Assembly: GCA_021813445.1 (NCBI GenBank)
Contig: JAKAKP010000142.1
Coordinates: forward strand, 1-41,831
Direction: 5' to 3'
Length of the DNA stretch: 41,831 nt
Source: Deltaproteobacteria bacterium
GTDB taxonomy: Bacteria; Desulfobacterota; Desulfobaccia; Desulfobaccales; 0-14-0-80-60-11
The notes beneath the pieces are model-generated. The model saw nothing but the letters and a program-made list of their open reading frames with translations. It did no database searches and was not told where the DNA came from. Position numbers and translations under genes: made by a program. Shown here piece after piece: positions 1-41,831 of this stretch. Position 1 is the first letter of the stretch. Each line of letters begins with the position of its first letter.

Positions 1-330
1 TTGGTGATGTTGTCGCTGTCCTTATTGGCCACCCAGATGTTTGACCCGTCAAAGGCGATGGCATTTGGAGCGGACCCGACGCCGGAAGTGCCCAGGACCG
101 TGCCGTCGCTGGCCCGTAACCTGGTGACGTTGTTGTCGCCCTCATTGGCCACCCAGATGCTGGCCCCGTCAAAGGCGACGCCATTTGGACCGGTGCCAAC
201 GGGGTAAGTGCCCAAGACCGTGCCGTCGCTGGCCCGTAACTTGGTGACGTTGCTGCTGCCACCATTGGTCACCCAGATGTTGGCCCCGTCAAAGGCGACG
301 CCCTGGGGACTAGTGCCCACGGCAAAGGTC
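1..330 (-). repeat. 120-bp tandem coding repeats (40-residue propeller blades)
   Basis: The phrase ccgtgccgtcgctggcccgt recurs with a spacing of exactly 120 bases (units about 1-120 and 121-240). A more diverged first unit lies at about 241-330. The two full units are nearly identical over most of their length. The array continues beyond base 1. It encodes repeats of the form [20 protein letters not shown]. High DNA identity points to recent duplication or gene conversion. Confidence 0.85.
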
Positions 331-945
331 TGGCCGTTCTGGGAGGCGTCATACCAGCGCAGGGTGGCCATCTGCAGGGGATTGAGGGAGGCCCCCGGCG
401 GCCCCTGGGGGCCGGTGGCTCCGGTGGCGCCCGTAGCGCCGGTGGCTCCCTGGGGTCCCTGGGGTCCAGTCGCGCCGGTGGCCCCGGTATCGCCTTGCGG
501 TCCTTGCGCCCCGGTGGCCCCGGTATCGCCTTTAGGACCCTGCGGCCCAGTGGGTCCGGTAGCCCCCGTATCGCCCTTGGGTCCCTGGGGGCCCTGCGGC
601 CCCGGCGGTCCCACCCGGCCCCCAGGATCGCCCTTGTCCCCTTTATCCCCCTTCTGGGCCAGCTAAGGTCCATTTCTGGGGAGAGGTGCCGGCGTCCCCG
701 GGGACATTCCCCCGGTTGTTGCCCGCCAGGCTGAACCAGCTGGAGCCGTCGTAGAACACCACATCCCGGGCGTTGTAAGTCTTGGACACGTCCCAGTTCC
801 CCTTAAAATACATGGATCCCACGGAAATCACGTAGAAGCCGTCGTCGCCCCAGGAATGCGTGGCCCCCATTAGTACTGTCCCGGAGCAGAGCACCACGCC
901 CGCCAGCGCCAGCAGCAGCAGTCTTTTATTCATATCTTTGTCCAT
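1..945 (-). pseudogene. Secreted CBM-like / collagen-like / beta-propeller-repeat protein, frameshifted and cut by the window edge
   Basis: The reading frame starts at ATG 945 with a signal peptide (MNKRLLLLALAGVVL). Next comes a module with the pattern YNARDVVFYDGSSW and a closing [10 protein letters not shown], resembling CBM5/12-type carbohydrate-binding modules. The frame then stops at 643-645. The adjacent frame continues open to base 1. It encodes about 28 Gly-X-Y triplets (GDK, GPQ, GAT, GPK) with one interruption, then 40-residue repeats containing [11 protein letters not shown] and [10 protein letters not shown], which look like NHL/beta-propeller blades. Deleting one C from the run of five at 647-651 joins the two frames exactly. 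This is therefore one gene with a +1 slip: a sequencing error, a phase-variable tract or a real pseudogene. An AGGA lies 9 bases before ATG 945. The product is probably a secreted fibre-like protein. Substrate and partner are unknown. Confidence 0.8.
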
Positions 946-953
946 CTTTTAAA

Positions 954-977
954 ATCCTGATTCTAATGAATCAGGAT
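954..977 (-). promoter_or_regulatory. 10-bp perfect inverted repeat covering the ribosome binding site of the collagen-like gene
   Basis: ATCCTGATTC (954-963), loop TAAT, GAATCAGGAT (968-977). In the minus-strand transcript the 3' arm contains the AGGA that sits 9 bases before ATG 945, so folding would hide the ribosome binding site. It could instead be a DNA operator. No ligand-binding domain is recognisable. Confidence 0.5.
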
Positions 978-1260
978 GAGAGGAACCTCCTCCTGCCAAG
1001 TAAAATAAAGATTACAAAGTAAATCTAGCAAGTAGCATTTCCTTTTCTCGTCGAATACGCATAAATTACCACAAAATTTCCCTAAAAAGCTATAATATTA
1101 AGACCCCTGCCAAAATGTCGGGGAAAATCGTTACAACCATTGCCTGCATCGCCATGCGGGAATGAAGGCGGCCCCAGGTTCTTTTTGGCGCAGGCAACAC
1201 CATAAACGCCAACCTGGGCTTGGCTGCGGCATCGCTCACCGAGGCAACTTGGAGACAAAG

Positions 1261-1291
1261 AAAAAAAAGGGGCGAATCCCATGTCCGCCCC
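1261..1291 (-). terminator. Rho-independent terminator of the kinase gene
   Basis: Read on the minus strand: GGGGCG, an 11-base loop, CGCCCC, then eight T. It lies 44 bases downstream of the kinase stop codon at 1335, as expected for the end of the 3061-1335 transcription unit. Confidence 0.75.
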
Positions 1292-1334
1292 AAGATTTCA
1301 CTTTTTTACCTGTTACTTGAGAAGAAAAAATTTT

Positions 1335-1892
1335 CTAATCCATCCTCTCCAGCAAATATTTCACCTTCTCCACCACCGCGGGCAACTCCGGGTTGGTGTT
1401 CACCCCCCAATAATCAGGGAGCGTGAGGTCCACGGGGTCGAAATCCTTGGCCTGGGCCTCCAGAATCTCCCTGCGGCCGTCGGAGATGGATTCGGGGTCC
1501 TGGGCCCGGATGTCCAGGCGCTGGATGACTATCTCCTGGGGGCAGGCGCAATAAAGGAAGACCGCGGCCGCGCCGTGCTCCTGGGCGCATTGCTTCACCA
1601 GTTCCCGCTCTGCGGTCCTCTTATAAGAGCCGTCCAGGATGACGTTTTGGCCCGCGGCTAGATGGGCCGCGGCCTGGCGGCGCATCTCCTCGTAAGTGCG
1701 CCGGGAGAAGTCCTCGTCGTAGATCCCCTTCCCGAACTCCGTGGGCGTGGGCGTGGTGGGGGTCAGACCCGCCAGTTTTTTGCGTACCGCGTCGCTGTGC
1801 ACCACCGGCCAACCCAGCTCCCGGCCCAGGGCCCGGGCCAGGGTGGTCTTGCCGGTGCCCATCAACCCGAAAATGACCACCAGCTTTTTCAT
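1335..1892 (-). CDS. P-loop kinase, AAA_33 / zeta-toxin-like fold (COG0645-like)
   Basis: The 185-residue protein starts MKKLVVIFG and has a Walker A motif, GLMGTGKT, at residues 9-16. HSDAVRKKL and the ILDGSYK strand follow, as in small-molecule or nucleoside-type P-loop kinases of the AAA_33 group. A frame extension to 1928 (MPWCLGGERLLI) lies inside the intergenic palindrome and is unlikely to be translated, so ATG 1892 was chosen. In many bacteria this domain is the C-terminal half of a roughly 510-residue protein whose N-terminal half is an aminoglycoside-phosphotransferase-like domain. Here that half is the separate gene just upstream. The substrate is unknown. The gene ends at a good terminator. 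Confidence 0.85.
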   Translation of the reverse strand: MKKLVVIFGLMGTGKTTLARALGRELGWPVVHSDAVRKKLAGLTPTTPTPTEFGKGIYDEDFSRRTYEEMRRQAAAHLAAGQNVILDGSYKRTAERELVKQCAQEHGAAAVFLYCACPQEIVIQRLDIRAQDPESISDGRREILEAQAKDFDPVDLTLPDYWGVNTNPELPAVVEKVKYLLERMD

Positions 1893-1906
1893 AATTAAAA
1901 GCCTTT

Positions 1907-2023
1907 CACCGCCAAGACACCAAGGCACAAAGTGTCACCAAGGAAATCTATTTCTGACTTGGCAAGGCCAAGGCAGAACGTATTTTTCTTTGTGCCTCTT
2001 GGTGTTCTAGGTGTCTTTGTGGT
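1907..2023. repeat. Palindromic intergenic repeat, family A (variant copy)
   Basis: The left arm at 1907-1944 (caccgccaagacaccaagg...) is complementary to the right arm at 1987-2023 (...ggtgtctttgtggt), with a small internal stem TTGGC/GCCAA. It fills nearly the whole gap between the phosphotransferase-like and kinase genes. Confidence 0.75.
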
Positions 2024-2029
2024 TATTCT

Positions 2030-3043
2030 TTAAGCCGCGGCCTTGGCCCCTTCTTCAGCATATTCCCCGGCCAGGGTGAAGTAGGCCCGGGCTGCGGCTC
2101 CGGCCTTCTCCCGGGCCTCCGGCCTTTGCCCCTGGTCCTGGGCCACAAACGCGTTGATCTTTCCTCGCACGTAAGCCCGGTAACACTTGTAAAAATCTAA
2201 GATCTCCAGCAGCTCCTGATCCCCGGAGGCCTGGGCGAAGCGCTGCACAAAGAAGCGGCTGAGGTCCCGCAACCCATGAAAATCCAGGTCCATCGCCAGA
2301 AAATCGATGTCCGCGGCCACATCACCATAGCGGAAGCGGGGATTAAATTCAATGCAATCATAGATGTACACCCCGTTCGCCAGACAGATGTTCTGCATAT
2401 GCAGATCCCCGTGGCAGTCCCGGATCTTACCCTCCCGGATGCGCCGCAAGAAAAGCTGCCGGTTCTTTTTCAAAAAGCCCCAGGAAAATTCCTTAATCCG
2501 GAAGAACAACTCCGGGGACAGCATCTCTCCCACCAATCCCGCGGTGCGGGAGAAATTCTCCTGGTGGTTGAAGTGGATGATGGCCGGCTCCCCGTATTTA
2601 TTGATCCGGGGGCCGGTGGCCGCGGCCTCGTAGAAAGGCACAAGCCGCTCAATGATCCTCTCCAGGTGCTCCGGCTTAAGTTCCCCCCGGTCCGCCACTT
2701 CATCCATCATACGCTCCTGGGGCATCCGCACCATCTGCAGGGCATATTCCAGGGGGTGGCCCTGACCCCCCACCTGCAACCTGCCCTGATGTTCGACAAT
2801 GGGCAGCACCTCAAGGTAGATCTCCGGACAGAGGCGGCGGTTGAGCACCAGTTCCTGGTGCAGGTAAAAATGCCGTTTCCTTAAAGTGGTGAAATTGAGA
2901 AACCCCAGGTCCACCGGTTTTTTGACCTTATAAACGAAGCGGTCCGTCAGAAAGATCCAGGAGACATGGGTCTGCATCAACTCCACCCGGGAGGTGGGCT
3001 GGGGATATGCGGCGGGGTCCTTAAGACAGGCAATCAGATCCAT
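2030..3043 (-). CDS. Aminoglycoside phosphotransferase (APH)-like protein (COG2187-like)
   Basis: A protein of about 337 residues. The kinase-like signature is clear: VYKVKKPVDLGFLNF near the N-terminus (ATP-lysine strand), then DCHGDLHMQN (catalytic loop of the HxDxxxxN type) and IYDCIEFNPRFRYGDVAADI (metal-binding loop). This is the N-terminal half of the usually fused APH/AAA protein. The frame also opens at ATG 3061, six residues earlier. Neither start has a well spaced Shine-Dalgarno sequence; MDLIACLKDPAAYP fits the family's N-terminus as I recall it. The protein is probably a cytoplasmic kinase of unknown substrate. The name does not imply antibiotic resistance. It is transcribed before the kinase gene, with a palindromic repeat between them. 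Confidence 0.85.
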   Translation of the reverse strand: MDLIACLKDPAAYPQPTSRVELMQTHVSWIFLTDRFVYKVKKPVDLGFLNFTTLRKRHFYLHQELVLNRRLCPEIYLEVLPIVEHQGRLQVGGQGHPLEYALQMVRMPQERMMDEVADRGELKPEHLERIIERLVPFYEAAATGPRINKYGEPAIIHFNHQENFSRTAGLVGEMLSPELFFRIKEFSWGFLKKNRQLFLRRIREGKIRDCHGDLHMQNICLANGVYIYDCIEFNPRFRYGDVAADIDFLAMDLDFHGLRDLSRFFVQRFAQASGDQELLEILDFYKCYRAYVRGKINAFVAQDQGQRPEAREKAGAAARAYFTLAGEYAEEGAKAAA

Positions 3044-3291
3044 GGGATAAATATAAAGCATTCCCCGCCGGGAGGCCAGGGGCCGGGCTCGCCTCCTCTT
3101 TTCAAACCTTCCCCGGTCCTGGGTTTCCGGTCCCTTAAGGTCAAATTATCTTTTCCTTCAGGCGGCGGTAATGTCATAATACCGCCCATCGCCAAAACTG
3201 GGCGCCAACCGCGGGAGACGCCGGCGCCCTCTTCCCTTTGGCGGTCAGCACCCGGATTAATCACTCTCCTGCAACCTCGAAAGGGTGTGAC

Positions 3292-4041
3292 ATGCCTGCC
3301 TACATTGAAAGTTTGCTGCAGCCCGGGGAAAGGATCATCTATCAGCCCAGGTTATCCAGGTTGTTGCTCGCAGTTTCTATCCTGGCAGTATTGGTCTCTA
3401 TTCCCCCGCTCTTCTATCTGTCGATGCAACTGCTGGACTATCTTGGCCAATTTAGCCGGAACGCCCCGAAAGCGCCGGGCCCCGGAGTGGAGCCGATGTC
3501 GGTGTTAGTTGTCTTCCCCCTCGTCCTGGGCATGCTTTATTTTGGGGTCAAATATCTTTATGCCTGCTTCCGGGTGGGAATTGCGGTCACCGATCGGAGG
3601 ATTATCGGCAAAGTCTCCCGGGCGTTTGCCGTGTTTCCCCTGCAGCCGGTGGACCTGCCTTTGGCCGATATTGCCGGGGTCCGCTATACCATCAGCTCCA
3701 GTGGTTATGGGGGCGGCAGCAGTATATTCAGCCTGGTCTCCGCTCTTGTCTTTGGAATCATCGAATACCTGGCCAACTATGGCACGGTGGAGGTGGTGGA
3801 CCAGGAGGGCAACGAGACCAAATTGCGGTCGGTGGTCAGGCCCAAGGAATTGGCGCGGCAGATCAGGCAGGCTGCCGGGCTGGGGGAGTATGCCGCCTCC
3901 CCGGCCGGGACCGTGGGAGAAGTTCCGGGGTTGGCGGAACAGGCCTTGCACCGGGACTTGGGCTGGAAGCCTCTGGCGGCCTTGATGGTTTTGCTCCTGA
4001 TTTTTGGCGCGGCCGTTTATGCCTATTTCGCTATAAAATAG
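3292..4041 (+). CDS. Membrane protein with bacterial PH domain (YdbS-like)
   Basis: The 249-residue protein starts MPAYIESLLQPGERIIYQPR, with an AAGGGTG ribosome binding site about 6 bases before ATG 3292. The frame continues upstream to 3238 without family-like sequence. Two membrane segments (about residues 24-46 and 70-94) precede VTDRRIIGK and PVDLPLADIAGVRY, the typical strand pattern of bPH_2 domains. A last hydrophobic helix lies at the C-terminus (LAALMVLLLIFGAAVYAYF). A glycine/serine-rich turn (SSGYGGGSS) lies inside the PH fold. Its role is probably membrane-associated, but partners are unknown. It is divergent from the APH-like gene. Confidence 0.75.
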   Translation: MPAYIESLLQPGERIIYQPRLSRLLLAVSILAVLVSIPPLFYLSMQLLDYLGQFSRNAPKAPGPGVEPMSVLVVFPLVLGMLYFGVKYLYACFRVGIAVTDRRIIGKVSRAFAVFPLQPVDLPLADIAGVRYTISSSGYGGGSSIFSLVSALVFGIIEYLANYGTVEVVDQEGNETKLRSVVRPKELARQIRQAAGLGEYAASPAGTVGEVPGLAEQALHRDLGWKPLAALMVLLLIFGAAVYAYFAIK

Positions 4042-4046
4042 CAGGC

Positions 4047-4106
4047 CGGTGGCCATAAGCCCGGAGCACTGGGGGAAAAGCCTCCGCCTCCCGGCTCCGG
4101 CCACCG
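4047..4106 (+). other. Possible intergenic stem-loop
   Basis: CGGTGG (4047) and CCGGAGC (4061-4067) can pair in order with GCTCCGG (4094-4100) and CCACCG (4101-4106), giving a bulged hairpin between the PH-domain gene and the transporter gene. There is no T-tract, so it is not a standard terminator. Confidence 0.35.
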
Positions 4107-4181
4107 CCTCAGATTACCTGCAACTCAGCCTCGAAGATGTGCATTCCCCGCCTCTGGAGTTATAATACATATCGAACCTCT

Positions 4182-5390
4182 ATGAACGCTCTCCGGGAAA
4201 AAACTGCGGCTCCCTCCTACCCTGCCCTCCTGGCCATCTGCTGCGGCATCGCTTTTGCCAGCTACCTGGGCTCCTACATGCGCATCCCGGTGGTGCCGAT
4301 CTTCGCCCACTCCCTGGGGGCCAGCACCTGGGAAGTGGGGATCATCAACGCCGCGTTCCTGCTGATGTCCGGGGCCCTTTCCATCCCGGTGGGGATGCTC
4401 TCCGACCGCTGGGGCCGGAAGCTCTTGATCGTGGCCGGGCTGGTGATCTCCATGGGCACCTCTTTTCTCCTCTATGGCAGCAGCACCCCCCGGCAGTTGA
4501 TCTGGATTTATCTGCTCTTCGGCACGGGCCTGGCGGCCATCGGCCCCACCCTCATGTCCTATGTGGCGGATTTTTCCCCCGCGACCCACTTGGGGCGCTC
4601 CTACGGTTGGTATACCACCGCCATCTACACCGGCATGAGCCTGGGTCCGGCCCTGGGCGGGTTTATCGCCCAATGGCTGGGATTCGGCCCCTTGTTTCTC
4701 ATCGCCGGCTTTTTTATCCTGGTCCTCATCGTCCTGACAGCCATGTTCCTGCCGGGGCACGCTCCGCATCTGAGCCGGCGGCCTGCCAGCCCCAAAATGA
4801 GAGGCATCACCCGGGACCTCCTCAAAAACCGCGCCCTGTTGGGCTGCTGGCTCCTCACCCTGGGGAGCTGCTTCGGGCAGGGCGTGTTCGTCACCTTCTC
4901 CCCGTTGCTGGCCCATGACCAGCACCTGAGCATGGGCCAGATCGGCCTGATCTTCACCGCCCAGGCGGTTTCCAACGCCGTGTCCCGCCTGCCCTTCGGC
5001 CGCCTCAGCGACCGGGTCCGCAGCCGGGGCAAACTGGCTGCATTGGGCTTTATTCTCTTCAGCCTCTCCCTGGGAATCTTCGGCTTCTGCCGGACCCTGC
5101 CCCAATTCCTCCTGGCCGCAGTGGCCCTGGGGGTGACTATGGGCCTGTCCTTCACCCCCTTGGGGGCCCTGATTGCCGAAGTCGCGCCCCCGGAAGCCCG
5201 GGGCCTGGCCATGGGTGGTTACAACACCAGCATTTATCTCGGGATGATGCTCAGTTCGGCCTTTATGGGCGGGGTCATCGGCTGGGCCGGCTATGCCCTC
5301 AGTTTCATGCTCACCGGGGTCCTGGTGCTGCTGGTTACGGGATATTTTTATCTGCTGATCAGAGATTTTGCAGGTACAAAAATATCTTGA
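4182..5390 (+). CDS. Major facilitator superfamily (MFS) transporter
   Basis: About 402 residues with roughly 12 hydrophobic helices. The MFS signature GMLSDRWGRKLLI lies in the loop after helix 2, and its half-repeat GRLSDRVRSRGKL sits at the matching place in the second half. The first helix carries GIAFASYLGSYMRIPVVPIFA, common in drug/sugar-efflux-type MFS proteins. The substrate cannot be told. An upstream ATG at 4137 is in frame, but its 15 extra residues look non-coding and TATAAT lies at 4161-4166 between the two starts, so ATG 4182 is preferred. The ribosome binding site is poor for both. The stop codon overlaps the -35 box of the next gene. Confidence 0.85.
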   Translation: MNALREKTAAPSYPALLAICCGIAFASYLGSYMRIPVVPIFAHSLGASTWEVGIINAAFLLMSGALSIPVGMLSDRWGRKLLIVAGLVISMGTSFLLYGSSTPRQLIWIYLLFGTGLAAIGPTLMSYVADFSPATHLGRSYGWYTTAIYTGMSLGPALGGFIAQWLGFGPLFLIAGFFILVLIVLTAMFLPGHAPHLSRRPASPKMRGITRDLLKNRALLGCWLLTLGSCFGQGVFVTFSPLLAHDQHLSMGQIGLIFTAQAVSNAVSRLPFGRLSDRVRSRGKLAALGFILFSLSLGIFGFCRTLPQFLLAAVALGVTMGLSFTPLGALIAEVAPPEARGLAMGGYNTSIYLGMMLSSAFMGGVIGWAGYALSFMLTGVLVLLVTGYFYLLIRDFAGTKIS

Positions 5391-5416
5391 CAATGATATT
5401 AATTATTTTATATAAA
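5387..5416 (+). promoter_or_regulatory. Strong sigma70-type promoter for the PxxKW gene
   Basis: A perfect -35 TTGACA lies at 5387-5392 and TATAAA at 5411-5416, 18 bases apart, in an AT-rich tract that contrasts with the GC-rich surroundings. The -35 box overlaps the transporter's stop codon. Transcription would start about 35-40 bases before ATG 5460. Confidence 0.7.
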
Positions 5417-5459
5417 ATATAGATTTACTTGATTTATCAAAGGCAGGGGGATTACGGCC

Positions 5460-5750
5460 ATGCACTGCGTAAGCGTAAAATCGGGCGTCGATTGCGTCTT
5501 CATGAGCAAAAAGGGCTGTTCGTTCAACGGCGGCAAATGCCGCACCATCGTGGAATCTTGTCAGGGTTGCGACCGCGTCCTTTTATGGGAAGAGGCCAGC
5601 TACTGCGGTTCCTTTCCCGATCCTGCGGCCAAGTGGCGTCAAGGTCACTGCAATCTGGCCACGCACGTGAAAAAGGAAAAGAAGGAAAACGGCAACGGCA
5701 CCAAGCTCAACCCGCTCAAGGCTTCCAAACGCAAAGCCGCCGGCCGCTAA
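5460..5750 (+). CDS. PxxKW family cysteine-rich protein
   Basis: A 96-residue soluble protein with eight cysteines (residues 3, 12, 20, 27, 34, 37, 49, 64), including CQGC at 34-37, and the family motif PAAKW at 55-59. The tail is lysine-rich (KKEKKENGNG). An AGGGGG lies about 11 bases before ATG 5460. The gene stands alone between a near-consensus promoter and a strong terminator, which suggests a well expressed monocistron. I know the family mainly from deltaproteobacteria, and its function is not established. The cysteine count would allow metal or Fe-S binding, but that is inference. Confidence 0.85.
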   Translation: MHCVSVKSGVDCVFMSKKGCSFNGGKCRTIVESCQGCDRVLLWEEASYCGSFPDPAAKWRQGHCNLATHVKKEKKENGNGTKLNPLKASKRKAAGR

Positions 5751-5772
5751 AATCTAGCGGCGGAAAACGGAC

Positions 5773-5806
5773 AGCGCGGCCCGGTTTCAGGCCGCGCTTT
5801 TTTTTT
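5773..5806 (+). terminator. Rho-independent terminator of the PxxKW gene
   Basis: The stem AGCGCGGCC (5773-5781) pairs with GGCCGCGCT (5790-5798) around an 8-base loop, followed by a run of nine T (5798-5806). It lies 23 bases after the stop codon. Confidence 0.9.
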
Positions 5807-5815
5807 CGTTCTTTC

Positions 5816-5880
5816 ATCGGCGTTCATCGGCGTCTATCGGCGGTTAAATATTAACCGCCGATGCACGCCGATAGACGCCG
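5816..5880. repeat. Palindromic intergenic repeat with ATCGGCG units (family B)
   Basis: The left half repeats ATCGGCG three times. ATCGGCGGTTAA (5836-5847) pairs with TTAACCGCCGAT (5851-5862), and the outer part continues with GCACGCCGATAGACGCC. It lies between the convergent PxxKW and aminotransferase genes. Confidence 0.75.
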
Positions 5881-5885
5881 GTTTA

Positions 5886-7079
5886 CTACCCCAGCTTCCC
5901 CAAGGCTTCCTTGATCCGGTCCAGCCCGGTGGCGATGCGCTCCCGGGAGGTGGCATAGGAGAACCGCAGGCAGTTGTCCTCCCCAAACTCCGCGCCCGGC
6001 ACCGCGGCTAAGCTGGCCTCATTCAGCAGGTACTCGGCCAGGGCCCCGGAATGGGACTGCCCCGCCGCAGGTTTCAACTTACTGTAATAGGCCGAAAAAT
6101 TCGGGAAGAGATAAAAGGCCCCGCCGGGCTTGGGGCAGGTAACCCCGGGAATCTCCAAGCTCCGGCGCAGGATATCGTCTCGCCGCCAGGCAAATTCCTT
6201 AACCATGGCCGCGACCGTGTCCTGGGGGCCGTTTAAGGCCTCCACCGCGGCCTTCTGGGCGATGGAGGTGGGATTGGAGGTGGACTGGCTCTGGAGCTTG
6301 GTGGCCGCGGCCACACCGTCCTGGGGGCCGGCCATGTAGCCGATGCGCCAGCCGGTCATGGCATACGTCTTGGACACGCCGTTGAGCACAAAGGTCCGGG
6401 CCTTGAGCTCCGGGGAGAGCATGGCGATGTTGCAGAACCTTGCGCCGTCGAACAGGATGCGGTCATAGATGTCGTCGGAGACCACGTACAGGCCCTTCTC
6501 CAGCACCACTTCCCCCAGGGCCTCCAGTTCCTGGCGGCTGTAGACCATGCCCGTGGGGTTGGAGGGGCTGTTCAGGATCAGGGCCTTGGTCTTGGGGGTG
6601 ATGCGCTCCCGGAGTTCCTGGGCGGTGAGCTTGAAGCCGTTTTCCTGGCGGGTGGGCACCACCACCGGGGTGGCGTCCGCCAGCATCACCATGGGCGGAT
6701 AGGAGACCCAGAAAGGCGCGGGGATGATGACTTCGTCCCCCGCGTCAAAGATCACCTGGAAGAGGTTATAGAGGGAGTGCTTGCCGCCGCAGGAGACCAG
6801 GACTTCCCCGGGTTGGTAGGCCAGGCCGTAGTTTTCCTGGCAATGGCGGATAATGGCCTCTTTCAGCTCCGGGATGCCCCCCACCGGGGTATAGCGGGTG
6901 AAGCCATCCTTAATGGCCTTGATCGCGGCCTCCCGGATGTTTGCCGGGGTATCGAAATCCGGCTCCCCTACTCCGAAATTAACCACGTCCACTCCCTGGG
7001 CCTTCAACTGGTTGGCCTTGGTATTCAGGGCCAGGGTGGCCGAGGGAGGAATTTGGCGGATACGGCGCGCTAGTTGCAA
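5886..7079 (-). CDS. Pyridoxal-phosphate aspartate-type aminotransferase (class I, subgroup Ibeta)
   Basis: The 397-residue length is typical of the family. It transfers an amino group between aspartate and 2-oxoglutarate or a related pair, in the cytoplasm. Visible motifs: NFGVGEPDFDTP near residue 38, substrate-binding NSPSNPTG (170-177), VVSDDIYDRI (199-208) and the PLP-lysine motif NGVSKTYAMTGWRIGY with K237. The C-terminus has the arginine-containing CLRFSYATS. The start is a TTG at 7079, with AGGAG 10 bases upstream. A nearer ATG at 7098 is out of frame. The exact substrate (aspartate, or another such as prephenate) cannot be assigned from sequence alone. The gene is divergent from the NAD kinase gene across a family A repeat. 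Confidence 0.92.
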   Translation of the reverse strand: MQLARRIRQIPPSATLALNTKANQLKAQGVDVVNFGVGEPDFDTPANIREAAIKAIKDGFTRYTPVGGIPELKEAIIRHCQENYGLAYQPGEVLVSCGGKHSLYNLFQVIFDAGDEVIIPAPFWVSYPPMVMLADATPVVVPTRQENGFKLTAQELRERITPKTKALILNSPSNPTGMVYSRQELEALGEVVLEKGLYVVSDDIYDRILFDGARFCNIAMLSPELKARTFVLNGVSKTYAMTGWRIGYMAGPQDGVAAATKLQSQSTSNPTSIAQKAAVEALNGPQDTVAAMVKEFAWRRDDILRRSLEIPGVTCPKPGGAFYLFPNFSAYYSKLKPAAGQSHSGALAEYLLNEASLAAVPGAEFGEDNCLRFSYATSRERIATGLDRIKEALGKLG

Positions 7080-7125
7080 CGTCTTGGTGCTCCTTCATAT
7101 GAAATTGGCTTAAGAGAAAAAAGAA

Positions 7126-7250
7126 TTTACCACAGAGGCACAGAGGACACAGAGGTTCACAGAGAATTTTGAATTTGGGCGCTGGCAGCGCCCAAATTTA
7201 AAAATATTCTCTCTGTGTAACTCTGTGCTCTCTGTGTCTCTGTGGTGAAT
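7126..7250. repeat. Nested palindromic repeat, family A
   Basis: Outer arms: ACCACAGAGGCACAGAGG on the left, and complementary ...CTCTGTGTCTCTGTGGT on the right. Inside is a second perfect palindrome, AATTTGGGCGCT (7172-7183), 3-base loop, AGCGCCCAAATT (7187-7198). It lies between the divergent starts of the aminotransferase and NAD kinase genes. Confidence 0.9.
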
Positions 7251-7320
7251 CTCTCTCTTCCCCAAACCCTTTGATAATTACCCAAGATTATGATAATTGT
7301 CAACAGCGGGAGGAGCGGGG

Positions 7321-8190
7321 TTGAAGGGAGTCGCCATTATCAGCAAAAAGGCCCAGCCCGACGCCTGGGACGCGGGCCGGGCTTTGGCCGCCTGGTTTGA
7401 GGCCCGGGGTCTGGAAGCCTCCCACGTGATGAACGAGCCCGACTCCTTGGAGTTGCCCCTGCCTCCAGAAGTGGATTTCATTGTGGTCATGGGCGGCGAC
7501 GGCACCCTCTTGAGCGTGGCCCGCCGCTACGCCAAAAAAGGCGTCCCTCTCCTGGGGGTGAACGTGGGGGGCCTGGGATTTCTCACCGAAGTCTCCCTGA
7601 GCGAACTCTATCCCACCATGGAGCAGGTCCTGGCCGGGCAGTGCGAAGTGGAAGAACGCCTGATCCTCCATGCCGCCATCTACCGCCAGGGGCGCTTCCT
7701 CTTCGGGGAAAACGTCCTTAACGACGCGGTGATCAACAAAGGCGCGCTGGCCCGAATCATCGAACTCACCACCTGGATCGATGGTGAATACCTCACCACC
7801 TACCGGGCCGACGGCCTGATCATCTCCACCCCCACCGGCTCCACCGCCTACACCATGTCCGCGGGGGGGCCCATAGTTTACCCCACCCTGCGCCATGTCA
7901 TCCTGCTGCCTATATGCCCCCACACCCTGAGCAACCGGCCCATCATCCTGCCGGAGACGGTGACCGTGGCCGTGACCCTGGACAAAAAGGCCGAGGATGT
8001 CTACCTGACCCTGGACGGCCAGGTGGGCGCAGCCATGCAGGCGGGAGACCGGCTGGAAGTGAAGTGCGCGCCCCACCACTTAAACCTGATCAAATCCCCC
8101 CGGCGCAGCCACTTTGAGATCCTCCGGGCCAAACTGGGCTGGGGCGAAGTCCCGGCCCCCAATTTCTTTGCCGGCAAAGGCCCGGCATGA
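7321..8190 (+). CDS. nadK: NAD kinase
   Basis: The 289-residue enzyme phosphorylates NAD to NADP in the cytoplasm. The family's key motifs are clear: MGGDGTLL (G58-G59-D60-G61-T62), GVNVGGLGFLTE, VLNDAVINKG (N134-D135) and STPTGSTAYTMSAGGPIVYP. The frame can be read back to a TTG at 7297. The TTG at 7321 was chosen because GGGAGGAG lies 5 bases before it and because MKGVAIISKK matches the usual N-terminus. The gene is followed after 6 bases by a family A repeat and then fdhD on the same strand, so the two may share a transcript. Confidence 0.95.
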   Translation: MKGVAIISKKAQPDAWDAGRALAAWFEARGLEASHVMNEPDSLELPLPPEVDFIVVMGGDGTLLSVARRYAKKGVPLLGVNVGGLGFLTEVSLSELYPTMEQVLAGQCEVEERLILHAAIYRQGRFLFGENVLNDAVINKGALARIIELTTWIDGEYLTTYRADGLIISTPTGSTAYTMSAGGPIVYPTLRHVILLPICPHTLSNRPIILPETVTVAVTLDKKAEDVYLTLDGQVGAAMQAGDRLEVKCAPHHLNLIKSPRRSHFEILRAKLGWGEVPAPNFFAGKGPA

Positions 8191-8196
8191 AAAGAC

Positions 8197-8288
8197 TTCA
8201 CCACGGAGAAACAAAGGGCACAGAGATTCACAGAGAAAGGAATCTTTTCCTCTGTGATTCTATGTGATCTCTGTGCCTCTGTGGTAAA
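8197..8288. repeat. Palindromic repeat, family A (short copy)
   Basis: Arms TTCACCACGGAGAAACAAAG and CTCTGTGCCTCTGTGGT surround a short core without a strong second palindrome. It lies between nadK and fdhD and ends 7 bases before the fdhD start. Confidence 0.8.
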
Positions 8289-8295
8289 TATTTTT

Positions 8296-9105
8296 ATGAC
8301 TGAACCCATCGCCGAATTCCCCATCCGCCGCTACCGCCAGGGGAAGTTTACCGCGGTCAACGACCCCGTGGCCGTGGAGGAGCCCCTGGAGATCCGCCTG
8401 GCCGGCGAGCCGTTCCAGGTGCTGATGCGCCTCCCGGGCTGGGAAAAGGAACTGGCCGTCGGTTTTCTGTACACCGAAGGCATCATCCGCCAGCTCTCCG
8501 AGATCACCTTCATCCATTTCTGCGGCACGGCCACCGACCCGCTGCTGCCCCCCAACGTGGTGGACGTCAGGTTGACCGCCGAGGCCCAGGCCCGCACCGG
8601 CAGGAGGCATCTGGAAGTGGCCTATTCCAGTTGCAGCCTCTGCGCCAAAGAAGCGGTGGCGGAAATCCGCCAGAAGATAACCCCGGTGAGCAGCGATCTC
8701 ACCCTCGACGCCCCTACCCTTTTGGCTCTGATGGACCGGCTGGCCGCAGCCCAGAGCGTTTTCCAGGAGACCGGGGGCACGCACGGGGTGGCCCTGGCCG
8801 CGCCCGACGGCCAGATCTTCCTGCTGGCCGAAGACATCGGCCGCCACAACGCCATGGATAAGGTCATCGGCCGGGCCTTGCTGGAGCGGCGGGATATGAC
8901 CCGGATGGTGGCCCTGCTCAGCGGCCGCATCAGCTTCGAGATGGCCTTAAAATCCGCCCGGGCCGGCATCCCCATCCTGGCCGCCATCTCCGCGCCCACC
9001 TCCATGGCCCTGACCCTGGCCCAGGAGACGCACCTCACCCTGGCCGGCTTCGCCCGGGGCCGCAGCATGAATGTCTATACGCATCCGGAAAGGATTAAAG
9101 ATTAA
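8296..9105 (+). CDS. fdhD: Formate dehydrogenase accessory sulfurtransferase FdhD
   Basis: A 269-residue protein. FdhD passes sulfur from a cysteine desulfurase to the molybdenum/tungsten cofactor so that formate dehydrogenase becomes active. Seen here: the essential CxxC as SSCSLCAKEA (C113, C116), GGTHGVALA, EDIGRHNAMDKVIG and LSGRISFEMALKSARAGIP, all family hallmarks. The frame extends upstream to 8254, but those 14 residues (MILCDLCASVVNIF) are the translated arm of the repeat and are not expected to be protein. ATG 8296 begins the family-like part. It has no clear Shine-Dalgarno sequence, since the repeat arm occupies that place. No formate dehydrogenase genes lie in the window. Confidence 0.93.
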   Translation: MTEPIAEFPIRRYRQGKFTAVNDPVAVEEPLEIRLAGEPFQVLMRLPGWEKELAVGFLYTEGIIRQLSEITFIHFCGTATDPLLPPNVVDVRLTAEAQARTGRRHLEVAYSSCSLCAKEAVAEIRQKITPVSSDLTLDAPTLLALMDRLAAAQSVFQETGGTHGVALAAPDGQIFLLAEDIGRHNAMDKVIGRALLERRDMTRMVALLSGRISFEMALKSARAGIPILAAISAPTSMALTLAQETHLTLAGFARGRSMNVYTHPERIKD

Positions 9106-9225
9106 CCACAGAGACACAAAAGACACAGAGTTACACAGAGAATAAAAAGAGGGTGGGCCAACGGCCCACCCTCTTTAATATTTTTCTCTGTGTATCTCTG
9201 TGCTCTCTGTGCCTCTGTGGTAAAT
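9105..9225. repeat. Nested palindromic repeat, family A
   Basis: Outer arms ACCACAGAGACACAAAAGAC and CTCTGTGCCTCTGTGGT enclose a different inner palindrome (see 9146-9176). The repeat starts at the last base of the fdhD stop codon and ends 8 bases before the stop of the convergent Tim44-like gene. Confidence 0.9.
9146..9176. terminator. Likely bidirectional terminator inside the repeat core
   Basis: AAAGAGGGTGGGCC, loop AAC, GGCCCACCCTCTTT: a perfect 14-bp stem with A-rich and T-rich flanks (9141-9148 and 9174-9184). It separates the convergent fdhD and Tim44-like genes. Confidence 0.6.
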
Positions 9226-9232
9226 CTTTTCT

Positions 9233-10243
9233 TTAAGCCGCCTGCTGGATTGCGGACAACTGCCAGGGGTTGTTGCCCACCGGCCGGGAGAAGGTCCAGT
9301 ATTCCTCGAATTTCACCGGATCGGTCTTGCTCCCGGAGAGCACCTGGCCGGAGGCTTCATCCACGTTGTAATCCAACAGGTTGGCGTAAACCCTGACAGT
9401 GATGTAGTCCTGTCCCGCTTCCTGCCAGGCCTCGGTGAGGTCCACGGAGCGCACCGCAATATTTTCCAGGCGGTTGATCTGGTGCTCGGCTTTCAGCTTG
9501 TCCGCATCCGCCTGGAGCAACTGGTACATTTCCCCGGTGAGGAGATTCCTGACCGTGGACATATCCCGGTCGGCATAGGCGCCCTGAACCTTGAAGAATG
9601 TGTCCATGCACTGGTCCTGAAACCGGGCTTCATCGAAACTGGCATCCATCTGGCGGATATAGGCCAGCCCTTGTTCCAGGTCCCGTTCTCCCTGGTCCGC
9701 GGGTGGCAGGGTGTCATAGGCCGGAGGAAAGGTGGGCTGATAGGGCATCTGCACGGGCTGGGAGGAGCTCTGGTAATACCCCTGGGTAGCTGCGGCCTCC
9801 TGTCTCTTCTTTTTGATATACCAGTAAATCAGGTAGCCGATGCCGCACAGCACCAGGATATCGAACAGGCCGATACCCCCGCCGCTGCTGCCGCCCCAGC
9901 CACCTTGAGCCGCGGGACCGCCGAACAGGCTGCGGAACAGGAAACCACCGGCCAGGCCCCCCAGCATGCCGCCGCCGAAACTCCGCCAGAAGGAACTGGG
10001 TTGGGACCCTGGCGGTGTCGTAGGCCGCGTCGGCGTGTATCCCGGAGAGGGCTGGGAAGGTCTCGAGGTGCTGGGAGGCGTGTAGGACCTGGAGGGTGCA
10101 GCAGACCTGGAGCCGCGGCTGCCCATGGAGGAGCGGCCGCCTCCGGCCCGGGCCCAGGCATGATCAACCTGGAAGGCCCAGGCGCATAAAAGCACCAGAC
10201 TTGCCAGTACCAGCGCGCCTTTGATCCATTTGCTTATGTACAT
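9233..10243 (-). CDS. Membrane protein with C-terminal Tim44-like domain
   Basis: A 336-residue protein. An N-terminal hydrophobic segment (about residues 7-25, ending AWA) acts as signal peptide or anchor. A Ser/Pro/Gly-rich stretch follows (PPSTSRPSQPSPGYTPTRP), then glycine-rich sequence and a membrane helix (FDILVLCGIGYLIYWYIKKKR). The C-terminal 150 residues (DASFDEARFQDQCMDTFFKV ... VRVYANLLDYNVDE ... EEYWTFSR) match the Tim44-like fold, a lipid- or protein-binding domain known from mitochondrial import and from bacterial homologues. ATG 10243 has GGAGGT 4 bases before it. The earlier ATG at 10255 overlaps that ribosome binding site and is rejected. It is the last gene of the long minus-strand block. 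Confidence 0.85.
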   Translation of the reverse strand: MYISKWIKGALVLASLVLLCAWAFQVDHAWARAGGGRSSMGSRGSRSAAPSRSYTPPSTSRPSQPSPGYTPTRPTTPPGSQPSSFWRSFGGGMLGGLAGGFLFRSLFGGPAAQGGWGGSSGGGIGLFDILVLCGIGYLIYWYIKKKRQEAAATQGYYQSSSQPVQMPYQPTFPPAYDTLPPADQGERDLEQGLAYIRQMDASFDEARFQDQCMDTFFKVQGAYADRDMSTVRNLLTGEMYQLLQADADKLKAEHQINRLENIAVRSVDLTEAWQEAGQDYITVRVYANLLDYNVDEASGQVLSGSKTDPVKFEEYWTFSRPVGNNPWQLSAIQQAA

Positions 10244-10360
10244 ACGTACCTCCATTGAATTCTCTGGTTATGGGTAAAGATCAGGTAATTATAACTTGGG
10301 CGGAATCCGGAGATAATCAAAAAATAACTTCTCTACCTGGCGCCTTAAACAATTGCGCAT

Positions 10361-10420
10361 TTTTGTCTCTGCGCCCTCTGCCTCTCTGCGTGGGCCGCCG
10401 CAGAGAAAGCAGAGAAAGGG
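10361..10420. repeat. Short palindromic repeat related to family A
   Basis: TTTGTCTCTGCGCCCTCTGC ... CGCAGAGAAAGCAGAGAAAG: inverted arms built of CTCTG / CAGAG words, in the gap between the TPR and Tim44-like genes. Confidence 0.6.
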
Positions 10421-10458
10421 CTTATGTGCAATTACTTATGCCGCTATATATGGTAATG

Positions 10459-11205
10459 TTATTTCTGTTCCGGTTTCAGGCCCATTTTTTCCAATTCCCG
10501 GCAGCACAGCGGGGACTCCAGGCGGCAGCCCTTTTGAAAATCGGCCGCGGCTTTGTCCTTTTGCTGCAGATGGTACAGATAGATTTCGCCCCGGCAGAAA
10601 TAAAACAGACCCCGGTCCGGAGCCAGCTTGATGGCCGTGCTTAAGTCGGCCACGGCCGCAGGATACTGGCCCATACAAAATTTAATCATGCCCCGCTTTT
10701 GAAAAACCCAGGGGTCCCGGGGAGCCAGGGCCGCGGCCCGGTCCAGGTCCTTCAGGGCCGCATTGAAGCTTCCCTCCTGGGATAAATTGTCTCCCCGTTC
10801 CTTCAAAGCGTCGACGTTCTTGGGGTCCCGGTTAAGGATCTTGGAGTAAACGGCGATGGCTTCTGTCCGGCGTTCCAGCCCGGCCAGAATGGTGCCTTGC
10901 GTCAGGAGCAGGTCTTTATTATCGGGATGCACCGCCAGTCCCCGGTTGATCTCCTCCAGGGCCCCGGTCTTGCGGCCCAGGTCGTTCAAGGCCTGGGCCC
11001 GGGCTTGCCGGGCCGCGCTCGCGTCCGGGTGCTCCTTCAGGTATGCTCCCAACAGTTTCACCGCGTCTTCATTTTTACCAGCTTTTTTGGCGGCCAGGCC
11101 CTGGGAGAGGAGATCCGCAGCCATTGCAAAGGAAGTGAGAAATACCAAGAACGTGAGGGGGAGTATCAGACTTAGCAGTTTGCTTATCGCAATTGACCTA
11201 TTCAA
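10459..11205 (-). CDS. Secreted or lipid-side TPR-repeat protein
   Basis: 248 residues. A signal peptide (about residues 1-29, LLSLILPLTFLVFLTSFAMA) is followed by five to six tetratricopeptide repeats. Visible units include GLAAKKAGKNEDAVKLLGAY, ALNDLGRKTGALEEINRGLA, TILAGLERRTEAIAVYSKIL and DNLSQEGSFNAALKDLDRAA. The C-terminal part has several cysteines (KFCMG, YFCRGE, LCC), possibly a disulfide. The start is TTG 11205, with GGGAGAG 6 bases upstream. The protein is probably a periplasmic scaffold. It lies between htpX and the Tim44-like gene, all on one strand. Function is not known. Confidence 0.85.
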   Translation of the reverse strand: MNRSIAISKLLSLILPLTFLVFLTSFAMAADLLSQGLAAKKAGKNEDAVKLLGAYLKEHPDASAARQARAQALNDLGRKTGALEEINRGLAVHPDNKDLLLTQGTILAGLERRTEAIAVYSKILNRDPKNVDALKERGDNLSQEGSFNAALKDLDRAAALAPRDPWVFQKRGMIKFCMGQYPAAVADLSTAIKLAPDRGLFYFCRGEIYLYHLQQKDKAAADFQKGCRLESPLCCRELEKMGLKPEQK

Positions 11206-11267
11206 TCTAGCTCTCCCTTAATCGTGAAATTTTCTTGAAAGACATATGCGGGTTGGGGAGGGGGTGT

Positions 11268-11307
11268 GGGGGAGGGGAAGGGACCTCAGGTCCCTGGCCC
11301 CTCCCCC
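11268..11307. repeat. Long imperfect palindrome downstream of htpX
   Basis: GGGGGAGGGG (11268-11277) pairs with CCCCTCCCCC (11298-11307), and the inner GGGACCT pairs with AGGTCCC around a single C. It ends 9 bases from the htpX stop codon. No T-run follows in either direction, so it is a hairpin or pause site rather than a classical terminator. Confidence 0.6.
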
Positions 11308-11316
11308 GCTATCCTT

Positions 11317-12162
11317 TCAATAGCTGCGCATGGCCCGGAGGCGCGCGATCCGGTCCTCGATGGGCGGATGGGTGCTGAAGAGATTGACCAGGCCGCCCCC
11401 GGTCAGGGGGTTGACGATGAACATGTGGGCGGTGGAGGGAGACGCGTCCATGGGCCTCTGTTCCACGCCCCGGGCCAGTTTCCCCAGGGCCGAGGCCAGG
11501 GACTGGGGATTGTGGGCCAGCCGGGCGCCGGTCTCATCCGCCAGGTATTCCCGGGAGCGGGAGATGGCCATCTGGATGAGCATGGCCGCCAGGGGCGCGA
11601 CAATGGACATGACGATGACGCCGATGATGCCCCCGCCTTCGTCGTCATCCCGGCTGCCGCCGAAGATGGCCGCAAACCGGGCCATGTCCGCCAGGATCAT
11701 GATGGCCCCGGCCATGGTGGCGGCGATGGTCGAGATCAAAATGTCCCGGTTGCGCACATGCCCGATCTCGTGGGCTAACACCCCTTTCAGCTCCTCGGGG
11801 GTGAGGATGCGCATGATCCCCTGGGTGGCGGCCACGGCCGCGTGTTCCGGGTTGCGGCCAGTGGCGAAGGCGTTGGGGGAGTCATCGGGAATGATATACA
11901 CCCGGGGTTTGGGCAGGCCCGCCTCCCGGCACAAATCCTCCACCATGTGGTGGAGTTCCGGGGCCTCCGCGGGCGTTACCTCCTGGGCGCCGTACATCCT
12001 GAGCACGATCTTGTCCGAGAACCAGTAGCTGAAAAAGTTCATGCCCAGGGTCAGGATAAAAGCGATGTACATGCCGCCGCGGCCGCCAATGACCTTGCCC
12101 ATGAAGACCAGAAAGACCGTTAACCCGGCCAAAAGCAGAAAAGTCTTTATCTTGTTTTCCAT
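11317..12162 (-). CDS. htpX: Membrane zinc metalloprotease HtpX (M48 family)
   Basis: The 281-residue length is typical. HtpX degrades misfolded or damaged inner-membrane proteins. Two N-terminal membrane helices (about 7-22 and 30-48) precede the zinc motif HEIGH (H131, E132, H135). The third ligand lies in [13 protein letters not shown] (E205), and two further hydrophobic segments (about 141-160 and 178-200) frame it. [14 protein letters not shown] closes the protein, as in the family. AGAGGAG lies 8 bases before ATG 12162. The neighbours fit an envelope-maintenance role. It is the second gene after tlyA, separated by a family A-like repeat. Confidence 0.95.
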
Positions 12163-12188
12163 AAATTTGCTCCTCTAGATGGAACTTC

Positions 12189-12295
12189 TCTTCGTCCTCT
12201 GCATCTCTGCGCAATTTAGCGGGTTGGCGATATAGCGGTTTGGCCAACCCGCTAAACCGCAGACCCACGCACGCAGAGGGCGCAAAGATATATTC
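12189..12295. repeat. Nested palindromic repeat, family A-related
   Basis: Outer arms CGTCCTCTGCATCTCTGCGC and GCACGCAGAGGGCGCAAAG. Inner palindrome TTTAGCGGGTTGGC (12215-12228) with GCCAACCCGCTAAA (12243-12256) around a 14-base loop. It lies between tlyA and htpX. Confidence 0.85.
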
Positions 12296-12377
12296 CTTAC
12301 TCCTTCCCAAGATTATCCTTGGGAACGCCTGAAAATGCTGTCACCTCGTTAATTTAGAGTATTAGCCTGACTAAATA

Positions 12378-13238
12378 TTAAAGGGGGACTTTATCTTTGT
12401 CAATAGGCTTGCGACCTTGTGCCGGATGGATAAGGTATAGAAAATATTCCTGATTCCCTTTAGGACCTTTCAGGGAGGACGGGAAGGCCGGACTCACCTG
12501 CAGGCCCAGGGAGCGGGCGGCGCGGGCGACTTTTTCCACCGCCTCCTGCTGCCTTCTGGGGTCCCGGACCACCCCCCCCTTCCCTACCTGGCCCTTGCCC
12601 ACTTCGAACTGGGGTTTCACCAGGGCCAGGATTTCGCCGCCGGGGCGCAGGAATTCCAGGATTTTGGGGAGCACCAGGGTCAGGGAGATGAAGGACAGGT
12701 CCAGGGTGATGAGGTCCACGGGCTCGGGTATGTCCTCCGGGGGCAGATGCCGGATATTGCGCCTCTCCAGCACCACCACCCGGGGGTCCTGGCGCAGGGA
12801 TGCGTCCAACTGGCCGTAACCCACGTCCACCGCGTAGACCTTGCCCACGCCCTGGACCAGGAGGCAATGGGTGAAGCCGCCGGTGGACGCGCCCACGTCC
12901 AGGGCCACTTTGCCTTGGGCCTTGACCTGAAAATGGGCCAGGGCCCCGGCCAGCTTTTCGCCGCCCCGGCTGACAAACTGGTGGGGCGCAGGCTTAAGAA
13001 TAATCGGGGCTTCTCCGGGCACCAGGGTGCCGGATTTGGTCTCCACCCGGCCGGCCACTTCCACCCGCCCGGCCAGGATCAGGGCCTGGGCCTTGGAGCG
13101 GGTCTCCGCCAGGCCCCGGTCCACCAGGAGGGTATCCAGGCGCTCTCTGGAAGGCTTGTTTTCTGCTTTCAGTTTTCCGTTTTCCGTTTTATTAGGAGAA
13201 TCGAGCAGGGTGCATTTTATGCTGCAAAATAACGGCAC
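12378..13238 (-). CDS. tlyA: TlyA-type rRNA 2'-O-methyltransferase (S4 + FtsJ domains)
   Basis: About 286 residues. An S4 RNA-binding domain begins at SRERLDTLLVDRGLAETRSK (residues 30-49). The FtsJ-like methyltransferase follows: ALDVGASTGGFTHCLL (SAM site), VYAVDVGYGQLD, LITLDLSFISL and ALVKPQFEVGKG. TlyA proteins methylate ribosomal RNA cytidines at the 2'-O position and were first described as haemolysins. The true start is unclear. The only upstream start in frame is GTG 13238, and the roughly 25 residues before the S4 domain translate a low-complexity repeat phrase (aaaacggaaaacggaaaact). A nearer non-ATG start cannot be excluded. The usual neighbour in this operon is dxs; here two secreted-protein genes lie between them. 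Confidence 0.9.
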   Translation of the reverse strand: MPLFCSIKCTLLDSPNKTENGKLKAENKPSRERLDTLLVDRGLAETRSKAQALILAGRVEVAGRVETKSGTLVPGEAPIILKPAPHQFVSRGGEKLAGALAHFQVKAQGKVALDVGASTGGFTHCLLVQGVGKVYAVDVGYGQLDASLRQDPRVVVLERRNIRHLPPEDIPEPVDLITLDLSFISLTLVLPKILEFLRPGGEILALVKPQFEVGKGQVGKGGVVRDPRRQQEAVEKVARAARSLGLQVSPAFPSSLKGPKGNQEYFLYLIHPAQGRKPIDKDKVPL

Positions 13239-13254
13239 CTGACAGCCACAGACA

Positions 13255-13677
13255 TTACCGCATCCCCGTATCCAACCTGATGTCCAGCCGCTGTTCCTGC
13301 CCCGGGATGATGGTCACGATCGCGGGCAGGTCCTTGGTGAATTCCTTGCCCTTTCTGGGGACCATCTCCACTCTATAAGTGCCCGCCGGCAGGTCCACGC
13401 GAAACTGGCCGGCTGCATTAGTGGTGACCGAGGCAATTTCTTGCCGGGTCGGGGACAAGATCAACAGCTTCACCCCGGCAGCCGGAATCCCGGCAGGTGG
13501 GCCGCCGGGCCGCTGCACCGGCGAGACGGGCCCCAGGGTGACGCTCCCGGTCAAAGTTCCCATACCTAAGGCCTGGGGCTGCTTGCCGCGGTCGGCATAA
13601 ACGCCGCCGGGAAAACCCGCCCCTCCCGCCAACGCCGCCAGGAAGCCCCAGATCAAGACATATCTCATAAATCTCAT
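13255..13677 (-). CDS. Secreted protein with carboxypeptidase-regulatory-like (transthyretin-fold) domain
   Basis: 140 residues. A signal peptide of about 28 residues (RYVLIWGFLAALAGGAGFPG, cleaved near VYA) is followed by a proline/glycine linker. A single beta-sandwich repeat then shows the pattern of CarboxypepD_reg or SpaA-like domains: GTLTGSVTL, GVKLLILSPTRQEIASVTTN, AAGQFRVDLPAGTYRVEMV and a closing IVTIIPGQEQRLDIRL. There are no catalytic residues, so it is probably a binding or structural module. It starts 22 bases after the 567-residue secreted protein gene and ends 16 bases before tlyA, suggesting one transcript. ATG 13677 has no clear ribosome binding site. Confidence 0.75.
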   Translation of the reverse strand: MRFMRYVLIWGFLAALAGGAGFPGGVYADRGKQPQALGMGTLTGSVTLGPVSPVQRPGGPPAGIPAAGVKLLILSPTRQEIASVTTNAAGQFRVDLPAGTYRVEMVPRKGKEFTKDLPAIVTIIPGQEQRLDIRLDTGMR

Positions 13678-13699
13678 ATTTGTTCGGGGTTCGCCAGGG

Positions 13700-15400
13700 T
13701 TAATTCAACAATAACAGCAAATAGGCGCCGGTCGGGGTGCGGTGGCCCGGCAATTTGATGCTGCCGATGCGGCTGCCCCAGGAACTGGCGTTCAGAACCG
13801 TCTCATTAACGATCCAGGCAGTCAATCCGGTGGCATCCGCGGGATCGATAGTGACCGCGGAATAGTCCCCCCACCTTTGGGTAGTGTCCGAGGTGCCTTG
13901 ATTGGCCAGGTTTCCGGTTAAGGCGGCACTACTGGCAAAAAGCAGCGAACCGGGGCTGGGGATAACCCCGGAGGTATCGGTATGCAGGCGGCCCGAAAAC
14001 CGCACTTCGGCATAGGCGCTATTGGTGGGGTCCGTGGCCGACCAGGTCACGAAGACATCTTTGTTCTGGTTGGCGGCGATGGAAGCGTTGAAGTCATAGG
14101 AAGTGCTGCTGCGGTAGAAATCGCCGTATTGGATTACGGTCTTATTGACCGTGTCGAATTCATAGAATCTGCATTTGGCCCTCACCGCGGGAGCGGTTGA
14201 ATTTACCGAGATTGAGTGAACCTGGAACAGGGAATTGCCAATCTGAGTGCTGCAATTGACAAAGCGGGCATCCGAAGTATCGATCAAATAATTGGCGCCT
14301 TGTCCGGGTTGCTGCGCATTGGCGGGGTAGTAAAAACTTGGCACCGTAATGCCGGCGGCAGCGCTCAGGGTGGGAGGATTGGACGCGGAATTCGTCAAGG
14401 TATAGATCCATACCCGGGCGAACGTCGAGTCATCAGCCGCCACCAGATAGGTGTTGGCATTGGTGTCCAGCACGACAGGGGGCGCCAGGGTGCCCTGCAA
14501 GCCGGTGAAAAGGGTGGGAGTCAGAGTCTGGCTCGGGCCATTATACAAGAGTGATTTAGCCACAGTAAACATGCGGGCGTCAACAAAGGTATTGCCGTTG
14601 AACAGGTTCGCCGTAAAGATTACCGCGTTGCGGTCCATGCCCACTTGGGGGAAATCCCAGAAGGAGTTGGCGCCGTAAACCGGATCATTCACATTAACCC
14701 GGTAAATGAAAAAACTGCCGGTGGGATCAGACGTTTGGGAGATGGCGATAAAGAAATATTGTATCGTTGCGGACTCGGGAAAGGCATCGGCAGTCATGAT
14801 CCATCGCTGCGAGGCCGCATCGTAGAGCACCCGGGGATCAAACAGGTCTTGGGTGGTGTACCCGAAGAAAGAACTCAGAGGCACACCGCTCACCTTGGTG
14901 TTGGGAGATGCCTTTTGATAGATATCGATATGGGAGTTGGTGATCTCCACGAAATGGTTGAGCCCTACAGCTCCTTCGGTATCAGGAGGATACCATTGGA
15001 TCGTTTGGCTTGTTTGATCCATCCCAGCAAAATTAACGGTATTGGTTAGGGTGGCGGCTGCCAGGGGCGCGGCGCTCTCCACGCCGGGGGGCTGGGGCGC
15101 TTGCTGGGCGCTGGCCTGCGCGGCTTGGGCCTTTACCGCCCTATACTCCGCCTCCCCCCTGGTGGGACGAAATTTTTTCACCTGCACCGGTTGAGGCAGG
15201 CCGGCGGCTTCTTTGGCCGCGTCGACCTCCGTTTCTTTCCAGGTACGCAACTGGGGAGCGGGAATCTCTATTTGGCTGGTTGGCTTAATTGCGGGCGCAG
15301 AACCTGGTTGGGCCTGGGCCGGCGCTCCTGAAAAATATAAGAGCGTCAAACTCAAAATGGCAACGAGGCCTGCCAGGCTAAGAAGGTTTTTGGGTTTCAT
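13700..15400 (-). CDS. Large secreted protein, probable beta-propeller, unknown function
   Basis: About 566 residues. A signal peptide (LLSLAGLVAILSLTLLYF, ending AQAQ) is followed by an Ala/Gln/Pro-rich region to about residue 115. A long Ser/Thr/Asn-rich domain then carries repeated motifs such as WYPPDTEGAVGLNHFVEITN, DPRVLYDAASQRWIMTADA, DFPQVGMDRNAVIFTANLF and QRWGDYSAVTIDPAD. These aromatic-aspartate blades resemble extracellular beta-propeller proteins, without a catalytic signature I can name. ATG 15400 has GAGGTG 3 bases before it; the GTG at 15406 lies within that site. The gene is inserted between dxs and tlyA, pairs with the small secreted protein downstream, and is higher in Asn/Thr than its neighbours. 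Confidence 0.75.
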   Translation of the reverse strand: MKPKNLLSLAGLVAILSLTLLYFSGAPAQAQPGSAPAIKPTSQIEIPAPQLRTWKETEVDAAKEAAGLPQPVQVKKFRPTRGEAEYRAVKAQAAQASAQQAPQPPGVESAAPLAAATLTNTVNFAGMDQTSQTIQWYPPDTEGAVGLNHFVEITNSHIDIYQKASPNTKVSGVPLSSFFGYTTQDLFDPRVLYDAASQRWIMTADAFPESATIQYFFIAISQTSDPTGSFFIYRVNVNDPVYGANSFWDFPQVGMDRNAVIFTANLFNGNTFVDARMFTVAKSLLYNGPSQTLTPTLFTGLQGTLAPPVVLDTNANTYLVAADDSTFARVWIYTLTNSASNPPTLSAAAGITVPSFYYPANAQQPGQGANYLIDTSDARFVNCSTQIGNSLFQVHSISVNSTAPAVRAKCRFYEFDTVNKTVIQYGDFYRSSTSYDFNASIAANQNKDVFVTWSATDPTNSAYAEVRFSGRLHTDTSGVIPSPGSLLFASSAALTGNLANQGTSDTTQRWGDYSAVTIDPADATGLTAWIVNETVLNASSWGSRIGSIKLPGHRTPTGAYLLLLLN

Positions 15401-15645
15401 CAACACCTCAGAAAAATAGACTTGTGCGAGGCAAGCCCCCCTAGAAGTATGTTCGTATAAAAACTAAGTATGACAGATTATCTTGTCCAGGAGCTTCTTC
15501 AGAATAAAGCCGACAATAACAGCAAGGGGGGTTATATGGCGGGTTAGAGAGGAACGGCGGGCAGGGCTCCGATGCGCCTGGAGGTCGGAAAAGAAGGGGG
15601 AAAGGGGCATGGGCCCGCAGCCCGTGGCTCCTCTCCCCCCAAACC

Positions 15646-17598
15646 TTATCCTTTAAAACTCCCCCAAACCACTTTCTTTTCCTGGGCCGGCTGTTCCAAA
15701 ATTTCCAGAGCAGATTTGAGGATACCGGCCGCGTCCAGGCCGTATTTCTGGCGGAGGATATCCGGCTTGCCGTGTTCGATGAATTGATCCGGGATGGCCA
15801 GGCGTTTCACCGGCACGCCGAGATTATGGTCGGCTAGCAATTCAAGTACTGCGCTGCCGAAGCCGCCCAGGGCCACGTTTTCCTCGACCGTGAGAACCCG
15901 TCCATGCCGGGCTGCCAGGGTAAGGATGAGCTGCTCATCCAGGGGTTTGACAAAGCGGGCGTTGACCACGGTGGCTTTGAAACCCCGCTCCTCCAGTTGC
16001 TGGGCCGCGTCCAGGGCCGGATGCACCGAAGCCCCCAGGGCCAGGATCAATAGGTCCGTGCCTTCGTGCAAAACTTCGGCCTTGCCGATGGGAATTTTCC
16101 GCAAGGCGGAGGCAAAGGCCACGCCCACGCCCCGGCCCCGGGGATAGCGCAGGGCAATGGGCCCCGGGTGGCCCACCGCGGTATAGAGCATGTGCCGCAG
16201 CTCGTCTTCATCCTTGGGGGCCATGACCACCATATTGGGGAGGTGACGCAGATAGGAGAGATCGAAGAGGCCCTGGTGGGTTTCCCCGTCTTCGCCGACA
16301 ATGCCGCCCCGGTCCAGGGCGAAGACCACCGGCAGGTTCTGCAAACAGACGTCATGGAGCACCTGGTCATAGGCCCGCTGCAGAAAAGTGGAATAGATCG
16401 CGGCCACCGGCCGCTGGCCTTCCACGGCCAGGCCCGCGGCAAAGGTCACCGCGTGCTGCTCGCAGATGCCCACGTCAAAAAAGCGGTCGGGAAACTGGTG
16501 CCCGAAGTCCACCAAACCGGTGCCATCCGGCATGGCTGCGGTGATGGCCGTAATCTTGGGGTTCTCTTCGGCCAGCCGCACCATGGTCTCCCCGAAGACT
16601 TGCGTGTAGGAGGGCACTTCGCTGACGCTCTTCTTGGCTTCCCCGGTGTCGGGATCAAACCGGCCCAGGCCGTGAAACCCGGTGGGGTCGGACTCCGCGG
16701 GTTCATAGCCCTTGCCCTTGGTGGTGACCACGTGCACCAGAACAGGGCCTTTCAGATTTTTGATATTATTTAAGGTCTCTATGAGATGATCCAGGCGGTG
16801 GCCCCTGACCGGCCCCAGGTAATTGAATTTCAGGGCTTCAAACAACATGCCCGGGGTGAAAAAAGCTTTAAAAGACTCTTCGCCTTTTTTGGCCCAGGCC
16901 ACCAGGTCGCCGCCGATACCGGGAAAGGAGCGCAGCAGGCTCTCCACCTGTTTCTTCAGAAAGACCATGGTAGGCCCGGTGAGCTTGCGGCTTAAAAAGG
17001 AGGAGAGCGCGCCCACGTTTTGAGCAATGGACATGCCGTTGTCGTTGAGGATGACGATTAAGTCTTTATTCAAGTCCCCGGCGTTGTTCAGCCCCTCGAA
17101 GGCCAGGCCCGCGGTCATGGAGCCATCGCCGATGACCGCGATGGTCCGGCCGCATTCCTTTTTCAGACAGCGGGCCGTGGCCATGCCCAGGGCCGCGGAA
17201 ATGGAGGTGGAGCTGTGGCCGGTGTCGAACGCGTCGTGGGGGCTTTCACTGCGTTTGGGGAAGCCGCTCAGCCCGCCGAACTGCCGCAGCGTGTGGAAAC
17301 GGTCCAGGCGGCCGGTGAGGATTTTGTGGGTATAGGCCTGATGGCCCACGTCCCAGATGATCTTGTCCCGGGGTGAATCAAAGACGTAGTGCAAGGCGAT
17401 GGTCAGCTCCACCGTGCCCAGACTGGGGGCCAGGTGGCCCCCGGTGCGGGAAACGGAAGAAATGATGACCTCGCGTACTTCCCGGGCCAGCGCCGGCAGC
17501 AGTTCCGGCGACAATTTTTTCAAATCCTTGGGACTTTTGATGGTGTCCAACAACCGACGCGGGTTAGACCCTAACTGTGGCCCCTTTCTGTCTGCCAT
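15646..17598 (-). CDS. dxs: 1-deoxy-D-xylulose-5-phosphate synthase
   Basis: The 650-residue enzyme condenses pyruvate and glyceraldehyde 3-phosphate, the first step of the non-mevalonate isoprenoid pathway. It uses thiamine diphosphate and Mg. Visible motifs: [20 protein letters not shown] (active-site His), [16 protein letters not shown], the thiamine site [20 protein letters not shown] with [13 protein letters not shown], and in the pyrimidine domain [17 protein letters not shown] and [15 protein letters not shown]. Length and domain order are complete. The start [10 protein letters not shown] lies 17 bases after the ispA stop, so the two are translated from one message and together supply prenyl precursors. 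Confidence 0.97.
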
Positions 17599-17615
17599 TA
17601 GCCCAAATCCTCCAT

Positions 17616-18506
17616 TCAGGAGCGACGCGCCAAAAGATAGCGCGCGATTTCACGCAACGGTTCGGCCCGGGGCCCGAACGGCTCCAGATCCGCGATGGCC
17701 GTTTCCACCAAACGCCGGGCCCATTCCCGGGCCTCGTCCCGGCCTACTACTCCGGGATAGGTGGCCTTGCGGCGCTGTGCATCCATCCCCGTGGCCTTGC
17801 CCATTTCTGCGGCCTCACCTTCCACATCCAGGAGGTCGTCGGTAATCTGGAAGACCAAACCGAATTTCTCCCCGTAACTGGCAAGCGCAGCTACCTCGGC
17901 TCTGGTGCCTCCGGCCATCAGGGCTCCGGACCGCACCGACGCGGTCAGCAGGGCCCCGGTCTTCAGGCGGTGGATCGTTTCCAGTTCCTTCAGGGTAACT
18001 TCTCGGCCTTCAGCTTGCAGATCCAGCATCTGACCGCCCACCATGCCCCGGTAACCCGCGGCGTCGGCAATGAGTTGGATCACCGCCAATAGGGCGATCT
18101 CCCGCTCCTCAAAGCGGGGCGCGGCCTCCGCCAGGGTATGAAAGGCTGCGGTCAACAGTCCGTCCCCGGCCAAGATGGCCGTGGCTTCGTCATATTTCTT
18201 ATGGCAGGTGGGTTGCCCCCGGCGCAGATCGTCATCGTCCATGGCCGGTAAATCGTCATGGATCAGGGAATAGGTATGAATCATCTCCAGGGCGCAGGCC
18301 ACCGGCAGGACCTCGGTGATATCGCCTCCCACCGCGTCCGCGCCGGCCAGGCAGAGTATGGGTCTGAGGCGCTTGCCGCCGGCAAAGAGACTGTAATGCA
18401 TGGCCTGGACCACCCGGAAGGCTGGGCACCGCACCGCCGGCAGATAGGCCTCCAGCGCCCGGTTGACCAGGGCCCGCCGCTCTTCTAAGTAGGCTTTGAG
18501 ATCCAT
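17616..18506 (-). CDS. ispA: Short-chain polyprenyl (farnesyl/geranyl) diphosphate synthase
   Basis: The 296-residue enzyme builds C15 or C20 prenyl diphosphates from IPP and DMAPP. The first aspartate-rich motif is [10 protein letters not shown] with D84, D85 and D90. The second is [11 protein letters not shown] with D223, D224 and D227. GGKRLRP (43-49) binds [18 protein letters not shown] is the typical helix before the first motif, and the residues before it suggest farnesyl or geranylgeranyl chain length. ATG 18506 lacks a good ribosome binding site, and a family A repeat begins 8 bases upstream. Position between xseB and dxs is the standard arrangement. Confidence 0.95.
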
Positions 18507-18513
18507 AATAATT

Positions 18514-18646
18514 TTACCACAGAGGCACAGAGATCGCAGAGTTACACAGAGAAAAAATTCTTTTATTTTTGGCGCTGAAGCGCCAAAAATAAAAAAGTGT
18601 TTATTCCTCTGTGAATCTCTGTGTCCTCTGTGTCTCCGTGGTGAAT
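18514..18646. repeat. Nested palindromic repeat, family A
   Basis: Outer arms TTACCACAGAGGCACAGAGA and CTCTGTGTCTCCGTGGTGAA. Inner palindrome TTTATTTTTGGCGCT (18562-18576), GA, AGCGCCAAAAATAAA (18579-18593). It separates xseB from ispA within an otherwise tight operon. The inner core is almost the same as in the copy at 22861. Confidence 0.9.
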
Positions 18647-18649
18647 CTT

Positions 18650-18904
18650 TTAATTTCCTTCCGTTTCTTCTTCGGCGAAGGGCCGGGTGAAGAATTGGCC
18701 CGCGTCGTCCTTGAGGAGCAATTCCACCCGTTTTTCCACCTCATCCAGCTTTTGCTGGCAAAACTTCACCAGGCGCACCCCTTCTTCAAACGCGGCCAGG
18801 GATTCCTCCAGGGCCAGGTCCCCGTGCTCCAGGGAGGACAGGACCTCTTCCAGGCGTTTTAAGGCCATCTCGAAGGTGGCGGGTGGTTGTTCTTTTTTTG
18901 CCAT
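18650..18904 (-). CDS. xseB: Exonuclease VII small subunit
   Basis: 84 residues from MAKKEQPPATFEMALKRLEE. The family's two-helix pattern is complete: LEEVLSSLEHGDLALEESLA, then FEEGVRLVKFCQQKLDEVEKRVELLL. Several copies bind each large subunit (XseA) and are needed for nuclease activity on single-stranded DNA. The frame continues upstream to 18973, but that part (MVRETHPTFGVPKHS) translates an intergenic repeat and is not included. It lies downstream of xseA, with a 162-base gap that holds a repeat. Confidence 0.92.
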   Translation of the reverse strand: MAKKEQPPATFEMALKRLEEVLSSLEHGDLALEESLAAFEEGVRLVKFCQQKLDEVEKRVELLLKDDAGQFFTRPFAEEETEGN

Positions 18905-18950
18905 TATTTTTATGGTTCTCGTTCTCAAGCTGTGCTTGGGTACGCCAAAT

Positions 18951-18998
18951 GTAGGGTGCGTCTCACGCACCATTTTTGGAGCGTAAGACGCGCCCTAC
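18951..18998. repeat. Palindromic repeat GTAGGGTGCGTCT (family D)
   Basis: GTAGGGTGCGTCTCACGCACC ends in a mirrored AGACGCGCCCTAC. Inverted arms with a roughly 20-base centre, between xseA and xseB. Confidence 0.75.
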
Positions 18999-19066
18999 CA
19001 AAGAACATTTTCAGGCCATAGGGATAGCCAAAAGGCGGGATGCGCGGCGCTTTCCCACCCTACACC

Positions 19067-20410
19067 CTACTCACTGCTCACTTCCTTCACTTCACAATCC
19101 ATCCGGCCTTTAGCCACTCTGACCCGGAGCGCCGTGCCCGCCGGGGCCTGCGCCGCGTCCCGGATAATCGCGCCCTCCGGCAGCTTGGTGGCCACGGCAT
19201 AGCCCCGCTCCAGGATGGCCAGGGGGTTGAGCTGCCCCAGGTGGCTCTTAAGATAATCGAGATGGCGCCGTTGTTCTCTAATTTTTAGACGCCAGCGCTG
19301 GGCCAAGGTTAGTCCTGCCTGCTCCAGCCGCTGCCGGGCGAGAATCAGGCCCCGCCGGGGGCTGAGCAGAAAAAGCCGGGAACTGGCCAGGCGCGCCTGC
19401 TGGCGGCAGCCTTCCAGACCGCGCCGGGTGCGCCGGGCCAGGGTCTCCGCCCGGTCGTCCACCAGGAGGCGCAGGTCCGTGAGACGGCGGCGCAGATCGG
19501 GGAGAAGCCGGGAAGTCAGCCGCAGTTGCTGCCGGGCCCCATTCACCCGGCGCTTCCAGCCCAGCCCCAGGGCCGCGCTCAGACGCGCCAGCCGCCGCTC
19601 CAGTTCCGCCTTGTCCGGCACCACCAGTTCTACCGCGGCGCTGGGCGTGGAGGCCCTGAGGTCCGCGACAAAGTCGGCGATGGTATAATCCACTTCATGA
19701 CCCACCGCGGAAACCACGGGGATGGGGCAGCGATGGATGGCCCGGGCCACGATCTCTTCATTGAAGGGCCACAGGTCTTCCAGCGACCCGCCGCCCCGGG
19801 CCAGGACGATGACCTCCAAGCCCGGATAACCGGCCAGATCGTCCAACGCCGCGGCGATCTCTCCGGCCGCGGCCGCGCCCTGCACCTTCACCGGGTAGAT
19901 GAGCACCTCCACCTTGGCGAAACGCTGCCGCAGGAGGCGCAGGAAATCCTGTACCACCGCGCCGGTGGGCGAAGTGACCAGGGCCAGGCGCCGGGGCAGA
20001 AACGGCAGGGGTTTTTTATTCTCCGCAGCAAACAATCCTTCGGCCTGAAGCTTTGCCTTCAGGGCCTCAAAGGCCTGGGCCAATGCGCCCCAGCCCAGGG
20101 GTTCCAGGTAGTCCAGCACCAGTTGGTATTCCCCCCGGGGTTCATAGACCGTGAGCCGTCCCCGGCACAGCACCTGCCCCCCTTCCTGGGGCTTAAAGCG
20201 CAGATGGATATGGTTCCCTTTGAAAAAGACGCAGCGCAATTGGGCGCTTTCGTCCTTCAGGGTGAAATAGTAGTGGCCGGACGAGGGCTGGCGCAGGTTG
20301 GAGATCTCACCGCTGACCCACACCAGGGGGAAGCCGGTCTCCAGCCGCTGCCGGATTTCCCGGGTCAGGGCGCTGACCGTATAGATATGAGGATATTCCT
20401 GATCCTGCAT
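19067..20410 (-). CDS. xseA: Exonuclease VII large subunit
   Basis: The 447-residue catalytic subunit degrades single-stranded DNA in both directions in repair and recombination. An N-terminal OB-fold (YTVSALTREIRQRLETGFPL, VWVSGEISNLRQPSSGHYYF, VLCRGRLTVYEPRGEYQL) precedes the catalytic core: LVTSPTGAVVQDFLRLLRQR, VIVLARGGGSLEDLWPFNEE and PVVSAVGHEVDYTIADFVAD. A long arginine-rich coiled segment binds the small subunit. The C-terminus (ILERGYAVATKLPEG) is typical. ATG 20410 has no strong ribosome binding site, but MQDQEYPHIYTVSAL is the usual beginning. It is the first gene of the minus-strand block. Confidence 0.96.
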   Translation of the reverse strand: MQDQEYPHIYTVSALTREIRQRLETGFPLVWVSGEISNLRQPSSGHYYFTLKDESAQLRCVFFKGNHIHLRFKPQEGGQVLCRGRLTVYEPRGEYQLVLDYLEPLGWGALAQAFEALKAKLQAEGLFAAENKKPLPFLPRRLALVTSPTGAVVQDFLRLLRQRFAKVEVLIYPVKVQGAAAAGEIAAALDDLAGYPGLEVIVLARGGGSLEDLWPFNEEIVARAIHRCPIPVVSAVGHEVDYTIADFVADLRASTPSAAVELVVPDKAELERRLARLSAALGLGWKRRVNGARQQLRLTSRLLPDLRRRLTDLRLLVDDRAETLARRTRRGLEGCRQQARLASSRLFLLSPRRGLILARQRLEQAGLTLAQRWRLKIREQRRHLDYLKSHLGQLNPLAILERGYAVATKLPEGAIIRDAAQAPAGTALRVRVAKGRMDCEVKEVSSE

Positions 20411-20792
20411 AATGAATATGTTAATATACCATATTCATAAGTCCGCCACCAAGGATTCTTCCAAAGCCCAGCTTCCTTCCTGGTCCGAATATTACTTGGG
20501 AAGGGCCTGGCCCTTGGATCAGCTTGATATCCCGGCCTCCCCCAAGAAAATTATAAAATACTTTAACTTTTTTAATAAAGATACCGTAATAATCTCTTAG
20601 AAATTAAGACCTCTGCGAAAGTCCTCTACCTTGTCATTCTGAGGGAGCGCAGCGACCGAAGAATCTCATAGCCTCCAACCAATAAAGGCGAGATTCGCAA
20701 CGAAGCTGCGCTCCGTTCAGAATGACAGATGGGGGCCTATTACGAACAGTCTCAACTTTGGACTTTGAACCAGGAACTTTGAACTTTTTTTA
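20411..20792. other. Intergenic region between divergent xseA and the CgeB-like gene
   Basis: This 382-base stretch carries the family C repeat (20632-20727). A low-complexity run (20751-20790, built from the word GAACTTTGAAC) follows directly before ATG 20793. The part next to xseA is AT-rich (tatattaacatattcatt) and could hold its promoter. I see no gene. Confidence 0.6.
20632..20727. repeat. Palindromic repeat TGTCATTCTGA (family C)
   Basis: TGTCATTCTGAGGGAGCGCA at the left and TGCGCTCCGTTCAGAATGACA at the right are inverted. Inner GAATCTC / GAGATTC also pair. A related copy lies at 24298-24367. Confidence 0.85.
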
Positions 20793-21995
20793 ATGGACTA
20801 TCCGCCCGGCTTACCTGCGCTGTTGCGCTCCCGGAAACGGCATGGCCCGCCCCGGCGGGTTTTTGTCCTCCGGCAGCAATTTTTTCTGGAGGAGGAGTGT
20901 GTCCGGGCCTGCCGCCAACTGGGTCTGGAAGTGCGGGAATGGTCTTTGGGGGAAGATTGGGACGCGGCCGGCTTTTCCCGTTTTTTAACCGGCCTGATGG
21001 AGTTCCAGCCGGATTTTTTCTTCTGCATCAATCATATCGGTTTTGACAAGGCGGGCCGCCTGACGGAGCTGCTGGCGGCCAGTGAGATCCCCGCCGCGGT
21101 GTGGTACGTGGACAACCCCGACTTTATCATCAGGGCCTACCCCCGAAACGTCTCTCCCTGGGTCTACCTCTTTGTCTGGGACCGCCATTACCTGGATGAT
21201 CTCCAGGGCCTGGGCTTTCCCCATGTGTCCTATCTGCCCCTGGCCGCGGACCCCCGGCTTTTCCGGCCTTACCGCAGCCCGCCCCTGTGGAAATTCGGAG
21301 AGATAGCCGCCGCGTTTGTGGGCTCCACCTGGACGCAACGGGTCCAGCAGCAACTGGCCCGCTTTCAAGGTGAACCCCGGAAGCTGGCGGTGATTGAAGA
21401 AGTTGCCGGGCGCTTCATCCATAGCCCTGCGTATAAGGCTAGGGCCGCGTTGGCTGCGCTTTATCCCGAATTCACCGGCCTCCCCCTACCGGAACAGATA
21501 GACCTGGAGGCCGCGGTCTTGTGGCGCGCCTCCCAAAAGCACCGGGTGGCAAACATCGCCCCCTTAACCGCCTTGGGGCTGGAGGTTTACGGCGACGCGG
21601 CCTGGCGGGATTTTCTCCCCGACCCGGGGGCCTATGGGGGCCGCATCGGTTATAACCGGGAGCTGCCGGCTTTCTATCAGTGCGTGGGGGTGAATCTGAA
21701 CCTCACCAGCCTGCAGATGAAAGACGGCCTGAACCAGCGCGTCTTTGACGTCCCGGCTGCGGGCGCGTTTTTGCTCACCGATTTCAAAGAATCCTTGTTG
21801 GAACTCTTTCACCCGGAAGAGGTGACCACTTACCACCACCCGGAAGAAGCCCGGGAAAAGCTGCTTTATTTCGCAGCTCATGATGAGGAGCGCCGGACCC
21901 TAGCCGCCCGGGCCCGGGAGCGGGTCCTGGCCCAACACACTTTTTTGCACCGGGTCCAGACCATCATTGATATTCTAGGTCCTGTATTTTTCTAG
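20793..21995 (+). CDS. CgeB-like glycosyltransferase (DUF3880-type N-terminal domain)
   Basis: A 400-residue protein with a GT-B-like layout. The first half is RRVFVLRQQFFLEEECVRAC, FFFCINHIGFDKAGRLTELL, VWYVDNPDFIIRAYPR and YLPLAADPRLFRP. The second half has VYGDAAWRDFLPDPGAYGGR, YQCVGVNLNLTSLQMKDGLN, RVFDVPAAGAFLLTDFKESL and a C-terminal AHDEERRTLAARARERVLAQHTF. The GLNQRVFDVPAAGAFLL motif with the following hydrophobic strand is typical of CgeB proteins, which transfer sugars to surface or flagellar structures in some bacteria. The donor and acceptor are unknown. ATG 20793 has no clear ribosome binding site, because a repeat phrase ends there. Confidence 0.82.
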   Translation: MDYPPGLPALLRSRKRHGPPRRVFVLRQQFFLEEECVRACRQLGLEVREWSLGEDWDAAGFSRFLTGLMEFQPDFFFCINHIGFDKAGRLTELLAASEIPAAVWYVDNPDFIIRAYPRNVSPWVYLFVWDRHYLDDLQGLGFPHVSYLPLAADPRLFRPYRSPPLWKFGEIAAAFVGSTWTQRVQQQLARFQGEPRKLAVIEEVAGRFIHSPAYKARAALAALYPEFTGLPLPEQIDLEAAVLWRASQKHRVANIAPLTALGLEVYGDAAWRDFLPDPGAYGGRIGYNRELPAFYQCVGVNLNLTSLQMKDGLNQRVFDVPAAGAFLLTDFKESLLELFHPEEVTTYHHPEEAREKLLYFAAHDEERRTLAARARERVLAQHTFLHRVQTIIDILGPVFF

Positions 21996-22152
21996 AAATC
22001 ATTTCCAAACCAGGAAGGAATACTCGCTTATACCCGGCCCTTACCCATCTTTATAGGCATACTTTCCGCAAGTTTTTTAGATTTAAGCCGATAAACCTAG
22101 AAGAACCAGTAATACCTTTCTTCGCCTCGATACCATGCCTGCGGGAACGAAA

Positions 22153-22851
22153 ATGAAGGATGAGGAAAAGACCAGGGCCCAGCTCTTGGAAGAGGTGGCG
22201 GCCCTGCGCCGGGAGCTGGAAGATCTCCAGGCCTATGCCGACCCTGAATGGCGGCGGCAGGAGAAATGGCGGCAAAATTTCCGGCAACTCCAGGAAATGC
22301 TGGAAGGTGCGGTAGCAGTCCTGGAATGCCGAGTCCCAGGCCTGATCGAGCACCAGCGACGCGTCACCCACCTGGCCTGCGCCATTGCCGAGGAAATGGG
22401 CCTGTCCACCGCCCAGATCGAAAGTTTGACCATCGCCGGAATGGTCCATGATATTGGCAAGGTCTTTATTCCTCTGACAATTCTCAACAAATCCGGGGCG
22501 CTGGACCCCGCGGAAATGGCCCTCATCAAGGCCCATCCCCGCGCGGCCCATTATATTCTGAGAGATTTGGATTTCGACCAGCCCGTGGCTGAAATCATTA
22601 TCCAGCATCACGAGAGGTTAGACGGCTCCGGGTATCCCGCGGGCCTGGCAGGGGAGGAAATTCTGCTGGAAGCCAGGATCCTGGCGGTGCCGGATGTGGT
22701 GGAAGCCATGGCCTATGCCCGCCCCCACCGCCTGAACCTGGGCATCAACACGGCCCTGGAGGAAATCTCCCAAAACCGGGGCCTCCTCTACGACCCGGAA
22801 GTGGTGGACGCCTGCCTGCGCCTCTTCGACCGGGGCTTCGATTTTCTGTAA
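22153..22851 (+). CDS. HD-GYP domain protein, probable cyclic-di-GMP phosphodiesterase
   Basis: About 232 residues from MKDEEKTRAQLLEEVAAL. An N-terminal coiled coil (to about residue 50) leads into an HD-GYP domain: LIEHQRRVTHLACAIAEEMG, GMVHDIGKVFIPLTILNKSG (HD pair), ALIKAHPRAAHYIL, IIQHHERLDGSGYPAGLAGE (the GYP motif) and RILAVPDVVEAMAYARPHRL. The metal ligands and the GYP are intact, so hydrolysis of cyclic-di-GMP is likely. There is no receiver domain or membrane segment. Partner and signal are unknown. A second in-frame ATG at 22135 gives six extra residues. The gene is convergent with the GH8 gene. Confidence 0.85.
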   Translation: MKDEEKTRAQLLEEVAALRRELEDLQAYADPEWRRQEKWRQNFRQLQEMLEGAVAVLECRVPGLIEHQRRVTHLACAIAEEMGLSTAQIESLTIAGMVHDIGKVFIPLTILNKSGALDPAEMALIKAHPRAAHYILRDLDFDQPVAEIIIQHHERLDGSGYPAGLAGEEILLEARILAVPDVVEAMAYARPHRLNLGINTALEEISQNRGLLYDPEVVDACLRLFDRGFDFL

Positions 22852-22860
22852 AAGAAAAAA

Positions 22861-22998
22861 ATTCACCACGGAGGCACAGAGGACACAGAGGACACAGAGT
22901 TTCACAGAGAAAGGAATTTATTTTTGGCGCTGGGGGCGCCAAAAATAAAAATTCTTTCCCTCTGTGGTTCTCTGTGCTCTTTGTGCCTCTGTGGTAAG
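22861..22998. repeat. Nested palindromic repeat, family A
   Basis: Outer arms TTCACCACGGAGGCACAGAG and CTTTGTGCCTCTGTGGT. Inner palindrome TTTATTTTTGGCGC (22917-22930), loop TGGGG, GCGCCAAAAATAAA (22936-22949). It lies between convergent genes and could also end transcription from both sides. Confidence 0.9.
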
Positions 22999-23005
22999 TC
23001 TTTTT

Positions 23006-24202
23006 CTATTTGACCCAACCCGCATAGAGGGCCAGGCCCAGCCAGGCCCAGTTGTTGGCGTAATAATTATCCCGGCTGACAAAAAACGCGTCCTCCCCTT
23101 CCTCCCGGTAGAATTCTAAAATCTTTTCCGCCATTTCCCGGGCAAAAGCCCGATCCCCCGCAGCCAAAGCCGCGGCCAACACTGCGGCATAAAGGACCGG
23201 GCTCTCATAGCTCACCAGGGGGTCGCCGCCGTAGCTGTACAGGGCCATAAGTCGGCCCCGGTGTTGCCATTCCTTCTTGAAAAAGGGCAAAAAATGCTGC
23301 CGCAAAAGGCTTGTGGCCCGTTCATCGTGAAACCAGAGGCTGTCCAGGGCCAGCCGCCAGGGCAGGCGCATCGCTTCCCAGCCGAAATGGGTGTCCTGTC
23401 CCGGTGCGGGGCCCGCGTCCCCCCTGCCGTCGATCTGGCACCAATCCGGAAACAGCCCCACCCCTTTTTGCGGCCCTAATCCTTGAGCCAGTTGCCCCAG
23501 CAATACATAGGTGGAGTCCCGGAGCCGCAGCCAATCGGGGTTAGGGTAAATTTTTGTAAAAATCTGGTACGCAGCCGGGGAGAAATAAGAAGGGTTGACG
23601 AGATACGGGGGTTTTTCCTCATGCCAGTTGCCGGGGGCCAGCAGCAGTTCGCCGCCGGGCAGGCGCACGGTCTCCAGGGCCAGGATTCCTGCCAGCACCC
23701 GCCGGGTTTCTTCGGCACAATCCGGAAGCTCCGGTCCCGGCTGCCAGCCCCGGGCCGCGGCCAGGGCCAGGGCCAGGGCATAATCCAGGTTCCCGTCGGT
23801 GGCCGTGTTCCGGTCCAGCACCCCCCAGGAGCCGTCTTGATTTCGACCCCAGCGCCAGGACAGCAGCGCGTCACCCGGCCCGGCACCCCGGGACAGGTTT
23901 TTATAGGTCCAGGCGTAGACCTGGCGGAAAGTATCCCGGTCCCCGGCCCAGACCGCCCGCAGCAGGGCATAGGCCTGCCCCTCGGAGATGCTCTCCCCGG
24001 ACCGGTCCGGGATCACCACCCGCCCGCTGGGCGTAATAAAATGCCGCCGGTAGCTCCGCCAGGAGGCCTGCAGCACCCGGTCCACATCGGCCAGGCTGAC
24101 CTTTTTCTCGCCGCCGCAGCTCAGGGCCGACAGGGCCAGAAAGATCAGGAGAACGCCGGGGATAATGCCGACTTTTAGGAATTTTGCGAGGCGCAAAGCC
24201 AT
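23006..24202 (-). CDS. Glycosyl hydrolase family 8 (endo-beta-1,4-glucanase-like), exported
   Basis: About 398 residues. A hydrophobic N-terminal segment ends ALSALSCGGEKK, which may be a lipoprotein signal, although the lipobox is imperfect. The GH8 (alpha/alpha)6 signature is visible: SGESISEGQAYALLRAVWAG (general acid E74), WRWGRNQDGSWGVLDRNTAT, TDGNLDYALALALAA (D136, D140), NPSYFSPAAYQIF and VSYESPVLYAAVLAA. GH8 enzymes hydrolyse cellulose, chitosan or related beta-glucans; in synthase operons they trim cellulose. No cellulose synthase is nearby. The frame also starts at TTG 24214, but ATG 24202 is more natural. Confidence 0.88.
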   Translation of the reverse strand: MALRLAKFLKVGIIPGVLLIFLALSALSCGGEKKVSLADVDRVLQASWRSYRRHFITPSGRVVIPDRSGESISEGQAYALLRAVWAGDRDTFRQVYAWTYKNLSRGAGPGDALLSWRWGRNQDGSWGVLDRNTATDGNLDYALALALAAARGWQPGPELPDCAEETRRVLAGILALETVRLPGGELLLAPGNWHEEKPPYLVNPSYFSPAAYQIFTKIYPNPDWLRLRDSTYVLLGQLAQGLGPQKGVGLFPDWCQIDGRGDAGPAPGQDTHFGWEAMRLPWRLALDSLWFHDERATSLLRQHFLPFFKKEWQHRGRLMALYSYGGDPLVSYESPVLYAAVLAAALAAGDRAFAREMAEKILEFYREEGEDAFFVSRDNYYANNWAWLGLALYAGWVK

Positions 24203-24272
24203 CTTCTCTGCCAAGCCTTTAATCTTGGTAGCAAAATGGCATTTAAGAAGAGGAAATGCAATGATAATTTAC

Positions 24273-24401
24273 AAGCCATTGCAAAACCTCTTTTTCTGTC
24301 ATCCTGAACGCAGTGAAGGATCTCAACCCCTCGAAAATACGAGATTCTTCGCGGCGCTCAGAATGACCATTCAGGGCTATTGAGGTTTTGAAATGGCTTC
24401 T
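24273..24401. repeat. Family C palindrome inside a second inverted repeat (MITE-like)
   Basis: Outer arms AAGCCATTGCAAAACCTC (24273-24290) and GAGGTTTTGAAATGGCTT (24384-24401) match 17 of 18 positions as inverted repeats. Inside is GTCATCCTGAACGC ... GCTCAGAATGAC (24298-24367), the same family as at 20632. It lies between two minus-strand genes. Confidence 0.8.
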
Positions 24402-24429
24402 ATCCGTTAAAGATCAAGGAGGACTCGTA

Positions 24430-25431
24430 TTATTTCCCTTTCCCTCCCCCCACCAGCCACTCCTTGAACTGCGTCTTAGGTGCGGTGGTCAGGTGGATGA
24501 GCGCGGTCCCGCCGTCCCCCTGCACCTCCACGGCCACTGGCGTCTCCGGGGGAGCGTCGCTGTAAGCCCCGGCCAGGCCTGCGGCCACCTCCAGATCGGC
24601 GGCCGCAGCACCGCCCGGCACCAGGACCAGGGGGCCGGGGTGGCACCTGACCTTGAGCAGCCGGTCACCCGGGGTGATCAGCCCTTCCAGGGCCTCATTG
24701 TCCCTTTGGGTGCGTCCCACCACGGCCTTGGCCCCGCCGGGGAGGCGAAAATGGCGGCCCCATTTCAGCAATTCCAGATCCCGGCGGGATACTTCCCCTT
24801 GGTGGCGCAAAATCTCCTTGAGGCGGGCGGCATAGCCCGGATCGGTGAGGAGGCAGCCCCCCGCGGGTGCGGGATAACTGGTAATGCCGTAGGCCGCGGC
24901 CAGGGCGATCTGGGCTTTGCGGCTGCGGCCGTTTAAGTCCAGGAGCTTTTCCCGGTCCACCCAGCCCAGGAGTTCCGGCCGTGTGGGCGCCAGCAGTTTG
25001 GCGCTCAAAGGCCGCAGCAGCAGCTCCGGGACCCCGGAATCCCGGGCGATGAGGTTCAAGGAATTCCGGTGCTGGCTCATGGGCCGCTGGCCCAGGACCT
25101 CGCCGGTGAAGAGAAAGTCGAAGCCCTCCGGCTCCAGCATGGCTGCGGCTTCCCGGAGCATCAACAGGTGGCAGTCGATGCAGGGATTATGGCCCCGGCC
25201 GAAACCGTGAGGCGGGGCGTAGATCAGGGGCAAAAACTTGTCCGTGAAATCCCGCACTATCAGGGGCAGCTGCAAATGGGCCGCGGATTGCCGGGCCTTT
25301 TCCGGCCCGAAGAAAGGAGTGACGAAAAAAATGCCGGTAACCTCCAGGCCCTGGGCTCGAAGGACCGTGGCCGCCAGCATGCTGTCCAGGCCCCCGGAGA
25401 AAAGCCCCAGGCCGCGTCTGCGCTTTTCCAT
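24430..25431 (-). CDS. PP-loop ATPase, MnmA/ThiI-like tRNA thiolation family
   Basis: About 333 residues from MEKRRRGLGLFSGGLDSMLA. The PP-loop SGGLDSM adenylates a substrate. HNPCIDCH and GGCLLTDPG supply conserved cysteines, as in tRNA thiouridylases that use a persulfide or metal cluster. The central EVLGQRPMSQHRNSLNLIAR resembles the MnmA-like group. A C-terminal domain of about 110 residues (WGRHFRLPGGAKAVVGRTQR, DNEALEGLITPGDRLLKVRC) may bind RNA and differs from MnmA. I can call it only a tRNA-thiolation-like enzyme; the modified base is not determined. The frame also allows a TTG at 25443. Confidence 0.8.
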   Translation of the reverse strand: MEKRRRGLGLFSGGLDSMLAATVLRAQGLEVTGIFFVTPFFGPEKARQSAAHLQLPLIVRDFTDKFLPLIYAPPHGFGRGHNPCIDCHLLMLREAAAMLEPEGFDFLFTGEVLGQRPMSQHRNSLNLIARDSGVPELLLRPLSAKLLAPTRPELLGWVDREKLLDLNGRSRKAQIALAAAYGITSYPAPAGGCLLTDPGYAARLKEILRHQGEVSRRDLELLKWGRHFRLPGGAKAVVGRTQRDNEALEGLITPGDRLLKVRCHPGPLVLVPGGAAAADLEVAAGLAGAYSDAPPETPVAVEVQGDGGTALIHLTTAPKTQFKEWLVGGGKGK

Positions 25432-25495
25432 AATTTTCAGCAAGTGCTCCCAGTTATAACCATCGCCAAAAGCTTTTCCCGATTGGCAACACGTG

Positions 25496-25523
25496 GCAGG
25501 GGCACAACTTGCTGTGCCCCTGC
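25496..25523. repeat. Perfect 11-bp palindrome
   Basis: GCAGGGGCACA (25496-25506), loop ACTTGC, TGTGCCCCTGC (25513-25523), followed by TTTATATTTTG. It lies between two divergent genes, so a terminator role is unlikely. The words resemble a dispersed repeat. Confidence 0.7.
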
Positions 25524-25681
25524 TTTATATTTTGTCAGGAATATCCAGGATGTAACCAGAACTATTCTAAGTGGGAAATGTTCCTGTTAATATTATAAAG
25601 AATAATTCGGCTTAACGGTATGAAGATTTTTTATCTGGCAAATCTCTAACTGCTGCTCTTTTGCAGAGGCATCGAGGGCAT

Positions 25682-26479
25682 ATGAAAAAAGTGGGACTGG
25701 CGCTGGGCGGCGGCGGCGCCAAAGGGATCAGCCATATTGCTTTTCTCCAGGCCCTGGATGAACTAGGGGTGCGGCCCGCAGTCATCGCCGGGACCAGCAT
25801 CGGCGCGGTCATCGGCGGCTTATATGCCGCGGGCGTCTCCGGGAGCCAACTGGAAGAATTGGTCAAAAACCTGGGCCTCATGGACCTCACCAAGATGGTC
25901 CTGGACTTCTCCATCCTCAGCAATTCCGCCATTTACAAGGGCAAGGGCATAGAAGAGTTTCTCTCCCGGGAGATTCCGGCCCAGACCTTTGAGGAAATGG
26001 AGGTCCCCCTGAAAGTGGTGGCCACGGACTTCTGGAGCCGCAAGGAAGTAGTCTTCAGCCGCGGCCCCCTGATGCCCGCGATCCGGGCCTCCATGGCCAT
26101 GCCCGCGCTGTTCGAACCGGTGCAGCTCAACGGCAGGATTCTCATTGACGGCGGTGCGGTCAATCCCCTGCCCTATGATCTCCTGCGCCAGGAATGCGAG
26201 GTGACCATTGCCATCGATGTCTCCGGGGAAAAGACGCAGCCGCCCCACAACCCGGTTCCCAATATGGTGGAAAGCATCCTCTCCACCTTCCAGATTATGC
26301 AGGCCTCCATCGTGGCGGCCAAGAAGCAGGTCTCCCCGCCCTCCATCTATGTCAAACCTGCGCTGACCAATATCCGGGTCCTGGACTTTTACCGCTATAA
26401 AGAGATTTTGGCGGGAGTGCAAGAAGAGGTGCAGGAGTTCAAGGAGACCTTGATAAAGCTCTTTGAGGGTCGAGATTGA
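25682..26479 (+). CDS. Patatin-like phospholipase (RssA/YchK type)
   Basis: A 265-residue cytoplasmic protein with the patatin fold: oxyanion-hole glycine run ALGGGGAKGISHIAFLQALD, nucleophile elbow GTSIGAVIGG with S39, and catalytic DGGAVNPLP with D156. VATDFWSRKEVVFSRGPLMP and IRASMAMPALFEPV are typical of this bacterial subgroup. The length fits it. It is likely to cleave acyl esters of membrane lipids; the physiological substrate is unknown. GAGGG lies 3-4 bases before ATG 25682. The frame opens at 25661 without useful sequence. It is immediately upstream of the tRNA-Ser gene. Confidence 0.9.
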   Translation: MKKVGLALGGGGAKGISHIAFLQALDELGVRPAVIAGTSIGAVIGGLYAAGVSGSQLEELVKNLGLMDLTKMVLDFSILSNSAIYKGKGIEEFLSREIPAQTFEEMEVPLKVVATDFWSRKEVVFSRGPLMPAIRASMAMPALFEPVQLNGRILIDGGAVNPLPYDLLRQECEVTIAIDVSGEKTQPPHNPVPNMVESILSTFQIMQASIVAAKKQVSPPSIYVKPALTNIRVLDFYRYKEILAGVQEEVQEFKETLIKLFEGRD

Positions 26480-26513
26480 CAGCCCCTGGCCCCGATGCTA
26501 AAAATGTAAGCGC

Positions 26514-26600
26514 GGAGGGATGGCCGAGTGGTTTAAGGCGGCGGTCTTGAAAACCGCAGACCGATGAGGTCCGGGAGTTCGAATCTCTCTCCCTCCGCCA
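26514..26600 (+). tRNA. tRNA-Ser (anticodon UGA)
   Basis: 87 bases. Acceptor GGAGGGA (26514-26520) pairs with TCCCTCC (26590-26596), followed by discriminator G and an encoded CCA (26598-26600). The D-arm begins TGGCCGAGTGGTTTAAGGC. The anticodon stem GCGGT/ACCGC holds the loop CTTGAAA with anticodon TGA (26548-26550). A long variable arm (GACCGATGAGGTC) and T-arm with GTTCGAATC follow, as expected for class II tRNA-Ser. Confidence 0.97.
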
Positions 26601-27130
26601 TATAATAACCTATATTATCAATGACTTAGCTTTATGCAAAACTGCTAAGACACCGCGTGCAAACCGCGTGCAATCGCCTTTGCCCCAACAATAGCCCCCA
26701 CCTCAGAATCATCCAGCAGAAACCTTTCCACCGCTGCTATCATTCCATGGGTTTGCAGGGATAATCATAGCTGCGCAAGACCGCCCCCTGGGTGTCGCTG
26801 TCCACACCTCAGCATAAAAAATCTTAGGTCTCATTCACGACATGGCTTGGACGAAAAGCCGATAAGGCATGAACCCTGAATAGCTACTTCTGCGCAGAAT
26901 TATCAGCAGCCCCTGATTCTCGGGCCTTCCAATCACCAGCGGCTAATCTTGACACGGTGATCTAAACCCCTACCTTATAAATATTCCTTGCTGCCCGGTT
27001 TTCTAATCGGGTTACGATCCTGAACCCTCCAGCACCCACAAGAACCGGGTCAAGTGGCTTTGAGAACCCGGGCTTTCAGATCACCGGGTTTGATAAATAT
27101 CGTAACGCCCTTTGAGACCTTGGGGGATTA
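26601..27130. other. 530-base region without an intact gene between tRNA-Ser and cyoA
   Basis: It holds a perfect 11-bp tandem duplication (ACCGCGTGCAA at 26652-26662 and 26663-26673) and a possible coding remnant on the minus strand. From 26990 to 27090 there are several ACCGGGT / ACCCGGG words that could fold. TTGACA lies at 26949-26954, with TATAAA at 26976-26981, spacing 21. This is a poor but possible promoter for the cyo operon. No duplicate of the tRNA 3' end was seen. Confidence 0.6.
26645..26764 (-). pseudogene. Possible degraded coding remnant next to tRNA-Ser
   Basis: The minus-strand frame ending at TAG 26645 reads 39 residues with protein-like composition (including MIAAVERFLLDDSEVGAIVG). 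Just upstream, a second frame reads DTQGAVLRSYDYPCKPME before a stop. A frameshift would join them. I do not recognise the family. An integrase or other mobile-element end would fit the site beside a tRNA, but this is only a guess. Confidence 0.25.
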
Positions 27131-28057
27131 ATGAAGAGAAAGAAATACTTTGTTCTTGCCAGCTTGCTATCCTTCTGGGCGTTAGCCTTCCTCGTAGGTT
27201 GCAGCAGGGTAGTCTTGTTCGACCCCAAAGGACCCATTGGCGAGGCGGAGCGATTCGTCATTATTGCCGCCATCGTGCTCATGGCGATCGTCGTCATTCC
27301 CGTCTTCTTCATGGCTTTCTGGTTTCCCCGCAAGTACCGGGCATCCAACACCGCCGCGACTTACCTGCCGAAATGGAGTTATTCCGGCAAAATCGATTTT
27401 TTCATGTGGGCGGTGCCCTTTACCATTGTCATTGTTCTGGCGATTCTGGCCTGGACCACGACCCATGCTCTGGATCCTTATAAGCCCATCCCGGCCGCGA
27501 GCAAACCCATAAACATCGAAGCCATCTCCCTGGATTGGAAGTGGCTCTTCATCTACCCGGAGGAAAATATCGCCACTGTCAATGAAATCACCTTTCCCGT
27601 TGAGGCGCCGCTTAGCTTCAGGATCACCTCGGACACCGTCATGACTTCCTTCTTCATCCCTCAGCTCGGCAGCCAGATGTACGCCATGGCCGGCATGCAA
27701 ACCCGCTTGCACCTCCTGGCCGATAAACCGGGCACTTTTGCCGGTCAAAATCAGCAAATCAGCGGTATCGGCTTCTCTGATATGTATTTCCAGGCCCATG
27801 CGGTTTCCCCTGCAGAATTTCAAGCGTGGCTGCAAAAGGTCCGGCAATCTCAGGAAAAGCTTGATCTTAACCGCTATGAACAGCTCGCCAAGCCGCAGGC
27901 CGGCTACCACCCCGTGACCTATTTTTCCGCAGTCAAACCCGGTCTGTTTGAGGATATCGTGCGCAAATACGATCCGGCCTGGAAGGAACACCCCATGCCC
28001 ATGAGCCGAGGCCCCCTTTCCACCCGCGCAGGAACCGAAGTGGCGGAGGGAAATTGA
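27131..28057 (+). CDS. cyoA: Cytochrome bo quinol oxidase subunit II
   Basis: A 308-residue lipoprotein: signal peptide with lipobox LVGC, acylated Cys24. Two membrane helices (about 40-65 and 92-113) are followed by a periplasmic cupredoxin-like domain. [40 protein letters not shown] and [20 protein letters not shown] are typical of CyoA. The CuA ligands of cytochrome c oxidases (CxxxC with H and M) are absent, so quinol rather than cytochrome c is the donor. GGGGG lies about 5 bases before ATG 27131. It is the first gene of a compact five-gene operon. Confidence 0.95.
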
Positions 28058-28058
28058 G

Positions 28059-30083
28059 ATGTTTGGCAAGTTAAGCCTGGCCGCGATTCCGTACCATAAT
28101 CTGATCACGATAAGTGCCGTAATTGGATCGGTAATCCTGGGCCTGGTGATCCTGGGCCTGATCACTTACTACCGGAAATGGACCTACCTGTACCAGGAAT
28201 GGCTGACCAGCCTCGACCATAAAAAGATCGGCATCATGTACATTATCCTCGCCCTGGTCATGCTGCTGCGGGGGTTCTCCGACGCCATTCTGATGCGCTC
28301 GCAGCAGGCCGTGGCCGCGGGCGGCCACCTGGGCTTTTTGACCCCTGAGCACTTTAATCAGATATTCAGCGCCCACGGCTCTATCATGATCATTTTCATG
28401 GCCATGCCCTTTCTGGCGGGATTGATGAATATCGTGGTGCCCCAGCAAATCGGGGCCCGGGATGTGGCCTTCCCCTTTTTGAATTCGGTCAGTCTCTGGC
28501 TTACCGCGGCCGGGGCGATGCTGATCATGGTGTCTTTGGGCGTGGGTGATTTTTCCAAAGCCGGATGGTCGGGATATACCCCCCTCACCGAAAAAGCATA
28601 CAGTCCCGGCGTCGGGGTGGACTATTGGATCTGGGCCTTCCAGGTCGCGGGGATCGGCTCGACCCTGACCGGCATCAATTTTCTCGTCACCATCCTGAAA
28701 ATGCGGGCTCCCGGCCTGACGCCCATGCGCCTGCCCCTGTTTGTGTGGACTGCCTTTTTTACCAGCGTCCTCATAGCTTGGGCCTTTCCGGTGCTGACGG
28801 TGGATCTGGCCCTGATAACCCTCGACCGCTACCTGGGTATGCATTTTTTCACCAACGACCTCGGCGGCAACATGATGATGTATGCCAACCTCTTCTGGAC
28901 CTGGGGGCATCCCGAGGTTTATATCGTCATCCTGCCTGCCTTCGGAGTCTTTTCGGAGGTCGCCGCCACTTTTTCCGGAAAACGGTTGTTCGGTTACCGG
29001 TCCCTGGTCTATGCCACGGCAGCCATTACGATTCTCTCCTTTTGCGTATGGGTGCATCATTTCTTCACCATGGGCGCCGGGCCGAACGTCAATATCTTTT
29101 TCGGGATTGCCACCATGCTCATTGCCATCCCCACCGGGGTGAAGATTTTCAACTGGCTTTTCACCATGTATCGCGGCCGGATCAGGTTTACCCCGCCGAT
29201 TTACTGGACCCTGGGGTTCATCGTGACCTTCAGCGTCGGCGGGGCCGCTGGCGTATTAATGGCGGTACCGCCTGCGGATTACGTGCTGCACAACAGCTTG
29301 TTTCTGATCGCGCATTTCCACACTATGCTGATCCCCGGGACGTTATTCGGCTTTATGGCAGGTTATTATTATTGGTTTCCCAAGGCCATGGGCTTTCGTT
29401 TGCAGGAAGATTGGGGCAAACGCGCCTTCTGGTGCTGGGTGATCGGCTTTTATCTGGCCTTTATTCCCCTCTATATCCTGGGCTTCATGGGCATGCCCCG
29501 GCGCCTGCAGCATTATGTCAACCCGGCCTGGCACCCCTGGCTGCTCGTTGCTGCCTTGGGTACGGCCGTGATCGGGCTGGGCCTCGTCTTTCTGGTCATT
29601 CAACTGGTCGTCAGCATCAGGAATCGCCAGATCCTCAGTGATGCCACCGGGGATCCCTGGGACGGCCGCACCCTGGAGTGGCTGACCTCTTCTCCGCCGC
29701 CGGCCTATAACTTCCCGACAATCCCCGTAGTGGCAGACATCGATGCCTTTATGGACCTGAAAGAAAAGGGGATTGCCTATCAGCGGCCGGAGCAATATCG
29801 CGACATCGAGATGCCGAAAAACGCGCCCCACGGCTTAATCATCGGCGCCTTGACCTTCCTCTGCGGATTTGCCCTGATCTGGCACATCTGGTGGCTGGCC
29901 ATCCTGGCCGCCCTGGGTCTCCTGGGCACGGTCATTGCCCGCGCCTGGGACGATGACCTCTATGAAACCATACCCGCGGCCGAGGTCCAGCGGCTCGAAG
30001 ATGAACGCTATCAACGGTTGGCCGCCACGCAAAGAAATCTCGCAGACCAACAGGCCATCCCAGAACCTGTGCCGGAGGGGTAA
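28059..30083 (+). CDS. cyoB: Cytochrome bo quinol oxidase subunit I
   Basis: A 674-residue catalytic subunit that reduces O2 to water and pumps protons. Residues line up in number with E. coli CyoB. Low-spin heme ligands are H106 and H421; the high-spin heme ligand is H419; CuB ligands are H284, H333 and H334, with Y288. The D-channel has D135 and E286, the K-channel K362. Quinol-site residues R71, D75, H98 and Q101 are all present. About 15 membrane helices. The extra N- and C-terminal helices compared with cytochrome c oxidase are there. GGAGGG lies 8 bases before ATG 28059; the start is 1 base after the cyoA stop. Confidence 0.98.
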
Positions 30084-30086
30084 CTG

Positions 30087-30701
30087 ATGACCACTGAGGC
30101 TACGACCATCGCCGCCGCTCAGAACGCCGAAATTGCACACCCCGATACCCTGGCCATACAGACCTTTGGGTTTTGGATCTATCTAATGAGCGATCTCATC
30201 ATCTTTGCCACGCTCTTCGCGACTTTTGCCGTCTTCAGCCGCAGCTATGCCGGCGGACCCACGGGGAAGGAATTGTTTGACCTGCCTTACCTGTTGGGTG
30301 AAACTTTGTTTCTGCTGTGCAGCAGCTTCACCTATGGTCTGGTCATGCTGGCCGTGCACGACGGCAAGAAGAAGCGGGTGCTGTTGGGACTCGCGGTCAC
30401 CTTTCTTCTGGGGCTGGGATTCGTCTCCATGGAAATCCTTGAGTTCCATCGTTTGATTGTCGCGGGTCATGGGCCGGACCGCAGCGCCTTCCTTTCGAGT
30501 TTTTTCACGCTGGTGGGGACGCACGGCACCCATGTGACTTTCGGGCTGATCTGGATGGCGGTCATGATGGGCCAAGTCGCGGTCAAAGGGTTGACCTCTC
30601 CGGTGCAATCACGGCTGCTGCGCCTGAGCATGTTCTGGCATTTTCTGGACCTCATCTGGATCGGCATCTTCAGTCTCGTCTACCTGATGGGAGTGGTGTA
30701 A
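30087..30701 (+). CDS. cyoC: Cytochrome bo quinol oxidase subunit III
   Basis: 204 residues with five membrane helices. The N-terminus EIAHPDTLAIQTFGFWIYLM and the later LGLGFVSMEILEFHRLIVAG and TLVGTHGTHVTFGLIWMAVM are characteristic of subunit III. It has no redox centre and stabilises the oxidase core. ATG 30087 follows the cyoB stop by 3 bases, with GGAGGGG upstream inside cyoB, so translation is coupled. Confidence 0.95.
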   Translation: MTTEATTIAAAQNAEIAHPDTLAIQTFGFWIYLMSDLIIFATLFATFAVFSRSYAGGPTGKELFDLPYLLGETLFLLCSSFTYGLVMLAVHDGKKKRVLLGLAVTFLLGLGFVSMEILEFHRLIVAGHGPDRSAFLSSFFTLVGTHGTHVTFGLIWMAVMMGQVAVKGLTSPVQSRLLRLSMFWHFLDLIWIGIFSLVYLMGVV

Positions 30702-31028
30702 ATGAATCAAGCACCTAGCGAGAGCATCGGCGTCAGCAGGGGCAGCCTTAAGTCGTACCTGACCGGCTTCGTCCTGGCCCTGATTCTCACCGCCATTCCC
30801 TTTGCCTTGGTGATGCGCGGCGCCTGGTCCCCCGCGGCCACCCTGGCCGGCATAATCATTGCGGGCATCGTCCAGATCCTGGTGCACCTGCACTATTTCC
30901 TGCATCTGGACACTTCCTCGGCGGCGCGCTGGAACGTGCTGGCCCTGTTATTCACTTTATTGATCATGATCCTCTTCGTGGGCGGCGGCCTCTGGATCAT
31001 GTCCAACCTGAATTACCGCATGATGTGA
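30702..31028 (+). CDS. cyoD: Cytochrome bo quinol oxidase subunit IV
   Basis: 108 residues with three membrane helices: SYLTGFVLALILTAIPFALV, LAGIIIAGIVQILVHLHYFL and LLFTLLIMILFVGGGLWIMS. The LVHLHYFLHLD motif is the family signature. Its start codon directly abuts the cyoC stop codon. It aids assembly of the CuB site and the complex. The stop lies in the phrase GCATGATGTGAG, which recurs 37 bases later at the cyoE start. Confidence 0.95.
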   Translation: MNQAPSESIGVSRGSLKSYLTGFVLALILTAIPFALVMRGAWSPAATLAGIIIAGIVQILVHLHYFLHLDTSSAARWNVLALLFTLLIMILFVGGGLWIMSNLNYRMM

Positions 31029-31067
31029 GGTTAGCGTGCAGCTATCAGCTTTAAGCATGATGTGAGC

Positions 31068-31967
31068 ATGCCTGGAAAGCTAAAACACTATTTGCTCGTG
31101 GCCAAGCCGGGGATCATCGGCGGCAACCTGATCTCCGCGGCTGCCGGCTTTTTTCTGGCCGCCAAAGGGCAAGTCGAGGGCGTCTCTCTCCCGGCGACAC
31201 TCATGGGCATCTGCCTGGTGGTGGCTTCCGGCTGCGTTTTCAACAACTGTGTCGATAGAAACATGGACCGGAAAATGCTGCGGACCCGCCGCCGCGCCCT
31301 GGCCCAGGGGCTCATCTCCCTGCGGAGCGCCCTGGCCTATGCCACGCTCTTGGGCCTGGCGGGCCTGGCCCTGCTCTGGGCGGCCACCAACCCCATGGCC
31401 GTGGTCATCGTGCTGGCGGGGCTAGTGATTTATGTGGGCGTATACAGCCTGTACCTGAAGCGCCATTCCGTCTACGCCGCCTTGATCGGCAGTCTGGCGG
31501 GGGCCGCACCGCCCCTGGCGGGCTATTGCGCGGTCACCGGCCGCTTCGACCTGGGGGCCTGGATCTTATTGGCGGTCTTCAGCCTCTGGCAGTTGCCTCA
31601 CTGCTACGCCATCGCGGTCTTGCGGTTTGATGATTACCGGGCTGCAGGCATCCCGGTGCTGCCGGTCAGGCAGGGAACCGCCGCGGCCCAAAGGCATATG
31701 GTGGGCTATATCCTGGCCTTTATGGCCGCCGCGCTGATGCTCACCTTCGGGGGGTACACCGGTTACCGCACCTTGGCGGTGGCACTCGTGTTGGGCCTGT
31801 CCTGGCTGTATCTGGCCCGGCCGGGCTATCAGGCAGCCGATGAGCGGCTTTGGGCCAAAAAGCTTTTTATTTTCTCCATTCTGACCATCTTCATTCTGAG
31901 CCTCATGATGTCCATTGATTTCACCGCGCCTGTCCCGCGAGAAATGCTTTTGAGCTATGCTCCGTAA
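31068..31967 (+). CDS. cyoE: Protoheme IX farnesyltransferase (heme O synthase)
   Basis: About 300 residues with seven to nine membrane helices. It adds a farnesyl group to heme B to give heme O, the high-spin heme of the oxidase. The first prenyl-diphosphate motif is [20 protein letters not shown]. The conserved [20 protein letters not shown] and [20 protein letters not shown] follow, and the second motif region [16 protein letters not shown] is present. The start is ATG 31068, or GTG 31062; the ribosome binding site is weak for both. It needs farnesyl diphosphate, which IspA and Dxs elsewhere in this window would supply. Confidence 0.95.
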
Positions 31968-32123
31968 TCCCCACCGCGGTACCTAGAAATTAGATGCGCC
32001 TTAGGGGTCAATTATCCGCCCCTCGCGGCGCAGTATCTCCTCTGATTTTCCCTCCCTTGATCGGCCGTGGCCCAGTGATTAATTTTTGAAAGGCAACTGA
32101 TTTCGATATATGCAGAGGGTGTG

Positions 32124-34514
32124 ATGAAACCCCGAAACGTTAAATTTCCTTTCAAGAGCAGGCTGAGCCTGAAACCGCTGTTGGATTTCTGGGAAGGCAT
32201 ATTGGCCGCAGACAAAGGCGGGATCGGCTCCCTGGGGCCGGTTATTCGCCAAAAGCTGGAAAACCATCCGGAGCTCCGGGAACCCATCGAGGATATTAGC
32301 ATCCTGGAAAATCACCAGGAACTCATCGAGCTGCTGATGAGCGTGGTTTTTCCCCCGGCGTTTTGGGAGAGCGATTGTGCCGCGGCCTTCGTGCCTTTCC
32401 AGTTCACCGGCTTTTATGCCACTCCGGCTTTCAAGACCCTGTTCCGGATGGACGGACAAGGTTTTACGCCGCAGTTGAATATCGACCCCCAACAGTGGCA
32501 GTGGGGGCGGCTCCTCAAGGCGTATCTCTATATCCACCAGAAGCATTACGGCTTTGACCTCAACTGGGATACCCCTCTGATTGCCAGGGCCAAATGTCCC
32601 AAAACCGGACTGGACCGGTTCTTCAATATTGTCCTGGATCCAAAATTCCTGGAACTCAAGGTGCTGGGAAAGCCTCGCAGTTTATCGGCAGCAGACCTGA
32701 ACCGGCTCCTGGCTGACGTTGCCGACCTGAAGAGGTGGATGGAACTGATCCCGCCGGAGCATTTCGAATTTGAGGGTTTTGGGGTGTTCCGGGCGGCGGA
32801 GGTGACGGCCCGGGAGATGTTATCGGCCCTGCAAGCGGATCTGTTCGAAAAGGAGACGATTTTTCAGCAGGATGGTTTTACCGGCCTCCAGGAAAAATTG
32901 CAGGTCTACCTGCAAGAGCGAGATCTTTCCCTGGGTCTGGCCGCCATCCGGGGTGAACAGATCCTCACCTTGCCCCATAGCCATAAAAAGCCGGAAACGA
33001 GCTGTGTCTTGGAGAATGCCACCCATTACCAACGCAGTGAATTCAAGGGATCAATCTTTTCCCAGGTGATGGAGCGGGGCGGGCCCCTGGTCATTGAAGA
33101 TCTGAGCAATTATCCCAAGAGGACGATCCTGGAAGAGCGGATGCTGGAGCATGGGTACCGGAGTGTTTACGTCGCCCCTCTCATCTATCAGGACAGGCTC
33201 CTGGGAACCTTGGGGCTCAAATCGACCCGGGCCGGGGCGCTGAACGCCCTGAACACGGCCAACCTGCTGCCGGTTCTGCCGCTGTTTGCGGTGGCCTTGA
33301 ATCGCAGTCTGGAGCAATTGAACCAAAAGATTCAGGCCGTCATCAAAGAGGAGTTCACCGCCATCCACCCCTCGGTGGAATGGCGTTTTCAGCAGGCTGC
33401 CCTGCACTATATCCAGCATAAGGACGAAGGAGGGGCCGGCCTGGAACCCATTGTGTTCCATCAGGTCTATCCGCTGTTCGCGGTGTCGGATATCAGGAAG
33501 TCCAGTGACCATCGTAATGCCGCCATCCGCACCGATCTCATCGAACACTTCCGCCTGGCTCAGGAAATCCTGGAACTCGCCCATGAACACCGGCCCTTGC
33601 CGATTCTCGCGGCTTGCAGTTATCGCCTGGACAAACATATCAACGGCATGAGAACTGGCCTGAATGCGGGAGACGAGGTCACCAAACCCCTTTTCATCCA
33701 GCAGACCGTCGAACCCATGTTTGACCAACTGGCTGGTTTCGGCGCGCCGGTGGCCGAGAAGATCGCGGCCTACCGGGCCGCGCTGGATCCCCAGATGAAG
33801 ACCATTTACCAGAGCCGGCGGGACTTTGAAGAGAGTCTCAAGCTCATTAATGAAATCATCGCCGCGTATCTGGATGAGGAGGAGGCCAAGGCCCAGGAAT
33901 ATTTCCCCCACTATTTCGAAAAACTCAAGACCGACGGGGTGGAACATACCATCTATATCGGCGCGAGCATGGTGGAAAACGGCAATTTCCATCCCATGTA
34001 TCTGAAAAACCTGCGCCTCTGGCAGCTCATGGTTGTCTGTGAAGTGGTGCGGCGCACTGTGGCAATCAAAGACAAACTGTCCGTGCCCCTGGAAACCTCG
34101 CACCTGATCCTGGTCCAGGATTCGCCGCTCTCCATCTTCTTCAGTCCGGACGAACGCCACTTCGAAGTGGAGGGGGCCTACGATATCCGCCACCAGATCA
34201 TCAAGAAACGCATCGACAAGGCCGTCATCAAAGGCAAGTCCGAACGGCTGACGCAACCGGGCAAAATTGCCATCGTCTACTCCCAAAGGCAGGAGGGCCT
34301 GGAATACCTGGAGTATATCGATTATCTCCAGACGGCCGGGCTGCTGCAGGCGGGGGCGGAGGATGTGGAGCTGGAGGACTTGCAGGGGGCCCAGGGATTG
34401 AAAGCCCTGCGGGTCACGGTGAACCTGGGCGCCTCCGGTGTCCAGAATCAGCCTCTGCCGGAAATCGCCACCCGCGCGGTCAAGGCGCTGGCCAGCCACA
34501 GGAGAGGAGATTAA
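32124..34514 (+). CDS. Large GAF-domain protein of unknown function
   Basis: 796 residues, no signal peptide and no membrane helix. A GAF domain lies at about residues 255-390: QADLFEKETIFQQDGFTGLQ, LSLGLAAIRGEQILTLPHSH, GGPLVIEDLSNYPKRTILEE and YVAPLIYQDRLLGTLGLKST. The 250 residues before it and 400 after are family-specific. The C-terminal part has YIGASMVENGNFHPMYLKNL, ETSHLILVQDSPLSIFFSPD, GAYDIRHQIIKKRIDKAVIK, LTQPGKIAIVYSQRQEG and YIDYLQTAGLLQAGAEDVEL. I recall similar proteins in Bacteroidetes and other anaerobes, without known role. AGAGGGT lies before ATG 32124; GTG 32121 is the only other start. It lies after cyoE and 2 bases before the dehydrogenase. Confidence 0.85.
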   Translation: MKPRNVKFPFKSRLSLKPLLDFWEGILAADKGGIGSLGPVIRQKLENHPELREPIEDISILENHQELIELLMSVVFPPAFWESDCAAAFVPFQFTGFYATPAFKTLFRMDGQGFTPQLNIDPQQWQWGRLLKAYLYIHQKHYGFDLNWDTPLIARAKCPKTGLDRFFNIVLDPKFLELKVLGKPRSLSAADLNRLLADVADLKRWMELIPPEHFEFEGFGVFRAAEVTAREMLSALQADLFEKETIFQQDGFTGLQEKLQVYLQERDLSLGLAAIRGEQILTLPHSHKKPETSCVLENATHYQRSEFKGSIFSQVMERGGPLVIEDLSNYPKRTILEERMLEHGYRSVYVAPLIYQDRLLGTLGLKSTRAGALNALNTANLLPVLPLFAVALNRSLEQLNQKIQAVIKEEFTAIHPSVEWRFQQAALHYIQHKDEGGAGLEPIVFHQVYPLFAVSDIRKSSDHRNAAIRTDLIEHFRLAQEILELAHEHRPLPILAACSYRLDKHINGMRTGLNAGDEVTKPLFIQQTVEPMFDQLAGFGAPVAEKIAAYRAALDPQMKTIYQSRRDFEESLKLINEIIAAYLDEEEAKAQEYFPHYFEKLKTDGVEHTIYIGASMVENGNFHPMYLKNLRLWQLMVVCEVVRRTVAIKDKLSVPLETSHLILVQDSPLSIFFSPDERHFEVEGAYDIRHQIIKKRIDKAVIKGKSERLTQPGKIAIVYSQRQEGLEYLEYIDYLQTAGLLQAGAEDVELEDLQGAQGLKALRVTVNLGASGVQNQPLPEIATRAVKALASHRRGD

Positions 34515-34516
34515 CA

Positions 34517-35518
34517 ATGATCAAAGGATATGCCGCAAAAGAACCCGGGGGCAGGCTGGAGCCCCTCCAATTCGATCCCGGTCCCCTGGCAGACGCCCAG
34601 GTTGAGATCAAAGTCGAATACTGCGGGCTGTGTCACAGCGATCTCAGTATGGTGGACAACGAGCTTGGCATCAGCCGCTATCCTTTGGTTCCCGGACACG
34701 AAATTATCGGCACGGTCACGGCCATGGGCCCTTGCGCCCAGGGATTCACGGAGGGGCAACGGGTGGGAGTGGGCTGGTTCGCCGACTCCTGCCAGACCTG
34801 CGAATGGTGCCAATCCGGCAATAACCACCTCTGCGCCTCCGTGGCGCCGACCATCCTCGGCCGCACCGGCGGCTTTGCCGAGCGGGTCCGGGCCAACGCG
34901 GCCTGGGTCATTCCTTTGCCCGACCAGGTGCCCCCCGAAACCGCGGGTCCCCTGATGTGCGGCGGCGTCACCGTCTTCAACCCGCTGCTGCTGGCCCAGG
35001 TGAAACCCACGGCCCGGGTGGGAATTGTCGGCATCGGGGGACTGGGCCATATGGCCCTGCAATTTGCCCGGGCCTGGGGCTGCGAGGTGACGGCCTTCTC
35101 CAGCAACCCGGAGAAGGAGGCGGAAGCCAAGGGCTTCGGCGCCCACCACTTTATCAACTCCCGGGACTCCGAGGCTTTGAAGAAGGCGGCCAACTCCTTG
35201 GATTTTATCCTGTCCACGGTGAATGTGCCTTTGGACTGGCAGTCTTATATCGCAGCTTTGCGGCCCCAAGGCCGCCTGCACCTGGTGGGATTAGTGACTC
35301 AACCCATTGCCGTGCCGCTAATCCCCTTGCTGTCCGGCCAGAAATCCCTTTCTGCCAGTCCCACGGGCAGTCCGGGGGCCATCGCCGCGATGCTGGACTT
35401 TGCGGCCCGGCACCACATTCAGCCTGCCATAGAGTCCTTTCGCTTCAGCGAAGTGAATGAAGCCCTGGAGAGATTGCGCCAGGGCAAAGCGCGGTACCGG
35501 ATAGTCTTAAAACCCTGA
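34517..35518 (+). CDS. Zinc-dependent, NAD(P)-linked alcohol dehydrogenase (cinnamyl-alcohol-dehydrogenase type)
   Basis: A 333-residue medium-chain dehydrogenase that interconverts alcohols and aldehydes. Catalytic zinc ligands: C39 in YCGLCHSDLS, H61-E62 in VPGHEIIG, and C148 in PLMCGGVTV. Structural zinc: C92, C95, C98 and C106. The nucleotide-binding GIGGLGHMALQFARAWG (172-188) followed by SSNPEKE suggests NADP rather than NAD. This pattern is like E. coli YjgB/Ahr. AGGAGAGGAG lies just before ATG 34517, inside the end of the GAF gene, so the two are translationally coupled. The native substrate is unknown. Confidence 0.92.
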   Translation: MIKGYAAKEPGGRLEPLQFDPGPLADAQVEIKVEYCGLCHSDLSMVDNELGISRYPLVPGHEIIGTVTAMGPCAQGFTEGQRVGVGWFADSCQTCEWCQSGNNHLCASVAPTILGRTGGFAERVRANAAWVIPLPDQVPPETAGPLMCGGVTVFNPLLLAQVKPTARVGIVGIGGLGHMALQFARAWGCEVTAFSSNPEKEAEAKGFGAHHFINSRDSEALKKAANSLDFILSTVNVPLDWQSYIAALRPQGRLHLVGLVTQPIAVPLIPLLSGQKSLSASPTGSPGAIAAMLDFAARHHIQPAIESFRFSEVNEALERLRQGKARYRIVLKP

Positions 35519-35765
35519 AGCCGCATCGGCCGTTGCCTGCCACTGGGCAGCGTGGCCAGTGGGGCCGGAAAACCTACGACCAGCCAACGACGTGCAGGCA
35601 GGACGCCAAAGGCCGCAGCCGCGTCAAGGCAGCCTATCACCGGATCAATGGCATGGGCCAAATCAGGAAAATCAGCAAAGTCTGGCAAAGCAAACCCACG
35701 ATGGAAGGCGCGGGGGTCCATTTGCACCAGGCCCTCAATGTTTGCCGGGCTGCAGGGACAACCTG

Positions 35766-37718
35766 GTGAAAGCCTTAGCCCTCATCGTTCTCAACCTGGT
35801 CCTGTCGGGCCTGTTTATCTTTTTGCTGACCCGCCGGGAGCTGCTGACCTATCACCAGAAGCGGCGCTGGTGGTTGACCTGGCTGGCCATCGGCGTCATC
35901 ACCCTGATGGATGAATTTACCTCCATCTTCTACGTGCCCGCGGAAGCCTACCGTTTTATCGGCCCCGGCGCCCTGGTCTTCATCGCCTTAACCAGCCTGC
36001 TGATTCGCTTCATGTCCACCAGGTTCACGGAAATCGGGGAAATCCTGGAGCGCAACAACATTATCGGCGGCGGCGTCTATTCTTTCTCCTACCTGGTGCT
36101 GGGACCCGTGATCTCCTTTGTGGCCGTGGCCTCCATCATGGTGGACTACACCATCACCGCCTGTATCTCCGCGGTGAGCGCGGTGGCCAACGCCATTTCC
36201 TTCACTCCCTACGCCTCTTCTTATCCCTTTCAGCTGTGGGCCTCCCTGGGGGTCCTGTGGCTGGTCGCCGGGTTGAATATTGCCGGCATTAAAGCCAATG
36301 CCCGTTTTACTTTCGGAGTATTTATCCTGGCGGCCTTTGTCATTTTGAACCTGGTCGTCTCCGGCCTGGTGGACTTCGGGAAGCTGGGCGCGCCGGCGCG
36401 CCTTCAGGCTGCGGTCGCCGGCGCCTTCAAAACCATGGAACGGGGGTCCTGGCTGGACCACTACGGCGCCGTTATCTCGCATATAGCTTTTTGTATTCTG
36501 GCTTATTCCGGAATCGAGTCGGTGATCCAGACCGCGGGCCTGGTGCGGGGGTGGCGGGATATCCGTAAAGCCTACTGGTTTTTGGCCCTGACCGTGGGGC
36601 TGATCACGCCTCTCATCGCGGTCCTGGCTTTGACCGCGCCCATTGATTTTGCCCGGCATGAGATGGACCTCATCCCCCATTTTGCCGCCCTCTTGAACGG
36701 CCGGGGCTTCGGGTTCCTGGTGGCCGTGTTGGCGGCTTTCACCCTGACGATGGCAATCAACACTGCGTTTGTGGCCTCCAGTGAACTGATGGAACGGGCG
36801 GCCGCGCGCTACCGCTTCCATTGGCTCATTGCGGTCAACCGCCAGGACTCTCTTTACCGCATTCATCTGCTGAACGCGACCTTCTTTTCGGTGATCATTC
36901 TCATCACCGGGGCCCAGCAGGCCTTGCTGGCGGATATGTACGCCATCGGTCTGCTGGCCAGCTTTTGCATCAATTTGGGGGCCTTGCTCATCTACCGCTA
37001 TTACCAGGGCACTTCTGAGATCGAGTATTACACCAACCGCGTCGGCACCCTCTGCCTCTGGATCATCCTGGTGAGCTGCTTTGTCTTCCTGGCGGCGGTG
37101 AAGGTCCACGGCACCATTTTATGGGCCTCGGTCACCACTTTGGTGCTCTTTGCCGGGCTTATGGTAGCCCGGCGGCGGGCCCCGGAAATCCAGGCCATCG
37201 CCAGGGGCGACGCCTTGGAAGATTTAGCCGCCTATCTCCGTGACTGCAGGAGTGAAGCAGTCTACCTCTTTTTCCGCCGGGCTAAAGAGCCGAAGCACGG
37301 CATGGAAGAAAAAGCCCCCGGCCGGGAAAGGGTGCAGCGGGGTATCAGCGGCAAGAACAGTGCCTATATAACTTTCTATTCACCCCGCCGGGGCCTCCCT
37401 CCCAAGATAGGGCCCAATCATTTCCGCTTTCCCCTTTCCCAAATGAGCCTCTACCAGGAGATCGTGGCCATCTTGGAGATGATGGAGAGTGAATTTCCTG
37501 ACCGCAAAGTGGTGGTGGTGATCGGTTGGCCCTTGTCCTCCTGGCTGGACCGGTTCTCCATAACTATCCGGTACCTGCATATTATGCGCCTGCCCCGGCG
37601 CTTTCCCGGCTTTGAATTTATTATGCGCTATGTAACGAGCGTGCCCCTGGCTGAAGAAAAGACTTTGGCTAAGAGGGCGGCCAGAGAAAAGACCGGGAGG
37701 AAAGCCGGTGGGCCTTAA
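35766..37718 (+). CDS. APC-superfamily amino-acid permease-like transporter with long cytosolic tail
   Basis: About 650 residues from GTG 35766, which has AGGGA 7 bases upstream. The frame is open to 35559, but those 69 residues are Pro/Gln/Arg-rich and look non-coding. Roughly twelve helices: IGVITLMDEFTSIFYVPAEA, RNNIIGGGVYSFSYLVLGPV (APC consensus), ISHIAFCILAYSGIESVIQT and more. The C-terminal 180 residues are cytosolic, with GRERVQRGISGKNSAYITFY, LSQMSLYQEIVAILEMMESE and FPDRKVVVVIGWPLSSWLDR. Such tails regulate some permeases. The substrate is unknown. It may be co-transcribed with the GAF and dehydrogenase genes, but a 247-base gap separates them. Confidence 0.85.
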   Translation: MKALALIVLNLVLSGLFIFLLTRRELLTYHQKRRWWLTWLAIGVITLMDEFTSIFYVPAEAYRFIGPGALVFIALTSLLIRFMSTRFTEIGEILERNNIIGGGVYSFSYLVLGPVISFVAVASIMVDYTITACISAVSAVANAISFTPYASSYPFQLWASLGVLWLVAGLNIAGIKANARFTFGVFILAAFVILNLVVSGLVDFGKLGAPARLQAAVAGAFKTMERGSWLDHYGAVISHIAFCILAYSGIESVIQTAGLVRGWRDIRKAYWFLALTVGLITPLIAVLALTAPIDFARHEMDLIPHFAALLNGRGFGFLVAVLAAFTLTMAINTAFVASSELMERAAARYRFHWLIAVNRQDSLYRIHLLNATFFSVIILITGAQQALLADMYAIGLLASFCINLGALLIYRYYQGTSEIEYYTNRVGTLCLWIILVSCFVFLAAVKVHGTILWASVTTLVLFAGLMVARRRAPEIQAIARGDALEDLAAYLRDCRSEAVYLFFRRAKEPKHGMEEKAPGRERVQRGISGKNSAYITFYSPRRGLPPKIGPNHFRFPLSQMSLYQEIVAILEMMESEFPDRKVVVVIGWPLSSWLDRFSITIRYLHIMRLPRRFPGFEFIMRYVTSVPLAEEKTLAKRAAREKTGRKAGGP

Positions 37719-37913
37719 CTCTCTGACCCTGTGGCGAAATTGCAAGTCAAGGGCATGGTGCAGCAGGCCCCGAAAGAAAGAATAGGCGTCAGGCTTCTTG
37801 ATCTTTAATATTGAGTTCTTAGATTTAAGTTAGTTTTTGTCTCACATTTTGTCCTCTCCTTAGGCGTAAAATTATCGATTCGAATTGAGAAATCACCTAA
37901 CTATGGGCAAAAA

Positions 37914-40142
37914 ATGTCATATCTGGAAGCAGTCTCTTCAGGCGCTAACATATTCCGGGTGAACAAGCTCAAACTGCTTCTGAACCTCGCCTTTATCCTC
38001 ATTGCTTTATCGACCTGCTATCTAGAGGATATCTATTTGTTTTTCCGGGCTCCTAAACCTGGGGAAACTGCATTGCTGACATTCCGATCCCAGAGTTCCT
38101 TCGATTTCGATCAGAAAGAGGTTTTTAAGGGCCTCCGGGATGCTGCCATCGCCCGGCGTACCCCCATTTATGTTTATAGCCCTGCCCGGGCCTCCGCCAA
38201 GAACGGCATGGAGGATTTCACCACTGCGGTTCTCAAATTCCAGTCTCAAGGCAGAACTGGCCGGGGCGCCCTCATCGGCTACCTGAAAAAAGAATTCGGG
38301 ATGGCGATCAGTTGGGACGCGGCCATGCGGCTTCTGAGATACCCTGATCTCAAAAATCTTCTGGCCGGCATTGTAGCCACCCGGGAATCCATATCCCAAA
38401 ATAAGATAACCGAAGATACGGAACCCCTTAGAGGCAAAAAGGCTTTCCGGGTGCTCTATCCTGATCCCATCAGGATCAATGCCTTTTCTACCAATGACAT
38501 CATCTCCCTAAAAAAGGCGCGATTTGCTCTGCAGGAAATGGTGCACCAATTATTCTGGCAGGTTGACCCAAGAATATTGGATCCGATTTTGCAAATATCG
38601 CTGGCGACACTGCAACCGAACCTCAGATATGATCAGAAGGAAAATGACAGAGAAATTAAGGAGATAATGCAGCGGTATCCGTTACCGGTCATAACTTATA
38701 GACCTGGAGAGGTGTTAGTTCCCTTTCGTAAAGTTCTGAATGAGAAGGATTTGCTTTTGCTGGCGGCCAGGCAGGAGGCCGAAACAAAAGACCTATATAA
38801 CCATTTCCCCTGGATTTTATTCATAATATGCTTCTCCGTGTTGCTATACAATTTGCTGCTTTCCAAAATATTTTCCCCTTATCGGCGTATTGAACCTCCC
38901 TACCAGCTCTTCCTCAGCGTGTTGACTTTAACTCTTCTGGTGTCTAAAGCCAGCCTCCTTTTTACTCCTTATCCCGTCTATGTCATGCCCTTTGCTATCC
39001 TGCCTTTATTGCTGGTGCTGTTGCACCAGGAAAAAGTCCCCATAACCTTTACCGTCATATTAGGGGCCATCCTGATCAGCCTCTTTTCCTGCCGGAATCT
39101 GGGGATCTTTCTTTTCCTCATGTTTGGAGGACTGGTGGCCATCCTGACCTCTTTCCGTATCCACAAACGCTCCCACATTCTGATCCCGGCGCTGCTGGTG
39201 GGAGCCACCAATGCAGCGATGGTGCTGCTTTCACAAGCAAGTTCCTGGGGCCCGGGATGGGCCTCCCTGGCGGCCGCCAGCAATTCCCCTTTGCTTGACC
39301 CCATGGGTTGGGCCTTTGCCGGCGGCCTGGCTGCAGGGCCATTAGTCCTTCTCCTCCTGCCCTTGCTGGAACTGAGCTGGCATTATACTTCTACTTTCAA
39401 ACTGAACAAGTTCAGCGACCTCCAGCAGCCGCTCATGGTCGAACTCTTGACCAAGGCGCCGGGGACCTACCAGCACGTCATGACCGCAGCCCACCTCGCC
39501 TCTGCCCTGGGAGAGGCCATCGGCGCGAATAGCCTGCTCCTGAGGGTAGCGGCTTACTATCATGACATCGGCAAGACCGCGAACCCAGATTTTTATGTGG
39601 AAAATCTCTTCGGGAAGAAAAGCCCCCATGACGCCCTACCCGCCAGGGAGAGCACCAAAATCATTATGGATCATGTCAAGATTGGCAAGAAGATCGCACT
39701 GGAGGCGGGATTGCCCGAGATCGTGGCGGATTTCATTCCCCAGCACCATGGCACCTTGCTGATAGAATATTTCTACGATAAGGCCGTGAAAGAAAATCCG
39801 GAGGCCGTAGTCAATCAGGAAGAATTTCGCTATGCAGGACCAAAACCCCAGAGTGTGGAAGCCGCAATTCTCATGATCGTGGATGCCGTGGAGGCCACCT
39901 CGCGAACCCTGGAGGAGCCGACCCGGGCAAACCTCGAAGCCATGATCCGCCACATTATCCTGAATCGTATTACAGATGGCCAATTCGATGAATGCAACCT
40001 CTCTACCAGAGAGATAGCAACGATCATCCAGGTGTTGGTACACACGCTGGAAGCCTCGTTTCATAGGCGGGTGGAGTACCCCTGGCAACATAAAGAGAAG
40101 AACGAAGACCAAAAGCAAGAGAACCAGAAAGAATCTGCTTAA
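37914..40142 (+). CDS. 7TM-HD family cyclic-di-AMP phosphodiesterase, PgpH-like
   Basis: 742 residues. A first membrane helix (about 20-38) is followed by an extracytoplasmic 7TMR-HDED domain (about 45-290, LTFRSQSSFDFDQKEVFKGL, YRPGEVLVPFRKVLNEKD). Seven helices (about 298-488) and a cytosolic HD domain come next: APGTYQHVMTAAHLASALGE, AAYYHDIGKTANPDFYVENL (H550-D551), and HHGT (611-614). This matches PgpH, which hydrolyses cyclic-di-AMP. The C-terminus is charged (HKEKNEDQKQENQKE). The gene is visibly less GC-rich than its neighbours. ATG 37914 has no strong ribosome binding site. No diadenylate cyclase is in the window. Confidence 0.93.
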   Translation: MSYLEAVSSGANIFRVNKLKLLLNLAFILIALSTCYLEDIYLFFRAPKPGETALLTFRSQSSFDFDQKEVFKGLRDAAIARRTPIYVYSPARASAKNGMEDFTTAVLKFQSQGRTGRGALIGYLKKEFGMAISWDAAMRLLRYPDLKNLLAGIVATRESISQNKITEDTEPLRGKKAFRVLYPDPIRINAFSTNDIISLKKARFALQEMVHQLFWQVDPRILDPILQISLATLQPNLRYDQKENDREIKEIMQRYPLPVITYRPGEVLVPFRKVLNEKDLLLLAARQEAETKDLYNHFPWILFIICFSVLLYNLLLSKIFSPYRRIEPPYQLFLSVLTLTLLVSKASLLFTPYPVYVMPFAILPLLLVLLHQEKVPITFTVILGAILISLFSCRNLGIFLFLMFGGLVAILTSFRIHKRSHILIPALLVGATNAAMVLLSQASSWGPGWASLAAASNSPLLDPMGWAFAGGLAAGPLVLLLLPLLELSWHYTSTFKLNKFSDLQQPLMVELLTKAPGTYQHVMTAAHLASALGEAIGANSLLLRVAAYYHDIGKTANPDFYVENLFGKKSPHDALPARESTKIIMDHVKIGKKIALEAGLPEIVADFIPQHHGTLLIEYFYDKAVKENPEAVVNQEEFRYAGPKPQSVEAAILMIVDAVEATSRTLEEPTRANLEAMIRHIILNRITDGQFDECNLSTREIATIIQVLVHTLEASFHRRVEYPWQHKEKNEDQKQENQKESA

Positions 40143-40412
40143 ACTGCGCGTAGCGCCTGATCATTAGAGCCGCAGGGGACACCATCAAGCAGGAGTCAGG
40201 TCCAGCGGGTTAATAACTGGTTTAAATTTTCCCTATTTTAAGTTAACAAATCAATAATCTGCAAATGGGCCAAGAGAACCGAAAGAATAGGTCCCAGCTC
40301 TTGGTTGACCTTGAAGTTCAACTAAGCAGCTCTTCCAGTAGTTCCAGACTGAAAGAAGTCTCGGAGCCTGTGACATCCGCTGTTACATGACTCGGGAAGA
40401 ATTAGAAGATAT

Positions 40413-41153
40413 TTACTCCGGCTTCTTGGGGCCCGGAAGCTGATGCTTGGGAACATTTTCCGGGCCGTCAGCCAACGACCGCTCCAAGTAACGCATGTAG
40501 GCCCAGCCGACGATATTGCGTCGCCTGTCGCGTACTCTTCCCCAGCCATTGGAGGTTTCCAGGAGGTCCACCTCGTCTTTGAAGTTGAGGAAGGCGATGT
40601 AGGATGCATCCATGTTGGGGCCTTCCCGGACAGTCAGTTCGTAGGTATTCACAAAATACCTGGGCAATGATGGCGCTGGGCCCGTCACTGCCGGTGAAGA
40701 AGAGACTGTCGGTGCTGAGGTGACCTTGAGTTTCTGGACTGCTGCAACCTTGGAAACCGCAGGGGTCTTTTCTGACGCAGGGACGGGCGGGGCAATGGGA
40801 ACTTGCTCTGAAACGGCTGGTAATGACGGGGCTATCAACAACTGAGGAAGTCCAAGATTTTTATAAAAAAAGAAGACCAAGAGCAGAGCCACGCTAAGCA
40901 AACCAGCGCCGATGCAAATGTTTGGGACCCTGAGCGGGAGTCTCCAAGTCCTCGAAGAGGTCGCGGCAGGAATCTCAGAAATCTCCTGGGTAACTTTGCA
41001 GCTCTGGCAGATTTCCTGGGGGGTGGCCAGGGGAATGCCGCATTGGGGGCAAATATATTTCTCTTCATCCGTATTGGGAAGGGGGTTCGTACAGGTTGTG
41101 CAGTATTGCTGGCCCACCCAAACGGCCGCGTTGCAAATTGGGCACTGGGGCAT
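40413..41153 (-). CDS. Zinc-ribbon membrane protein with C-terminal SH3-like domain
   Basis: 246 residues. Two N-terminal zinc ribbons: CPICNAAVWVGQQYCTTC and ICPQCGIPLATPQEICQSC. A membrane helix follows (about 77-97, GAGLLSVALLLVFFFYKNL), then a Pro/Val/Ser/Ala-rich linker. At the C-terminus is a bacterial SH3 domain: YELTVREGPNMDASYIAFLN, DEVDLLETSNGWGRVRDRRR, NIVGWAYMRYLERSL. The zinc ribbons are expected in the cytoplasm and the SH3 outside, where such domains often bind cell-wall peptides. GGAGGTG lies 4-7 bases before ATG 41153. Function is unknown. Confidence 0.85.
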   Translation of the reverse strand: MPQCPICNAAVWVGQQYCTTCTNPLPNTDEEKYICPQCGIPLATPQEICQSCKVTQEISEIPAATSSRTWRLPLRVPNICIGAGLLSVALLLVFFFYKNLGLPQLLIAPSLPAVSEQVPIAPPVPASEKTPAVSKVAAVQKLKVTSAPTVSSSPAVTGPAPSLPRYFVNTYELTVREGPNMDASYIAFLNFKDEVDLLETSNGWGRVRDRRRNIVGWAYMRYLERSLADGPENVPKHQLPGPKKPE

Positions 41154-41831
41154 AAAACACCTCCGGATCAGTTCGCAACTTGCCGGCAGAACCGCATTAC
41201 TTCACCGGCGTTTTCAACCTGGCAACCGTTGCTTCCAGCTCATCCTGTTCCCTTGCTAACTATATGCTAATAATTTTTTGCATAAATTTTTTTTGTATAA
41301 CAATTTTTACTGCACCGTTACTTAATCGGAAATAAAGTAATTTTAATTAAAAATCAATAAATTTTTGTTGAAACAATCGGATAGGAAGAGACTTGAGCAA
41401 GAATAGCTGATCATCCGTTTGCGCCATTTGAGAATAATTTGGTAGTGCGCAAGATGATCTCATCAATGGTCCCTTTCTCATGAATTTGCCGGCGCGCCAG
41501 TTTCCCCGGCCGAGAGAGCTGTTTAAGCATGGGCGTGCCGCAAGGTTTTGGAAGCCGGTCCTCCAGATTATTGCGGATGAAATTAAAGAAAGCTTTGAGG
41601 TAAAAAAGCGCGGATTTTTAGTTAGTTGTTTACAGCCATCGTTGAGAGCGACAAAAAACAAGAGACTTTCTCAGGTGAAATTGACTCCGGATCGCGGTCA
41701 AAAAATTTGTCTCGAAACTCCGTTAGTAGCGACTCATACCAAGTTGCCATCTAACAGGTAATATTAAGATATGGAAAATTCGTCATCGAACGAAGTTTTT
41801 CCGGGTTATTAGCGAGATCATTCAGTCCCAG
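41154..41831. other. AT-rich region with no intact gene
   Basis: The first 250 bases are strongly AT-rich (runs such as taattttttgcataaatttt) and probably hold the promoter of the zinc-ribbon gene. The remainder holds the remnant at 41411-41617. A plus-strand frame (41480-41761) and a minus-strand frame (41347-41661) are open but look like shadows of that remnant. Confidence 0.55.
41411..41617 (-). pseudogene. Startless coding remnant, possibly a transposase C-terminus
   Basis: The frame between TAA 41618-41620 and TGA 41411-41413 encodes 68 residues of convincing protein composition: FYLKAFFNFIRNNLEDRLPK, PCGTPMLKQLSRPGKLARRQ and IHEKGTIDEIILRTTK. No start codon precedes it in frame except an internal Met at residue 30. 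It looks like the end of a gene that has lost its 5' part. A transposase-type origin is my guess, and the family is not recognised with confidence. Confidence 0.4.

Follow-up and report, generated by a model that had tools for sequence, protein, structure and literature searches.

In a reading that we hold to be about evenly poised between right and wrong, the small cysteine-rich PxxKW protein described here is an iron-binding docking protein, for which a Fur-controlled, iron-sparing substitute exists that shares only its C-terminal tail. The protein is encoded in a 41,831-nt stretch of a Deltaproteobacteria bacterium genome (GCA_021813445.1, contig JAKAKP010000142.1, positions 1 to 41,831), the whole of which is referred to as the window. 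Across the proteins that we compared, the tail is kept throughout while the heads vary: some have a single Cys4 core, some have two Cys4 sites, and some have no metal site at all. The metal-free head lies under predicted Fur sites in genomes that also encode the metal head.

The gene forms one compact unit (Table 1) in which TTGACA with TATAAA, a small cysteine-rich ORF and a terminator all stand as a preliminary description of this DNA had stated, including the overlap of the promoter with the upstream stop codon. The arrangement TTGACA-18-TATAAA carries 11 of the 12 consensus bases and, as claimed, is the best promoter in the window among sites with 16–18 nt spacing; however, its top score is also reached by a minus-strand site at 12403, the spacing of which is poor (15 nt). 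The promoter is missing from the list of a stock scanner because that scanner requires T as the last base of the −10 element. The G+C content is 12–22% in the promoter stretch, compared with 58% window-wide. The ribosome-binding site, previously called good, is indeed present but is of moderate rather than high strength, as 27% of 255 control starts pair with the anti-Shine–Dalgarno sequence (anti-SD) equally well or better. High expression of the window gene, also proposed earlier, is predicted from the near-consensus promoter only.

Table 1. Features of the PxxKW expression unit and of its encoded protein in the window
Feature	Position	Strand	Basis or remark
−35 element TTGACA	5387..5392	+	sequence; shares bases with the TGA stop codon (5388-5390) of the MFS gene on its 5′ side
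−10 element TATAAA	5411..5416	+	sequence; 18-nt spacer from −35
Ribosome-binding site AGGGGG, moderate	5445..5450	+	9 nt 5′ of the ATG at 5460; anti-SD pairing −11.1 kcal/mol
PxxKW family cysteine-rich protein (NF038144 / PF20657 DUF6811), 96 aa + stop, 8 Cys	5460..5750	+	ORF, profile matches
N-terminal Cys4 site: C3, C12, C20, C27; optional in the family	5466..5540	+	111 distinct sequences
Core C34-x2-C37-x11-C49-PxxKW-C64 to H69	5559..5666	+	four Cys invariant, phage versions included
C-terminal tail NPLKASKR, residues 84-91	5709..5732	+	common to an unrelated protein and phage proteins
Intrinsic terminator, G+C-rich stem 5773-5798 then T run	5773..5807	+	sequence

The neighbours of the window gene are the MFS transporter gene on its 5′ side, which ends inside TTGACA, and a convergent aminotransferase gene on its 3′ side. 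Between the PxxKW terminator and the aminotransferase gene lies an inverted repeat (5818-5880) of 30 nt, 87% complementary, the loop of which is 3 nt long. Elsewhere in the window, a collagen-like G-x-y repeat protein with 9-nt and 120-nt period repeats is encoded on the minus strand at the contig edge (1-945), and an intergenic repeat with CTCTGTG units occurs as four direct copies (1979-2032, 7202-7255, 8241-8294 and 9177-9230), with inverted partners at 7106-7164, 7117-7166 and 9099-9141.

The self-contained character of the unit is borne out and is, moreover, conserved over the phylum. In a diverse set of 41 loci, made up of the window and 40 others, each taken from a different genome, an exact TTGACA within 150 nt upstream was found at 21/41 PxxKW loci against 28/286 control genes (the remaining genes in these loci whose upstream gap measures 60 nt or more), and a promoter score of at least 10/12 was reached at 22/41 loci against 23/286 controls; 2000 G+C-matched draws never rose above 12 and 11, respectively. 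A terminator follows PxxKW at 19 of the 41 loci compared with 19/288 controls, and the nearest same-strand upstream gene is at least 76 nt away in this set. The box-to-box spacers of the PxxKW promoters are not conserved, which agrees with a constitutive promoter. The median anti-SD pairing is −12.0 kcal/mol for PxxKW versus −8.7 kcal/mol for controls, and nine of the 41 loci pair better than all 255 controls, the pairing of the window being average. Taken together, the promoter, terminator and ribosome-binding-site counts favour steady, strong expression across the family, as far as sequence features can predict it. A search for an operon partner returned none: the convergent aminotransferase gene adjoins 37/93 loci but 8/40 in the diverse set, which reflects synteny rather than an operon. 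Very long Shine–Dalgarno stretches (AAAGGGGGTGAT type), pairing down to −23.6 kcal/mol and above all 255 controls, were observed 5′ of PxxKW at six loci (L097, L106, L103, L117, L088 and L114), where translation could be autoregulated.

Over its full length, the window protein belongs to NF038144 (115.6 bits, cut-off 40) and PF20657 (123.8 bits, cut-off 35.8). Because of these scores, and of the recurrence of promoter and terminator far above controls, we regard the unit as beyond chance. The protein had earlier been called unknown; it now has a family name, yet the family is uncharacterised, as its record names no function, and the phage versions, the common tail and the cysteine-poor counterpart reported here are not part of that record. 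In the literature searched, we found no mention of PxxKW, DUF6811 or NPLKASKR.

PxxKW occurs in 272/395 genomes and 171/245 genera of the phylum to which the window belongs, with exactly one copy in every carrier, and in 0/14 control genomes. Fifty-two relatives emerged from a scan of ~85,000 species genomes; they are labelled Deltaproteobacteria, Desulfo- or Syntropho- groups, or merely bacterium. The family is thus likely restricted to the phylum, the sampling outside it consisting of the 14 controls and the species-genome scan. The remaining 123 of the 395 phylum genomes lack PxxKW, and among the 118 genomes scanned, no other credible tail protein was found in any of those without PxxKW; therefore, the system is not essential everywhere. 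With a strong dsrA match defined as E below 1e-100, 158 of the 395 genomes have both dsrA and PxxKW, 32 dsrA only, 114 PxxKW only and 91 neither (p 2.9e-9, kinship ignored). Sulfate reduction was dropped as the function of PxxKW, since dsrA is associated with it but not tied to it. For a role under oxygen or sulfide stress, which the preliminary description had suggested examining, nothing was found in favour, the dsrA association being loose in that 114 of the 272 carriers are without a strong dsrA match.

Two cysteine sites and a tail can be told apart in the protein, which is basic (pI 9.45, net charge about +10). The core cysteines 34, 37, 49 and 64 are kept in 111/111 distinct bacterial sequences, and P55, K58 and W59 of the PxxKW motif (residues 55-59) are invariant along with these four cysteines in a set of 74 sequences. 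The four N-terminal cysteines, on the other hand, are all present in 104 of the 111 distinct sequences, entirely missing from four and partly present in three, among them L017, the start of which appears to have been miscalled. Since they are lost jointly, the N-terminal four form one separate site. In a family that we infer to be Desulfovibrio-like (f41), 0/29 further PxxKW frames have four cysteines among the 40 residues that precede the core. A variable linker separates the core from NPLKASKR, which is exact in 93/111 sequences and differs by one substitution in the remaining 18.

Structure prediction with AlphaFold2 gave a mean pLDDT of 45 in a first run and of 63.7 after adding nine phage sequences, with residues 31-70 at about 75–79. 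This second model shows a core hairpin and a PxxKW helix at that confidence, and a tail helix at a lower one (about 60). Foldseek found no fold match (the best E being 7.3), no alignment in VIA-align reached a Z of 2, and the best hit of a PDB profile search with PxxKW (E 0.3) is unrelated. No known zinc ribbon was matched above chance by sequence, and none by fold. A MetV-like family, PF12225, gave a best E of 0.009 among 74 members and was dropped, as its Cys-to-Cys alignment is unconvincing and its score is below its cut-off.

In f41, a second, unrelated protein of ~100 aa ends in the same NPLKASKR tail. A search with its head only, the tail being excluded from the query, found this cysteine-poor protein in 52/288 f41 genomes from eight genera; among 198 genomes drawn from the phylum it was found in four, all of which are f41. 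It contains no cysteine in 45 of the 52 cases, one in six and two in one, and 51 of the 52 proteins carry the tail. Pfam and NCBIfam match it through the tail only (residues 77-97, 17–18.5 bits), and neither collection recognises a cofactor domain in it. In an earlier f41 sample of 59 genomes, the tail motif was present in 48/48 good genomes, 46 of which have PxxKW and the remaining two the cysteine-poor protein (p 0.009); two f41 genomes with neither protein are 74% and 54% complete. The sole cysteine-poor protein without the tail (L276, genome G256) ends in NLLKTSKC, as if decaying. On one contig (L264; C102 of G456), PxxKW (1895-2128, minus strand) and the cysteine-poor protein (83-310, plus strand) are convergent and ~1.6 kb apart. 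At two loci (L138 and L139) the cysteine-poor gene lies just 5′ of a gene that, from its N-terminal sequence, we take to be radA-like.

The link to iron comes from the sites upstream of the cysteine-poor gene. The delta-proteobacterial Fur box is given as WTGAAAATNATTTTCAW, and in Desulfovibrio two Fur boxes overlap with a 6-bp shift (PMC545781). A predicted tandem Fur score of at least 20/28 is reached upstream of the cysteine-poor protein in 39/46 genomes that also have PxxKW, compared with 0/5 genomes that have the cysteine-poor protein but not PxxKW (Fisher p 3.4e-4). Both proteins are held by 47 genomes, one of which was excluded from the count for having 79 nt of upstream sequence only, and two (G574 and G531) have both proteins and no Fur box. 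The same score is reached by 3/606 mixed controls and by 5/255 f41 controls, some of the latter lying in an intergenic region common with the cysteine-poor gene. As a positive control, 9/13 feoB loci of eight genomes reach 20 somewhere within 4–5 kb. The threshold of 20 was chosen after eight sequences had been seen. The counts overstate independence because the genomes share ancestry, the 46 with both proteins coming from seven genera and the five PxxKW-less ones from four, and the absence of PxxKW from these five (completeness 100, 96, 95, 93 and 74%) may partly reflect assembly gaps. The Desulfovibrio zinc (Zur) box ATGCAACNNNGTTGCAT is absent from the 52 cysteine-poor loci, the best score being 12/14, in two of them. 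Fur control of PxxKW itself was considered and dropped: the window promoter reaches 20/28 and would be a candidate site, but among 92 PxxKW upstreams only one relative (L053) does the same, and 0/13 in f41 do, so the site is not conserved. The earlier suggestion of a metal or Fe–S protein thus gains indirect support on the side of iron, from the Fur-box-like sites 5′ of a protein that shares the tail.

The tail also occurs on phage contigs. Fourteen distinct viral-contig sequences end in an NPLKASKR-type tail, all of which keep the four core cysteines and lack the N-terminal site; in these versions H69 is not conserved, and two of them have an insertion of ~20–25 residues between C34 and C37. 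The distance from the tail to the C-terminus is not fixed. The invariance of the phage tail is partly by construction, because the viral searches used NPLKASKR alone or a tail pattern; in the tail-pattern search, 12 of 20 stretches had a reading frame and the core, and the eight that were short or out of frame were dropped. Independent of the search design is the finding that the Cys4 core is retained in all phage matches that have a genuine reading frame. Two tail-bearing contigs, 545 kb and 260 kb in size, have terminase-like genes (E 1.5e-28 and 3.0e-24), and the terminase family is matched by 5/14 phage-contig records, three of them weakly. The viral searches found no relative of the head of the cysteine-poor protein, and the window protein has no match to named phages or plasmids. 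One viral contig encodes two different core-plus-tail proteins (L149 and L130).

We favour the following account. PxxKW would be a small and basic metalloprotein that is produced constitutively and has two functional parts. Of these, the Cys4 core most likely holds iron, as an Fe–S cluster or Fe(Cys)4, and the tail K-[ILV]-NPLKASKR, presumably the conserved requirement, would dock on a cellular partner that is itself conserved. Under iron scarcity, the Fur-controlled cysteine-poor protein of the Desulfovibrio-like family would replace PxxKW on that partner; in genomes that have lost PxxKW, the cysteine-poor protein would have lost its Fur boxes and would serve alone; and in large phages, a minimal core-plus-tail version would reach the partner as well. 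Iron is the likely metal because an iron-sparing substitute on a common partner is the simplest account. As for the partner, we guess at a universal machine such as the ribosome, with rather less than even confidence, or RNA polymerase, because the protein is basic, probably steadily expressed and single-copy and because its phage-carried minimal form recalls phage bS21. A bolder version, which we consider doubtful, is a phylum-specific docking code, in which NPLKASKR would anchor a subunit in a slot of the Desulfobacterota ribosome or RNA polymerase. An Fe–S protein would occupy this slot in iron-rich conditions, a non-homologous, Fur-controlled iron-free protein in iron-poor ones, and minimal versions encoded by phages during infection, and the machine would sense iron through this exchange of subunits.

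Other readings were weighed against the same data. PxxKW could be a zinc protein with a structural role, located on either the ribosome or RNA polymerase, the Fur-controlled protein serving an iron need unrelated to metal replacement; the Cys4 core with its CxxC knuckle, the pI of 9.45, the basic tail, the phage copies and a monocistronic strong promoter are all usual for zinc-binding translation factors. However, the sites 5′ of the cysteine-poor protein fit the iron box, not ATGCAACNNNGTTGCAT, and no zinc ribbon was matched above chance by sequence, nor by fold, so we consider this reading unlikely, if worth keeping in view. The unrelated heads on a common tail, and the Fur-box-like sites where both proteins occur, also agree with the cysteine-poor protein being a competitor that displaces PxxKW under iron starvation and shuts off an iron-costly activity. 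This we find quite improbable, since five PxxKW-less genomes keep the tailed protein without Fur boxes, where there is nothing to displace.

The anaerobic hosts, the two Cys4 sites and the iron link would also suit an electron carrier, or a [4Fe–4S] protein like the small subunits of glycyl radical enzymes, with the tail as a dock for a redox partner, and PxxKW bears what we take to be a resemblance to HiPIP-like small subunits. Nevertheless, among 74 members no such Pfam family appeared at E up to 5, apart from one HIPIP at E 3, the PDB profile search gave no match, no enzyme gene steadily adjoins, and the cysteine-poor replacement is without a recognised cofactor domain; we give this reading little credence. 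Finally, the tail is short, C-terminal and transferable among unrelated proteins, as a degradation or localisation signal would be, rather than a dock on a functional partner. Degrons are, however, seldom so fixed in sequence, whereas this tail is letter-perfect in 93/111 sequences across the phylum and keeps no fixed distance to the C-terminus, leaving a signal improbable in our view. If the iron-binding docking protein is the correct description, an orphan family becomes testable that is spread over some two thirds of a large, mainly sulfate-reducing phylum, itself responsible for much of the anaerobic sulfur cycle, with a metal, a docking peptide and an iron-free replacement named; the phages would point to a partner worth taking over, and a metal-sparing swap via a non-homologous protein sharing the tail alone would be an unusual subunit exchange.

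Among the closest known systems are the pairs of zinc-binding (C+) and zinc-independent (C−) ribosomal proteins under Zur control (PMC5912738), in which a protein that binds metal likewise has a cysteine-poor equivalent under a metal regulator, here through Fur boxes predicted in 39/46 genomes. We note, however, that the C+/C− pairs as described there are regulated by zinc through Zur, whereas the cysteine-poor tail protein has a predicted iron box and no Zur box; that the C+/C− forms are homologous paralogs, whereas PxxKW and the cysteine-poor protein align in the tail alone; and that those pairs are ribosomal, whereas a ribosomal role of PxxKW is a guess. Phages, some of them very large, encode the ribosomal proteins bS21 and bL12 (PMC6375957), which are likewise small host-type proteins carried on phages, although PxxKW does not count among the known ribosomal proteins. 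In Desulfovibrio, ferredoxin is replaced by a Fur-controlled flavodoxin (PMC545781), a substitution that likewise involves an iron-free counterpart in the same regulon (as predicted here) and the same bacteria; flavodoxin, however, has a flavin, whereas the cysteine-poor tail protein is without a recognised cofactor domain.
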